This document shows positions 1-39,826 of a stretch of DNA of 39,826 nt, in pieces. Source of the DNA: a virus. The position numbers and the translations under genes are program-made. Under the pieces are notes generated by a model. That model did not search any database, was not told the origin of the DNA, and was given only the letters and a program-made list of their open reading frames with translations. Numbering within the stretch: the stretch's first letter is position 1; the number at the start of each line of letters is the position of its first letter. Where the stretch lies: the IMG/VR virus record IMGVR_UViG_3300042922_001494, positions 1 through 39,826 of that record, one strand, 5' to 3'.

Positions 1-1581
1 ATGTATAGTAAATCATTAGATGATGTAGTTAAACAATTCAATACTACACCGTTTTTATTTATTGGATCTGGAATTACTAGAAGATATTATAACTTACCCG
101 ATTGGAAGAGTCTGCTAGAAATCTTTGCAATTCGCATCAGCAATGATCCTTACGCCTATTCTTCTTATGAAAGTAGTGCAAAGGCTATGAATTGCGAAGT
201 TGGTCTATACCCTCAAATAGCAGAACTTATTGAACATGATTATAATAAATTATGGTTCTCTAATCCTGAAATAAGAAATCTAGATGTATACTATTCAGAT
301 ATGGTAAAAAGTGGGGTATCTCCATTCAAGGCTGAAATAGCCATGTACATAAAACACAATTCAAACATAGTAGAATACCATAAATCTGAAATTAAAAAGC
401 TACACGAAATTTCTAAAAAAAGCATATCTGGAGTTATTACAACAAACTATGACCTCTTCTTAGAAGATACGTTAGATGAATTTCACGAATATGTGGGGCA
501 AGAAGAGTTGATTTTCTCAGCAATACAAGGAATTGCTGAAATTTATAAAATTCATGGCTCGATAAATAATCCAAATAGCATTATTATAAATAAGATTGAT
601 TATACTTTGTTTGATGAAAAAAGCCCTTACTTAGCTGCGAAACTCATGACTATCTTTATGGAATACCCTATTGTTTTTTTAGGTTACTCGTTAAATGACT
701 CAAACATTCAAAAGATTATTTATTCAATTGTTAATTGCCTCTCCAAAGAAAACCTTGAAAAACTTCAAGAGCGCTTTGTTTTTGTAGAGTATGATGAACA
801 TTTTAAGGATGTCGAAATTTCTCCTCATTCTATGGTCATAGGTGATAAGATTTTGTATATGACAAAAATTCGTTGCAGTGATTTTAGCCTAATATATGAT
901 GCTATCAGTAAGAAAAAGTCTGAAATCCCAGTAAAATTGCTTAGAAAATTTAAGCAAGAATTGTATACTTATACTCTGAGCAACTCTCCTACCACTAATA
1001 TAAAAGTTGCCAGTATAGATGATAAAAGGCTGGATGATGATGAATTAGTATTAGCCATAGGAAGAATGTCTGAATTTGGTCTAAAGGGGCTAAGCGGATT
1101 AAGTGGTAGCGAATGGTATCGTAATGTAATACTTAATGATTTAGACTTCAATCCGGATGAATTACTTAAATATGCGTTCCCCAAGTTAAGAAAACAAAAC
1201 TCTAATAATCTACCATTTTTTAAATTTTTATATTATGCTAGAGAAAAGCATTTAGACGTATTAGAACTGGCTGAACAGACTACTTTTGATAAGATTATTA
1301 GTGATAGCATAAGAAATCATCGAAATATATTAGGGTCATATACTTCAGTTAATGACATTTGGGAAAAAGAAAAGAATTTAAATAAAGCTACATATCTTAT
1401 TGCTCATTTAACACAGGAACAGATATGTGTAGACGATTTAGAAAAAATTCTGAACAAAATTTTTAGCAATAACAGAGATATTTTAGAAACAGAGACTCAA
1501 AACACTAAGACAAATATTCGTAGACTTATCAGAATATATGATTGTTTAAAATATAGGAATGTAGAAAAGTCCCTTGACTAA
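1..1581 (+). CDS. SIR2-like domain protein, candidate NAD-consuming phage-defence effector
   Basis: A 526-residue protein. The N-terminal ~260 residues carry the SIR2 signature in order: a GSGI nucleotide-binding loop (residues 22-25, normally GAG), TTNYD (147-151), KIHGS with the likely catalytic His185, and FLGYSLND (226-233). This arrangement is typical of the SIR2_2-like group found in bacterial defence proteins (DSR-type, ThsA, SIR2-HerA), which hydrolyse NAD+ rather than deacetylate proteins. Residues ~260-526 are helical-looking and unrecognised; in such proteins this half usually senses the phage. The gene is visibly more AT-rich than the adjacent late operon and points the opposite way, as expected of cargo ('moron') DNA at a prophage edge. 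Its promoter lies outside the window, so the start cannot be checked. The SIR2 fold is confident; the defence role is inference. Confidence 0.85.
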   Translation: MYSKSLDDVVKQFNTTPFLFIGSGITRRYYNLPDWKSLLEIFAIRISNDPYAYSSYESSAKAMNCEVGLYPQIAELIEHDYNKLWFSNPEIRNLDVYYSDMVKSGVSPFKAEIAMYIKHNSNIVEYHKSEIKKLHEISKKSISGVITTNYDLFLEDTLDEFHEYVGQEELIFSAIQGIAEIYKIHGSINNPNSIIINKIDYTLFDEKSPYLAAKLMTIFMEYPIVFLGYSLNDSNIQKIIYSIVNCLSKENLEKLQERFVFVEYDEHFKDVEISPHSMVIGDKILYMTKIRCSDFSLIYDAISKKKSEIPVKLLRKFKQELYTYTLSNSPTTNIKVASIDDKRLDDDELVLAIGRMSEFGLKGLSGLSGSEWYRNVILNDLDFNPDELLKYAFPKLRKQNSNNLPFFKFLYYAREKHLDVLELAEQTTFDKIISDSIRNHRNILGSYTSVNDIWEKEKNLNKATYLIAHLTQEQICVDDLEKILNKIFSNNRDILETETQNTKTNIRRLIRIYDCLKYRNVEKSLD

Positions 1582-1769
1582 AGCATTCGCAAAACGAACA
1601 CCGTACAAGAGACTTTCCCTTATCTGCATATTGCATTTTACCTTCGATTAATAAGCACTCATATACTGAACACCGTTATCTCCGGTACTTTATAGTATTC
1701 AATAATTCTCTAAAAGAATACAACATTTACAGTAATTTGTCTATAGCATTTTTTGCTTTTTTAATTGTT

Positions 1770-1809
1770 ATTAAAATGCTGCTGACCATAAAACCAGCAG
1801 CATTTTAAT
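1770..1809. terminator. Bidirectional intrinsic terminator
   Basis: A perfect 15-bp inverted repeat (ATTAAAATGCTGCTG at 1770-1784, its complement at 1795-1809) with a 10-nt loop. It lies between the convergent SIR2 gene and the lysin gene. The AT-rich stem base gives U-rich ends in both directions. The remaining 1582-1769 spacer holds no gene; it contains a GAACACCGT direct repeat 72 bp apart and a weak GTATTC/GAATAC inverted repeat. Confidence 0.85.
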
Positions 1810-1810
1810 G

Positions 1811-2647
1811 TCATAACCCAGGATACTGCAACGCCCCGTCCTGATCCGGAGTGAGTGTCACCGGCTCCGTTATCATCTTACCTTCAGCGTCTACCGCATA
1901 GATCTTTCCGGAATTCTCAACCAGCTGCGACTGACACATAACCCCGTCCGGTCCCAGGTAATACCATGCGCTGTTATACTGATACCAAGTATTTGTGACC
2001 ATGATACCTGCAGTGTTAAACCAGTACCACTTTCCATCAACTTGAACCCAGTCATTGCGGACCGGCAGACCGGTATCCCCATTGTAGTACATCCAACCAT
2101 CTGTTACCTGCACCCAGCCGGAGGATTTCTTGACCTCCATTCCCATTAATCCCGCCTTGAATGCTTCCCATGTATGGTCGGTGTGGTTATAAACGTAAGG
2201 GTTCGGACAGATCTTCCCTGTCACGTCATAATGCCGTATTACATGATCAATAGGTACGTTGTACTTTGCCATGAGCTCCTTGGTTAATTCAATGGCCGTT
2301 TGCACCGTTGCATCCTCGAAATACCAATCCCTGCTTGTATCTGCCTTACTTCCATTATTCCGGACACACATTTCAATTCCGATACTGTTCGCATTCCGGC
2401 ACTCAGGATGCGCATACTTCTTTGCTCCGCAGTGCCACGCTATATCTTTATCATCTACAGACTGCCATATAGATCCATCAAAATCAACGTAATAATGTGC
2501 ACTGGCGCTCCGATCGGCACCAGCGTACCACTTGCAGTTTGCCTCAGCTCCTCCGGTTGCCCCTACATAATGGATCACGATATACTTGATACGATCCACA
2601 GCGCCCTCATTATGGTTAAATGGTGTAAGTAATTTATTGATCTGCAT
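1811..2647 (-). CDS. Endolysin: N-acetylmuramoyl-L-alanine amidase with cell-wall-binding repeats
   Basis: 278 residues from the ATG at 2647, which has GGAGGAAG seven bases upstream; an in-frame TTG at 2662 overlaps that ribosome site and is unlikely. Residues ~10-165 form an Amidase_2 (T7 lysozyme/PGRP) domain: His26 in VIHY, His139 in IRHYD and Cys147 fit the three zinc ligands, and Lys145 in TGKICPNPY fits the catalytic lysine. Residues ~177-250 contain three to four aromatic/glycine-rich repeats (GWVQV..GWMYYN, DWVQVDGKWYWF, TWYQYNSAWYYL) of the choline-binding/CW_binding_1 type. It cleaves the lactoyl-amide bond of peptidoglycan once the holin opens the membrane. It is the last gene of the late operon and is separated from holin by a terminator and a palindrome. 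Confidence 0.93.
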   Translation of the reverse strand: MQINKLLTPFNHNEGAVDRIKYIVIHYVGATGGAEANCKWYAGADRSASAHYYVDFDGSIWQSVDDKDIAWHCGAKKYAHPECRNANSIGIEMCVRNNGSKADTSRDWYFEDATVQTAIELTKELMAKYNVPIDHVIRHYDVTGKICPNPYVYNHTDHTWEAFKAGLMGMEVKKSSGWVQVTDGWMYYNGDTGLPVRNDWVQVDGKWYWFNTAGIMVTNTWYQYNSAWYYLGPDGVMCQSQLVENSGKIYAVDAEGKMITEPVTLTPDQDGALQYPGL

Positions 2648-2665
2648 ATTATCTTCCTCCAATCG

Positions 2666-2693
2666 AAAAAGGACCCAGGATTATCCCAGGTCC
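2666..2693 (-). terminator. Intrinsic terminator between holin and endolysin
   Basis: On the minus strand a 10-bp stem (arms 2684-2693 and 2671-2680, two G.U pairs, 3-nt loop) is followed by five U (2666-2670). It lies just before the endolysin ribosome site, so it may attenuate lysin expression unless read-through occurs. Confidence 0.7.
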
Positions 2694-2711
2694 ATAAAGT
2701 TGTGACATTAC

Positions 2712-2735
2712 AACCGTTGCGACGGTCGCAACAGA
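2712..2735. repeat. 24-bp repeat copy A with palindromic core GTTGCGACGGTCGCAAC
   Basis: The core at 2716-2732 is a near-perfect 17-bp palindrome (8+1+8). With flanks AACC and AGA it is identical over 24 bp to the reverse complement of copy B at 18971-18994. It abuts the holin stop codon and precedes the 2666-2693 terminator. It could be a protein-binding site or an RNA hairpin; the function is unknown. Confidence 0.85.
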
Positions 2736-3203
2736 TTATTCAATATTTTCTGTCTTTGCATTAAGTAACTTTTCCGTCACAGCAAGCCCCTTGATCAAAA
2801 ATACCGGCACGCTATATCCACATTCAACAAGGTTTTCTAAGATACTTCTAATTTCATTTACCAACAGACATGCCAGGGTAAACCAGCCCAAGAGCAACAT
2901 AAATTCAAGGTTAATTTCAAGTATGTCCCTGCCTAAATTTATGAGAAGATCCGGAAGTAAAAAAGCTACCAGGATAATCACCCAATAGCCAATTTTTTTT
3001 AGAATTCCTTTTAATCCTGTTTTGCTGCTTTCCTGGCCTAATTTTCTCGCCTTGTACCAGCCGGTTCCCCAATCAAGTACATTGCAAAGCAGAAAGCCAG
3101 CAAATACATACCAATATACTCCAAACAAAGCCGTCAAAATTGTTACTATCATGCCAACTACGGCATTGTATTTATCAACAAATTTCACTCTCATTTTCCT
3201 CAC
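2736..3203 (-). CDS. Phage holin (toxin secretion/lysis holin family)
   Basis: About 155 residues, small and hydrophobic, with two to four predicted membrane segments (AVVGMIVTILTALFGVYWYVFAG region, YWVIILVAFLLPDLLI, FMLLLGWFTLACLL) and the 'NVLDWGTGWYKARK' sequence typical of the Phage_holin_4 family (Bacillus XhlB/TcdE relatives). It makes the membrane lesion that lets the amidase reach peptidoglycan. The longest frame starts with GTG at 3203; an ATG at 3194 (GTGAGG just upstream) would give 152 residues and is about equally likely. The gene overlaps the end of the XkdX-like gene by a few bases, so the two are probably coupled. Confidence 0.9.
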   Translation of the reverse strand: MRKMRVKFVDKYNAVVGMIVTILTALFGVYWYVFAGFLLCNVLDWGTGWYKARKLGQESSKTGLKGILKKIGYWVIILVAFLLPDLLINLGRDILEINLEFMLLLGWFTLACLLVNEIRSILENLVECGYSVPVFLIKGLAVTEKLLNAKTENIE

Positions 3204-3340
3204 TCTTTCTCATATTCTTTTCCGGTGATCTCCTGGTACTCCGCTGCCGTAATCCAGCGGCTCACTGCGTCCTGCACCCAGTTAAGTGGCCAGTCTTGAG
3301 TTTCATAAAATCGCTTTACCTTTTCATAGTTTTTGCTCAT
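3200..3340 (-). CDS. XkdX-family small phage protein
   Basis: A 46-residue reading frame (starts MSKNYEKVKRFYE, ends TGKEYEKE) with a GAGGAGG ribosome site upstream. The pattern 'K.YY/FYE...W....V..AV..W.ITA.EY..ITG..Y' is the hallmark of the XkdX family (Pfam Phage_XkdX). These proteins are nearly always encoded between the tail fibre and the holin in PBSX-like phages; the function is not established. It is short enough to be missed by many gene finders. Confidence 0.85.
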   Translation of the reverse strand: MSKNYEKVKRFYETQDWPLNWVQDAVSRWITAAEYQEITGKEYEKE

Positions 3341-3343
3341 GAT

Positions 3344-3793
3344 CTATACCTCCTCTTTAATGGACATCATCTGCAGGTATGCTACCTGAGCAGTTAAGCC
3401 GTTGATCTGCTGTTCCTGCTCTCTTACCTTGTCCTGAATGTTTGGTGTCCTGTACTCGGCAATGAGGACCGCGTCCATGATCTCCTTGTTTATGTATTTA
3501 GGGTTGCCCTCTTCATCCTTGTCTTGTACCTGCTCTATTCTGACTGGGAATGAAGGGTTAAAAATTGGCAACCCCGTATATACGTAATTGCCCTGTCTCC
3601 ATTCTTCCACTCCGTCTGCATTGTATTTTATAACAGTGGAGTTTTGGGTAAGATTTTTATGTATTTCCTCAATTTTATTTGTTCCTATGATTATTGCAAC
3701 TTTAGCAGTTTGGCTGTCTAAATTATTAAGGCCGCAGCTACCATTTGCAATGTTATATGTTATATCTCCTACTTTGATTGTTTCATTTTTCAT
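3344..3793 (-). CDS. Tail-fibre-associated protein of unknown function
   Basis: 149 residues with a strong AAGGAGGAAAAC ribosome site before ATG 3793. The N-terminal ~100 residues look beta-rich (KVGDITYNIANGS.., TAKVAIIIGTN). The C-terminus (DKVREQEQQINGLTAQVAYLQM) is a short heptad coiled coil suited to trimer formation. Its position between the tail fibre and the XkdX-like gene suggests a fibre component or fibre chaperone. I do not recognise a family. Confidence 0.7.
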   Translation of the reverse strand: MKNETIKVGDITYNIANGSCGLNNLDSQTAKVAIIIGTNKIEEIHKNLTQNSTVIKYNADGVEEWRQGNYVYTGLPIFNPSFPVRIEQVQDKDEEGNPKYINKEIMDAVLIAEYRTPNIQDKVREQEQQINGLTAQVAYLQMMSIKEEV

Positions 3794-3803
3794 GTTTTCC
3801 TCC

Positions 3804-5399
3804 TTATGAGTTTGTTATATAAGAACCTCCAAATATAAGGTTATTACCAGTGCCAATATTAATTGATGGGTTAAATATAAATGTACCTGAATTAGTAACA
3901 TAGCAGTGTTTTGTGCTTGCTTTATCACTACAACTGGCAACCATAATAGGTATTGCACATTGTGGTATACCACTAACAGCATAATTCTGATTTGCTGTTA
4001 ACTGTGTGGTAATTGTGACACTAAAGCCAAGAGTTACTTCTGCAACGCCTTTTGAATTTCCATTACGATAATAACCACCCTGTATTGTTCCCCAAGTGCA
4101 TGATAAACCAGATGTAATTAAGTCTGATATCTGAGTCCCATTATCATATGTAAACATTCCGCCAGAGTCGTGAGTTCTTAGTGTATTCGCCGCGGGTTGT
4201 GTACCAGTGGTAGTTATAACTGCACCATATGAACTATATAACCCGTAAGTGTTACCAGTGCATGTTGCCCAATTATTTGATACTCCATGACTGTTATAAG
4301 CAAAAAGAGCAACAGTCCGATATGACACTTGACAATTCCATACACTAAATATACATCTATAAAGTGTTATTCCGTATTTTCCAGACGATAACGCATTTCC
4401 AGTGATTTTTATAAACTGTAGACTAATACTAGCGCAGTTATTCACATTTATACCAACATCTGATGTGGTCATTATACTAAACCCACCAATAGCCATTGAA
4501 CATGTGTTACAAAATGTATATATGCTATTAATCTTGCAGTTATCAGATAGTACAGTCTCCGTACTGCTAAGCAGGTGAAAAATACCATTACCAAAGCCCC
4601 TTATCATTATATCCTCTGGATATGTTCCATCACTTACGGTTATTATTACTGTATATCCACCCAAGTCCTTTGGTATGCTATTAATAGCATGTTGTATAGT
4701 CCTATATGGTTTGGCAGATGTCCCGTCACCAGTTGTATCTGATCCGGTTGTGGACACATAAGTATTAACATCCCCCGTAAGAGGTCTTATGCTCTTCATG
4801 AATGTCAGCACTTTCCCGAAAAACCGCTTAACACTCTCCCCTGCAGCCGGGATCGGATACTTATCCTCTACAGTATCCAGAGTTTCAATAACGGTTTCTG
4901 AGATATTTCCGCCAGAGATATCCACTCTTTCCAGTACATCCTGAATCGTAGCTGTCCCTGAAGGATTCACGGTGATATTAAGCTCAGCGGCATCCTGAAC
5001 CACATTCTGAATATTATAGATGTAAGAGGTAGACGCCACCCCATTATATTGTGGCATCTCATCCGGGATCTCTGCTGTTACAATACAAAAAAGGATCTCT
5101 TCGGTCCCGTCCACGGCGTATAAGCCAATGTTGTGTATGTAATAGGTTGATTCTATTGTTTCATTACTGAAAAGAGCCCTGGTCTGGATCATCGTGTCAT
5201 TATATACAGTCGTAGCTGGATCAGACGCTGCCTGCTTAATTCCCTGCAGATCCGTGAGCAATTTAAAATCTGTGCCTGTTGGGTATATATGATTTGATGT
5301 TTTTGCCTTTATGATGTGCAGCTGAATCTCTCCGGCCAGAGCCCGGGCAATCAAATTCTCGCCAGCTGCTGTCAAGATTGCTTTATTATACTGTCCCAT
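3804..5399 (-). CDS. Tail fibre / receptor-binding protein with beta-helix C-terminus
   Basis: 531 residues. Residues 1-~150 begin MGQYNKAILTAAGENLIARA, the phage tail-collar fibre N-terminal domain (DUF3751/Phage_tail_fib type) that attaches to the baseplate. Around residues ~205-235 the 'TYVSTTGSDTTGDGTSAKPYRTIQHAI' type sequence starts a right-handed parallel beta-helix (pectate-lyase-like) running to about residue 430, followed by a beta-rich end. It is expected to bind the cell-surface receptor and set host range. The DNA for the distal half (about 3810-4750) looks more AT-rich than the proximal half, consistent with mosaic exchange of the receptor-binding tip. The start is ATG 5399 after AAGGAGG. 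Confidence 0.88.
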   Translation of the reverse strand: MGQYNKAILTAAGENLIARALAGEIQLHIIKAKTSNHIYPTGTDFKLLTDLQGIKQAASDPATTVYNDTMIQTRALFSNETIESTYYIHNIGLYAVDGTEEILFCIVTAEIPDEMPQYNGVASTSYIYNIQNVVQDAAELNITVNPSGTATIQDVLERVDISGGNISETVIETLDTVEDKYPIPAAGESVKRFFGKVLTFMKSIRPLTGDVNTYVSTTGSDTTGDGTSAKPYRTIQHAINSIPKDLGGYTVIITVSDGTYPEDIMIRGFGNGIFHLLSSTETVLSDNCKINSIYTFCNTCSMAIGGFSIMTTSDVGINVNNCASISLQFIKITGNALSSGKYGITLYRCIFSVWNCQVSYRTVALFAYNSHGVSNNWATCTGNTYGLYSSYGAVITTTGTQPAANTLRTHDSGGMFTYDNGTQISDLITSGLSCTWGTIQGGYYRNGNSKGVAEVTLGFSVTITTQLTANQNYAVSGIPQCAIPIMVASCSDKASTKHCYVTNSGTFIFNPSINIGTGNNLIFGGSYITNS

Positions 5400-5408
5400 A
5401 AAACCTCC

Positions 5409-5930
5409 TTATATTGTCATTATCTTTGTGCTGCTCAGTGTCGCTCCTGCAGAGAAGACTCCTTTCGTATTCTTAGTATTTACTTGGCTAGCTATGATCT
5501 GCATGTGCGCTGGAAGAATGTCCCACAGCAGATCATAGAGTAAATTAACCGCTCCGTACCGGTCTGAGGTGATCTTAATTGTAATCAGACTGTGTTTTCC
5601 ATCAACAGAAACCTCAAACCCCTGGGATCCGTAAAGCTCTGTCAACCGATCTTTTAGAAAACCAATCGTAAAAGGAACAACAGTATTATATCTTTGCATG
5701 ATCCGGCTTCTTCGGTACTCCAGGTTTTCTCCTTGATAAGCAATTCCAAAGCGTTTTTCATAAAGCAGAATAGTGGCTTCATCAGCAGTCTGGATATAAC
5801 AGTTATTTCTTATAGATCGTATACTGTTTTCCGCTTCTTCCAGTTCTGCTTCCTCTGAATTCATTAACTCATTGAATTCTATTACATTCTGAAACCACTC
5901 AGGAAGAAGTACTTTTAAATCAACCGCCAT
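5409..5930 (-). CDS. Baseplate/tail protein, DUF2313 (YmfQ/XkdT-neighbour) family
   Basis: 173 residues. The N-terminal 'LLPEWFQNVIEFNELMNSEEAELEEAE', the central 'EKRFGI..Q....YRRSRIMQRYN' and the C-terminal 'DILPAHM' match the DUF2313 tail protein family, which follows gpJ in Mu- and PBSX-like phages and probably links baseplate to fibre. The ATG at 5930 overlaps the end of gene J by 11 bp, so translation is coupled. The order J - DUF2313 - fibre is the usual one. Confidence 0.85.
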   Translation of the reverse strand: MAVDLKVLLPEWFQNVIEFNELMNSEEAELEEAENSIRSIRNNCYIQTADEATILLYEKRFGIAYQGENLEYRRSRIMQRYNTVVPFTIGFLKDRLTELYGSQGFEVSVDGKHSLITIKITSDRYGAVNLLYDLLWDILPAHMQIIASQVNTKNTKGVFSAGATLSSTKIMTI

Positions 5931-7068
5931 TTATCGTCACCGTCCCCAACACTGGCACTTGTTGCAGAGATGCGTTTTCTATGCAAGCCACATCAGATGC
6001 AGACCCATTGATTGTTACATCAGTAACATTTACGATCTCGGAAATATCAAGGATCGAATATATAATCCTGGATACATATACTGTCACGGCATATTCTATT
6101 TTCTGGCTTTTCAGCATTGCTCCCCAAGACTGCCGAACGGTTTCAAGATAAGATTCTATTTTTTCGTCTATTTGACTTTTATAAGTAGTTTCTCCGTTCT
6201 GCACAGAAGCAATGAACTGGACAGTAAGCGATATATTAAGGATCAATTCTGTCCCGGTTCCGATTGTAACCACTGCTCCGATCGGTGCCATTCCGTAACC
6301 ATTGGCAGAAGGTTCTGTTTCACCGTTTTCTGGTGGGCAAATGGTATTCTGTACGGTATTAATCAATTCACTTCCTGCAGGGTTTAATTTACCATTTAAA
6401 ATACTGCAAAGTACCGTTCCACCTCCCTGCCATGCAGGATAGATCTGTATCGCGCCTACACCCTCAATAGCAAGGGTGGCATTACGATAAGATGCAAGAT
6501 TTCCGCCAAAAGAAGCAACGTCAAAGGTCGCAAGATACCGCGCTCTCAATGAATCATCGGTTTCCTCTTCGGTTCCTGCAGAAAGAAGTTCTGTAAGTTC
6601 CGCAGAAGTCAGCCCGGTTACGTAATCTATGGCTATGAGCTGGCCGGTGTAATTGTTTCCAATTTCTCCTGCTGTTTCACATCTCATTTTATATGTATAC
6701 CCGGCTTCTGTCTGAGCAATAAACTCCATTATGCGGTATGTCAGATAGCCGCCTCCAGTAAGGGCTGAAAAGCGAGATCCAACGGAAACCGCCCTGTTAA
6801 ATATACCTTTCTTTACTGCGTAAGTAGCAGGCTTTCTATCAACTCCCCGCTCTGCCACCAGCATATTAAGGAAATCACCTCCTGCGGTTTCGGCGTAAGC
6901 ATTCTTCTGCACGGAGTTCAGGTCAAGATACAACCCTTCCAGATACCAGCTTTCAGGACCCAACGCGGTTTGAATCATGGATCCCTGTCTTTTATCAATA
7001 GTATCTGGTACGCGGTTTAACTGCTCCGCCAGTATGTTCGTATACGTTTTATTACTAAAATTGATCAA
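5920..7068 (-). CDS. Baseplate J-like protein (baseplate wedge)
   Basis: 382 residues. 'DKRQGSMIQTALGP', 'ERGVDRKPATYAVKKG', 'GTEEETDDSLRARYLATFDVASFGGNLASYRNATLAIEGVGAIQIYP' (read in parts) are diagnostic of the Baseplate_J family (PBSX XkdT, P2 gpJ), which forms the wedges of a contractile tail baseplate. The start is TTG 7068, overlapping the previous stop as TTGA, with GGAGGTGGAGG directly upstream. A non-AUG start with such a strong ribosome site is common in this element. Confidence 0.93.
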   Translation of the reverse strand: MINFSNKTYTNILAEQLNRVPDTIDKRQGSMIQTALGPESWYLEGLYLDLNSVQKNAYAETAGGDFLNMLVAERGVDRKPATYAVKKGIFNRAVSVGSRFSALTGGGYLTYRIMEFIAQTEAGYTYKMRCETAGEIGNNYTGQLIAIDYVTGLTSAELTELLSAGTEEETDDSLRARYLATFDVASFGGNLASYRNATLAIEGVGAIQIYPAWQGGGTVLCSILNGKLNPAGSELINTVQNTICPPENGETEPSANGYGMAPIGAVVTIGTGTELILNISLTVQFIASVQNGETTYKSQIDEKIESYLETVRQSWGAMLKSQKIEYAVTVYVSRIIYSILDISEIVNVTDVTINGSASDVACIENASLQQVPVLGTVTINGG

Positions 7069-7463
7069 ACCTCCACCTCCCCTGAAACCATTCCGAATAC
7101 GGTCTTTATGTCAAAGGTGCATTTCATGGATCCTAACGCTGTCTCAAAGACAAAGTTATCAACTGACAGGAACCGGGAATCTATGGAGAACGCTTCTCGA
7201 ATCCGTCTTTTTAACATGCTTGCCACGTACTCCGGTGGTTTTCCGACTAATTTTTTTAACTCTCTGCCAAAATTTGATGAATAGATCTGATTCTGATATC
7301 TTTCAGTATCCAGTATTATTTCTGCCGCCTGTTTCAATGCCTCCAGGCCGCCGCCTACTTTCTTGATGGTACCAGTACTTTTATCCACCAAGTATGTATC
7401 CGTCGCATACTCCACGGTATTCTCTCCATAATTTGTATTTACAGATTCCGGAAGAGTTGACAT
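7065..7463 (-). CDS. Baseplate wedge protein, DUF2634 (XkdS) family
   Basis: 132 residues. 'GGLEALKQAAEIILDTERYQNQIYSSNFGREL' and a beta-rich C-terminus fit DUF2634/XkdS, the gp25/lysozyme-like wedge subunit found next to gene J. It overlaps J by 4 bp and is preceded by the DUF2577 gene, the conserved order in PBSX-like phages. It is expected to bind sheath or hub in the assembled baseplate. Confidence 0.85.
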   Translation of the reverse strand: MSTLPESVNTNYGENTVEYATDTYLVDKSTGTIKKVGGGLEALKQAAEIILDTERYQNQIYSSNFGRELKKLVGKPPEYVASMLKRRIREAFSIDSRFLSVDNFVFETALGSMKCTFDIKTVFGMVSGEVEV

Positions 7464-7471
7464 ATTATCAC

Positions 7472-7765
7472 CTACACTTTCGCCATTACGATATAGTTCT
7501 GCCCTGAATTTGCTTTTAGATAGAGGACTTTGTCTCCGGCTTTCAATCCTGGATTCAAGACTACAGTCTCTCCCTGAATGGTGACAGCCCTGTATCGTAC
7601 ATTGTCTGTCAGTACCGCCACTGGCTCTTTAACGGTCAGCTGCGTAGCCTGTATTTTTATTGTCAGGGGGGAGGCAGAAACCACAGTAGCATAGCCGGTG
7701 TCCAGTAGATCCATAGCCCTTACCGTATCAATGACAATTGATTTAATCGTCTCTATTAATTCCAT
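7472..7765 (-). CDS. DUF2577 family baseplate protein (XkdR-like)
   Basis: 97 residues. The N-terminal 'LIETIKSIVIDTVRAMDLLDTGYATVVSASPLTIKI' and the OB-fold-like strands ending 'GLKAGDKVLYLKANSGQNYIVMAKV' match DUF2577 (XkdR). It lies between the XkdQ-like hub protein and DUF2634, as in PBSX. The ribosome site AAGGAGG precedes ATG 7765. It probably forms part of the baseplate spike or hub; no enzymatic residues are seen. Confidence 0.85.
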   Translation of the reverse strand: MELIETIKSIVIDTVRAMDLLDTGYATVVSASPLTIKIQATQLTVKEPVAVLTDNVRYRAVTIQGETVVLNPGLKAGDKVLYLKANSGQNYIVMAKV

Positions 7766-7775
7766 TTCAGCCTCC

Positions 7776-8753
7776 TTAAAGATTTATAATTTTTGCTTCT
7801 AGGCTCATAGTGTGTTCTCCGTTTGAAAAAGTGTGTTTTACTTTATCCAGCAAAAGGAACAGACCACTGGAAAGCTCAGGTACATCCTTGATTTTAAACT
7901 TTGCCATAGCACCTGCTTTAAGCCCCGGCACTCCACCGACACCGTCAATCGATATTGTCTTAAGCACTCTGTCATAGTAAGCCATCATAATATTTCCCTG
8001 TTCATTGATCTGCGCTTCATTGAGGTTTTCATCTACTTTTACATACTTTTGTAAAAGCCCCCACTTATTTATTGTGGTGCTATCACTAAAGGTATAGGTA
8101 TCTCCCTGACCAGTTTCCTTGTTTGGGCGGACAAGCTTTACCTGATTGTAAGTATCTGAGTCTATGTCTGATTTATAGGAATAATCTGTTACAATACTGC
8201 CGTTCCCAATAAGGATGTCAGACATCAAGTTTTTGGCTTCTGTCAGACATAACTTACCAAAATTATCATAAAGAACAAAGGTCCTGCCGGTATTGTACTG
8301 TGTCAGCTGCAGTCCATACTCTATAATGTCCAGGCATTCTGTACTTTCCTTGGTAAGAGTGGGTATAATGTACCCTGTATCTTCCAATATTCCTATTTGC
8401 AACTGCATATCTGTAGCAATTTGCTGTATGATCTCGCCCAGCTTCTTTCCTTCAATGCTGTAACTGGCGCTTGACTTTAAATATCTAAGCTGATCGTAAG
8501 CAGTCACAGAAACAACACCCTCGCGATCCTGCTCCGTTACAAACACAAATCCCAGAAAAATCTCGGCCCCATCTACATAAAATTGCACCTTGGCTCCCTC
8601 CGTCAAATTAATAGCCTTTTTCTGGATAAAAGAAAATGTTAATTTGCCCGCACTACCACTTCTGTTCGTGGTATAAGCGACTTTTTCTGTAATCGGGGCA
8701 TAGTCATACATGGTATTTAATTCAGCATTGAAAACTAAAAGTTTATAATTCAT
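7776..8753 (-). CDS. XkdQ-like baseplate hub protein
   Basis: 325 residues. The start 'MNYKLLVFNAELNTMYDYAPITEKVAYTTNRSGSAGKLTFSF' and the internal 'EGVVSVTAYDQLRYLKSSASYS' are typical of XkdQ/YqbQ, the Firmicute counterpart of P2 gpD/T4 gp27 hub proteins. It forms the centre of the baseplate around the tail tube tip. Translation is coupled to the preceding XkdP-like gene by an ATGA overlap. Confidence 0.87.
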   Translation of the reverse strand: MNYKLLVFNAELNTMYDYAPITEKVAYTTNRSGSAGKLTFSFIQKKAINLTEGAKVQFYVDGAEIFLGFVFVTEQDREGVVSVTAYDQLRYLKSSASYSIEGKKLGEIIQQIATDMQLQIGILEDTGYIIPTLTKESTECLDIIEYGLQLTQYNTGRTFVLYDNFGKLCLTEAKNLMSDILIGNGSIVTDYSYKSDIDSDTYNQVKLVRPNKETGQGDTYTFSDSTTINKWGLLQKYVKVDENLNEAQINEQGNIMMAYYDRVLKTISIDGVGGVPGLKAGAMAKFKIKDVPELSSGLFLLLDKVKHTFSNGEHTMSLEAKIINL

Positions 8754-9472
8754 CCTGTTACCTGCAGCTGATCTGCCTTAATCCAGCCACGGCTTCCACC
8801 GATCAGAATCGGATAAGGTCTGGAAGCGTCCGGAATAATCCTTGAAACAGTTGTTGATAGGTTATTTGCCGTACCGGTGGGCTTATCTCCGTAACTGCTG
8901 CTGAAATAAGTACCATTTGCAATGACCACGGCACCCACACGTAACTCAGGGGCCGCTGATAACGGTCTCGGCTGTTCTTCAATCTGCACTGTTTGTGCAG
9001 GCTGTTCTGGTTGGGGAAGAGCAACTTTGATCGGAGCAAAATCCCGGTACTCTTTAAATTTAATCTTGTAATATACATCTCCAGCCTCTCCACCTTTTTC
9101 TGTAGTTTCGAAGCTATCAATTACTGCGCTGATATTCGTATCAAACATCTTGCTGCCCCTGGCATCATACCGGCTTATGACAAGATCACATATCTCCTGA
9201 TTATCCCTGGCGTCAATAATTGCTTCCACATAATCTCCTGGATCTGCCCAATCATGACCATAAATCAGCGGATCGTCACTGTCCCCAGGAAAATACGATT
9301 CCCAGGACACCTCCATTAAGGAAGGTAACCTGGGAACTACAATTTCTCCTATATCTAAAACATTGTAAGTTTTATTGTCTGAAGGATACGAAATGCTATA
9401 CTCTTTAGGATTAACAGGGAACTCTATCGTATTCCCTCCCATGTCAGCAAAAAATTTATATTTGTTTCGCAT
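8750..9472 (-). CDS. XkdP-like tail protein with C-terminal SH3-like domain
   Basis: 240 residues. The N-terminal region (GNTIEFPVNPKEYSISYPSDN.., ..PRLPSLMEVSWESYFPG) and 'YVEAIIDARDNQEICDLVISRYDARG' match the XkdP/YqbP group (gp53/LysM-type tail proteins). Where PBSX XkdP ends in LysM, the C-terminal ~65 residues here (LRVGAVVIANGTYFSSSYGD.. to ..GWIKADQL) look like a bacterial SH3 domain, so the wall-binding module appears to have been swapped. It sits between tape measure and hub, as expected. The ribosome site is AGGAGG before ATG 9472. Confidence 0.83.
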   Translation of the reverse strand: MRNKYKFFADMGGNTIEFPVNPKEYSISYPSDNKTYNVLDIGEIVVPRLPSLMEVSWESYFPGDSDDPLIYGHDWADPGDYVEAIIDARDNQEICDLVISRYDARGSKMFDTNISAVIDSFETTEKGGEAGDVYYKIKFKEYRDFAPIKVALPQPEQPAQTVQIEEQPRPLSAAPELRVGAVVIANGTYFSSSYGDKPTGTANNLSTTVSRIIPDASRPYPILIGGSRGWIKADQLQVTG

Positions 9473-9480
9473 AATTCCTC

Positions 9481-11535
9481 CTATCCTGCAACAACATTAC
9501 TGCTGGAAGCATGTTGGGCTCCCAAAGCATTATTTAACGCACCAAGCACGGCATTAATATCGGAACCTGCCCCTCCTGCAACACTCTGACTAACAGAAAG
9601 ATTTGTCTGGGGTACCGTTAGATTGACCAGCGCTACATATTGCCGCTCTGACAAATCGCGAAGAAGTTTGATATTTTCATCAGCAATATTTACGTCTTCC
9701 TCTATTTTTCCAACCTTGCCAACCTTTTCGACATTTTTTATATCAGCATTTCCAGCCTTATAACCGTCGTCCCCAGCTGCTTTTCTAGCTGCTTCCGCTT
9801 TGGCTGTCTCGATTGCTGCCTGACGCTGCATCCTTGCATCGTCAGCCGCTCTTTCGGCTCTGGCATATTGATCCTTCATTTCAGCCTTGGCGTTCTCAAC
9901 TACACCTTTCTTCCCGGCGAGTTCCGTTGCCCGCTGCTGCTGTTTTATCTTTTCTTCAACGGCTGCACCAGTGGCAAATTCTACGTGATCAATCAAACTA
10001 ATAGATACACCTGGTATATTATTGGCCATTGCAATCAGTTTGTTAACTCCGTCAATAGCTCCGTTTACCAGATCTTGCAAAATTGCAAGGGCTTTCACCT
10101 TTGTATTTCCAAGAGAATCGAGCACCCTCACGCGAAAAGAATCAAAAGCAAAAGCGGCATCTAATATACCACCTCTCATAAGAGACCACGCTAACATGAA
10201 GCCTAGCTTTAACCGATCTGCATATGTCAGAACTTGGTTCACGCAAATCAACCAGGCTACCTGAATGCCGCCTACCGATTGTACCCACTTATAGATAGCT
10301 GCTACAATGGCGCCTATCACAAGGGCAATCCATAGAAATGGATTAGTAAGCATACTAACAACTAACGCTTGATTGGCTGCTACAGAAAGCCACGTAACAG
10401 CAGTGTATATCCCCCAGGCCCCAGCCGCCACCAGTATACCAATGGCAAGCCCATAAAATACAGGAGCTATCGAGGACCAGTGCTCATAAATAAAAGTTGC
10501 GCCCTCTCCAATCACCTGTATAACCGGCTGAAATGCCTGAAGAATAGAGTTAGAGATGGCGGTCCATACTTGTTGATAAGTCATAGGCATGGATTCAAAA
10601 TCCTGATTTATTTTATCGGTAGCCGCCAGCATTGCATTTTTTACAATCTCAGCTGTAATCTCGCCGTTTGATGCCATCTCACGAATTTTTCCAATGGGAA
10701 CATTAAGATAGTCGGCTATGGTCTGGATAACATTCGGCGCTGCTTCGAAAACTGCATTTAATTCCTCGCCACGCAGAACCCCGGATCCAAGCGCCTGGGT
10801 AAGCTGAAGCGATGCGGAGGAAATTTCCTGTTGGCTGGCGCCGGCTATAATAAACTGCTTGTTTAAATTTTCAACGAAAGCCACGACCTCGTCACTTCCG
10901 GAAAAAGCGTCTCCTGCTCTTTGCCCCATCTTTGCTACCACATCCGCGGTGGCAAGATAACTTGTTCTGGTCCTCTGCGCAGATCGGAATATGGCTTCCT
11001 GGATTCTTTCTGTTTCCTGAAGGCTGTCGTTCATACCACTTTCCTGACCTCCACCACCAGACGGTTTAGCCGCCGAAGATTGGAATCCTTTATTCATCAA
11101 ATTAATTCGGGCGGTCGTTTGCGTCATTTCATCAGACAAACCCAACACCTTAAATCCTGCGAACACCGCGACCACTTTTTTAAGGGTTGACAGTAAATTC
11201 TCTGCCGAACCGGTTGTTTCTTTTACTTTTTGGTTGTGATTTTCCTGCTCTCTGGCGGCTTTAGAGGTATTGCTTGCTATTTTGATTAGCTGCGCTTCCA
11301 GTCGATCAAATCCGGAGGAGGATATCTCATTGGCTGACTCCCCTATTTGTCTCATGTTCGTAATAACTGCACCTGTAGCACCACCAATAGATCGGCGCAT
11401 TGTCTTTTCTGTTCTCATTACAGATTGATCAATTCGACTCATTTGCTGCACTGAAGAATTCCCAAGTTCGAGGAACTTGGAAAAAGATGCGCTAAACTGA
11501 TCGCTAAGTATAAACTCTTCTCTTATCTCTCCCAT
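9481..11535 (-). CDS. Tail tape measure protein
   Basis: 684 residues. The N-terminal ~150 residues are coiled coil; residues ~190-330 hold the conserved tape-measure domain ('RTRTSYLATADVVAKMGQRAGDAF', 'SSASLQLTQALGSGVLRGEELNAVFEAAPNVIQTIADYL' read in parts). Hydrophobic segments near 355-410 (SSIAPVFYGLAIGILVAAGA, PFLWIALVIGAIVAAIY) would form the membrane-passing part, and an Ala/Lys/Glu-rich coiled coil follows. The protein sets tail length and is ejected ahead of DNA; about 0.15 nm per residue would imply a tail near 100 nm (inference). AAGGAGG precedes ATG 11535. It follows the chaperone frameshift pair directly, as is usual. Confidence 0.93.
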   Translation of the reverse strand: MGEIREEFILSDQFSASFSKFLELGNSSVQQMSRIDQSVMRTEKTMRRSIGGATGAVITNMRQIGESANEISSSGFDRLEAQLIKIASNTSKAAREQENHNQKVKETTGSAENLLSTLKKVVAVFAGFKVLGLSDEMTQTTARINLMNKGFQSSAAKPSGGGGQESGMNDSLQETERIQEAIFRSAQRTRTSYLATADVVAKMGQRAGDAFSGSDEVVAFVENLNKQFIIAGASQQEISSASLQLTQALGSGVLRGEELNAVFEAAPNVIQTIADYLNVPIGKIREMASNGEITAEIVKNAMLAATDKINQDFESMPMTYQQVWTAISNSILQAFQPVIQVIGEGATFIYEHWSSIAPVFYGLAIGILVAAGAWGIYTAVTWLSVAANQALVVSMLTNPFLWIALVIGAIVAAIYKWVQSVGGIQVAWLICVNQVLTYADRLKLGFMLAWSLMRGGILDAAFAFDSFRVRVLDSLGNTKVKALAILQDLVNGAIDGVNKLIAMANNIPGVSISLIDHVEFATGAAVEEKIKQQQRATELAGKKGVVENAKAEMKDQYARAERAADDARMQRQAAIETAKAEAARKAAGDDGYKAGNADIKNVEKVGKVGKIEEDVNIADENIKLLRDLSERQYVALVNLTVPQTNLSVSQSVAGGAGSDINAVLGALNNALGAQHASSSNVVAG

Positions 11536-11545
11536 AGTTCCTCCT

Positions 11546-11683
11546 TTACTTTTTGGGCCTACTGTTGATTTCTTTTACTGCCATCTGGAATAACAATATT
11601 TTCTCGTTTTCCGGAAGCTTGGCAACCTCACCGGGGAAGCGGCCGTGATTGGCGAACATATAGTAAGCCAGTTGCACGTCCAT
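11546..11683 (-). CDS. Tail assembly chaperone, downstream -1 frame (gpT-like extension)
   Basis: A 45-residue frame (starts MDVQLAYYMFANHG, ends INSRPKK) in the -1 frame relative to the upstream chaperone gene and open back through its stop codon. It ends with TAA just before the tape measure ribosome site. A slippery A AAA AAC at 11701-11707 would fuse it to the upstream protein as a ~183-residue product, as lambda G-GT does. It also has its own ATG with GGGGGAG upstream, so separate translation is possible. The position between chaperone and tape measure is where this part is always found. Confidence 0.8.
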   Translation of the reverse strand: MDVQLAYYMFANHGRFPGEVAKLPENEKILLFQMAVKEINSRPKK

Positions 11684-11694
11684 ATCTCCCCCGT

Positions 11695-12111
11695 TTAAGA
11701 GTTTTTTGCTTCTTCAAGCTTCTCCCCTGCGCTCTTCATGTCATTTAATTCCAGAATTGCTTCTGACAGACGGCTGTACTCTCCAATACTAAGCATCTGA
11801 GAAGGAACTTCCAACGGATCTTCAGTTCCATAATATTTACATATTTCCTGATCACTGAAATCCGGTGTCTGTACACATGCAAGAATCAGTCTTCTGGTAT
11901 AAAGAATGGTATCTGTTTTTTCCATTGGGACCCCATCCACTTTCGCTGTTTTTCTGCTCATTCGAGAGAGTCTTTCATTTTCCTTCTGCGAAATGGCCTT
12001 GATAACGAATGGAACAGGCTTTCCATCCTCTCCTTTAAAACGATCGGAGATAATCACCTCTTTTGTTACTCCCGCTAACGATGGCTGTAAAAATGCTTTC
12101 AATGCGCTCAT
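11695..12111 (-). CDS. Tail assembly chaperone (XkdN-like, gpG role)
   Basis: 138 residues. 'GVTKEVIISDRFKGEDGKPVPFVIKAISQKENERL', 'RRLILACVQTPDFSDQEICKYYGTEDPLEVPSQMLSIGEYSRLSEAILELN' (in parts) match the XkdN/Phage_TAC family. It binds the tape measure and recruits tube subunits during tail assembly and is absent from the virion. The gene follows the tube gene, with GGAGG before ATG 12111, and ends in the slippery site that fuses it to the short frame downstream. Confidence 0.88.
   Translation of the reverse strand: MSALKAFLQPSLAGVTKEVIISDRFKGEDGKPVPFVIKAISQKENERLSRMSRKTAKVDGVPMEKTDTILYTRRLILACVQTPDFSDQEICKYYGTEDPLEVPSQMLSIGEYSRLSEAILELNDMKSAGEKLEEAKNS
11701..11707 (-). promoter_or_regulatory. 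Programmed -1 ribosomal frameshift site A AAA AAC
   Basis: Reading the minus strand, the last codons of the chaperone gene are GCA AAA AAC TCT TAA, which gives the canonical X XXY YYZ heptamer in the correct zero frame two codons before the stop. Slipping back one base continues as CTC TTA AAC GGG through to the TAA at 11546. No convincing downstream pseudoknot was found by eye. Confidence 0.82.
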
Positions 12112-12120
12112 TTAATCCTC

Positions 12121-12591
12121 CTATTCTCCCAGCTGTGCCGGGGATCCAAATGCGTTTAATACTTCTACGTTGGTAAAGCTGAATGAAATATCCATGGTCA
12201 AAAACTCTGTATCCGCATCCAGCATTGCAATGGGAAGCTTCTGAAGTTTTACGTTATATAAAGCTACCGTCTGAGACCCCACTGAGCTTCCTTGGTCTTC
12301 ATTGGTAATTTGAAATGTAAAATACGGAAGTTTACCGGTTTTCAAATAGGTTTTAAGCATATTTAAAAACTCTGGTGTTCCATAATAAATAGTAGCAGAT
12401 CCAGACAGCGACACTCCGGAAGTCTTTTTCTGTACCAAATTGGTACCAACCACCTTAAAATCTGATTCCTGAAACTCTGCATCTGCCTGAATTTTCTTTA
12501 ATCCAAACATTTCCACGTTCCTGCCATCAATCACAGCGAAAGCCCGGCCAGCTTTCCCGTTTAAGGCGTCACGCTCTAATAAAAAGCTCAT
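12121..12591 (-). CDS. Phage tail tube protein (XkdM-like)
   Basis: 156 residues. 'SFLLERDALNGKAGRAFAVIDGRNVEMFGLKKIQADAEFQESDFKVVG' type N-terminus and 'TKKTSGVSLSGSATIYYGTPEFLNMLKTYLKTGKLPYFTFQITNEDQGSSVG' (in parts) match the DUF2001/XkdM tube family. It polymerises into the inner tube of the contractile tail. It follows the sheath gene by 13 bp with its own AGGAGG site, the conserved sheath-tube order. Confidence 0.92.
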   Translation of the reverse strand: MSFLLERDALNGKAGRAFAVIDGRNVEMFGLKKIQADAEFQESDFKVVGTNLVQKKTSGVSLSGSATIYYGTPEFLNMLKTYLKTGKLPYFTFQITNEDQGSSVGSQTVALYNVKLQKLPIAMLDADTEFLTMDISFSFTNVEVLNAFGSPAQLGE

Positions 12592-12604
12592 AATCTACCT
12601 CCTG

Positions 12605-13942
12605 TTAATCTGTAAGGGTTGCCGTGATATAAATCTTCTCTACGGCCGCTACTGGCTGGATTGCAAGTGTTATCACCACTGCATTGATTGCATCTCCCGC
12701 GCTTATAACCACATCATCTGCGACAAAGTTCTGAATACCACCGTTTGCCTGGATCTCATTTAAATACCCCACAATCCAAGCCTTAAGTAAACCTCTACCG
12801 TCAGCATTGTTCTGAATCTTACCTATGTAGTTCTGCGAAAAATTCTTATAGATATCATTTGCAATGGAATCCAGAGTTCGAATGACTTGATTCAGGCTGA
12901 AGGCCTCACCTTTGTCTGGAGTGTAAGTGGTTAAAGTGTTAATATCTGATACCACTTTAACGCTTCCAAACTCTTCAAAAAAAACAATCTGACCTTTGTC
13001 CAATGCTTCGTCCACTTCCGATGCGTTCAGACGAGGAGTAACATTCACCGCGTCCGGATACTGTGCATATACCAGGGATTCGCTGTAATTTGCCCCCGCT
13101 TCCGCTCCGCCAATCCACCAAGTTGTCTGCTGTGGAGTAAGGACGGTCCCGTCTGACAGAACAATCCCGTTTCTCACAGAAATAACTGCATCAGAATTAC
13201 TCTCAACGCCCGCCATAACAGCCTGACACTTCTTACCTAGATTGTCCCGCATCCGTTTAATGAAAGCCACATAAGCGGCCTGAACAGTGCTGTCCACTCC
13301 ATCATAGATCAGCACATTAAAGGTGTAAGGCTCCAAAACTGTCAGGAAAGTGGAATATGCTGCACTGCTTACAGTTCCGTCATTGCCTCCAGTTAAGGAA
13401 GTTCCTGCGCTGGCTGCTAAATTTCCAGTCCCTGAAAATACCACCCAATCATTACCTTTCAAGTCTGCAACCGTCTTTCCGATCTGAGTATGCTTTACGG
13501 CTCCATCAACAACGGTTTGTACTGTATAGCTTCCTTCGTTGTCAGGATCCGCAACAACAGCAATGGAAATATTATTTCCTCTTACGCCGTTATACTTTGC
13601 AGTAATCGTGAGCGGTGCAATGGTAGCGATTGCTTTTGCTGCCCCCGTAGAAGTTGGGCGATATAACATAACCTTTGCAGGCCCTTTAGTATGCCCGCTA
13701 CCTTTAAAAATCTCCCTCAAAAACAAGGCTTTGTCATTGGTAGAGTCGTATCCAATGAATGAAGTGAGATCGTCACCCACATTAATGGTCATGATCTCAT
13801 CCTCTGGCCCCCAGGACAACTGCTTGCAGATTGCAACCACTCCCCGATCTCCCACGCTGACAACCTGCGCCATGCTTGATTTTACATTAATGTAAACACC
13901 AGGCTGCTTTTTATTTTGACTGGTCCATGTTCCTCCGGACAT
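12605..13942 (-). CDS. Contractile tail sheath protein (XkdK-like)
   Basis: 445 residues. 'SGGTWTSQNKKQPGVYINV', 'TITAKYNGVRGNNISIAVV', 'WWIGGAEAGANYSESLVYAQYPDAVNV' and the C-terminal 'DKGEAFSLNQVIRTLDSIANDIYKNF..NYIGKIQNN..GR' (in parts) are typical of Firmicute phage tail sheath proteins. It forms the outer contractile tube, making the particle a myovirus. GGAGGGAG precedes ATG 13942, and the tube gene follows. Confidence 0.95.
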   Translation of the reverse strand: MSGGTWTSQNKKQPGVYINVKSSMAQVVSVGDRGVVAICKQLSWGPEDEIMTINVGDDLTSFIGYDSTNDKALFLREIFKGSGHTKGPAKVMLYRPTSTGAAKAIATIAPLTITAKYNGVRGNNISIAVVADPDNEGSYTVQTVVDGAVKHTQIGKTVADLKGNDWVVFSGTGNLAASAGTSLTGGNDGTVSSAAYSTFLTVLEPYTFNVLIYDGVDSTVQAAYVAFIKRMRDNLGKKCQAVMAGVESNSDAVISVRNGIVLSDGTVLTPQQTTWWIGGAEAGANYSESLVYAQYPDAVNVTPRLNASEVDEALDKGQIVFFEEFGSVKVVSDINTLTTYTPDKGEAFSLNQVIRTLDSIANDIYKNFSQNYIGKIQNNADGRGLLKAWIVGYLNEIQANGGIQNFVADDVVISAGDAINAVVITLAIQPVAAVEKIYITATLTD

Positions 13943-14116
13943 CTATTCTCCCTCCTTCTTTCCAAAAAACTTATCTAATATTTCTCTTGCTTCTTCCGCG
14001 GTGTACTCCGGATCAGGGAGTAGCACCCTAGCAAAATCCTGCTGATAGCTTGTAAATCCCTTGCTTTTAAGCAGAGACTCTGTTTTGTACTTAACTGGTA
14101 CCGCTTTATTTGACAT
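13943..14116 (-). CDS. Small conserved phage protein upstream of the sheath gene
   Basis: A 57-residue frame (starts MSNKAVPVKYKTESLLKS, contains DPEYTAEEAREILDKFFGK) ending 1 bp before the sheath start; it also carries the sheath ribosome site. AGGAGG precedes its ATG at 14116. A small protein of this kind often lies between the tail terminator and sheath genes in PBSX-like phages. It looks alpha-helical and acidic at the end. The function is unknown; the location suggests tail completion. Confidence 0.78.
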   Translation of the reverse strand: MSNKAVPVKYKTESLLKSKGFTSYQQDFARVLLPDPEYTAEEAREILDKFFGKKEGE

Positions 14117-14117
14117 G

Positions 14118-14564
14118 CTACTTTATACCTCCTTCATAAGATTCTGCTGATTCAATCGTAGGCGTGTTATCAGGATAGGAAACCACTGCTTTTACAGTAA
14201 ATTGATAATGCAGTTCATCTTCATCAATCTTCCATTCCCTGTCATAGGTCCGCAGGCTATACTTACTCTCACCGTCCACGTAAGAAACAAATTCCAAAGC
14301 ATAGTCCAACCGATCTGCAACGGATACTAGCTGATCGTACATGTCTGTATCACTGTTCTCTACCAGATAGACGATATCAATACCGATATTTCGCATAAAA
14401 CGACGTCCGATCCGGTTCTCCATCTCAGTCGGCATGAAGAACACAAAAAAACAAGGAACTGACGTCCCCTGTTTGCTCGGATTGCTATATGTTGGTATAT
14501 CCGGATAGCTCTCTTTTAGTACTCCACAAATAGAATCTAACAGCCTTTCAAGCGTAAATGTCAT
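14118..14564 (-). CDS. Tail terminator family protein (YqbJ/DUF6838-like)
   Basis: 148 residues. 'LERLLDSICGVLKESYPDIPTYSNPSKQGTSVPCFFVFFMPTEMENRIGRRFMRNIGIDIVYL' (in parts) matches the phage tail terminator group next to XkdI-like genes. Such proteins cap the tail tube and join it to the head. The gene overlaps the upstream gene as ATGA, indicating coupled translation. Confidence 0.8.
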   Translation of the reverse strand: MTFTLERLLDSICGVLKESYPDIPTYSNPSKQGTSVPCFFVFFMPTEMENRIGRRFMRNIGIDIVYLVENSDTDMYDQLVSVADRLDYALEFVSYVDGESKYSLRTYDREWKIDEDELHYQFTVKAVVSYPDNTPTIESAESYEGGIK

Positions 14565-15055
14565 TTGAAATTCTCCCTTATCCGCTTATCAAGTTCCATC
14601 TTTACTACATTTTTGTACCGTCCTATTGCTGCTTGCTTCATGTAAACCCCTTTAATGTAGGGAGTTTTGGTTCCTACCGTAATACCGCCCAGACTTGGAT
14701 CTACCTTTTCAAGCATATTGCCGTTTATAATTAGTCCAGGGACAAAGTGTTTATCCATGCGGTGGCCATCATTTACGTAGGAAGCGTATTGCATGTTATT
14801 TGCGAGTGCGGTTCGGACTGTACCTCCTGTAACAGTAGCTTTTGTGGTGCTATCTGTAGCCCATGCCTGGGCCAGTTCTCCCGTCCGCGTACCGGTACCA
14901 GATATAGCGGATCCATTTGGTGGAGTTAATTCTGTAGCTCGTTCCACTGCTGCGATTGTAGCCCCTTCCATGACCTCCACCATAATTTTAGGCACGTTCT
15001 GCCCTTGCTTCCGCAATTGCTCTAGACGCTTCCTTGTTGCCTGACCAAAGGACAT
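14561..15055 (-). CDS. HK97 gp10/XkdI-like tail-completion protein
   Basis: 164 residues. The basic N-terminus (ATRKRLEQLRKQGQNVPKIMVEVMEGA), 'RTGELAQAWATDSTTKA' and 'DGHRMDKHFVPGLIINGNML' followed by a basic end resemble HK97-gp10/YqbI-type neck proteins, which join tail to connector. GGGAGGGG precedes ATG 15055. It sits between head-closure and tail-terminator genes, the standard order. Confidence 0.8.
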   Translation of the reverse strand: MSFGQATRKRLEQLRKQGQNVPKIMVEVMEGATIAAVERATELTPPNGSAISGTGTRTGELAQAWATDSTTKATVTGGTVRTALANNMQYASYVNDGHRMDKHFVPGLIINGNMLEKVDPSLGGITVGTKTPYIKGVYMKQAAIGRYKNVVKMELDKRIRENFK

Positions 15056-15067
15056 ATGCGCCCCTCC

Positions 15068-15454
15068 CTACTTTATCACTTCATCCATTGACAGGACGGT
15101 CTCTTGATGTTCCAATCCGGAAAGCATTCCACCAACCGGATCATAATAAGGCTGCGGCAGTCCAGCAAAGTAACGTTCTGGATCCCGGTTACTCCCCAGG
15201 CGCCCACCCCTTACAATCATGAGCATATCCCCGGCTTTTAAGTCCACTGACACATCGCAAGCCACTTTATCCGTTGCCGTTGCCGTGGAAGCTGTTTCCT
15301 TCCATGAAGGACCGTTTCTTTTGGCACTGTAGACACGGCAGGGAATATCACGGTAAAGTTCCTCCCGTTTCTTTTTATCAACATTACCGACCTTATAAGG
15401 GATATTTCTGGAAACACTCATAGAATCCGTGTACCAGTCTTCATCAAATAACAT
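15068..15454 (-). CDS. Head closure protein (YqbH/XkdH-like, DUF3599)
   Basis: 128 residues. '[36 protein letters not shown]' type start, and the '[39 protein letters not shown]' region (both given in parts) fit the YqbH/DUF3599 family, functionally like SPP1 gp16, which closes the portal after packaging. It overlaps the DUF4054 gene by 11 bp. Its end [12 protein letters not shown] is beta-strand-like, as in stopper proteins. Confidence 0.78.
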
Positions 15455-15956
15455 ACATTCCTCCCATTCCGATCATGCGAGCCATTGTGGCAAGTTGCTG
15501 ACCGTACTGGGTGGCGTTCCATGATCCCCATTTGGCGCTTGCTTCTGTGATAGCTTCATTATCATAGCTTATGGTCGTATCTCCCATAGTTGCCTCTTTT
15601 ACAAGTCCAGTCTGCTGACTGGTTGCGGCAGCTCTGGCCGGAGTTGCGGATCCCTCAGAATAAGTCTTTAAGTATAATGCCGAGAAGTGAGCCACATAAA
15701 GGCCAGCCGCATACCTCCATATTTCACAGTACCGGCTAGGCAATATGCTGGCGTTGGCATTATTAATAAAAACCTGCAACATAGGATCAGGAACCAGACT
15801 TATGATCTGGTTCTCTTCTTCCTCTCCCTGGCTGATCCGCTTTTTTGTAAATTGAGGAAAATCAGCCAGAAACATTTCCTTCGTATAGGTTCCAATCTCA
15901 CCCGGCTGCGGTATGTTTGCAGCTGCAGATATTAAACCGTGAAACTGTTCAGACAT
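15444..15956 (-). CDS. Head-tail adaptor, DUF4054 (YqbG-like)
   Basis: 170 residues. '[13 protein letters not shown]' early, then '[42 protein letters not shown]', and the C-terminal '[27 protein letters not shown]' match DUF4054 (all fragments). These helical adaptor proteins (SPP1 gp15-like) bind the portal. AGGAGG precedes ATG 15956. The gene lies between the capsid block and the head closure gene, as expected. Confidence 0.87.
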
Positions 15957-15968
15957 ACTGTGTCCTCC

Positions 15969-16202
15969 TTATTCCTCGCGCTTGTCAGCGGTATCCGCTT
16001 TTACCTCGGCTTCCGCATCTGCCTGCTCCAGTGCTTTATCCTTTTTACCTTTAGGAGCGGCAATGGATCCATCTTTTATAGCCGCGAGTACCAACCAGTG
16101 CTTAGCAACCCAAGCAGGAACCTCCCCGATATAGTCACGAGGGATGAAAAATTTCTTCTCCCCCTCGCAGATCTCAAAATTCTTTTTACTATTTATAAAC
16201 AT
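15969..16202 (-). CDS. Small YqbF-like head protein
   Basis: 77 residues. The N-terminal ~50 residues ('FINSKKNFEICEGEKKFFIPRDYIGEVPAWVAKHWLVLAAIKDGSI', in parts) resemble short phage proteins placed after the major capsid gene (YqbF type), with an SH3/KOW-like strand pattern. The C-terminal 25 residues are lysine- and glutamate-rich and probably disordered. AGGAGG precedes ATG 16202. The role is unknown, perhaps capsid completion. Confidence 0.65.
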   Translation of the reverse strand: MFINSKKNFEICEGEKKFFIPRDYIGEVPAWVAKHWLVLAAIKDGSIAAPKGKKDKALEQADAEAEVKADTADKREE

Positions 16203-16214
16203 GGGATATCCTCC

Positions 16215-17255
16215 TTAAATTCCGTCGACATAGCGCATGATATTTTCATAAAACAGCTGTGTCTCGGAGATGTTTGCAAGGTATGCGGTATCATAGCAGA
16301 GGTTAGTGGCATTTGGCTGAGTCATGGCACGATTAAGCGGAGCCAGTTCATCCATTGCCAGGAAGCGTTCCGTGTTGATGTAAATAATCATTCGATCCGT
16401 ACCACCTGCACCGGCACCCTTACACCATGAAGTCGCTCCGATATAGAGATCAACTCCGTTTTGCTTCGAAACATTATTTTCCATAAGGAATGTAAGGATT
16501 GTTTTTTCTGCCAGATCAGAAACTCTGGTTGTTGCAAGGTAATTAAACTGATCATAAGGCATTAAAATCTGATTCGGAATTGCACTCCGATCATTCTCCG
16601 CTGCATTCCACACAGCAAGGATGGCGTCGTTAATATCCTGCAAGATCTGATTCGGTGTCTTACTCTTAAATGTTGTCATGCTTCCAGTTCCGGTGGATGC
16701 TGCGTTTGCAGTAGTTACGTTTGGATTGTTAATAAGTCCAGTAGATCCATACTTTTTAATACCCACGTAAGCATTGGCATCCATGTGCTTGTCATAGGTC
16801 ATACGGATTCCATCTCTTAATATGCTTTCATAACTCCGACCAGTCATGTTTCCACGCTGCATATCTACAAAACCAATTCTCATACCCACGGAAAAAATAT
16901 GAGTCTTAAAAAGCTCCTTGTCAAAATTAGCCTGAACCATTGGAATTCCATTGGCTCCACCTGCATGAACCGGACCATCTTCACTGCCTCCGGCGACTCC
17001 ATATTCCACGTTCATAGCAGACACATATTCAGCCCAGCCCCCACCTACACGAACAGGAAGATCACGGCCATAAGTAAAACTGGTAAGCGGCTGCCTGATC
17101 ACATTATCTCTCTTTTCCAGTTCCGACTGCAGGAAAGCTCCGCCATTTGCAATCACCGCCGCGTCCATGGCCTGGAATTTTTGGGGAGCCGCAGCCCCGG
17201 TTGATGGAGCACTAACCACGCCTGCATCGAATGTTCCCATATTCTGATATTTCAT
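16215..17255 (-). CDS. Major capsid protein (DUF2184/YqbE-like, HK97 fold)
   Basis: 346 residues. 'FLQSELEKRDNVIRQPLTSFTYGRDLPVRVGGGWAEYVSAMNVEYG', 'FSVGMRIGFVDMQRGNMTGRSYESILRDGIRMTYDKHMDANAYVG' and 'RMIIYINTERFLAMDELAPLNRA' (fragments) are typical of DUF2184 capsid proteins. It builds the icosahedral shell. No long scaffolding delta-domain is seen at its N-terminus; the scaffold is probably supplied by the upstream protease-linked protein. AAGGAGGG precedes ATG 17255. Confidence 0.9.
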   Translation of the reverse strand: MKYQNMGTFDAGVVSAPSTGAAAPQKFQAMDAAVIANGGAFLQSELEKRDNVIRQPLTSFTYGRDLPVRVGGGWAEYVSAMNVEYGVAGGSEDGPVHAGGANGIPMVQANFDKELFKTHIFSVGMRIGFVDMQRGNMTGRSYESILRDGIRMTYDKHMDANAYVGIKKYGSTGLINNPNVTTANAASTGTGSMTTFKSKTPNQILQDINDAILAVWNAAENDRSAIPNQILMPYDQFNYLATTRVSDLAEKTILTFLMENNVSKQNGVDLYIGATSWCKGAGAGGTDRMIIYINTERFLAMDELAPLNRAMTQPNATNLCYDTAYLANISETQLFYENIMRYVDGI

Positions 17256-17268
17256 TAAATTGCCCTCC

Positions 17269-17778
17269 TTATGCTCTGTTGCAGGATAAGATCCTGATTT
17301 CCGCTACACCATTGGCATCCTTTGTTCCATGCCATTCGCAATTAGTCAATGCGACTGTTTTCCCTGTATCCGCTGAAGCTTCAAAACCGCCAACAATGCC
17401 CGTTGGAATGGTTTCGTTCGCTACAGTCCGGATATAAACCTTTCCACCAAGTTTAGGGCTACCCACATTACAAAGCACATTAATGCATCCACGCTTAAAT
17501 GTGCTGGTTGCATCTCCTGGCTCATACTGCCCTGCGGACTGGGACAGATAAGACGTTGCGGACTTAAACTCCCTGGAAGCCACGCCTACAAAGTCTACGG
17601 CAGTGTTGCTGGCTCCAAAGGCTACTACGTTGCTGTCGTTGTCATAGACCAGAGGAGTCCCGAACTTTACAGCATCCTCACCACCAAGAGGGTGAGTGTC
17701 AATAATCATATCCGGCTGTCTGGAATAATCTCCTGCGTATCCATGTGTCATGCTTTTACCTATTACCTGTCCTCTCAT
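17269..17778 (-). CDS. Capsid decoration (cement) protein
   Basis: 169 residues, glycine- and beta-rich: 'MTHGYAGDYSRQPDMIIDTHPL', 'FGTPLVYDNDSNVVAFGA', 'FVGVASREFKSATSYLSQSAGQYEPGDATSTFKRGCINVL' (fragments). This matches the structural cement protein family (Gp24-type) encoded between scaffold/protease and major capsid genes. It would stabilise the expanded capsid. ATG 17778 overlaps the preceding TAA by one base. Confidence 0.85.
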   Translation of the reverse strand: MRGQVIGKSMTHGYAGDYSRQPDMIIDTHPLGGEDAVKFGTPLVYDNDSNVVAFGASNTAVDFVGVASREFKSATSYLSQSAGQYEPGDATSTFKRGCINVLCNVGSPKLGGKVYIRTVANETIPTGIVGGFEASADTGKTVALTNCEWHGTKDANGVAEIRILSCNRA

Positions 17779-18959
17779 TATTTATTACCTCCATTTTTGT
17801 GTGGGTTCATTGCATCATAAGCAGACTGACAAGCGTCCAAGTCTATGCCTGGCTGTTTATCTGCCAGTCTGGCTGCATTCTTCTGGGTGGCCGCTGCAAT
17901 CTTTGCGATATCGCTCACGGTATTCTTATCTGACAAGCAGGCGATCAAGGAATCCGTAACAGCCTTTTTGTCGGCTGAATCCTTAATTCCTGCAATCACC
18001 GGCCGAAGCTGTTTTATTACTTCTGCCATGACAGCCTTATCCGCTGTACCGGTAGCCTTATCAAGTTCCTCGGCAGGGATCACCTTCGCTTCTGCGCTGG
18101 GCGCTGGTTCCTCGGTTTCTCCCGTAAGGGACTTAATCAGACCGTCCAGGGGATCCTGATCGACTTCCGGTTCCTTTTTAGCAGACATTAATTCTATGAG
18201 CTTATCTAATTTAGCCTCAACGCTGGAAGAGTCTTTTACTTCTTCCTTTGCAGGAACTGCAGGCTCTGCCTTTTTCGGCTCCTCCTCTCCAAGAGCATCT
18301 GCAGCATCCGCGGCCATGGATTCCAGTTCCTCCGGTGAGGCATCCTTTACTGCTTTTGCAAACATCTTAAAAAATAAACTGTTCTTTTTCATGTTTCCTT
18401 TCCTTTCTGGCTGGTGAGCCTCTATCTTCTTTTCTGAATCTAAAATCGCAACATTCTTTCCCGCACGTCCCCGTGTTACCACGGCTACATGATTCCCGCG
18501 AATATCGTGTTGCGAATAGGTTCCATCTCCATTGTCAGAACAACTGCAATCATACCCGCAGCTGATCTCTCGCTTTCCTCCCTGCACTGCCTGGATCAAT
18601 TCTTCATCCTGAACATGTAAATCCGCAATCAAATATCCTTCCCACTCTCCACTACCTTTGCGGACGTTTTCGGCACAACCCCTGGAATACTGCCTGTAGG
18701 TTTCTGGAGTTATCAGTTCTGGAGGGTGTTCATTGGTCACAGGCTTTCCCTCGAAACTGGATATAGCGGCTTCTGAGAATACTTCTTCCGGGGATCGCAG
18801 CACTTTAACCATTTTGGAAGAGCTCCCCGCAGGGTTTAATTCACTTTCCAGGTAGTCCATGCTACCAGTCCGGGCAATGGGGACATTTCGACAAATTAAA
18901 AAGCCCTCGCCAGTTTCTATCTGGTTCGGGCTTATGGTATATCCATAATATGCAAGCAT
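17778..18959 (-). CDS. DUF2213 prohead protease fused to a scaffold-like region
   Basis: 393 residues from ATG 18959, which has AGAAAGGAAATGG upstream; a longer frame from 19013 runs through the palindrome and is unlikely. Residues ~1-165 are DUF2213 (ETGEGFLICRNVPIARTGSMDYLE, SSFEGKPVTNEHPPELI, GYLIADLHVQDEELI, REISCGYDCSC), a prohead serine protease-like domain. Residues ~175-390 are acidic, lysine- and alanine-rich and low complexity (EEPKKAEPAVPAKEEVKD), fitting an internal scaffold removed during maturation. A short palindrome and a terminator separate it from the MuF/immunity genes. Confidence 0.85.
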   Translation of the reverse strand: MLAYYGYTISPNQIETGEGFLICRNVPIARTGSMDYLESELNPAGSSSKMVKVLRSPEEVFSEAAISSFEGKPVTNEHPPELITPETYRQYSRGCAENVRKGSGEWEGYLIADLHVQDEELIQAVQGGKREISCGYDCSCSDNGDGTYSQHDIRGNHVAVVTRGRAGKNVAILDSEKKIEAHQPERKGNMKKNSLFFKMFAKAVKDASPEELESMAADAADALGEEEPKKAEPAVPAKEEVKDSSSVEAKLDKLIELMSAKKEPEVDQDPLDGLIKSLTGETEEPAPSAEAKVIPAEELDKATGTADKAVMAEVIKQLRPVIAGIKDSADKKAVTDSLIACLSDKNTVSDIAKIAAATQKNAARLADKQPGIDLDACQSAYDAMNPHKNGGNK

Positions 18960-18970
18960 TCCATTTCCTT

Positions 18971-18994
18971 TCTGTTGCGACCGTCGCAACGGTT
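18971..18994. repeat. 24-bp repeat copy B with palindromic core GTTGCGACCGTCGCAAC
   Basis: The core at 18974-18990 and flanks are identical over 24 bp to the reverse complement of copy A at 2712-2735. It lies between the terminator that follows the putative immunity gene and the ribosome site of the prohead protease gene. The two copies bracket the capsid-to-holin part of the late operon. Confidence 0.85.
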
Positions 18995-19002
18995 TAGGGT
19001 AC

Positions 19003-19038
19003 AAAAATACCACCAGCCATTTTCTGACCGATGGTATT
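19003..19038 (-). terminator. Intrinsic terminator after the MuF/immunity cassette
   Basis: On the minus strand a 14-bp stem (19025-19038 with 19006-19019, several G.U pairs, 5-nt loop) leads into a U5 run (19003-19007). It overlaps the stop codon of the 72-residue gene, so it is placed to separate the toxin-immunity pair from the capsid genes. Confidence 0.72.
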
Positions 19039-19255
19039 AGATCGTTAACATATCCTTTATTTTCTCTGCTTCTTCCTCTGTTACCTCATCATACTCCCAA
19101 TCTTCACCGATAAAAATACAGCATTGCTCCGGAGCTGACTTCCACTTCTTTGCGTCCTTATTATAACGTTCAAACTCACCGGAAATAAACCGATACAACC
19201 GCCTTGCCTTTTTCTTATCTTTTTCATAGCCATATACAAAATAAAAATCTTCCAT
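19037..19255 (-). CDS. Small acidic protein, candidate immunity protein for the MuF toxin domain
   Basis: 72 residues, glutamate-rich and acidic towards the C-terminus (EDWEYDEVTEEEAEKIKDML), with a strong AGGAGGTCTC site before ATG 19255. It starts 8 bp after the MuF gene and ends at a terminator, so the two form a unit. No family is recognised. Polymorphic toxins are usually followed directly by a small specific immunity gene, and MuF toxins of temperate phages follow this rule; the immunity role here is inferred from position, size and acidity. Its sequence 'FYFVYGYEKDKKKARRLYRF' suggests a small alpha/beta fold. Confidence 0.75.
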   Translation of the reverse strand: MEDFYFVYGYEKDKKKARRLYRFISGEFERYNKDAKKWKSAPEQCCIFIGEDWEYDEVTEEEAEKIKDMLTI

Positions 19256-19263
19256 GAGACCTC

Positions 19264-20964
19264 CTATTTTATCTGATCAATATTTAAAGGTATCTCCAAA
19301 TGAGATGATAGCTCAAACATTTTATTGTTAAGAACATTACGTCTCTCAGCGCTTGTAGTGTCTTTGCGATGTTCTTCGTATAAGCCATGCATTACCTTCC
19401 CGTCTTTTAGCTTATAGCTTTCGGGAGTATGGAATTGCACCTCAAACCGCTGCCCTTTCGGTGATTCAAAAACACAATTCACACCTTTATATGCAGACCT
19501 TTTATCAAGCCAGGTGTTTTTGACTTTTACAGTCTTATACCCTATGTCGGTAATATGCTTTGATACATTTTTATAGGAATCTACCAAAGACAGGGCATTG
19601 CTCTGATAAGTGTATCGGATGACATCGTTCGTTGAGTTAATGGTATCTTTAATAATCTGCGAATCCAGGCTATGCTCGCTATCGGTACCTACTTTTCGCA
19701 GGAAAGAATCCTTTGATTTTATCCGGCTCTCCAACCCTACCAGTGTCACTCCGGTATCGTTGGATATCTGTTTCAAATCGGCAGTGATAGCTGGCTCTTT
19801 AAGGATTATTTTATTGTAAGCGTTGGTCTTGCGGTATAGTGCTTGTGCGCTCTTCCAACTCTCATCACCATTATACTTTAATTCCCGGAACTTTTCAAAG
19901 CTTTTCGGAACATCATTTCCAAGTATCGCCCGGTATCGCTCATGCTGTTTATAATCACTAAGCAACTTCTGCCGGTTCCTGATCTTTTCCTTATAGGCCG
20001 CGATCTGCTTCTTACTTCTGGGATCCACCGTAACAGGATTCTTATTGAAACTTGAAAAGTCCTTATCCTTTTGGATCTGAGCATCACTCTTGCCGATGGT
20101 TGTATATTTGACCAGGGCATGAAGACAGTTCGGGTGTATATTCAAGTATGTATTACTTAAGTCATTGCTACCGCTGGGATCAATCTTTCCAAAAGCGGAA
20201 GCCAGTGGAGGATAATCTGGATTTGTGCCGGACCGGCTGTAAACCCTTCCTTCCAATGGTGCGCAGATAGGGCAGGTGCTTCCGATTTTGACAATCCTAT
20301 ATAAATCATGGTCCGGATCCGCTGTTAATATGGCAGATACTTCTGCCTGTCTGGCCGTCGCCCTGGTTGCCATGTTGCAATAATCCTGCAAGCTCCACTT
20401 GCGCCCTGACTTGTCAACAAAGGCTGTAATCCCTTCTGTTGCACCATTTTCGGCAGTGGCCATTATTGACTGCAATTCCTTTTTCATACTGGCTGCTGCT
20501 TTCCCTGAACCGTATCCTGCAGCTTTTGCTTCGGCTACTGACTTTAAAGCCGCTTTCCTTATTTCGTCTGCCTCTCGTCTTCCAATTTGGAATGATTCTT
20601 CAATGTTTTTCTGTGCCGTGACAGAAGCCTCCACGATATCTCCCAATAGATTGTTGGATAGCTGCTGAACTACTCCAAGCTGTGAGGCAGTAAGCCCTGC
20701 AGCATTCGCATAGCCGTTGGCTGCTGCTTCAGATTTGTAAAAGATCTTCTCCACCATGGCAGGAACATAGCTCCAGCTTTCGTCCACCATCTCCTGCAGG
20801 ATCTTCTGAGTGCGGTTTAAAGCGGCTATCTCTGCATAGTCCACATATCCCTGGCTACGCTTTCGGTTTATTTCTGCGATCAATCGTTGTTCCGTTTTCA
20901 GGAATAACACCCGGAGATAAGTTGTCTCATCCTTTCCTCCTGGCGGTCTTATCATCTGCGGCAT
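19264..20964 (-). CDS. MuF-type minor head protein with C-terminal RelA/SpoT-like alarmone synthetase domain
   Basis: 566 residues. Residues ~1-300 are the SPP1 gp7/Mu gpF head morphogenesis domain, with CPICAPLEGRVY (231-242) and HPNC (277-280) as its hallmarks. Residues ~385-520 fit an RSH/SAS (p)ppGpp synthetase: R414-x-K416-xxx-S420-xxx-K424 in SRIKSKDSFLRK, D447VIR450, Y492KGVN496 (guanine-stacking Tyr) and the catalytic E508VQ510 in FEVQFHTPE. There is no HD hydrolase domain, as in toxic small alarmone synthetases. MuF proteins enter the capsid few per virion, so the toxin may be packaged and delivered or act in the producing cell (inference). TAATG overlap with portal; the immunity candidate follows. 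Substrate (ppGpp, ppApp or tRNA CCA end) cannot be told. Confidence 0.87.
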   Translation of the reverse strand: MPQMIRPPGGKDETTYLRVLFLKTEQRLIAEINRKRSQGYVDYAEIAALNRTQKILQEMVDESWSYVPAMVEKIFYKSEAAANGYANAAGLTASQLGVVQQLSNNLLGDIVEASVTAQKNIEESFQIGRREADEIRKAALKSVAEAKAAGYGSGKAAASMKKELQSIMATAENGATEGITAFVDKSGRKWSLQDYCNMATRATARQAEVSAILTADPDHDLYRIVKIGSTCPICAPLEGRVYSRSGTNPDYPPLASAFGKIDPSGSNDLSNTYLNIHPNCLHALVKYTTIGKSDAQIQKDKDFSSFNKNPVTVDPRSKKQIAAYKEKIRNRQKLLSDYKQHERYRAILGNDVPKSFEKFRELKYNGDESWKSAQALYRKTNAYNKIILKEPAITADLKQISNDTGVTLVGLESRIKSKDSFLRKVGTDSEHSLDSQIIKDTINSTNDVIRYTYQSNALSLVDSYKNVSKHITDIGYKTVKVKNTWLDKRSAYKGVNCVFESPKGQRFEVQFHTPESYKLKDGKVMHGLYEEHRKDTTSAERRNVLNNKMFELSSHLEIPLNIDQIK

Positions 20965-22397
20965 TATTCCTCAGCCTCCTCAAATGCTCCCGGAGCTGAC
21001 AGCCCCGCAAAAGGATCATTCATTGCTTTGTAATCCGAGTAGGTTTTTCCCTTGGCGGCTTTGATTGCTTCATCCGAAATGGTGCTGTACATGCCGGTTT
21101 CATCAGATAGCGCTTTAAGCTCTTTCTGTGCGGTTGCGGCGTCGATCAGATCGCTTTGATACACTGCCATAACGGACTGCGTTTTCTTTTCTGCAATGTC
21201 TGCGATCTCGCTGGAATCCGGCGTCTGGAGTGGGGGGAAGTCTATGTCCAGATCGTCAGGAATTGCTCCCCATACTGACAGCAACATAACCGGAAGGATC
21301 TTTTCAAGCAATGGCCGGAACTGATTCTCCCTCAGACCGTCGATGTAATCGTAATAGTTGTTCATATCACTTTCGCCCGTGGAATTCATACCAGCAGGTG
21401 ACCTGCCGAACAGCTTAGTCACTGGGGTTCTGGCGGCTCCTGCAACGTCCATCATCACCCGGTCATAAACATCTGCCAGACCGGTAAAGGTGTATTGGGT
21501 GTTGTGCATGACGTCACCCTTGTTCACTAAACGCATCCCAAAGTTACTCTCCAGTACACTCTGAGCCTGCAAGGTCTGCCAGAATTGGCGCTGTGCTTTT
21601 CCATTATTTACTGCAAGAAGCTGATCCAATGAATCCGTTTCCATGTAGTTTATGTTTGCCCGGAAGGTCAACGCGGCAATGTTGGAAGACACATTGTCTC
21701 GCTTAACCACCTCACTGTATATGGCTTCGATTTCCGATTCTCCCCAGTACTGCTCTGCGATTCTTTCGTTGTAGGGGAGCTCCCTCCCCGTGAATCGTAT
21801 CACCCGGCTGTGATGAACCGTTGACACCAGAGTGCCGCTTTCTTCGTCCCGGATCGTGTAATAAGCAGGGAGCCCAAAGTCAGGATCAGACGGATCTGTA
21901 ACAATCCCCATTTCCGGATAGACACCACTCCACCGGTCAAGGATCTGTAATCCAAGGAATGTGCCAGGGAGAATCAAGTCATAGTCCAGCGGCTTTGACA
22001 GATCGTCCTGTCCCTTTACCATGATGATCGCGGCTGCTCCTCCGTAAAGCCTGCCCCAATACATTCCTTCAAGGATAGATTTTCTTAGGTGCACCTTTCT
22101 TTCAAGGCGTTGCAGGGAGTCGATCCGCTCCGGTGCTACATTGCTCTTAACGGTGTACCATTTACGGATCATGTCCTCCGGTATGGTGGAAATGATGTTC
22201 TGCACAATCCAGTTATCCCGGTAAAGGCTGGTGAGTAACTGGTAATTCTGTGTCATGCGGGTAAGCGGGTACTGTGTTGCCTGAAGAAGATCCTGTGTCC
22301 CGTACCCCAGTCTTGCGATCGGATTTGAAAAAGCATCATTTACCTGGATCTTATTATCCGCCCGTATCTGCGGACGGTTTCGTTTTGGTTTTGCCAT
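20964..22397 (-). CDS. Portal protein (DUF1073 family)
   Basis: 477 residues from ATG 22397; an in-frame GTG at 22403 lies inside the ribosome site AGGAGGTG and is unlikely. 'YPLTRMTQNYQLLTSLYRDNWIVQNIIS..PEDM.RKWY', 'RVIRFTGRELPYNERI', and 'VTKLFGRSPAGMNSTGESDMNNYYDYIDGLRENQ' (fragments) are diagnostic of DUF1073 portals. It forms the dodecameric DNA gate. Some databases label this family with the name of the anti-CBASS protein Acb1 because a few members carry that domain; I see no Acb1 catalytic HxT pair here, so portal is the right call. Confidence 0.92.
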   Translation of the reverse strand: MAKPKRNRPQIRADNKIQVNDAFSNPIARLGYGTQDLLQATQYPLTRMTQNYQLLTSLYRDNWIVQNIISTIPEDMIRKWYTVKSNVAPERIDSLQRLERKVHLRKSILEGMYWGRLYGGAAAIIMVKGQDDLSKPLDYDLILPGTFLGLQILDRWSGVYPEMGIVTDPSDPDFGLPAYYTIRDEESGTLVSTVHHSRVIRFTGRELPYNERIAEQYWGESEIEAIYSEVVKRDNVSSNIAALTFRANINYMETDSLDQLLAVNNGKAQRQFWQTLQAQSVLESNFGMRLVNKGDVMHNTQYTFTGLADVYDRVMMDVAGAARTPVTKLFGRSPAGMNSTGESDMNNYYDYIDGLRENQFRPLLEKILPVMLLSVWGAIPDDLDIDFPPLQTPDSSEIADIAEKKTQSVMAVYQSDLIDAATAQKELKALSDETGMYSTISDEAIKAAKGKTYSDYKAMNDPFAGLSAPGAFEEAEE

Positions 22398-22406
22398 AAG
22401 CACCTC

Positions 22407-22553
22407 CTATGCTATCCTTGTCGTTGACACTGCCATAATGAACGCCATAGTGCACCACAATATTGTTCCGCAAATATCTTTCTTTTTCCAACACCACCAA
22501 GCTGCCGCCAAGTCAACAAACATTGCAACCGTATTCAAACAAAATAGTATCAT
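22407..22553 (-). CDS. Small membrane protein between terL and portal
   Basis: A 48-residue frame: starts MILFCLNTVAMFVDL and contains CGTILWCTMAFIMAV. It has two short hydrophobic segments around a KKKD turn, tryptophan- and cysteine-rich. ATG 22553 overlaps the terL stop as ATGA, and GGAGGAGG lies 8-9 bases upstream inside terL, so it is very probably translated. The function is unknown; a membrane role in a packaging operon is unusual. Confidence 0.68.
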   Translation of the reverse strand: MILFCLNTVAMFVDLAAAWWCWKKKDICGTILWCTMAFIMAVSTTRIA

Positions 22554-23899
22554 TGAACATTCCTCCTCCATTTTGGTAACTTTGTCATACAGTAATACCG
22601 AAGCGCATCAGGACCGTGATCTAGCTGTTTGACTGGCTTCTCGTCCCCGTTCTGCGCTGCCTTATCGTCCCACACATAGGAACGTATCTCAGTTATCAGA
22701 CCTTCGCAGCGTTTATGCACCTTGATCTTTCCTGATTGAAAAAGAGCCGCAACCACACGGATTCCGTCAAGAACTTCGTTGTCAGCAGGTTTTACGATAT
22801 ACCCCCGGCTCTTCAACTCTGCTATGAAGCTGGCTGCCGATGGATCCGAAACAACGTCGCACTGCAAATCAGGATTGTCTCCCATGAAGGTAACCATATC
22901 ATCACCATACTGGCTGTCTGTTTTCTGCCCTTCCTTTTCCACCCGGCTGTCCCACCGGTACTCCCGATCTACCCAGATGGTGTCTCCATCATCGTAAATA
23001 TCCAGGAATACACATGGGTTCGTAGTTCCGTAATCTAATGAAATCGTGCGAATGGAGAGATACTCCAATCCCTTGGGACGCGTCTCATCATCGTAGACGT
23101 TGGAGGACTTAGTAAACATGGTATATATAAGCCCTTCGGCAACCGCCCACAATCCCTCGATATAACGTAAAAAAAAGACACCTGCGTACAAACTGCGGTA
23201 TCTCTTCTTGATCGCTTCGTCCAGGGAAAGATTATCTTCCATGGTGAAGTGCAAATATAAGATGTTCTTAACTTCCTTGTCTGAAGCCCTTAACTCTTCG
23301 GCTTTCTTTCTGCCCAGATATCCTATACACTTATTGATCCAACCGACCTTGAACCAATGCATCGGACCTGCAGGGTTGCAGTTAAACCAAAACTTTGAAC
23401 CCGTGATAGAACAACGTCCGGTTGCCTGGTTGACAAACGATTCCGGCATCAGGGCAACTTCATCAAAAAAAGCCCCGGCAGCTGTAATACCTTGCACCAG
23501 CTCCTGGGAACCTTCATCCTTTCCACCGAAGATATGAAAATAGTTAGTAACTTTACCCTTTGTTACTTCCAGCATGTTAGGCGTTTCACCAGACAAATGA
23601 TGAATACAGTGATACCCTCTGCTTCGTAGCATCATCTTTAAATTGGTAAGCACGTTACGCTGAAACGAACTGATTGTTTTACCAGCCATGATAAAGTTCT
23701 GTCCATTGAAAGAGCTCATGGCCCAAAACACATATGACAAAGACATGGAAACCGTCTTCCCTGATCGAATCGCACCATCAGCGATAATTCCGTCCATATC
23801 CTTAACTGGAGAATTCTTCGTCCACCAGTTCAATACCATTCTCTGCTTACGGGAAAACGGTTGAAACTTAAATATCTGTTTCCTCATCCTCCTGCTCAT
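22550..23899 (-). CDS. terL: Terminase large subunit
   Basis: 449 residues. Walker A is GAIRSGKT (residues 42-49), Walker B AGAFFDEV (~141-148), and the C-terminal RNase H-like nuclease includes SLDYGTTNP and the DPSAAS acidic motif. It is of the XtmB/Terminase_3 type. It cuts concatemeric DNA and powers packaging. The start overlaps terS by 32 bp if ATG 23899 is used; ATG 23887 is also possible. Confidence 0.95.
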   Translation of the reverse strand: MSRRMRKQIFKFQPFSRKQRMVLNWWTKNSPVKDMDGIIADGAIRSGKTVSMSLSYVFWAMSSFNGQNFIMAGKTISSFQRNVLTNLKMMLRSRGYHCIHHLSGETPNMLEVTKGKVTNYFHIFGGKDEGSQELVQGITAAGAFFDEVALMPESFVNQATGRCSITGSKFWFNCNPAGPMHWFKVGWINKCIGYLGRKKAEELRASDKEVKNILYLHFTMEDNLSLDEAIKKRYRSLYAGVFFLRYIEGLWAVAEGLIYTMFTKSSNVYDDETRPKGLEYLSIRTISLDYGTTNPCVFLDIYDDGDTIWVDREYRWDSRVEKEGQKTDSQYGDDMVTFMGDNPDLQCDVVSDPSAASFIAELKSRGYIVKPADNEVLDGIRVVAALFQSGKIKVHKRCEGLITEIRSYVWDDKAAQNGDEKPVKQLDHGPDALRYYCMTKLPKWRRNVQ

Positions 23900-24350
23900 T
23901 TTCTTCCCAATCCTCCCAATCTGTATCGGCTGATCCGTTTAATGCATCAAGGAACCCGTCGTCCTCCACTTCTCCCTCATCGTCAACACCCATCTTCGCC
24001 TTAGACGCCGCCATTCGCAGGTTCTGCTCTTCCTGATCCACGTCTGTCTTTTCTGACTGGCCGGAGTATTTGGCAATGGCTTCATAGGCTTTTACATTGC
24101 CGTTTAAAGCTTCTTTGATCATGGCAGCGTGTACAACCATTCCCAGTGTATTATCCAAGCCCAGAGCTTCCAGCACAGGTGACCATTCAGGGTTATTTAC
24201 CTCTGTAGTCAGGAGATCATTCAAATCCTTCCGGAAGTTTGCTTTCCTGCGTCTGGCTTCACCGGAAGCCTTACCACCCGCTGATGCAATCTTTCTCTGT
24301 TCGTTCACTGTTCGTTTACTAAAAGGCACTAAGTTTTCATTGTTTGCCAA
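23868..24350 (-). CDS. terS: Terminase small subunit
   Basis: 160 residues. The basic N-terminus (FSKRTVNEQRKIASAGGKASGEARRRK) is a known feature of Firmicute small terminases and would bind DNA, followed by helices and a very acidic tail (DWEDWEENEQEDEETDI). It recognises the packaging site and hands DNA to the large subunit. The start is TTG 24350 with GAGGTGA just upstream. It is separated from the ArpU-like gene by the non-coding 24.4-24.9 kb region, which is where a pac or cos site would lie. Confidence 0.88.
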   Translation of the reverse strand: MANNENLVPFSKRTVNEQRKIASAGGKASGEARRRKANFRKDLNDLLTTEVNNPEWSPVLEALGLDNTLGMVVHAAMIKEALNGNVKAYEAIAKYSGQSEKTDVDQEEQNLRMAASKAKMGVDDEGEVEDDGFLDALNGSADTDWEDWEENEQEDEETDI

Positions 24351-24384
24351 TCACCTCACCTTCCAATCTGGCTAATTTTTATAA

Positions 24385-24421
24385 CAAAAACACCCATCAA
24401 GGCATTTACCAAGACGGGTGT
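24385..24421 (-). terminator. Intrinsic terminator upstream of terS
   Basis: On the minus strand ACACCCGTC pairs with GATGGGTGT (arms 24413-24421 and 24390-24398, one G.U), followed by U5 at 24385-24389. It would end the RNA made from the promoter near 24900 after the tRNA-like element, leaving terS dependent on read-through. Confidence 0.72.
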
Positions 24422-24555
24422 CAAAAAAAGGAAATCAAAATATGAACAGGAGGCAGGCTGATTATGAACTTGGGGAAAATGATTCCCTATAACACCATCA
24501 TATACTGTGCCGCTTTGTCCTGTGATAATTTTTTTTAAGTAATTATGAAAACCAA

Positions 24556-24622
24556 TCGGAACACCCGGATTCGAACCGGGATCTTCTCTCTGCAGAGTGC
24601 TCTGCCATTGAGCTATGTTCCG
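24556..24622 (-). tRNA. tRNA-like element with truncated anticodon arm (probably not decoding)
   Basis: On the minus strand it has a perfect 7-bp acceptor stem (CGGAACA/TGTTCCG), TA linker, 4-bp D stem GCTC/GAGC with an AATGGCA loop, and a perfect T arm CCCGG-TTCGAAT-CCGGG, then discriminator A with no encoded CCA. Only 17 nt lie between position 26 and the T stem, where 21-22 are needed. They can form a 4-bp CTCT/AGAG hairpin with a 4-nt GCAG loop, so there is no normal 7-nt anticodon loop and no identity can be assigned. All other arms are intact, so it should still fold and perhaps be processed. It may be a decoy or tRNA mimic. Confidence 0.8.
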
Positions 24623-24629
24623 TTTATAG

Positions 24630-24896
24630 GCTGCTTTACGCTCCTTCTCCCTTATATCGGACGGATTGACCACATTTAATCCAGCTTCCCATGCACGCTG
24701 GAACCTATTACGTTATAGGGGGATTGCAGTCCATGTCACGCCGTCAACACCAACTGCATGAGGGTTTCACCTTCCAGGCTTATTTTGATAAGGCAGTAAC
24801 CTAACCCCTGAAGTAGACTGCCGCTCTCCGGCGCTTACACATTCATCATCTCGGAGAAAATACAGGATATGTAAAACCTTTTCTTCTGGCTTCTGC
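24630..24896 (-). ncRNA. Candidate structured non-coding RNA upstream of the tRNA-like element
   Basis: No credible gene is seen in 24630-24896. Several inverted repeats are packed here (plus-strand coordinates): TCCAGC/GCTGGA 24680-24702, CCTAT/ATAGG 24704-24719, TGCAGT/ACTGCA 24725-24758, CTTAT/ATAAG 24779-24792, GGCAGT/ACTGCC 24792-24822, and GCCG/CGGC 24820-24832 (the last two overlap and exclude each other). With a promoter on one side and tRNA-like plus terminator on the other, this looks like one RNA transcript of about 500 nt. A role as packaging RNA or as the pac/cos region is possible but unproven. Confidence 0.55.
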
Positions 24897-24939
24897 ATAA
24901 TAGCATACTACCATGTTTTTAACGAACATGACCGAACAT
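24897..24939 (-). promoter_or_regulatory. Candidate late promoter with tandem ATGTTCG operator
   Basis: Minus strand: two ATGTTCG boxes (24933-24939 and 24923-24929) start exactly 10 bp apart, one helical turn. The second overlaps the -35 position of an extended -10 TGCTATTAT (24897-24905). It lies directly after the ArpU-like gene, a family that activates phage late transcription, so the boxes are probably its binding sites. Confidence 0.6.
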
Positions 24940-24941
24940 TT

Positions 24942-25394
24942 CTAAATTTCTCCAAAAAATCTATTATTTCTCATTCTGCACCCGTCCTCCGTGAACTTCA
25001 TTCTTCGCTTAGGAAACATTCGGTTCATAGCCTGCGCCACCTTCCACCATGGAAGTCCATCTATGTAATACAGCCGAAACATGGTCCTTACCTCACTTTT
25101 GGGGATAGACTCAATATATTCCTCTGCCTGCGTCATAAGCTCCAGTAACTCTGTCTCTTTGATATCCAGTACCTTCTGGAGTCTTTCAATAGCTGCCTCT
25201 TTCCGGTAATGCTCCGGTGTAGGATATCCGGTAATCTTAATGCTTCCATAAGTTCCATCAGATCTGGTCCCCTTCACAGAATCAGAAACAATACCTAGAT
25301 TCCTTATCTGCTTTTCCAATTGCTCCTTGCGCCGGCGAATATCTTTGATTTCCTCTCTCATCTCACAATACTGGACCAGTATTTCTTTGTCCAA
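24942..25394 (-). CDS. ArpU/RinA-like late transcription regulator
   Basis: 150 residues. An N-terminal coiled coil (REEIKDIRRRKEQLEKQIRNL) and the C-terminal 'IPKSEVRTMFRLYYIDGLPWWKVAQAMNRMF' form a sigma region 4-like helix-turn-helix, as in ArpU/DUF1492 phage regulators found just before the terminase genes of Firmicute phages. It is expected to turn on the late operon, probably through the ATGTTCG repeats beyond its stop codon. The start is TTG 25394 with GGGAGGTGA eight bases upstream. Confidence 0.75.
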   Translation of the reverse strand: MDKEILVQYCEMREEIKDIRRRKEQLEKQIRNLGIVSDSVKGTRSDGTYGSIKITGYPTPEHYRKEAAIERLQKVLDIKETELLELMTQAEEYIESIPKSEVRTMFRLYYIDGLPWWKVAQAMNRMFPKRRMKFTEDGCRMRNNRFFGEI

Positions 25395-25414
25395 ATCCCG
25401 TCACCTCCCTGTTG

Positions 25415-25792
25415 TCAACTGCTCGCCCTGGGCTTATAAACTCGCTTGCCATTAAGAAACTCTTCTTCCTTCCGCTGTCTCCCCAGAAGTTGCCGCAGCT
25501 TGTTAAACGTAGCTCGGTTATTCTGATCATTGAAGAACTCCACAATCAACTGGTATCTCTTCACCGCATCTTTATTCTCTCTGCGCACTTTTCGGCTCCT
25601 GCGCAGCTTTGTTAATTCCTTATCTGCTTCCGATCTGTTTTCGGAAAATTCTATCCCATGAAGCAGGTCCTGCAGGCGCTTGTCCTCCTCGCTCACCGTA
25701 TCACAGGCAAGCCGGTATTCTGCTGCACACTGATCCACAAAGCGAAGGAATTCTTCCAAATGCTCTGCTGGGCTTTTATCCTTTTGCTTCAT
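25415..25792 (-). CDS. Phage protein of unknown function (coiled coil, basic)
   Basis: 125 residues from ATG 25792, with GGTGGAG upstream; longer frames are unlikely because they run into the upstream gene. It is highly charged: 'EHLEEFLRFVDQCAAEYRLACDTVSEEDKRLQDLLHGIEF' then a basic helix 'ELTKLRRSRKVRRENKDAVKRYQLIVEFF' (fragments). Proteins like this often precede the ArpU-like gene in clostridial phages. The basic helices suggest nucleic-acid binding. No family function is known to me. Confidence 0.7.
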   Translation of the reverse strand: MKQKDKSPAEHLEEFLRFVDQCAAEYRLACDTVSEEDKRLQDLLHGIEFSENRSEADKELTKLRRSRKVRRENKDAVKRYQLIVEFFNDQNNRATFNKLRQLLGRQRKEEEFLNGKRVYKPRASS

Positions 25793-25961
25793 CTTTCTCC
25801 ACCTCCACCGACACAATTCTCACCCGCTCCTGGGGAACGTCTATGTATTCACCACTATCAAGCAGGATCCCGATCAGACCGTCATTGCTTCCGATCATGG
25901 TCCCAAACTTCCTCCCAGGATAAACCTGGACAGTGATTTTCTGTTTATCTAAAAGCTTCAT
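25776..25961 (-). CDS. Small beta-rich phage protein
   Basis: 61 residues from ATG 25961 (GGAAGAAGGTG upstream). 'KITVQVYPGRKFGTMIGSNDGLIGILLDSGEYIDVPQERVRIV' (fragment) looks like an SH3/KOW-like small barrel. It overlaps both neighbours by 17 bp, showing a tightly packed early operon. The function is unknown. A longer reading to 26060 exists but has no ribosome site. Confidence 0.6.
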   Translation of the reverse strand: MKLLDKQKITVQVYPGRKFGTMIGSNDGLIGILLDSGEYIDVPQERVRIVSVEVEKDEAKG

Positions 25962-26166
25962 GCTGCACCTTCTTCCTGCGTAATTCCGCAAAAGCCGGGC
26001 CTGTCCGTAAAGAAGGATCCGGGCATGAGCTTGTATATACGTAGGGTGGATTTGTTGCACTGAAACTCATGACCGGCGGCGCCTTTATAGCTTCATCCGC
26101 CTCTGCCTGTATGCGACTGTTTACGCTAGCTCTATCTGCTCTGCAGTCTTTTGATGATTTTCTCAA
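25945..26166 (-). CDS. Small phage protein of unknown function
   Basis: 73 residues starting at TTG 26166, which has a strong AGAGGAGGGATATA site. Composition is mixed, basic at both ends (RKSSKDCRADRAS, AELRRKKVQHEAFR) with a proline- and serine-rich middle, probably partly disordered. It overlaps the next gene by 17 bp. Support comes from the ribosome site and gene packing only. Confidence 0.5.
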   Translation of the reverse strand: MRKSSKDCRADRASVNSRIQAEADEAIKAPPVMSFSATNPPYVYTSSCPDPSLRTGPAFAELRRKKVQHEAFR

Positions 26167-26194
26167 TATATCCCTCCTCTGGAAAATTTCAGTT

Positions 26195-26620
26195 TTAGTT
26201 GCTTATTAATTCCGGATTATCAAAAATGTTACCAATTACTTTTGCATAATCCTCTAATGGCCCAATCGGCATATCAGGATACCCTTGCGCAGATACATAA
26301 AAACCCACACTGTCCATATAACACTTATCTGCTGGACAATAAGCCTGATGTGTACCGTAATTAACAAGCATATTTAAAGCAAGTACCTGACCACCTAAGT
26401 GGCTCTCAATAATATCACCCTCAAATACATCCTCACCAGATATATCAGACATCCCTGTGCATTGTCCAATCGTAGCATGGTCAACTTCTATACCATGTCT
26501 TCCAAGCTCATCCTCTCCAAATATAGTTATTGGAAAGTCGGGGCTATAACAATAGCTCCCTACAACCCATTTACCATTATCAGTCCGTTTTCCACGGAAT
26601 AAGTATCTATTATTATCCAC
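26195..26620 (-). CDS. YopX family protein
   Basis: 141 residues. 'RYLFRGKRTDNGKWVVGSYCY', 'IGQCTGMSDISGEDVFEGDIIES' and a C-terminal 'VIGNIFDNPELI' (fragments) are diagnostic of the YopX family (Bacillus SPbeta YopX), common in Firmicute phage early regions. The biochemical function is not established. The start is GTG 26620 with GGAGGTG seven bases upstream. Confidence 0.9.
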   Translation of the reverse strand: MDNNRYLFRGKRTDNGKWVVGSYCYSPDFPITIFGEDELGRHGIEVDHATIGQCTGMSDISGEDVFEGDIIESHLGGQVLALNMLVNYGTHQAYCPADKCYMDSVGFYVSAQGYPDMPIGPLEDYAKVIGNIFDNPELISN

Positions 26621-26642
26621 TACTTTTCACCTCCATTAAATT

Positions 26643-26816
26643 TCAGTTTAACTGTCCAGTTTCGTACAGGCGGCAAACCTCACTTATAATTTGCTCACCG
26701 ATATTCTTGAATTCGTAATAGCTTTTGTAATCTCCGTTTTGAACAATGTTTCTCGCCCCAACCTCTTTACGTCTTTCTACTAATTCCTTTAATAATTTTA
26801 ATTCTTCCAATTGCAT
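26643..26816 (-). CDS. Small helical phage protein
   Basis: A 57-residue frame (starts MQLEELKLLKELVERRKE, ends CRLYETGQLN) between YopX and the 90-residue gene. It is amphipathic and charged throughout. GGAGGT directly touches ATG 26816, which is tight; TTG 26810 two codons later has better spacing and may be the true start. Function unknown. Confidence 0.55.
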   Translation of the reverse strand: MQLEELKLLKELVERRKEVGARNIVQNGDYKSYYEFKNIGEQIISEVCRLYETGQLN

Positions 26817-26856
26817 ACCTCCGTCAAATTCTAATTTACCTTGCTAAACCGTTCTG

Positions 26857-27129
26857 TTAAATGCCACTTCCAATCAGCCCCATGTTCTCTTGCTTTGCCC
26901 GTTCTATCGCCAGCTCTTTCAGTAAATACGCACACTGGGTTTTCTCAAAATCGTTTACCTTATCGTACTGATTCAGAATAAGATTTGTATATTGATCCAT
27001 CTGGCAATTGGCGCAAACCTCTTCCAGATCTTCCTTGCGCTCAATTTCTAAAGGAAACCGGCACAGGTGATCACATACATGCTCCATCATCGGAGTGACG
27101 ATCTTTAACATTTCATTCTGTTCTGCCAT
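26857..27129 (-). CDS. Phage protein with possible zinc-binding cysteines
   Basis: 90 residues. Residues ~17-42 contain EHVCDHLCRFPLEIE and VCANCQMD, giving three to four cysteines plus histidines that could hold a zinc ion; the rest is helical. The ribosome site AGGGAGA precedes ATG 27129. It is the first gene after a ~190-bp spacer containing a hairpin. Proteins of this pattern are common in clostridial phages, but no function is established. Confidence 0.68.
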   Translation of the reverse strand: MAEQNEMLKIVTPMMEHVCDHLCRFPLEIERKEDLEEVCANCQMDQYTNLILNQYDKVNDFEKTQCAYLLKELAIERAKQENMGLIGSGI

Positions 27130-27291
27130 TCTGATTCTCCCTTCTTGGTTCCAAACTGATTAATTAATTGGAAAAATTTACATATTCTTACAAAGTTCTT
27201 TTTTGTTATACTGTAGGTGTATATCTTAAACTCCAGGGAATTTATTGCTTGGTATTTTGGATATAGCTTTTTCATACTCATACCGGCAGGG

Positions 27292-27315
27292 GTAATACCC
27301 TGTCGGCCCCCTAAT
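27292..27315. repeat. Stable hairpin after the 70-residue gene
   Basis: CCGGCAGGG and CCCTGTCGG form a 9-bp stem (one G.U) with a 6-nt loop. There is no U-run on either strand, so it is a weak terminator at best; it could protect a 3' end. The remainder of 27130-27323 shows no gene. Confidence 0.5.
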
Positions 27316-27323
27316 ACCTTCCC

Positions 27324-27536
27324 CTATTCTTCACAAGACTCCAACTCTTCGATCTTCTTCGTCAGATCCAGTTCCTGATAGTCCTTCTTAGGATACTGCT
27401 GGTATGTAGCTTTATTCTGTTTCCCTGTCACATACTGGTTATAGTAATGGCGAGCCAGCTCTAATGGGACATCCCTATGTTTCCCAGTTATCGTCAATTT
27501 GCTTTTATCACTGTAAACAATTTTTATCTTCCACAT
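27324..27536 (-). CDS. Small phage protein of unknown function
   Basis: 70 residues. 'WKIKIVYSDKSKLTITGKHRDVPLELARHYYNQYV' (fragment) begins with a beta hairpin and continues into helix; the end is acidic (KKIEELESCEE). AAGGATAATAAATC precedes ATG 27536, a moderate ribosome site. It overlaps the zinc-ribbon gene by 13 bp. Similar short proteins occur in many Firmicute phages without known role. Confidence 0.68.
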   Translation of the reverse strand: MWKIKIVYSDKSKLTITGKHRDVPLELARHYYNQYVTGKQNKATYQQYPKKDYQELDLTKKIEELESCEE

Positions 27537-27694
27537 GATTTATTATCCTTTCCCGGCATACACTCAAAATGTATGCGCAGCTCACTCCGTCTTCTGGTTT
27601 TAATGTACACATGCTCCCCATGGATCTCCTTACCGCAGATATAGCAGATATGTATTTCCTGTTGTGGAACACTGGCTTTTGATTTAGCTGGCAT
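27524..27694 (-). CDS. Small zinc-ribbon protein
   Basis: 56 residues if started at ATG 27694 (AAGGGTGTG upstream); ATG 27727 would add 11 residues. CYICGK and HFECMPG make a CxxC...HxxC zinc-binding site over about 30 residues, as in treble-clef or ribbon proteins that bind nucleic acid. It overlaps both neighbours. Function unknown. Confidence 0.65.
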   Translation of the reverse strand: MPAKSKASVPQQEIHICYICGKEIHGEHVYIKTRRRSELRIHFECMPGKDNKSCGR

Positions 27695-28052
27695 TCTGTT
27701 CACACCCTTTCGCAACCCGATGGACAATTTCCCTCAGCTGACTGGCATATTCAAGAACCAGATCTGCATCCTGCTGAATGAAAGCTGCTTGACTTGCCTT
27801 TTTCATAATTCCGGATCCTTTAATAGCCGTATTAATCTCCACGTATTTCTGATCAGCTTGGGACCGATCTATCCGCAATCCACCCAATACAACATCCTGA
27901 ATGACTTCTCTGGTCATGGATTGTATCTTTTTTGTAAGCTGATCATATCCCTTCCGGTATTCTGCCTTTAATTGCTCCAGAGGTATGTTTTCCTTGTTGC
28001 GCTTTAAGGTTACAAGCAGAGATCGATACTCACTCATTACTGTTTCTGTCAT
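27684..28052 (-). CDS. Phage early protein of unknown function
   Basis: 122 residues, mostly helical and charged ('LKAEYRKGYDQLTKKIQSMTREVIQDVVLGGLRIDRSQADQKYVEINTAI' in fragments). GGAGGAATT precedes ATG 28052. It is the first gene downstream of the GTTACA repeat cluster on the minus strand. No family is recognised; proximity to the putative origin makes a replication-related role possible but unsupported. Confidence 0.65.
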   Translation of the reverse strand: MTETVMSEYRSLLVTLKRNKENIPLEQLKAEYRKGYDQLTKKIQSMTREVIQDVVLGGLRIDRSQADQKYVEINTAIKGSGIMKKASQAAFIQQDADLVLEYASQLREIVHRVAKGCEQNAS

Positions 28053-28066
28053 AATTCCTCCAATAA

Positions 28067-28366
28067 GTTACAAGGGTTACAATTGATTGCAGTGTTTTGT
28101 AACCTATTTAATCCACCTAATCCCTTGATTTTGCTACATTTTTGACTTACGGTTACAAAGTTACAAGGTTACAATCATTTTTTCTCTTACGTGCGTTGTG
28201 TGTAAAATATTGATTTGCAAATTTATATGTGTGCTTACGTGTATAGTATAAAAAGCTTGTAACTTCTGTAACTTTGTAACTTTACCTCTCTAAGCCACAT
28301 ACACCCTAGATTTTTCAGTTACAATTCATAAGTTAAAACTGTAACTTTTCGCCAATAATATGTAAC
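28067..28366. repeat. GTTACA repeat cluster, candidate phage replication origin
   Basis: A gene-free stretch with twelve copies of GTTACA or its complement. Direct copies (GTTACAA) start at 28067, 28076, 28152, 28160, 28168 and 28318; inverted copies ([T/C/A]TGTAAC) start at 28097, 28257, 28266, 28274, 28339 and 28360. A triplet of direct copies 8 bp apart faces a triplet of inverted copies 8-9 bp apart across an 82-bp AT-rich centre, which also has two CTTACGTG boxes (28186, 28234). This geometry, just beyond a helicase and primase gene, fits an iteron origin or an operator array. Confidence 0.7.
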
Positions 28367-28370
28367 CTTT

Positions 28371-30212
28371 TTATTTAAAAGGCAATTCCCCGTCTTCCAC
28401 GGCCACAAATTTTGATTCTCCACCTATATCTTCGGGCATATTTATACAGGCGCAGCGCACGGATTTACCGCACACCTTTGATGATTTATATAAATTTCCA
28501 CTATTATCTTTTGCAAGTCGATTGTTTTGGTCGAGCCAGGATAAAAGAGCCTTAGAGTTGAATCCACCGTCTTCGCAAATCTTTTCAAAGACACTCCGTA
28601 TTATTCTGACTTCATCTCCTTTAATTGATCCATAACAGGGATCGGCTCCGTTTTCAAATTTTGCTTGATTGCTGACACAGAAATCCTGTAAGAACTCAAA
28701 ACCACGAGCTCCAACATCAACATTTTCCTTGGTATGCAGGTGCTTTTCTATGTCTGCCACGGTCAGAGCTTGTCCATCACAAAATATCCACTCCGTTGCC
28801 AGAGCGTCGGCCGTTAAAATTGCTGCAGCGGCCATTGTCTGCTTCTCAGTCGAGGCTGTCCCTAATTCTTGGTAGAACTGCTTATAATAATTCTTGGCCT
28901 TTTCCTTGGCCCCTTCTGTTGACAGAAAGCCCATAAACAACCGCCCAGCATGGCCGTAATTTGTCCTTATGACCTCCAGAAGACCATGTGCATCCTTAAA
29001 CAGCTTCTCCCTGCACTCAATCTCAATTATACGGTTTACGGATCCACCACCTGACGCATTATGGGTAATGGGAGACTCTCCAGATGTAATGGTGCAATTC
29101 TTCCACGTAAGAGTATTCTGTAATCCTCCTGTTTTCGCTCCTCTGGTCTTGCCTATGCCTTCACAGAGCATATAAACGGCTTGCTCAAAGGATTTCTTAT
29201 CCTTCACAAGCTGAAATTCATCTAAGATCAATGGGAGGTTATTTACAAACCCTGCCTGCTGTTCCAGTCCCACTACCGTGCCATTAAAGGTCTGCATAAA
29301 GTTAGCGTCATCGTTCGGATCCGCCCATACGGAAGTTGCCAGAAGCTGGGCCACTGTTTTTCCCGTCTCAGTTCCACCCCACAGATGAACGATAAAGTTC
29401 AGTTTCCCTATTGTTTTTAGCACAACCGATGCAAAGCTTGCAGCCAGGGCAATCTTGGCTGGAGAATTAGTTTCTCTAACCTTTCTCACTTCTGTGACCC
29501 ATGATTCCAGCTTTCCCTCTGAGCGGACCGATTGAAAGATCTTTCTAAAATTGTCCTGGCCATCAAACTCCAAGTTTCCAGTATACGGGCAGAATTGTCC
29601 TGTTTTCGTCCAGCCCAAATGACTCACTGACTGAACTTTTGGAATAATATCATGATTAAGATCATCCATATTTTGTAAATACTCCACCATATAGGAAGCA
29701 TTCTTATCTGATATTGATATATCCTTGTCAGCAAGATCCTTTATGCCATTTGCTGTAAACAAAGCCTTCTTAGCCGCCACCACACTGCTCCAGGCTCCGT
29801 AATTTCTACGGAACATGAGGCGAAGCTTTACACTTTCATCCTCAATGTTTATAAGCCTTTGCACAGGTAGAATTGGGTGCGTACATGCTATATCAAGACC
29901 CTGCTTATCATTGCGTCTTACAATGCCTTCATCATTGGCGATCCAATCTCCGGTATAAAGCTCTATTGGCTGATCCTTAAAGTTGGTGACGTTGTTTACA
30001 ACGCTGTTCATACTCTTTTTGTCACCATGCTGCGCAAAGTAAGCCTTTACCATAGTACCAAAGCGTCGGAATCCTACTTTTTCGGCATTGGCAGTTAGGT
30101 TATTAAATAACTGCATGTATTTAAAACCATCGTCCCGGTGAGCATAAAGGAGCTTATAAGGCTCTTCGGTATTAAATTCTTCTTGGGTATAAACCTTTAA
30201 AGGTTCATTCAT
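28371..30212 (-). CDS. DUF927 replicative helicase-like protein
   Basis: 613 residues. Walker A GGTETGKT (279-286) and Walker B LILDEFQ (328-334) lie in the DUF927 domain ('WGGTETGKTVAQLLATSVWADP', 'FNGTVVGLEQQAGF', 'KTRGAKTGGLQNTLTWKNCTITSGESPIT', fragments). DUF927 proteins are SF3/AAA+ helicase-like and occur with CHC2 primase domains in phages and mobile elements. It probably unwinds the origin located just past its stop. ATG 30212 overlaps the primase-like gene by 8 bp. Confidence 0.87.
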   Translation of the reverse strand: MNEPLKVYTQEEFNTEEPYKLLYAHRDDGFKYMQLFNNLTANAEKVGFRRFGTMVKAYFAQHGDKKSMNSVVNNVTNFKDQPIELYTGDWIANDEGIVRRNDKQGLDIACTHPILPVQRLINIEDESVKLRLMFRRNYGAWSSVVAAKKALFTANGIKDLADKDISISDKNASYMVEYLQNMDDLNHDIIPKVQSVSHLGWTKTGQFCPYTGNLEFDGQDNFRKIFQSVRSEGKLESWVTEVRKVRETNSPAKIALAASFASVVLKTIGKLNFIVHLWGGTETGKTVAQLLATSVWADPNDDANFMQTFNGTVVGLEQQAGFVNNLPLILDEFQLVKDKKSFEQAVYMLCEGIGKTRGAKTGGLQNTLTWKNCTITSGESPITHNASGGGSVNRIIEIECREKLFKDAHGLLEVIRTNYGHAGRLFMGFLSTEGAKEKAKNYYKQFYQELGTASTEKQTMAAAAILTADALATEWIFCDGQALTVADIEKHLHTKENVDVGARGFEFLQDFCVSNQAKFENGADPCYGSIKGDEVRIIRSVFEKICEDGGFNSKALLSWLDQNNRLAKDNSGNLYKSSKVCGKSVRCACINMPEDIGGESKFVAVEDGELPFK

Positions 30213-30735
30213 TTAAGCTTCTCATCTCCTCTTGCTCTTCCCGGATGCCAGATACTAAGATTCTGTAATCTTCTTCCAAGATTTGTTTTTTATTAATCAC
30301 CACCGCCCATTCATCTGACAGGGGCTCATAAACGCTTTCGAGCTTGTCGTACATACGAAGCAACCGGCAGACCTCAATTAACTTTTGTATCTTCCATGCC
30401 TTAAATTCTGCTTCTTGTATGCGAGTTGCTTCTCGTTCTCTTTTTCTCATCAATATCTGAGATAGGTTCACTTTATCCCCTGAGCGATAATCCCCTCCTA
30501 ATTCGATAAACGCCTCCTTAAACCCAACGTCATCCATCATCTGAATAAAACTAAAGATATCTCCATTCGCTCCACAAGCGTGGCAATGAAAATCCTTATC
30601 GTATACCTTAAGAGAAGCATGTCTGTCCCCATTGTGGAAGGGGCAGGGTATAAACCCCTTCCTATTGGTTTGAAATCCATAACGCTCCACAATATCCCTC
30701 ATGCTATATGTATCTTTGATTTCCTCAACGGTCAC
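30205..30735 (-). CDS. CHC2 zinc-finger primase-like protein
   Basis: 176 residues from GTG 30735, with GGGAGGTG six bases upstream; a TTG at 30759 is inside the preceding gene. The N-terminal half is a DnaG-type zinc finger: CPFH (C31, H34) and CHAC (C51, C54) with 'YSMRDIVERYGF', 'SLKVYDKDFHCHACGANGDIFSF'. The TOPRIM catalytic domain is missing, and the C-terminus is helical, so it probably recognises DNA for the DUF927 partner rather than acting as a full primase. Overlaps both neighbours. Confidence 0.87.
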   Translation of the reverse strand: MTVEEIKDTYSMRDIVERYGFQTNRKGFIPCPFHNGDRHASLKVYDKDFHCHACGANGDIFSFIQMMDDVGFKEAFIELGGDYRSGDKVNLSQILMRKREREATRIQEAEFKAWKIQKLIEVCRLLRMYDKLESVYEPLSDEWAVVINKKQILEEDYRILVSGIREEQEEMRSLNE

Positions 30736-31195
30736 CAGAGACACCTCCCAGTAATTCAATTATCTTGCTGCCAGTATGTAGTTTGTCGCAGAATAGGAAC
30801 TGGGTATCATATTTACGTTCCATAGTCTTTAAGATTTTCTCCAGCTTCTCGCCGGTGACCGCTTTTGGAGACGTTTTCAATCGTGGATTGTTCCATTCAT
30901 GGACATCATCAATGCTCTTGATCTGGTTGCTATGCTCCACCAACATGATCACCTTGACTCCAATTTCCTGCGCTCGTTTTAATTCGTCGGTAAATCTTCG
31001 ATGCCCCTGGCACACGTTGGAGGCGACCTCGGTTAAATTTTGCTTCCGGTCTATAATCAGCCTGGGATTGTCAAAATTCATATAGTCCCCGACATGGAGT
31101 TTGCTGACAAAGTGCTGTATTCCCTGCTGATCGAAAGTGTCCACAATTTTACGGATTGCCCTGGCCTTTTCTCTGGAATCAATTTGTATTACCAT
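30725..31195 (-). CDS. ERCC4-type (XPF-like) nuclease
   Basis: 156 residues. IDSREK (5-10), VGDY (35-38) and LIIDRK (47-51) match the ERCC4/Mus81 catalytic core (D..RE...GDY...[ED]RK), with Asp in place of the usual Glu of the ERK motif. The rest is a compact alpha/beta domain without the HhH tail. It probably cuts branched or forked DNA during phage recombination, replacing a RusA/RuvC resolvase. AAGGAGGG precedes ATG 31195. Confidence 0.85.
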   Translation of the reverse strand: MVIQIDSREKARAIRKIVDTFDQQGIQHFVSKLHVGDYMNFDNPRLIIDRKQNLTEVASNVCQGHRRFTDELKRAQEIGVKVIMLVEHSNQIKSIDDVHEWNNPRLKTSPKAVTGEKLEKILKTMERKYDTQFLFCDKLHTGSKIIELLGGVSGDR

Positions 31196-31206
31196 CTGAT
31201 CCCTCC

Positions 31207-31638
31207 TTAGTTGAATGGAAGACCTTCGTCTTCGACTCCATCTGGGATGTTCATAAATCCGTCACCGACCGCACTACTGGGGGCGGGTCTTGATTCATTT
31301 GCAGATCCATTTGCATTGTTAAAATTCTTAGATTCACCAAACTCTACCTGCTCTGCCACAATATCTGTTGTGTAAACTTTTTGCCCATCCTGATTTGTGT
31401 AGGAACCTGTTTGAATTCGTCCCTCAACAACAATTTTGTTTCCCTGAAAGAAATATTTTTCAATGAACTCTGCCGTCTTTCCAAATGCTACTGTATTTAT
31501 GAAATCCGCATTTTGCTCATTTTCTTTTTTAAACCGCCGATCGACCGCAATGGCAAAGCGGGCAACGGTATGTCCATTGTCTGAATATCTGACCTCAGGA
31601 TCCCTGGTCAACCTGCCTATTAGAATTACTCTATTGAT
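31207..31638 (-). CDS. ssb: Single-stranded DNA-binding protein with apparent ATC start
   Basis: OB-fold SSB: ..RLTRDPEVRYSDNGHTVARFAIAVDR, DFINTVAFGKTAEFIEKYF.GNKIVVEGRIQTGSY (fragments), with acidic DGVEDEGLPF C-terminal tip for partner binding. The family start is M-NRVILIGRL; here the codons are ATC AAT AGA GTA ATT CTA ATA GGC AGG TTG, preceded by an in-frame TGA. GAGGAGG lies 8 nt before ATC (31636-31638), ideal spacing. No ATG/GTG/TTG exists upstream in frame; the first conventional start is TTG 31611, which would delete strand 1. So initiation at ATC (143 residues) is most likely. Confidence 0.87.
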   Translation of the reverse strand: MNRVILIGRLTRDPEVRYSDNGHTVARFAIAVDRRFKKENEQNADFINTVAFGKTAEFIEKYFFQGNKIVVEGRIQTGSYTNQDGQKVYTTDIVAEQVEFGESKNFNNANGSANESRPAPSSAVGDGFMNIPDGVEDEGLPFN

Positions 31639-31652
31639 ATGTCATTCCTCCT

Positions 31653-32321
31653 CTATAGTTCATATTCCATTCCTTTGCTTGCTACATAAACCGGACACTC
31701 TACCAACTCCTGAACTTCCTTCTGAAAAACTGTTTCATCACTTGTCCGATCAGATAAATGCAGTAGACAGACCGTTCTTAAGTCATGGCTCTCGTTTGCC
31801 TGAATAAAATCCTTGCAGGTATCAAGTTCCATGTGCGTAAGCTTTATCCGGTCTTGTAAGCTCTCATGATATGATTCCCGCAACAGAACTCTGCTGTAAT
31901 TGCACTCGATCATGATGTGAATCAGGCTCTTAAATTTATACCGGATATACTCAGTATCCGTTGCGAAAAGCAACCTCCCTATTTCCGGATGTTCAATTAA
32001 AAATCCGGTACACGGCGCATCGTGAACCAATGGAAACGTCCTGACAGCAAAGGGGTTGCTAATCGCCGTCAGTTCCCCCGTTACATGCCCCATGCTTGGA
32101 GCCATAACAGGTATACCGACTTTTATGTACTCATGTAGATATTTAGCATGGTCACCATGCTCATGAGAGACAACCACTCCCATAATCTTACTGATGTTGA
32201 AGTCCAGTGCCTTCTTGACCTCTTTGAATGGTATTCCAGCCTCTATAACAAGGCACTCCGTCTCATTGTGGAGCAGATAGCAGTTTCCCGCCGATCCGCT
32301 CCCTAAACAGGTCAATTTCAA
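31653..32321 (-). CDS. MBL-fold metallohydrolase (YycJ-like), candidate nuclease
   Basis: 222 residues. 'TCLGSGSAGNCYLL' and the zinc motif SHEHGDH (HxHxDH) are clear; FATDTEYI supplies a further Asp ligand. Closest in style to the YycJ/WalJ phosphodiesterase group. It lies in an operon with RecT and an SbcC-like ATPase, overlapping recT as TTGA; in such phages no RecE or YqaJ exonuclease is seen, so it may be the nuclease partner (inference). The start is TTG 32321. Confidence 0.85.
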   Translation of the reverse strand: MKLTCLGSGSAGNCYLLHNETECLVIEAGIPFKEVKKALDFNISKIMGVVVSHEHGDHAKYLHEYIKVGIPVMAPSMGHVTGELTAISNPFAVRTFPLVHDAPCTGFLIEHPEIGRLLFATDTEYIRYKFKSLIHIMIECNYSRVLLRESYHESLQDRIKLTHMELDTCKDFIQANESHDLRTVCLLHLSDRTSDETVFQKEVQELVECPVYVASKGMEYEL

Positions 32322-33235
32322 AATGGATCACCACCAGTTTGCTCTACAACTTCACTATTTACAGCCACCGGCACTTCCTCAAAATCAACTGTATTTGCCT
32401 GACTTAAATCATCTTCGTGCTGATTCACTGTCTCATTGTCAATGTAACGAGGACTACCGTCTTCACTTATAACAGCCATGTCCCGCTCGTATGCATCAGA
32501 CATTTCAATGCTCATAATGCCCCATTTGCTAATTAACTGCCGGATCATGGTCTTTTCTGCCATCTCGTCAAAGCTCTTATACCAGAAGGAAGAATACTTC
32601 CAGAGATCCTTCTTAGGGATTTTTCCTTCCTGGAGCAAGTGGTAATCGCTGAGATTAAATGCCTGTGAATACTGGTCTGCATGTTTCTCCATCTTGGACC
32701 TGGTCCAGAATATCTCTTTCCTGAAACCGTTAAGAAGTTCAAAGTATGCCAGATACCCGATAACCGGCAGTTCTTCTCTGATTGCATCATCTTCAATGAA
32801 TTCAAACTTATGTTTACCAGTTGATCGATCACGTCCCAGGTACTCACCCTGGCGGATATAAATTACATCTAAGTCCTTATACTGGCCTGTCCTCATTGCC
32901 AACTGCTTATAACCTTTAGCCCCTAACTGAAACTGGGCATCAACAGCAATCACCTGACCATTACGATCCTTTTTCTTATAGGGAACCATATAAAACTGTC
33001 CCAGTTGCGGACTGGGGGAAAGATTCAAGGCTTCCCCCAGAAGTGCTGCACTTAAAATGCTGTTATGGCTACATTCCTGCAATGCCGGTGTATTCTGTAC
33101 TGCTGATACCACACTTGCAATAAATCTTGTTGTATTCTTCTGACCCACCACCTGCAGAATGTTTGCCTTGACTTTATCGCTTGATAAAAAGCTTGCCATT
33201 CCTTTTGGCTGTGACGTCGCAACTTCGTTTCCCAT
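32318..33235 (-). CDS. recT: RecT-family single-strand annealing recombinase
   Basis: 305 residues. 'VQNTPALQECSHNSILSAALLGEALNLSPSPQLGQFYMVPYK', 'FQLGAKGYKQLAMRTGQYKDL' and 'MAEKTMIRQLISKWGIMS' (fragments) are hallmarks of RecT. It anneals complementary single strands during phage replication and recombination. The C-terminus is acidic. GGAGGCG precedes ATG 33235; the SbcC-like ATPase gene is directly upstream and MBL downstream. Confidence 0.94.
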   Translation of the reverse strand: MGNEVATSQPKGMASFLSSDKVKANILQVVGQKNTTRFIASVVSAVQNTPALQECSHNSILSAALLGEALNLSPSPQLGQFYMVPYKKKDRNGQVIAVDAQFQLGAKGYKQLAMRTGQYKDLDVIYIRQGEYLGRDRSTGKHKFEFIEDDAIREELPVIGYLAYFELLNGFRKEIFWTRSKMEKHADQYSQAFNLSDYHLLQEGKIPKKDLWKYSSFWYKSFDEMAEKTMIRQLISKWGIMSIEMSDAYERDMAVISEDGSPRYIDNETVNQHEDDLSQANTVDFEEVPVAVNSEVVEQTGGDPF

Positions 33236-33237
33236 CT

Positions 33238-35160
33238 TTACGCCTCCACTTCCAATGTGCTATTTTCTGATACTTTTAAAAGAATGAGCTGCCCTTCCAT
33301 ATCCGGAATATTAAAATCATTTACGGACTCTGCATTATCGATAAATATAGGGGCCGTAACTCCATAGATCTCCTGTAGCGCTGTAATAATATCCAGCCCG
33401 GCAACTACTCTGTGCCCTGCATTCAAGGAACTGAAGGGAACTCCGTTTACCATACATTCGCAAGTTTCCTTGTATCCTCCATTGATCTGATTTTCGAACA
33501 AGCGGAAATTGACCAACTTGAATTTTGAGTTAATCCGTGAAGAAAGCAGGTCCATCTTTGCCTTAGTGAATTCTTCCAGAAGGAAAAGCTCCTTCTCCTG
33601 GTTAGCTATCAGCTGTGATGTGGTCCGCTGCTCCTGTTGTAGTTCTATTACGCGGGCCTGCACTCTCTGATTATTCTCTTTTCCTGTAAGTGTAGATTTA
33701 ACTCTATCAAACTGCGTAGTCAGTTCTTGCTTCTTCTGTTTTAACTGATTCAAATACCCTGACCCGGTTCCCATATCCTGTGCCTGTTTTTCTATTTTCT
33801 GTATTTCGGCTGATATTGACTGATACTCTGGATTGCTAGATACATCTACTTGTTGAGGTAATTTAGCCAACTCTTCCATGGCTACTGTCTTCCGCTTATT
33901 CTGTTCCACCTTATTGGCTTTGCAGGATTCCAACTTCTCTTTAAGAGTGGCGATTTCTTTATCAAAAGCTTCAATATTTGCCGAAACCTGTTTTCCATTC
34001 TTCACAATGTCAGCAAGACTCTTTTGCTTATTGGACTGAAACTCCTCCAGTTTAGTTTCTTTCTGCTCTGGCGGAAGCATCTGCTTACACATCGGGCAGC
34101 ATAGAGTATCCTCATTTACCTGCATGGTCTTTACTTCTTCATAATTTTTAAGCAACACTTCTCTGTAAGACCGGTTACTTTCCAGAAGTTCCTGTTTTTG
34201 CTGAATCTCACGTTCTGCCTTCTCATACTCTCTTATTGCATCTGAGAAGGAGTATCCAGCATCATCAATCTTCCGCTGAATTTCCCGCCGCTGATTCATC
34301 AGCTTTTCATTCGCTTTGCGCTTTAAATCGCCTAAATCAAACTGTTTTTGCATAATTGCACTATTAATCTGAGTAAGTGCTTCACTGGCTTTTGATGCGC
34401 TGTTTTCCTGCTCTGCCAGATCATTAATCTGCTTCTCCAGATCCGCTTTTTGGTTCTCACATTCTGTAAAATCAGCCTGTACCAAACCTTTGCTGGCTTC
34501 ATCAATTCTGGCCGGAAGCTCCGCCTGCCTATTGTTCAGTTCTTTCAGCGCTTTCTTTGCTTTAGCTGTCAAATCATCTACGGAAAACTCTCTCAAAGTC
34601 TCAGACAATGAAGAGAACTTCTGATCAGTAGAGATCACATCCTGATCCGTGACCTCAGAGACCAATTTTAAGAGAATTGTTCTCTGATCTTTCCATTTCA
34701 GAGAAGTGAACGCCTGGGGACTGGTAATTAATTTAAACAGTTCCTCATTCATCAAACCATCTATGTAGGCCTTGTAATCCTTTTCAGCCTTAGGAATTTC
34801 ATTGATTTCATATTTATTAATATTCCCCTGCAACTGAGAAACCTCACTGCCTCTCTTTTTAACCCAGTTCTGCTCCTGCGTCTTGCAAAGCAAGATATCC
34901 TTTCCGTCCGCCTCCAATACGGCAGACACTTTAATAACCAAATTGTCTATCGGCTCACCCTGGCGATCATTGGGACGAATATTAAAATCAGACTTTCCTT
35001 CGCTGTCCTTATTGAAAAGCAGCCATGTAAAACCGTCCATTATGGTTGTTTTTCCGGTTGCGTTCTGACCAGAAATGATTGTCCTTTTCTGAAAATCAAT
35101 CACTAACTGGGTGATTCCCTTGAAATTCTCGATAGAAATTTTCTTTAATCTCAGATTCAT
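33238..35160 (-). CDS. Rad50/SbcC-like AAA ATPase with zinc hook
   Basis: 640 residues. Walker A GQNATGKT at 31-38, two long coiled-coil arms (~200-345 and ~365-520), a Rad50 zinc hook CPMC at 355-358, an ABC signature-like LNAGHRVVAG, and Walker B IFIDNAES. The arms are short compared with cellular SbcC. It probably bridges or loads DNA ends for processing; the usual SbcD nuclease is absent and the MBL protein may fill that role. AGGAGG precedes ATG 35160; a CCCTAT/ATAGGG hairpin (35181-35197) lies just ahead of it. Confidence 0.9.
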   Translation of the reverse strand: MNLRLKKISIENFKGITQLVIDFQKRTIISGQNATGKTTIMDGFTWLLFNKDSEGKSDFNIRPNDRQGEPIDNLVIKVSAVLEADGKDILLCKTQEQNWVKKRGSEVSQLQGNINKYEINEIPKAEKDYKAYIDGLMNEELFKLITSPQAFTSLKWKDQRTILLKLVSEVTDQDVISTDQKFSSLSETLREFSVDDLTAKAKKALKELNNRQAELPARIDEASKGLVQADFTECENQKADLEKQINDLAEQENSASKASEALTQINSAIMQKQFDLGDLKRKANEKLMNQRREIQRKIDDAGYSFSDAIREYEKAEREIQQKQELLESNRSYREVLLKNYEEVKTMQVNEDTLCCPMCKQMLPPEQKETKLEEFQSNKQKSLADIVKNGKQVSANIEAFDKEIATLKEKLESCKANKVEQNKRKTVAMEELAKLPQQVDVSSNPEYQSISAEIQKIEKQAQDMGTGSGYLNQLKQKKQELTTQFDRVKSTLTGKENNQRVQARVIELQQEQRTTSQLIANQEKELFLLEEFTKAKMDLLSSRINSKFKLVNFRLFENQINGGYKETCECMVNGVPFSSLNAGHRVVAGLDIITALQEIYGVTAPIFIDNAESVNDFNIPDMEGQLILLKVSENSTLEVEA

Positions 35161-35215
35161 TTTCTTGCAATCCTCCTATTCCCTATGTATAATAGGGGTG
35201 AAAAGTGTTTACGAG

Positions 35216-35386
35216 TTACCTTGATTCCCTGGGAGTTGCTGCTCCTGGGGTTTCTGCTTTTTCACAGCCGATAATATGGCCATCATTAATCTGTAACGAT
35301 TTGAACAGCCCATTCTCAACTGAGTCCGCTAACACATCAACCGGCATGTCTTCCAGCTCTTCCAGTATCCATTTTTCAAGCTTCAT
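35216..35386 (-). CDS. Small phage protein of unknown function
   Basis: A 56-residue frame (starts MKLEKWILEELEDMPVDV, ends TPGAATPRESR). GAGAGGAAT lies before ATG 35386. Acidic N-terminal helix and a proline/threonine-rich end. It lies between the ATPase and the 75-residue gene in the same direction. No family recognised. Confidence 0.55.
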   Translation of the reverse strand: MKLEKWILEELEDMPVDVLADSVENGLFKSLQINDGHIIGCEKAETPGAATPRESR

Positions 35387-35401
35387 GATTCCTCTCCTCT
35401 C

Positions 35402-35629
35402 TCATGCAAATATAATTTCATGCTTCGGTGTTTCCAAATTCCTATACTCCAGTATGCAATAGAAGTACCCTTTATCATGGTACAAACTTGGTACTCGACA
35501 ATCCTGATCTACTGCACCACTTGATGTGCTATGCAGGTTCTCAACCCCGCCTATTTTGTTTAGCATTGCCTCCGAAATAAGACGAGCCACTTCAAGGCTT
35601 TTTGTTAAATAAATCTTGTATCCTGTCAT
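35402..35629 (-). CDS. Small phage protein of unknown function
   Basis: 75 residues. 'YKIYLTKSLEVARLISEAMLNKIGGVENLHSTSSGAVDQDC' (fragments) suggests a beta-alpha start; the end YFYCILEYRNLETPKHEIIF is beta-rich. ATG 35629 overlaps the preceding stop as ATGA, so it is translationally coupled to the 92-residue gene. Function unknown. Confidence 0.65.
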   Translation of the reverse strand: MTGYKIYLTKSLEVARLISEAMLNKIGGVENLHSTSSGAVDQDCRVPSLYHDKGYFYCILEYRNLETPKHEIIFA

Positions 35630-35904
35630 AATTTCTCTCCTCTCAATGCCTTAATGCGATCCTGCACGAAAGTGACCTGACTACGGGCTATGTGTAAATC
35701 TTTCCCAAGCCTCTCCATCTTCCCAGCCCTCTCCACCATATCTTCAATAAGGGGCATACCGAAGTCCGTGTAAAGTTTTGCTATCTGGGCCTTGCCCTCA
35801 GTCTCGCTAATCGTTGGGTACCAAGTGTAGACGTACTCAATGGTTCCGTACTCTTCGTCACTGACTGGGTGCCCAATGAGATTTTCAAACTCATATTTCA
35901 TCAT
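35626..35904 (-). CDS. Phage early protein of unknown function
   Basis: 92 residues. 'KYEFENLIGHPVSDEEYGTIEYVYTWYP' (fragment) followed by a long C-terminal helix that looks coiled-coil (LIEDMVERAGKMERLGKDLHIARSQVTFVQDRIKAL in parts). Proteins with this start are common in Firmicute prophages near recT operons. AAGGTGAAAG precedes the ATG pair at 35904. It is the first gene of the minus-strand recombination/replication operon. Confidence 0.68.
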   Translation of the reverse strand: MMKYEFENLIGHPVSDEEYGTIEYVYTWYPTISETEGKAQIAKLYTDFGMPLIEDMVERAGKMERLGKDLHIARSQVTFVQDRIKALRGEKL

Positions 35905-35923
35905 AATTCTTTCACCTTCCTTC

Positions 35924-35962
35924 TTGTAAAACCTTCTACTTCTCCATATACTGTACTTACAG
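35924..35962 (+). promoter_or_regulatory. Plus-strand promoter with overlapping inverted repeat
   Basis: TTGTAA (35924-35929), a 17-bp spacer and TATACT (35947-35952) make a good sigma-A promoter aimed at the small gene at 36004. The inverted repeat CTGTACTTACAG (35951-35962) covers the -10 edge and start point, and is placed to act as an operator. Confidence 0.65.
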
Positions 35963-36003
35963 GCTCCTGCCAGAGCTGAGTACTAATGAAAGGAGAAATT
36001 AAA

Positions 36004-36177
36004 GTGGATAAAAAAACCGTTTATGATTTGGCCATTGCTTACGCTCAAGCTAAATTAATAAAGTATCAACAGGATAACCCAGAAGAAAACGGTCATGATT
36101 CTGAGTTACGAGCATTTGTTAAGTCATATAATTACGCCCTCCAACAAATTCCTATTGAATATGAAGACATGGATTAA
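36004..36177 (+). CDS. Small plus-strand phage protein within the early minus-strand region
   Basis: 57 residues from GTG 36004; AAAGGAG lies 8 bases upstream, and the earlier ATG 35986 is inside that region and less likely. 'DKKTVYDLAIAYAQAKLIKYQQDNPEE.. ELRAFVKSYNYALQQI' (fragments) is a single helical domain. It has its own promoter and converges with the gene ending at 36183, 5 bp away. It is the only plus-strand gene between the lysin and the repressor. Function unknown. Confidence 0.68.
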   Translation: MDKKTVYDLAIAYAQAKLIKYQQDNPEENGHDSELRAFVKSYNYALQQIPIEYEDMD

Positions 36178-36182
36178 GCATT

Positions 36183-36347
36183 TTAAAGCTTGTTTTCTAA
36201 AGAAGTCCTTTCCAAGTACGATTGGGCTTCTTTTATTGCATTCAATGCTTGTCCATACGTCAGTCCCTTGCTTTTCAAGAAGTTGATAATCTCATTTCTT
36301 AGTTCACGTTGCACTTTAAGGTTTCTTTCAAATTCCTGTATATTCAC
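36183..36347 (-). CDS. Small helical early protein
   Basis: 54 residues from GTG 36347, which has GAGGTGG seven to eight bases upstream. 'NIQEFERNLKVQRELRNEIINFLKSKGLTYGQALNAIKEA' (fragments) is amphipathic, basic and possibly DNA-binding. A longer frame from 36443 exists but its extra part overlaps the membrane-protein gene in another frame and has no ribosome site. Confidence 0.6.
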   Translation of the reverse strand: MNIQEFERNLKVQRELRNEIINFLKSKGLTYGQALNAIKEAQSYLERTSLENKL

Positions 36348-36361
36348 TTTCTCACCACCTC

Positions 36362-36514
36362 TCACAAAGTCTCTAAGACGCCACACAAGGCAAATAATAG
36401 TGCCAGACAGCAGAAAAATATAATTGTCATCCTGACGTAGCATATAACCTTGTCCATTAATGGGTGTCTGCTGTGATCATAATAATCGTCTAAATTGTCA
36501 TAGTACTTCTGCAT
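36362..36514 (-). CDS. Small single-span membrane protein in the early operon
   Basis: A 50-residue frame: starts MQKYYDNLDDYYDHSRH, with a membrane segment near residues 28-48 (MTIIFFCCLALLFALCGVL). GAGGAGGT with 5-nt spacing precedes ATG 36514, inside the end of the HTH gene. The acidic, tyrosine-rich N-terminus would lie on one side of the membrane. Such small early membrane proteins can mediate superinfection exclusion, but that is inference. Confidence 0.65.
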   Translation of the reverse strand: MQKYYDNLDDYYDHSRHPLMDKVICYVRMTIIFFCCLALLFALCGVLETL

Positions 36515-36701
36515 GGGGGACCTCCTCTGGCATTAAGCCTGTTCGTTCGTAAAAATACTTACGCGGAATCCTTCCGGCTCTGGTTAAAAAACCTTTCGCT
36601 TTCAACTCACAGTTAAGCTGTTTAATAACGTTGTACCCAGTACGTTCGGATACTTCCATGATTTCGGCGACTTCTGCAGCAGTCATTATTAACTTGCTCA
36701 T
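36498..36701 (-). CDS. Helix-turn-helix DNA-binding protein (excisionase-like)
   Basis: 67 residues. 'MTAAEVAEIMEVSERTGYNVIKQLNCELKAKGFLTRAGRIPRKYFYER' (fragments) is a winged helix-turn-helix of the HTH_17/excisionase-like type, common downstream of cro-like genes in ICE- and prophage-type elements. It may be the recombination directionality factor or a second regulator. It overlaps the XRE gene as ATGA. Confidence 0.78.
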   Translation of the reverse strand: MSKLIMTAAEVAEIMEVSERTGYNVIKQLNCELKAKGFLTRAGRIPRKYFYERTGLMPEEVPHAEVL

Positions 36702-36913
36702 TGACTTTCCTCCTTTTCTGTATTCTGGTTATCCTGCAGTAAATCAGCCAGAGAAATGCCCATTTCAGTTGCGACCTTTTGCAAAGAATCAATTCTTGGG
36801 TTTGAATCTATCCACCCGCCGATTGTCCCATTTCCAAGTCCGCACCGTCTTTCAAATACAGAAATGGCAATATTATTTTTCTTGCAATAGGCTTCTACTT
36901 TTTTATAGTACAA
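36698..36913 (-). CDS. Cro-like XRE transcriptional regulator
   Basis: 71 residues. An XRE-type helix-turn-helix: 'FERRCGLGNGTIGGWIDSNPRIDSLQKVATEMGISLADLL' (fragments), with no extra domain. The recognition region (GLGNGTIGGW) resembles that of the CI-like protein (GYGNGYIGQL), as expected if both bind the same TTCTCTAA boxes. The start is TTG 36913 with AAGGAGGTG upstream. It opens the minus-strand early operon from the divergent promoter and probably represses lysogeny genes. Confidence 0.85.
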   Translation of the reverse strand: MYYKKVEAYCKKNNIAISVFERRCGLGNGTIGGWIDSNPRIDSLQKVATEMGISLADLLQDNQNTEKEESQ

Positions 36914-36950
36914 AAAACCACCTCCTTTTTAGATAAATACATCAAAACTA

Positions 36951-37117
36951 TTGACTTTTTTTAGAGAATAATCTAATATAAGAGTGTCCAGCAATTATAC
37001 GAGACTATTCTCTAAGATAGGTCTTTTGCATTTAGGTGATTCTCTAAATGCTTAAGTTCATTATATAGAGTTGTCTCTATTTTGTCAAGCCATTATTTTA
37101 GTTTTTTCTCTAAAAAG
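36951..37117. promoter_or_regulatory. Lysis-lysogeny control region with five TTCTCTAA operators
   Basis: Divergent intergenic region. The plus-strand promoter TTGACT (36951) - 17 bp - TAATAT (36974) carries operator TTTAGAGAATA (36960-36970) in its spacer. The minus-strand -10 TATAAT (36994-36999) has operator ATTCTCTAA (37007-37015) just upstream, in its spacer. Further boxes: ATTCTCTAAA 37039-37048, palindrome ATAGAG-TTGT-CTCTAT 37065-37080, and TTCTCTAAAAA 37107-37117 next to the repressor start. A second plus-strand promoter (TTGTCT 37071, TATTTT 37094) is possible. The arrangement allows repressor and Cro to compete for sites. Confidence 0.8.
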
Positions 37118-37130
37118 TAAGAGGTGCATA

Positions 37131-37553
37131 ATGAACAGTGTTGATATAATTAAAAAGGCATGCAAAGAACAAAAAATCCCTATCTCTCGACTTGAACGAG
37201 ATCTAGGATATGGAAACGGGTACATTGGTCAGCTTCGCAAGGGAACAATACCGTCAGATCGAGCTATTGAAATTGCTGATTACTTAAATATAGGTTTGCA
37301 ATATCTCATGACGGGGGAAGAGAGTTTAAAAGCAATAGAAAGACCTCTTACCCGTAAAGATGAGCGCGATATCGAAAAAATTCTTGATTCAACAAGGGAT
37401 ATGCTTCTCTCCCAAGAAGGCTTAATGTTTGACGGAGATCCAGCGTCACCAGAAGCAATCGAATCAATTTTATCGGCGATGCAAGTTGGTATGGAAATGG
37501 CAAAAAGAAAGAACAAAGAGATCTTTACTCCTAAAAAGTACAAAAAGGACTGA
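37131..37553 (+). CDS. CI/ImmR-like XRE repressor
   Basis: 140 residues from ATG 37131 (AAGAGGTG upstream); an upstream in-frame extension crosses the operators and is not credible. Residues 1-60 are an XRE helix-turn-helix (IPISRLERDLGYGNGYIGQL, PSDRAIEIADYLNIGLQYLMTGE). The C-terminal part is a helical segment without a LexA/S24 autocleavage domain, so RecA-driven self-cleavage is unlikely; inactivation by the adjacent ImmA-like protease is expected, as in ICEBs1 and phi105. It should repress the Cro-side promoter. Confidence 0.88.
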   Translation: MNSVDIIKKACKEQKIPISRLERDLGYGNGYIGQLRKGTIPSDRAIEIADYLNIGLQYLMTGEESLKAIERPLTRKDERDIEKILDSTRDMLLSQEGLMFDGDPASPEAIESILSAMQVGMEMAKRKNKEIFTPKKYKKD

Positions 37554-37561
37554 CAAAATGC

Positions 37562-37984
37562 ATGGGTATAAAAGAGAAGGCTGATTCACTTTCAAGAAAG
37601 TACCAGAGCCGCAATCCATTTGAAGTCATAAAAGGAATGAATGTAATTCTGGTATTTGCATCATTAACTGGTGTACGGGGGTTTTATCAATATTTTCAGA
37701 GAAACAACATTATCTACATAGACGAAAGCCTCCCGCGCCATGAGAAGATATTTGTGTGCGCACATGAATTAGGTCACATGCTTTTGCACAAGAAAGCCAA
37801 TGCTGTATTTATGGACTCACGCACATTATTGAATACATCCCATTACGAAAAAGAAGCTAATGTATTTGCAATGAATTTCTTAATTGGAGACGATATGCTT
37901 CGCGAACATAGTGAATTTACAGTTGATCAGCTATCAAGATTATGGGGTTATCAAAAAGAACTTATAGAATTAAGATTAAAATAG
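37562..37984 (+). CDS. immA: ImmA/IrrE-type metallopeptidase (anti-repressor)
   Basis: 140 residues. HELGH at 68-72 (CAHELGHMLLH) with a downstream Glu (YEKEANVFAMNFL, E98) gives the zinc site of the ImmA/IrrE (COG2856) family. 'IIYIDESLPRHEKIFVCAHELGH' is typical. It probably cleaves the adjacent repressor after DNA damage or other signals, inducing the prophage. It follows the repressor by 8 bp on the same transcript. Confidence 0.9.
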   Translation: MGIKEKADSLSRKYQSRNPFEVIKGMNVILVFASLTGVRGFYQYFQRNNIIYIDESLPRHEKIFVCAHELGHMLLHKKANAVFMDSRTLLNTSHYEKEANVFAMNFLIGDDMLREHSEFTVDQLSRLWGYQKELIELRLK

Positions 37985-38022
37985 CCAATGGCTTTTTAAT
38001 AAAAATACAGAAGGAAGAGGGA

Positions 38023-38526
38023 ATGAATATGAAGAAATCAAAACTATTGATAGCAACCGCAGTCTTGTCCGCGTTGATGAGTTCAACAGTTTTAGCGGCA
38101 GAATGGAAGCAAGATGCTAATGGCTGGCGTTATCAGAATGACGATGGAAGTTTTCAAATTAATTCATGGATCCAGGAGAATGGAAAATGGTACTGCTTTG
38201 ATTCAAATGGCTATATGCTTACTGGTTGGGTAAATACTGTGGGAGGAAAATGGTATTATATGAATCCTGCAGGCGATGCAAGAACTGAGGATTACGTTGA
38301 AAAAGGTATGACTTATCATTTCGACCAAAATGGAGTATGCCAAAATCCAACTCAGACTACAGGGCAATCGCAAGAAGAATATAATAAAAATATAGATGCT
38401 ATAAATAAAGGGGAATCAGCTAAGGCAGCACTGTACAATTGGAGAGAGTCACAGATGATCGATACTACACCCGGCGTCAACCTGGGGGATGAAAATGTCG
38501 TTAAAACAGTTGATTATTCTAGATAA
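38023..38526 (+). CDS. Secreted cell-wall-binding-repeat protein, probable lysogenic conversion product
   Basis: 167 residues from ATG 38023 (GGAAGAGGG upstream; ATG 38029 also possible). KKSKLLIATAVLSALMSSTVLA is a signal peptide (given in parts: basic KKSK, hydrophobic core, cleavage at VLA-A). Residues ~30-110 have choline-binding-type repeats (EWKQDANGWRYQ, SWIQENGKWYCF, GWVNTVGGKWYYM) like those of the phage endolysin. No catalytic domain; the C-terminal ~60 residues are hydrophilic and unknown. Being next to the repressor it should be made in the lysogen and attach to the wall, where it could block phage or lysin binding (inference). Confidence 0.82.
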   Translation: MNMKKSKLLIATAVLSALMSSTVLAAEWKQDANGWRYQNDDGSFQINSWIQENGKWYCFDSNGYMLTGWVNTVGGKWYYMNPAGDARTEDYVEKGMTYHFDQNGVCQNPTQTTGQSQEEYNKNIDAINKGESAKAALYNWRESQMIDTTPGVNLGDENVVKTVDYSR

Positions 38527-38541
38527 GATTTCTATGAATAG

Positions 38542-38580
38542 AAAAACCGCCCGGTATTGGCGTACCGAACGGCTTTCACA
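38542..38580 (+). terminator. Probable intrinsic terminator after the cell-wall-repeat gene
   Basis: CGGTA (38552-38556) pairs with TACCG (38563-38567), extended by CCG/CGG (38547-38549, 38570-38572) with a 2x2 internal loop. An A5 run precedes it and a moderate T-rich stretch follows. It separates the lysogeny transcript from int. Confidence 0.5.
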
Positions 38581-38704
38581 TAAATTTTCTCTTACCGGCG
38601 CTCCGGAAAGAAATGATATTTTGGCATCCATATTATATCATTTTTAAAACACGCTGGCAAGGGGCGTATTTTTTATACCCAAAAAACAGAAAGGAAATGA
38701 TATT

Positions 38705-39826
38705 ATGCCAGTTTACAAAGACGAAGAGCGAGGTACATACTATTGCAAATTTTACTATACTGATTATGCAGGAAAAAGACAGCAGAAGAAAAAAAGGGGC
38801 TTTAAGCTCCAGAGGGATGCAAAAGAATGGGAAAGATCGTTTTTATCTCAAAACAGCTCTAGTCTTTTAATGACATTTAAAGATTTCACTGAAATATATT
38901 TTGAAGATATGGAAAATCGTTTAAAACAATCCACAATTATTTGTAAACAAAATATTGTTATCAACAAATTAATGCCATTTTTCGGAGATATCCCTATGGA
39001 TAAGATAACACCGCAGGTCATAAGAACTTGGCAAAATGAGGTATTATCTCACAAAGACGAAAAAGACAATCCCTTTAGTCCAATCTACCTACGTGCTATG
39101 GATAAACAGCTGAGGTGTATATTTAATTATGCAGTTACCTATTATGGTCTGAAAGCAAGCCCTTGCAAAAAAGCCGGATCTATCGGAAGCTCTGACAATG
39201 GAAAAGAAATGTCATTCTGGACAAAAGAAGAATTTGATAAATTTATAAACTCTGTTGACGATCCAGGATTAAACGAAGCGTTCACAGTCCTATATTACAC
39301 AGGTATGCGAGTTGGGGAAATGCTTGCTCTTACATGGGCGGATATAGATCTTACAAATCGTATTATCAACATAACTAAAACATACCACCGCTTTGGATCA
39401 GACGATATAATAACCACTCCTAAAACACGGCGCAGCGTAAGAAAGGTTCCTATCCCTTTATTTTTGTGTGATAGCCTTCTTAGGTATAAGCTAAGGCACT
39501 ATAATCCAGACGAAAAAGACAGGGCCTTTCAATATACCAAAGTAATTATGGGCAGGAAATTACGGGCATACTGCGCGCTGGCCGGAGTCAAGCGCATCCG
39601 AGTTCATGACTTAAGACATAGCCATGTGTCCCTTTTAATTAATCTGGATTTCAAGCCCCTACTAATTGCCGAACGAATTGGAGACTCTGTTGATATGGTA
39701 AACAATGTTTATGGCCACCTCTATCCGAACGAGCACACCGCTCTGGTGGATAAATTAGAAGAATTGAATAATAGTACCAAAATAGTACCAAAGCAAAAAA
39801 ATAAGCCATCAAAACCCCTTATTTAA
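38705..39826 (+). CDS. int: Tyrosine-type site-specific integrase
   Basis: 373 residues. The N-terminal ~55 residues are an arm-binding AP2-like domain (GTYYCKFYYTDYAGKRQQKKKRGF), then a SAM-like core-binding domain (60-150), then the catalytic domain with Arg202 (TGMRVGE), Lys240 (TTPKTRRS), His301-x-x-Arg304 (VHDLRH) and nucleophile Tyr336 (NNVYGHLYP). The usual LGH histidine is Asp327 (IGDS), a known variation. It integrates and, with an excisionase, excises the prophage. GAAAGGAAATG precedes ATG 38705. Confidence 0.95.
   Translation: MPVYKDEERGTYYCKFYYTDYAGKRQQKKKRGFKLQRDAKEWERSFLSQNSSSLLMTFKDFTEIYFEDMENRLKQSTIICKQNIVINKLMPFFGDIPMDKITPQVIRTWQNEVLSHKDEKDNPFSPIYLRAMDKQLRCIFNYAVTYYGLKASPCKKAGSIGSSDNGKEMSFWTKEEFDKFINSVDDPGLNEAFTVLYYTGMRVGEMLALTWADIDLTNRIINITKTYHRFGSDDIITTPKTRRSVRKVPIPLFLCDSLLRYKLRHYNPDEKDRAFQYTKVIMGRKLRAYCALAGVKRIRVHDLRHSHVSLLINLDFKPLLIAERIGDSVDMVNNVYGHLYPNEHTALVDKLEELNNSTKIVPKQKNKPSKPLI
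39771..39792. repeat. Tandem ATAGTACCAAA repeat at the end of int
   Basis: Two exact 11-bp copies (39771-39781 and 39782-39792) lie back-to-back in the last int codons. Direct repeats close to the int end are often arm-type integrase binding sites of attP. They fit an attachment site just beyond the window, but no core can be identified here. Confidence 0.5.

What the first reader, a model, noticed from the sequence alone, without database searches (positions are those of the whole stretch)
19264..20964. Phage head protein fused to a RelA/SpoT-type alarmone synthetase-like toxin domain
The C-terminal third of the MuF minor head protein contains every synthetase landmark in the right order: R414xK416xxxS420xxxK424, D447xxR450, Y492KG, and the E508xQ510 catalytic pair. 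MuF-linked polymorphic toxins of temperate phages are known as a class, and toxic small alarmone synthetases are known as free toxin-antitoxin pairs. A structural head protein carrying this fold would mean the toxin could ride in the virion and be injected, or act as a check on phage production. The substrate could be (p)ppGpp, ppApp or the tRNA CCA end.
Basis: partly seen in the sequence, partly recalled or inferred. Interest (0 to 1): 0.88.

Follow-up and report, generated by a model that had tools for sequence, protein, structure and literature searches.

The report
Phage head protein carrying alarmone-synthetase toxin
A virus that lives in a gut-type Clostridia bacterium has a head protein whose tail end is an enzyme predicted to poison bacteria by making a toxic signalling nucleotide, with a small antidote gene beside it; this is a well-supported new example of a toxin family (Apk2) already described in other phages.

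Summary
The ORF is on the minus strand (19264-20964, 566 aa). Residues ~51-287 are a MuF-type minor head domain (PF06152, just downstream of the portal). Residues ~387-566 are a divergent RelA/SpoT-type synthetase. PF04607 does not score it, but a family profile matches solved alarmone synthetases (SaEAS/8vx3 E 2e-48; Tas1/6ox6 E 5e-7), and a pLDDT-96 model has SaEAS as best fold match (TM 0.78), then Tas1, RelP and CapRel. The catalytic residues are near-invariant in 177 relatives. Related phages with the same N-terminus (89% DNA identity) carry another C-terminus, and toxin domain plus IapK gene are exchanged as one cassette (19040-19804). The fusion itself is not new. RelA-like MuF toxins were listed in 2017, and Apk2 (MuF + (p)ppApp synthetase + IapK + Aph1) was characterised in 2023-2025. 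This is an Apk2-like member from a temperate Lacrimispora myophage, in a subclade that lacks the Aph1 hydrolase. Most likely product: (p)ppApp (inferred). Virion delivery is untested. Side-finding: a free-standing, catalytically intact relative sits in 24 of 25 genomes of the genus, often with its immunity gene lost or fused.

The parts
19264..20964 (-). MuF-synthetase fusion gene (566 aa); ATG overlaps the portal stop codon (TAATG)
20104..20814 (-). MuF2 / Phage_min_cap2 head domain (residues ~51-287)
   Evidence: PF06152 E 6e-14; 45 of 48 full-length relatives carry PF04233 or PF06152
19267..19806 (-). synthetase (Apk2tox-like) domain, residues ~387-566; D447 at 19624-19626, R450 at 19615-19617, E508 at 19441-19443, Q510 at 19435-19437
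   Evidence: PDB profile hits, AF2 model and Foldseek, alignment with phage Apk2 domains
19037..19255 (-). 72-aa IapK-family immunity gene, 8 nt after the toxin stop codon, with a strong ribosome-binding site (AGGAGG)
   Evidence: IapK HMM seeded on published-phage IapKs reaches it at iteration 2 (E 2.6e-15), final 1.9e-21; 32% to Javan119 IapK; AF2 pLDDT 90
19040..19804 (-). exchangeable cassette: toxin domain plus immunity gene replaced as a unit in related phages
   Evidence: DNA identity 89% up to 19805 and 84-85% from 19039 against L018/L020, none between
20964..22403 (-). portal protein (Phage_portal_3)
   Evidence: PF06381 E 1e-110
22550..23899 (-). terminase large subunit
   Evidence: PF03237 E 1e-7
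17778..19013 (-). DUF2213 protein directly downstream of the cassette; conserved in phages with and without the toxin
   Evidence: PF09979 E 1e-48
16215..17255 (-). major capsid protein
   Evidence: PF09950 E 3e-60
12605..13942 (-). contractile tail sheath (myophage)
   Evidence: PF04984 E 6e-29
37071..37553 (+). CI-type repressor (HTH)
   Evidence: PF01381/PF07022 weak hits
38705..39826 (+). tyrosine integrase: temperate phage
   Evidence: PF14659 E 1e-18, PF00589 E 1e-14

Best explanation
The gene is an Apk2-like MuF polymorphic toxin of a temperate myophage. Its MuF half is a minor head protein made with the portal. Its C-terminal domain is a monofunctional alarmone synthetase that moves pyrophosphate from ATP to the 3'-OH of a purine nucleotide, most likely ATP/ADP, giving (p)ppApp, draining ATP and stopping growth. 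The 72-aa gene after it encodes an IapK immunity protein that binds the synthetase, probably at the acceptor site, and protects the phage-producing cell and perhaps the lysogen. A few copies are presumably packaged through the MuF domain and ejected with the DNA into the next cell. Shown here: domain identity, fold, conserved active site, toxin-immunity pairing, exchange of the pair as a cassette, temperate phage context. Inferred from relatives: product, toxicity, IapK mechanism. Untested: packaging and injection.
For: MuF domain after the portal. Synthetase domain by sequence and fold. 35-41% identity over the toxin domain to phage head proteins of Streptococcus, Pasteurella and Mannheimia, the hosts of characterised Apk2 proteins. 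Apk signatures RYT, GxN and xH present. IapK-family gene directly downstream in 155 of 184 toxin loci and in none of the MuF loci with another or no C-terminus. IapK fused to an Aph1-like HD domain in L037, L054, L060 and L065. Cassette exchange, with toxin-domain dS far above MuF dS against L008. Tree: window inside a 100-row clade with the Apk2 phages, SaEAS outside, SH-aLRT 91. Purifying selection on MuF, toxin and IapK (dN/dS about 0.1 or less where dS is not saturated, up to 0.14 for IapK).
Against: No enzyme assay. The motif signature does not fix the acceptor: SaEAS has RYT/GLN/FH and prefers guanylates, and the window shares its F511, where S. pneumoniae Apk2 has Y. No Aph1 gene at the locus or in any of the 23 rows of its subclade. 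IapK has no solved structural relative detectable. Nothing shows that the protein is in virions.
Confidence: 0.85

Rival explanations
1. The domain mainly makes (p)ppGpp or a mixture rather than (p)ppApp, so the phage would inject a stringent-response trigger.
For: The closest solved structure, SaEAS, has the same RYT/GxN/FH signature and prefers guanylate acceptors. The ppApp hydrolase gene aph1 is missing in this subclade.
Against: The tree places it with (p)ppApp-specific Apk2 phages and not with SaEAS. Close sister loci carry Aph1-like genes (L145, L147, L148, L151, L160). Its partner is IapK-type, the kind paired with ppApp makers.
Confidence: 0.2
2. The domain pyrophosphorylates the tRNA CCA end (FaRel2/CapRel-like) and stops translation.
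For: CapRel is among the fold matches; the SYNTH fold is shared.
Against: CapRel is a weaker match (TM 0.50) than SaEAS (0.78). tRNA-targeting toxSAS are neutralised by pseudo-zinc-finger antitoxins, and the partner here is an IapK.
Confidence: 0.05
3. The C-terminal domain is not delivered; it only acts inside the producing cell (for example a late timing switch or an abortive checkpoint), with IapK as its regulator.
For: The gene lies in the late head operon, translationally coupled to the portal. Delivery has not been shown for any MuF alarmone synthetase in the papers read.
Against: Domain exchange on a constant head domain is typical of delivered polymorphic toxins (PMC5576092). The ejection protein gp44 of phage 80alpha, encoded between portal and capsid, enters the host (PMC7290940).
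Confidence: 0.2
4. Decayed remnant without activity.
For: Polymorphic toxin modules often decay; one relative (L040) has the catalytic D changed to G.
Against: Intact ORF, all catalytic residues kept, dN/dS 0.10 for the toxin domain against L007.
Confidence: 0.03

Closest known systems
Apk2 (MuF adenosine 3'-pyrophosphokinase) of S. pneumoniae, M. haemolytica, P. multocida and B. caccae prophages (PMC12226406)
   Same: MuF N-terminus next to the portal, homologous synthetase C-terminus (~35-41% identity), same catalytic motifs, IapK gene directly downstream
   Different: Myophage of Lacrimispora with a PF06152 (MuF2) head domain; no Aph1 gene; F511 instead of Y in the syn4 motif compared with S. 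pneumoniae Apk2; activity not assayed
MuF polymorphic toxins (Jamet 2017, PMC5576092; Bxa, PMC11699363)
   Same: Variable C-terminal toxin on a conserved MuF domain, temperate phage of a Firmicute, small ORF after it
   Different: None of kind; RelA-like MuF toxins were already listed there
SaEAS exported alarmone synthetase (8vx3; PMC12691689)
   Same: Best solved match by sequence and fold, same active-site residues
   Different: SaEAS has a Sec signal peptide, no MuF, no immunity gene; it lies outside the window's clade
Tas1/Apk1 (6ox6), T6SS effector
   Same: Fold and active site; toxin-immunity pair
   Different: PAAR N-terminus, T6SS delivery, only remote sequence similarity (E 4.5e-7)
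FaRel2, PhRel2, CapRel
   Same: SYNTH fold
   Different: tRNA substrate and pseudo-zinc-finger antitoxin; not a head protein

Membership tests
Apk2 | N-terminal MuF domain in the phage head module | tested here: met
   PF06152 E 6e-14, portal upstream
Apk2 | C-terminal SYNTH domain homologous to Apk2tox | tested here: met
   35-41% identity to Apk2 phages; tree
Apk2 | Intact syn motifs with RYT / GxN / (Y)H signature | tested here: met
   RYT 450-452, GVN 494-496, F511-H512; F instead of Y at 511
Apk2 | Exclusive adenosine 3'-pyrophosphokinase activity | not testable with these tools
   needs enzymology
Apk2 | iapK immunity gene adjacent | tested here: met
   19037-19255, HMM E 1.9e-21
Apk2 | aph1 hydrolase gene adjacent (usual companion, not part of the published definition) | tested here: not met
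   no Aph1 profile hit in the window; also absent in all 23 rows of the subclade
MuF polymorphic toxins | Conserved N-terminus with exchangeable C-terminal domain | tested here: met
MuF polymorphic toxins | Temperate phage | tested here: met
   integrase and repressor
MuF polymorphic toxins | Carried in the virion and delivered | not testable with these tools
   needs virion proteomics
tRNA-targeting toxSAS (FaRel2/CapRel) | Pseudo-zinc-finger antitoxin partner | tested here: not met
   partner is IapK-type; criterion from PMC11782079
Pfam RelA_SpoT (PF04607) | Match above the Pfam cut-off | tested here: not met
   no hit for the window protein; 20 of 79 relatives hit weakly; fold match is clear
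SaEAS-type exported synthetase | Sec signal peptide and no immunity gene | tested here: not met
   N-terminus is MuF and an IapK gene follows

The most novel reading that the evidence does not exclude
The same synthetase lineage has been domesticated on the chromosome of the host genus. A free-standing ~210-220 aa copy with all catalytic residues and its own ribosome-binding site is present in 24 of 25 Lacrimispora-type genomes, including the window's own. It evolves under purifying selection (dN/dS ~0.1-0.15), and its iapK is intact in only 10 of 24; it is absent in 10 and merged or partly merged in frame with the synthetase in 4. A phage-toxin alarmone synthetase may thus have become a housekeeping or defence enzyme that no longer needs its inhibitor.
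Probability: 0.45. Interest if true: 0.62.

Novelty: new member of a known kind. Interest (0 to 1): 0.4.

Why it matters
It extends Apk2-type head-borne alarmone toxins to temperate myophages of Lacrimispora and related Clostridia. It gives a clean natural example in which toxin domain and immunity gene move together between otherwise near-identical phages. The subclade that relies on IapK alone, without Aph1, and the host chromosome that keeps a relative of the toxin without its antidote, make it testable whether such toxins are delivered with phage DNA, whether IapK alone is enough, and how a toxic synthetase becomes harmless.

Tried and rejected
hmmscan with Pfam, PADLOC and PHROGs gave no direct synthetase call for the window protein; NCBIfam matched the XopAD effector C-terminus. 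The IapK profile and model found no PDB relative, so a structural link to Tis1 could not be shown. An Aph1 partner was sought in the window and own genome: none at the locus; only Rel and a 198-aa HD protein matched elsewhere. The free copy in the own genome was first suspected to be a remnant; its conserved ribosome-binding site and dN/dS rejected that. The PNAS 2023 Apk2/Aph1 paper was not held, so Aph1 specificity residues could not be checked. The query carried one wrong first letter (D for S), outside the matched stretch.

Full report
WHAT IS THERE. The finding's ORF is real: 19264-20964, minus strand, 566 aa. Its ATG overlaps the portal stop codon (TAATG). Upstream lie the portal (PF06381) and terminase; the N-terminal half matches Phage_min_cap2/MuF2 PF06152 at E 6e-14. 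The surroundings are a temperate myophage: capsid, sheath, tape measure, baseplate J, amidase, RecT, repressor and integrase. The window lies in an 82%-complete draft genome of the genus Lacrimispora, inferred from contigs of the same-genus relatives that match named Lacrimispora records by length (e.g. G003:C3, 521,294 bases = NZ_PTJA01000003.1).

THE C-TERMINAL DOMAIN. D447 aligns with D121 of SaEAS, which was mutated to A to inactivate the crystallised enzyme. A profile of 79 relatives finds 8vx3 at 2e-48 and the (p)ppApp synthetase Tas1 at 4.5e-7. AF2 gives pLDDT 96, and Foldseek ranks SaEAS (TM 0.78), Tas1, RelP, CapRel, RelQ and Rel. PF04607 does not score the window protein and scores only 20 of 79 relatives weakly, so the domain is a divergent RelA/SpoT fold. 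In 177 relatives the catalytic positions are almost invariant; part of this is biased by the scan patterns, but relatives found without those patterns keep them too.

THE IMMUNITY GENE. Eight bases after the stop codon, behind AGGAGG, lies a 72-aa acidic ORF (19037-19255). An HMM seeded only with the small proteins that follow apk2-type genes in the Streptococcus, Pasteurella, Mannheimia and Aggregatibacter phages reaches it at the second iteration (E 2.6e-15). At convergence it hits directly downstream of 155 of 184 synthetase loci and in none of the MuF loci that lack the synthetase domain. In four loci the IapK is fused to an HD domain, which joins the two known immunity functions in one chain. 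The window has no Aph1.

CASSETTE EXCHANGE. Phages L018 and L020 share 89% DNA identity with the window up to 19805 and 84-85% from 19039 on, and nothing in between; there the C-terminus is another domain and the iapK gene is gone. L010-L013 carry a toxin domain of the same family with an 82-aa IapK of another subtype; homology again resumes at the end of the iapK gene. Against L008 the MuF part has dS 0.65 while the toxin domain is saturated, so the two halves have different histories. L028 is a bare MuF without extension.

WHICH FAMILY. Phage relatives over the toxin domain are minor head proteins of Streptococcus, Pasteurella, Mannheimia and Aggregatibacter/Haemophilus phages at 35-41% identity. 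These include the groups in which Apk2 was characterised: toxic in E. coli, exclusive pppApp synthesis from ATP, neutralised by IapK and Aph1 (PMC12226406). RelA-like MuF toxins were already listed in 2017 (PMC5576092), and 39 SPP1/MuF-domain exported synthetases in 2025 (PMC12691689). In the tree the window sits in a 23-row subclade (SH-aLRT 99) without Aph1, within a 100-row clade that holds the Apk2 phages and scattered Aph1-like genes; SaEAS falls outside. Hence 'Apk2-like, new member of a known kind'. The published definition needs adenosine 3'-pyrophosphokinase activity, which is untested here.

MECHANISM. Shown: fusion, fold, active site, immunity pairing, cassette exchange, selection. 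Inferred: (p)ppApp as product (about 70%). The RYT/GxN/FH signature is shared with SaEAS, which prefers guanylates, so the motifs alone do not decide. The tree position, nearby Aph1-bearing sisters, and the rule that Tis1/IapK-type inhibitors go with metabolism-targeting synthetases while pseudo-zinc-finger antitoxins go with tRNA-targeting ones (PMC11782079) favour (p)ppApp. Packaging and ejection rest on analogy: gp44 of phage 80alpha, a minor capsid protein encoded between portal and capsid, is an ejection protein (PMC7290940). How a silent lysogen would express an iapK that sits in the late operon is open. A promoter-like TTGAAA-17-TATAAT lies just upstream of the cassette (19898-19870), with a TATAAT box kept in 20 of 22 relatives against ~43% expected from codon use; the sequences are related, so this is only a hint.

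SIDE-FINDING. The own genome holds a second, free-standing copy (G000:C222, L002/L236) followed by its own iapK. Such a copy is in 24 of 25 genomes of the genus, while the MuF-fused form is in five. All 24 keep the catalytic residues and a ribosome-binding site, with median dN/dS 0.10-0.15. The iapK is intact in 10 (one of these, the own copy, runs off the contig end), absent in 10 and wholly or partly merged in frame with the synthetase in 4. This may be the more unusual observation.

Noticed in passing
L002/L236 and L213-L235 (G000:C222 and 23 same-genus genomes): Free-standing ~207-222 aa relative of the phage toxin domain (up to 260 aa with fusions), near-core in the genus, catalytic residues 24/24, purifying selection, iapK intact in 10, missing in 10, merged in frame in 4.
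   Followed up: partly
window 19870-19898 (-): Promoter-like TTGAAA-N17-TATAAT inside the MuF linker just upstream of the exchangeable cassette; TATAAT codons kept in 20 of 22 relatives. Could serve immunity-gene expression in a lysogen, or be coincidence of the conserved KYN residues.
   Followed up: partly
L037, L054, L060, L065: IapK fused to an Aph1-like HD hydrolase domain: a two-function immunity protein.
   Followed up: partly
window 22398-22548: ~150-bp stretch between terminase and portal, absent in L008/L018/L020 but present in L007; appears to hold a ~48-codon ORF for a small hydrophobic peptide.
   Followed up: no
window 1-1581 (+): SIR2-domain protein strongly matching PADLOC candidate defence family PDC-S25 (E 4.7e-152) at the edge of the prophage.
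   Followed up: no
window 24556-24622 (-): Rfam tRNA match (53.6 bits) upstream of the terminase genes that ARAGORN did not report.
   Followed up: no
L040 (Pasteurella phage Pmp4): Natural variant of an Apk2 domain with the catalytic D changed to G, though IapK and Aph1 are kept.
   Followed up: no

Follow-up and report, generated by a model that had tools for sequence, protein, structure and literature searches.

A candidate tRNA-mimic leader RNA between the late promoter and terS of a Lachnospiraceae prophage

Late leaders and tRNA-like RNAs in other systems

The late genes of phage lambda are preceded by the unit pR'-6S RNA-tR', in which a late promoter gives rise to a short, terminated leader RNA and the late genes come next. 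The prophage considered here makes up a 39,826-nucleotide stretch of viral DNA (IMG/VR record IMGVR_UViG_3300042922_001494), referred to below as the window, and it likewise places a late promoter, a non-coding leader and an intrinsic terminator before its late genes. The lambda leader, however, has neither a tRNA mimic nor a double pseudoknot, and no Q-like antiterminator was identified in the window.

Other parallels come from RNAs that keep company with tRNAs. ROOL and GOLLD are large structured RNAs of phages and prophages that often lie near tRNAs and have no known function, and GOLLD can carry tRNAs in its linker (PMC12286853). Despite this likeness, both are larger than the RNA of the window, have another structure and are known as cage-forming oligomers; identity with them was rejected when their covariance models gave no match up to E 10. 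In mascRNA and menRNA, of the MALAT1 and NEAT1 transcripts, a non-decoding tRNA mimic sits on a longer non-coding RNA and offers a possible RNase P/RNase Z site. This is an analogy only; those RNAs are eukaryotic and share no common descent with the mimic of the window.

A further comparison is provided by SpF41 (F41, srn277), a small RNA of pneumococci with a reported importance in infection. It occurs in 28 records of Streptococcus phages and satellites. In the phages it lies about 100 bp before terS, whereas in the satellites it is found near the 3' end, with different flanking genes, an unrelated upstream protein and no annotated terS beside it. Several of the phage copies have a near-consensus promoter of the TTGAAA-17-TATAAT type, and a terminator follows. 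Among the copies compared (L153-L166) the core is near-invariant between phages and satellites, and the stems covary, with two-sided changes at 9 pairs. As judged from these genomes, the Rfam family SpF41 is a tRNA-like RNA located directly before terS in Streptococcus phages and common to their satellites. In pneumococci, F41 RNA is visible on Northern blots (PMC3395615); it is reported to be about 103 nt long and to keep its terminator, its 3' end being trimmed by Cbf1 (PMC3395615, PMC7196914). It pulls down RNase Z and Cbf1, RNase Z having also bound other sRNAs (PMC7196914), and it is present in few pneumococcal strains (PMC12323649). Within a partial coverage of the literature, we found no paper tying SpF41 to phages, terS or tRNA mimicry, nor any that describes tRNA-like RNAs next to terS in phages or late leaders of the put kind.

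The leader in the window resembles SpF41 in its tRNA-like character (acceptor and T arm with GUUCGAAUC), in the intrinsic terminator that follows, in the promoter close upstream and in its position directly before terS; a tRNA-like fold and then a terminator, beside terS, are the SpF41 traits that were sought and found. The differences are nevertheless considerable. SpF41 is about 100 nt long as against about 500 nt here, is served by its own near-consensus promoter rather than an ArpU-type late promoter, and has neither of the two further elements of the window, D5 and motif M, described below. The SpF41 model (RF02435) scores the mimic of the window at 29.6 bits (E 0.016) against a cutoff of 52, the T arm being the strongest part, and it gives no match at E 0.001 when run against the whole genome. 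Because the score is below the cutoff, membership in the family is not claimed and homology is not taken as established.

The late promoter and the interval before terS

The window is a prophage within contig C40, with an integrase at its right end and late genes on the minus strand; genus-mates of the host genome include a Lacrimispora. At the other extreme, a SIR2-like protein encoded at 1-1581 on the plus strand matches the PADLOC candidate defence family PDC-S25 (E 5e-152) and adjoins the lysis end of the prophage. The interval under study is bounded on one side by the gene for an ArpU/RinA-type late transcription regulator of 150 aa (24942..25394, minus strand; phrog_36 transcriptional regulator, E 7e-16) and on the other by a putative terS (23868..24350, minus strand), and all of its elements are on the minus strand. 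The terS product matches phrog_2412, to which PHROG gives no function, and is named for its position before TerL; terL itself (22550-23899, minus strand; Terminase_6N/6C) follows directly. Regulators of phrog_36 also precede the RNA in locus L087 and in the Ruminococcus gnavus phage phiRg507T2_2.

Directly downstream of the regulator gene lie the two direct-repeat boxes ATGTTCG, 10 bp apart start to start, that the preliminary description had pointed out together with an extended -10, and both features are indeed present on the minus strand. The box pair, ATGTTCGgtcATGTTCG at 24939-24923, is the sole such site in the window (0.24 expected at two or fewer mismatches) and is probably the activator site of the late promoter. 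The extended -10, TGcTATTAT (24897..24905, minus strand), is kept unchanged in 8 sister loci along with the GCAGAAGCCAGA-like stretch that follows it. In these same loci the two boxes co-vary, reading ATGTTCG/ATGTTCG, ATGTCCC/ATGTCCC or ATGTCTC/ATGTCTC, and the promoters of sister prophages come after the regulator gene, with paired boxes that change jointly and a fixed ATGCAGAAGCCAGA-like start. A simple consensus scanner did not flag the promoter, which has no -35; its support comes from the preservation of box pairs and of the -10 and start across sister loci, and transcription would be expected to begin near 24890.

The interval was said to hold no credible protein gene, and this view stands. 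Its only sizeable ORF (24356-24673) starts with GTG, would encode 105 aa and runs across the tRNA-like element; neither Pfam nor PHROGs gives a match. A protein-coding gene, intact or degraded, was also rejected for the adjoining 5' domain, whose copies differ by indels of 1, 2 and 5 nt, have different stops and have no reading frame in common.

Folding the sequence by itself was of limited help. The whole region folds with a z of -1.8 against shuffles, not significant by itself, and the 5' domain with an uninformative z of -0.1; the true structure comes from comparison of relatives. At least five local hairpins had been drawn at 24680-24832; the region is structured, but the hairpins drawn are not the conserved ones, which include pseudoknots. 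An Rfam scan of the interval for known families, run with the gathering threshold and also with E values as high as 10, brought up only tRNA and a sub-threshold SpF41. The suggestion that the RNA belongs to no known family therefore holds in Rfam for D5 and motif M and fails for the tRNA-like part, which matches the tRNA model, with SpF41_sRNA below threshold. BLAST of the whole interval against phages returned just chance and tRNA-arm matches. HDV, twister and other self-cleaving folds were set aside as well, the strand order not fitting and Rfam being silent.

RNA modules of the leader

The first element of the leader, D5, is a domain of 109 nt (24726..24834, minus strand) with homologous copies at the corresponding place in prophages of two other genera. 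It is predicted to form two hairpins, P2 (GGCAGU/ACUGCC) and P4 (GCAGUU...GACUGC, with an inner stem), and two pseudoknots, one pairing the 5' GCGCCG with the P4 loop and the other pairing the P2 loop GGGUU with AACCC. A family-wide DNA search placed the further copies, which are 67-74% identical, in L086/L137 (Lachnospiraceae g29) and L087 (g47), and at both loci D5 comes directly after the late-regulator gene and is followed by a tRNA-like element. All 27 of 27 pairs are kept in the three copies (81/81 cells pair), and 8 pairs show two-sided changes, compared with 3.0 in shuffles and 0-2 in slid controls. These 8 changes, the absence of any broken pair and the lack of a shared frame argue that D5 is conserved as structure and not as protein. 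Covariation in homologues, which the preliminary description had proposed as a check, is seen as compensatory change at 3 loci in D5 and across 8 phages in the tRNA-like part.

A covariance model of D5 recovers just these three loci, 3 of 397 genomes of the family, and there are three distinct copies in about 1,150 genomes. The one copy in viral contigs, L137, is identical and represents the prophage of host genome G052 again. No new copies turned up in genus-mates of G052 and G070 or in samples of the order and class, none in the leaders of R. gnavus and Streptococcus phages even with filters off, and none in plasmids; exact-pattern scans of viral contigs gave chance matches in coding sequence, L137 excepted, and D5 has no match in Rfam. 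Two weak matches were discarded as chance, L146 being inside a protein gene and L145 following an unrelated metabolic gene with an unsupported P2 stem. By the comparison of its copies, D5 is real but rare, with a covariation resting on three sequences. Downstream of its D5-containing leader, at a distance of about 0.9 kb, the G052 prophage also has a genuine tRNA-Met gene (L086 442-517, L137 812-887).

Between D5 and the tRNA mimic lies motif M (24626..24708, minus strand), a multibranched element defined by covariation over ten loci. In its ten copies a closing stem is combined with two hairpins, one having the loop GUGCAUGGGAA and the other variable, and with single strands that are conserved; two-sided changes affect 9 pairs, with 26 such cells against 10.5 in shuffles, and Rfam gives no match. 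Besides the window, the motif is found at L038, L051, L052, L054, L055, L076, L078, L080, L081 and L082, in contexts that include positions between tail genes and small genes, downstream of tyrosine recombinases, and beside a tRNA mimic, which at L038 has the motif on its opposite side. At some loci it directly precedes a start codon or follows an integrase, and no terminator is near. Motif M is, on this covariation and range of contexts, an independent RNA element that happens here to sit between D5 and the mimic.

The tRNA mimic (24556..24622, minus strand) bears out the tRNA-like element first noticed on this strand, with an Rfam tRNA (RF00005) score of 53.6 bits against a cutoff of 29 and a fold far more stable than shuffles (z -3.0), although ARAGORN calls no tRNA. 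Its acceptor is 7 bp long, U8 and A9 are present, the D arm carries GG and the T arm UUCGAAU, and the discriminator is A73. In place of an anticodon arm there is a 4-bp/4-nt hairpin (CUCU GCAG AGAG), and the D and T stems are 18 nt apart, against about 22-23 nt in a standard tRNA. Compared with the RF00005 model, then, the acceptor/D/T cloverleaf is present and the 5-bp stem with 7-nt loop used in decoding is absent. Over 8 phages the acceptor, D and T stems are compensated, with two-sided changes at 8 of 16 pairs in an alignment trimmed by hand to the stems and T loop and excluding the poorly matching elements of L033 and L043, the latter having lost most of the tRNA-like element. The anticodon position is occupied by unrelated short hairpins in the relatives and by nearly nothing in L038. 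The elements of L087 and L140 are borderline as mimics, because a 7-nt loop can be drawn for either and the L140 element is a tRNA-Ala according to ARAGORN.

Mimics beside terS also occur in other Lachnospiraceae phages, and they are optional, several sister intervals having none. In R. gnavus phages the RinA-terS interval holds either the tRNA-Ala-like element just mentioned for L140 or a shorter mimic with no anticodon arm, plus a genuine tRNA-Asn or tRNA-Ile. The shorter mimics, in RG-TP1 and phiRgPS_6, are about 46 nt long and consist of acceptor, GG-bearing D loop and T arm only; each directly follows a hairpin resembling a terminator, downstream of the RinA-linked promoter (L168 about 2622-2668, L169 about 1926-1971).

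Downstream of the mimic, a 3' spacer segment (24426..24538, minus strand; weak fold, z -1.45) is 86-88% identical in the sister prophage G003, where the mimic is missing. The leader RNA is expected to end at T1 (24385..24422, minus strand), which consists of a 10-bp stem and a U-tract and confirms the intrinsic terminator claimed earlier; its hairpin (24422-24389) has a z of -7.4 against shuffles, and inner bulges left it unflagged by a simple consensus scanner. The T1 unit also follows the leader in L049, L063, L067, L117 and others. After T1 comes a junction segment carrying the terS ribosome-binding site (24351..24384, minus strand), which matches several sister prophages over 40 of 40 nt, and there cargo genes part it from T1.

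A search of 25 genus-mates returned many partial matches to different pieces of the interval. The sister intervals are built from a promoter, in most cases a hairpin K, which in some sisters is preceded by tail-protein-like genes, in some cases a tRNA mimic, and then T1, cargo and the junction segment. The window has another RNA domain instead of K, and its T1 is joined directly to the terS segment with no cargo. Hairpin K (TAATCCCCCTACGGTTGCCGGGTGTAACAGCCCGGTGACTGATTAA) opens the late leader in most sisters (L049, L050, L059, L063, L066, L117, L118 and others), and the tail-protein-like genes of sister prophages end exactly at it. The cargo hotspot between T1 and terS (L033, L056, L058, L060, L063) holds genes for a NACHT ATPase, DUF4062, DUF2971, HicA and others. 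Read from these matches, the interval is a mosaic of separately exchanged modules, namely promoter, D5, M, tRNA mimic, terminator and terS ribosome-binding site. The idea of a discrete, self-contained non-coding RNA gene survives in part: covariation in D5 and the mimic argues for a structured non-coding RNA from a late promoter, but the RNA is not one unit.

What the leader may do

The reading we prefer, with a probability of about one half, is that the late leader is a non-coding RNA of about 500 nt whose 3' part is tRNA-like, that it is set free at T1 and, least certainly, that it acts in trans. An ArpU/RinA-like protein would bind the two boxes and turn on the late promoter, as their conservation and the known biology of RinA and ArpU suggest. 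Polymerase would transcribe the leader, which from comparison is predicted to fold into the D5 double pseudoknot, M and an L-shaped mimic with no usable anticodon. Most transcripts would probably stop at T1, freeing a discrete RNA, and the late genes would need leakage or antitermination. The last steps are the least certain: tRNA enzymes, RNase P and RNase Z among them, may recognise the mimic and bind or trim it, which might leave a stable, structured RNA from the 5' side and a fragment of tRNA size, both acting in trans on the host tRNA/translation machinery. The retention of a terminator by F41 and its trimming by Cbf1 argue against efficient RNase P/Z cleavage there. The sharing of the related SpF41 RNA between satellites and phages favours action in trans, while the recurrent order of promoter, structure and terminator favours a cis attenuator; a trans role and cis attenuation can both be true.

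A leader working in cis and nothing else is a distinctly less probable account. It would be an attenuator or a processive-antitermination leader, of the lambda pR'-6S-tR' or HK022 put type, in which D5, M or the mimic gates read-through of T1 into terS and the RNA has no other job. Most sisters, including those with no mimic, do have a promoter, a structured element and an intrinsic terminator before the late genes, the promoter-terminator distance is under 200 nt in L049, and R. gnavus phages have a terminator-like hairpin right after the RinA-linked promoter; the RNA modules of the window and of L038 also end just before T1, which precedes terS. Left unexplained, however, is the tRNA-like SpF41 in satellites, away from late genes, and neither the near-consensus promoter of the Streptococcus RNA, which makes it a stand-alone RNA, nor the settings of motif M away from any nearby terminator fit a purely local role. 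It is unlikely, in turn, that the interval is transcribed but functionless debris, a decayed phage tRNA gene among boundary sequences shuffled at a recombination hotspot. The place is a cargo hotspot with exchangeable boundary segments, the window has T1 fused to the terS segment with no cargo gene, and some mimics, such as the L043 remnant, resemble decaying tRNAs. Decay, however, would not keep pairs through two-sided changes in the acceptor, D and T stems of the mimic, in D5 and in SpF41 of phages and satellites, and the arrangement of D5 beside a tRNA-like element is repeated in three genera.

A role in packaging, as a pac/cos site or a packaging RNA working with TerS, had been suggested by the position immediately before terS, a usual place of pac/cos in related phages, and would suit a related SpF41 element common to satellites and phages. 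The suggestion found no support and is highly improbable: the constraint is on RNA pairing and not on DNA sequence, satellite copies of SpF41 have differing neighbours and lie away from annotated terS, and sisters with an almost identical terS do without the element. Just as remote is a working phage tRNA that decodes a codon. The Rfam tRNA score speaks for it, as do the genuine tRNA genes (Asn or Ile) that R. gnavus phages have in this interval; against it are the missing 5-bp/7-nt anticodon arm, the shortened distance between D and T stems, the silence of ARAGORN and the unrelated anticodon-arm sequences among relatives.

Beyond this locus, it is a tentative thought, and one we hold to be rather less probable than the trans-acting leader itself, that temperate Firmicutes phages and their satellites have in common a class of RNAs, tRNA mimics that do not decode, made at the border with the late genes. 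SpF41 would be the single catalogued member, and fusion behind D5 in some Lachnospiraceae phages would yield a composite RNA acting on host tRNA enzymes or translation in lysogeny or late infection. Since viruses of other bacteria have similar tRNA look-alikes in the corresponding position, the RNA has the look of a viral device that is widespread but has gone unrecognised.

For the unexplained pneumococcal sRNA SpF41, the genome comparisons supply a setting: it belongs to phages, where it adjoins terS, and to satellites. Two structured RNA elements that Rfam does not match, D5 with its double pseudoknot and motif M, are added to those described, and the loci compared here suggest that the late genes are headed by non-decoding tRNA mimics in phages from several Firmicutes.

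Follow-up and report, generated by a model that had tools for sequence, protein, structure and literature searches.

The window analysed here, the whole 39,826-nucleotide stretch of IMG/VR virus record IMGVR_UViG_3300042922_001494, is a complete contractile-tailed (myophage-like) prophage in a Clostridium-type bacterium. Genes for portal, major head, maturation protease, large terminase and tail sheath proteins were found in it, together with those for a tape measure, a tail fibre, lysis and an integrase, and relatives with 91–94% protein identity are present in Lacrimispora and in viral contigs. A helicase of the DUF927 type is encoded on the minus strand at the end of a replication operon (Table 1); a metallo-beta-lactamase-fold protein and an SbcC-like ATPase are also encoded upstream of the helicase in the same direction. 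The operon is present as an earlier note on this DNA had named it (DUF927 helicase/CHC2), and directly after it, as that note had also said, lies an array of short repeats. The array occupies the gap between the helicase gene and a co-directional ORF (27684–28052), with the nearest iteron only 4 bp from the helicase stop codon.

Table 1. Positions in the window of the iteron array and of the genes discussed in the text
Feature	Position	Strand	Details
GTTACA, plus-strand copies (starts)	28067, 28076, 28152, 28160, 28168, 28318	+	
GTTACA, minus-strand copies (starts)	28098, 28258, 28267, 28275, 28340, 28361	-	
Iteron array, proposed replication origin	28067..28366	no strand	12 exact GTTACA
Inner iteron triplet	28152..28173	+	pitch 8 and 8 bp
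Inner iteron triplet, opposed to the plus-strand one	28258..28280	-	pitch 9 and 8 bp
AT-rich centre, proposed melting region	28174..28257	no strand	84 bp, 71% AT
Degenerate ATGCGGGTTTGA copy	28289..28300	-	3 mismatches; alone at chance level in window; homologous place in alignment
DUF927 (Cch/SaPIbov1 Rep-like) helicase, proposed self-recognising initiator	28371..30212	-	613 aa
HTH_56 winged helix coding region	28428..28718	-	residues 499-595; helix 553-562, wing strands 576-580 and 583-591
CHC2 zinc-finger protein (DnaG-type primase N-terminal part)	30205..30759	-	184 aa
ERCC4-type nuclease	30725..31195	-	
Single-strand DNA-binding protein (SSB)	31207..31611	-	
RecT-type annealing protein	32318..33235	-	
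Terminase gene	22550-23899		away from array	

The array contains 12 exact copies of GTTACA, six direct and six inverted, all of them where the earlier note had placed them, and the opposed triplets with 8–9 bp spacing that it described were borne out by the measured pitches. From shuffling across the whole window, ~0.11 copies would be expected per 300 bp (Poisson P ~7e-21 for the 12 seen). When the 400 bp following the helicase stop were dinucleotide-shuffled 100 times, no shuffle gave a word scoring as high, and the array stretch ranked first among 26 surrounding 400-bp windows. The centre between the inner triplets is AT-rich, as had been claimed (71% AT versus 57% across the window), but measures 84 rather than 82 bp. 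A mirror-symmetric layout had been ascribed to the array as a whole; this holds fully for the core only: the two inner triplets and the pair at the outer ends (28067/28361) are symmetric within 0–1 bp, and the remaining outer copies lie 10–11 bp off their mirror position. A 13th GTTACA is found at 28009, within the next ORF. The host assembly contains a single occurrence of the word pair AAGTTACAAGGTTACA. GC skew, which is dominated by gene orientation, showed no turn at the array, and a search of Rfam gave no match.

The helicase was assigned to DUF927 (PF06048, E 3.6e-47), and its C terminus matches HTH_56, the Cch helix-turn-helix domain (PF18662, E 3.5e-17). Sequence profile searches returned 8tch (E 1.9e-48) and 5dgk (E 3.9e-28). 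An AlphaFold2 model built from 33 sequences (mean pLDDT 84), in which a helix and a wing hairpin are visible in the C-terminal domain, gave SaPIbov1 Rep (8tch, E 1.5e-25) and then SCCmec Cch (5dgk, E 1.7e-21) as its top two Foldseek matches. The protein thus has a DUF927 domain with a helicase core and a C-terminal winged helix, as expected of the SaPIbov1 Rep/Cch family. Members of this family bind their own origin sequence-specifically and unwind 3'–5'; for the window helicase, such binding is predicted indirectly, from the covariation described below.

To follow the array across relatives, we assembled 117 non-identical helicase loci, drawing on phage records, species genomes and viral contigs, and counted an array where the first 400 bp beyond the helicase stop codon held a repeated 6-base word that beat all 100 dinucleotide shuffles. 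Of these relatives, 105 have at least 30% identity; 92 of the 105 have a significant array in this stretch, which in 88 tops the ranking of 400-bp windows within the locus. Named phages with an array include Anaerostipes phage AC844P2, Roseburia phage Jekyll, Ruminococcus phage phiRg507T2_3 and Thermoanaerobacterium phage THSA-485A. A PICI-type origin, as predicted from such arrays, is thus widespread among complete phages. Not every relative has this arrangement: 13 of the 105 had no significant array in the 400 bp examined. In L104, L105, L106, L111 and L114 (36–39% identity), an array was not detected after the helicase gene, and these loci may have an origin of another kind or at another place. 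In L076 and L084, 400-bp windows ~4.0–4.1 kb upstream of the helicase stop contain a repeated word that beats the origin (score ~17). In THSA-485A (L014 5260–7752), a single 830-aa protein combines the CHC2 zinc finger with the DUF927 helicase. Arrays were also seen after DUF927 genes in the SaPI-type element PT1028, where nine GGGAAC/GTTCCC words have a like layout, and in a Eubacterium callanderi plasmid, where six words are present.

Opposed tandem copies were found in 74 of the 92 arrays, mostly with a tandem pitch of 8–9 bp. The length of the centre in relatives is mostly 83–109 bp and falls mostly into clusters of 83–94 and 104–109 bp; these two gap lengths are about two helical turns apart, perhaps because the two halves of the origin must be in helical phase. 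Iteron counts per array vary between 5 and 13 (mode 8), and the idea that 12 iterons represent 2 x 6 sites for two hexamers was therefore dropped.

A second element was noted in many of the arrays. The sequence ATGCGGGTTTGA occurs between the inner and outer iterons in 38 of 92 loci, at 1.4 per kb versus 0.08 elsewhere (~18-fold), and is identical across arrays with different iteron words. The consensus is approximately AAAAnCC-n-TTTATGCGGGTTTGAG, often present twice in the same direction; examples of the element are found in L009 (at 74 and 256 bp past the helicase stop), L014 and L140. No consensus hairpin was predicted in it. Our guess is that it could serve as a site for priming or for a host factor.

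The iteron word itself varies widely, with ~20 different five-base cores across the arrays when iterons are placed in a register anchored on a near-invariant G4–T5. This register was set algorithmically, and for a few loci it is not certain. Similarity between iterons was associated with identity of the helicase C-terminal domain beyond that of the core (partial r 0.20, 0 of 999 permutations) versus −0.04 for core identity beyond the C-terminal domain. From a tree of the helicase core, 46 phylogenetically matched pairs were drawn, with one word-change call per pair over positions 4–8 in the G4–T5 register. The seven columns that best tracked word change among these pairs (565, 583, 586, 533, 584, 572 and 578) all lie in the C-terminal domain, and residues 549–590 outscored the rest of the helicase (P 2.5e-4). 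When the window's clade was left out, these residues still scored better (P 5e-3), with core columns then entering the top list. Residue 586 was compared with base 7 in registered cases, in tallies that include related loci and depend on the register: Arg or Lys occurs with A in 61 of 67, Glu or Asp with G in 8 of 10, Ser with T in 3 of 3, His with C in 2 of 2 and Trp with C in 5 of 5. The per-position association rests on the G4–T5 register, the sole consistent one of three tried. A register anchored on A–C was unstable, splitting neighbours such as L029 and L134, and with it the matched-pair tests gave nothing clear for residue 579 and little for 586; a free progressive register was likewise unstable and displaced a whole subtree. 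Plain mutual information was set aside as confounded by phylogeny, with core columns such as 198 and 332 scoring equally high.

Switches of word between close relatives were examined in alignments that are independent of the iteron register. The helicases of L078 and L083 differ at 10 of 610 residues, including Ser585His in the wing, in the column that aligns with window residue 586, and 10 of 10 iterons show T to C at the same position, the word being TGTGTGA with Ser585 and TGTGCGA with His585. A non-iteron CACACA stretch in the centre is unaltered, and non-iteron DNA is 78% identical. The ORF directly upstream of the helicase, called CHC2 by gene position, is 98.7% identical between the two, with 2 of 159 residues differing. 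When the window (GTTACA) is compared with L002, L003 and L017 (ATTACA), 11 of 11 alignable iterons show G to A, with flanks 70–73% identical. Here the window and L002 helicases have 8 differences in the first 500 residues and 14 in the 44 residues 549–592, with K579N and C581Y among the wing differences. From one ATTACA sister to another, 9–14 of these 44 residues differ from the window, so K579N is not isolated in that clade. This second switch looks like an exchange of C-terminal domain and origin as one cassette.

We consider it very probable that the array serves as the prophage's replication origin and that the DUF927 helicase encoded upstream acts as both initiator and replicative helicase, reading the iterons by its C-terminal winged helix. 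The earlier note's reading of a symmetric-iteron origin is strengthened by the HTH_56 domain, by SaPIbov1 Rep and SCCmec Cch as the nearest structures and by the arrays in relatives. Binding of the GTTACA iterons by the helicase is well supported, if indirectly, by covariation and homology together, covariation being by itself no proof of binding. If the helicase's own winged helix reads the iterons, no separate initiator gene is needed. The HTH_56 winged helix would bind the GTTACA iterons, and copies of the helicase would assemble on the two opposed halves, probably in the form of two hexamers, a model put forward for SaPI Rep. From there the helicase would open the AT-rich centre and unwind the DNA bidirectionally towards the outside, after which, as their families suggest, the CHC2 protein and the phage SSB may aid priming and fork progress.

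The location of the array between two co-directional genes would also suit an operator or regulatory region through which the helicase or a phage regulator controls downstream transcription. Some initiators do also autoregulate, and one promoter-like match (28245–28272, minus strand), at chance level, overlies an inverted copy. We nonetheless regard this as unlikely: promoter and terminator matches in the array are at or below shuffled expectation, the array stands after and not before the replication operon, and its anatomy is that of tested PICI origins, in which an AT-rich stretch close to the 3' end of the initiator gene lies between two iteron sets (PMC6092414). Short repeats can have many functions, and packaging, recombination or host-driven initiation, with the helicase adjacent by chance, might be proposed instead. 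The chance of this is close to negligible given that the position after the same gene is kept in 92 of 105 relatives, that word changes are tied to the helicase C terminus, that the words are too varied for one host factor and that the terminase gene lies elsewhere.

The array could alternatively be an origin whose iterons are read by CHC2 or another small phage protein that loads the helicase, and the earlier note had named both DUF927 and CHC2 as potential readers. A CHC2 or primase gene does lie directly before the helicase in the annotated loci viewed, and the fusion in THSA-485A makes the two a single protein. The word-tracking columns are in the helicase C terminus, which favours the DUF927 half of that suggestion. 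In L078 and L083, ten iterons switch together with a substitution in the helicase wing while the adjacent small ORF is nearly identical, and SaPI and SCC precedents bind through the helicase C terminus. The CHC2 half is therefore disfavoured, and a reader other than the helicase is highly improbable.

Under the preferred reading, in which the helicase recognises its own origin, the variable iteron positions might be read by a few wing residues through a simple, swappable code. Residue 586 would specify base 7 (Arg or Lys for A, Glu or Asp for G, Ser for T, His or Trp for C) and residue 579 base 4 (Asn for A; Lys, Arg or Ser for G), such that one or two substitutions with a concerted change of iterons would yield a new, mutually incompatible origin. 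We put this forward tentatively, as somewhat more doubtful than not. If true, many orthogonal origins, each recognised by its own helicase, would coexist among the phages of one lineage.

A literature search, with subscription journals, including the original SaPI origin papers, largely outside it, returned no paper on the spread of such origins in complete phages or on covariation between residues and words; these are the new parts of the present analysis. They extend a satellite-type (SaPI/PICI) origin to complete tailed phages of Clostridia and would make origin position and initiator specificity predictable from sequence in many poorly studied phages. Words and helicase C-terminal residues that change together across ~90 relatives make recognition directly testable and offer many candidate orthogonal helicase–origin pairs. 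L078 and L083 amount to a natural experiment on a joint change of specificity in origin and initiator, a long-standing question for replicon evolution and incompatibility.

This kind of origin is known from SaPI/PICI satellites and has been proposed for SCC elements. Iteron plasmid origins of the RepA/RepE types resemble it in having repeated short initiator sites beside an AT-rich region; instead of being helicases themselves, their initiators recruit that of the host, and their iterons are longer and mostly direct. In geminiviruses, close relatives often differ in iterons, each read by its cognate Rep (PMC12548392), but these are ssDNA plant viruses with a rolling-circle Rep of another fold. 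Cch, a DUF927 protein after which HTH_56 is named, is related to SaPIbov1 Rep, and the C-terminal domain of Cch2 binds iterons downstream of its own gene (PMC7581432); only three iterons were found there and replication was not demonstrated in vivo, whereas the window has 12 in an opposed layout. PICI-type origins replicate autonomously with their Rep, and the window shares with them the position immediately 3' of the initiator gene and the opposed triplets around an AT-rich centre. PICIs are satellites without a full capsid and tail gene set of their own; the window carries the full phage set (head, tail, terminase, integrase) and is therefore no PICI, even if its proposed origin resembles that of one. 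PT1028 has the same array anatomy with the word GGGAAC. The closest likeness is to SaPIbov1, whose Rep is the nearest structure to the helicase model and is a DUF927-related, self-loading helicase with a C-terminal DNA-reading domain. Through that domain, SaPI Rep recognises a short-iteron origin directly downstream of its gene, apparently as two hexamers (PMC7581432); the iterons of this origin form two sets, one on either side of AT-rich DNA (PMC7581432, PMC6092414). The window differs from SaPIbov1 in being a complete tailed-phage prophage, in its iteron word and in its partner protein, CHC2 (DnaG-type) in place of the AEP primase of SaPIs (PMC7581432).
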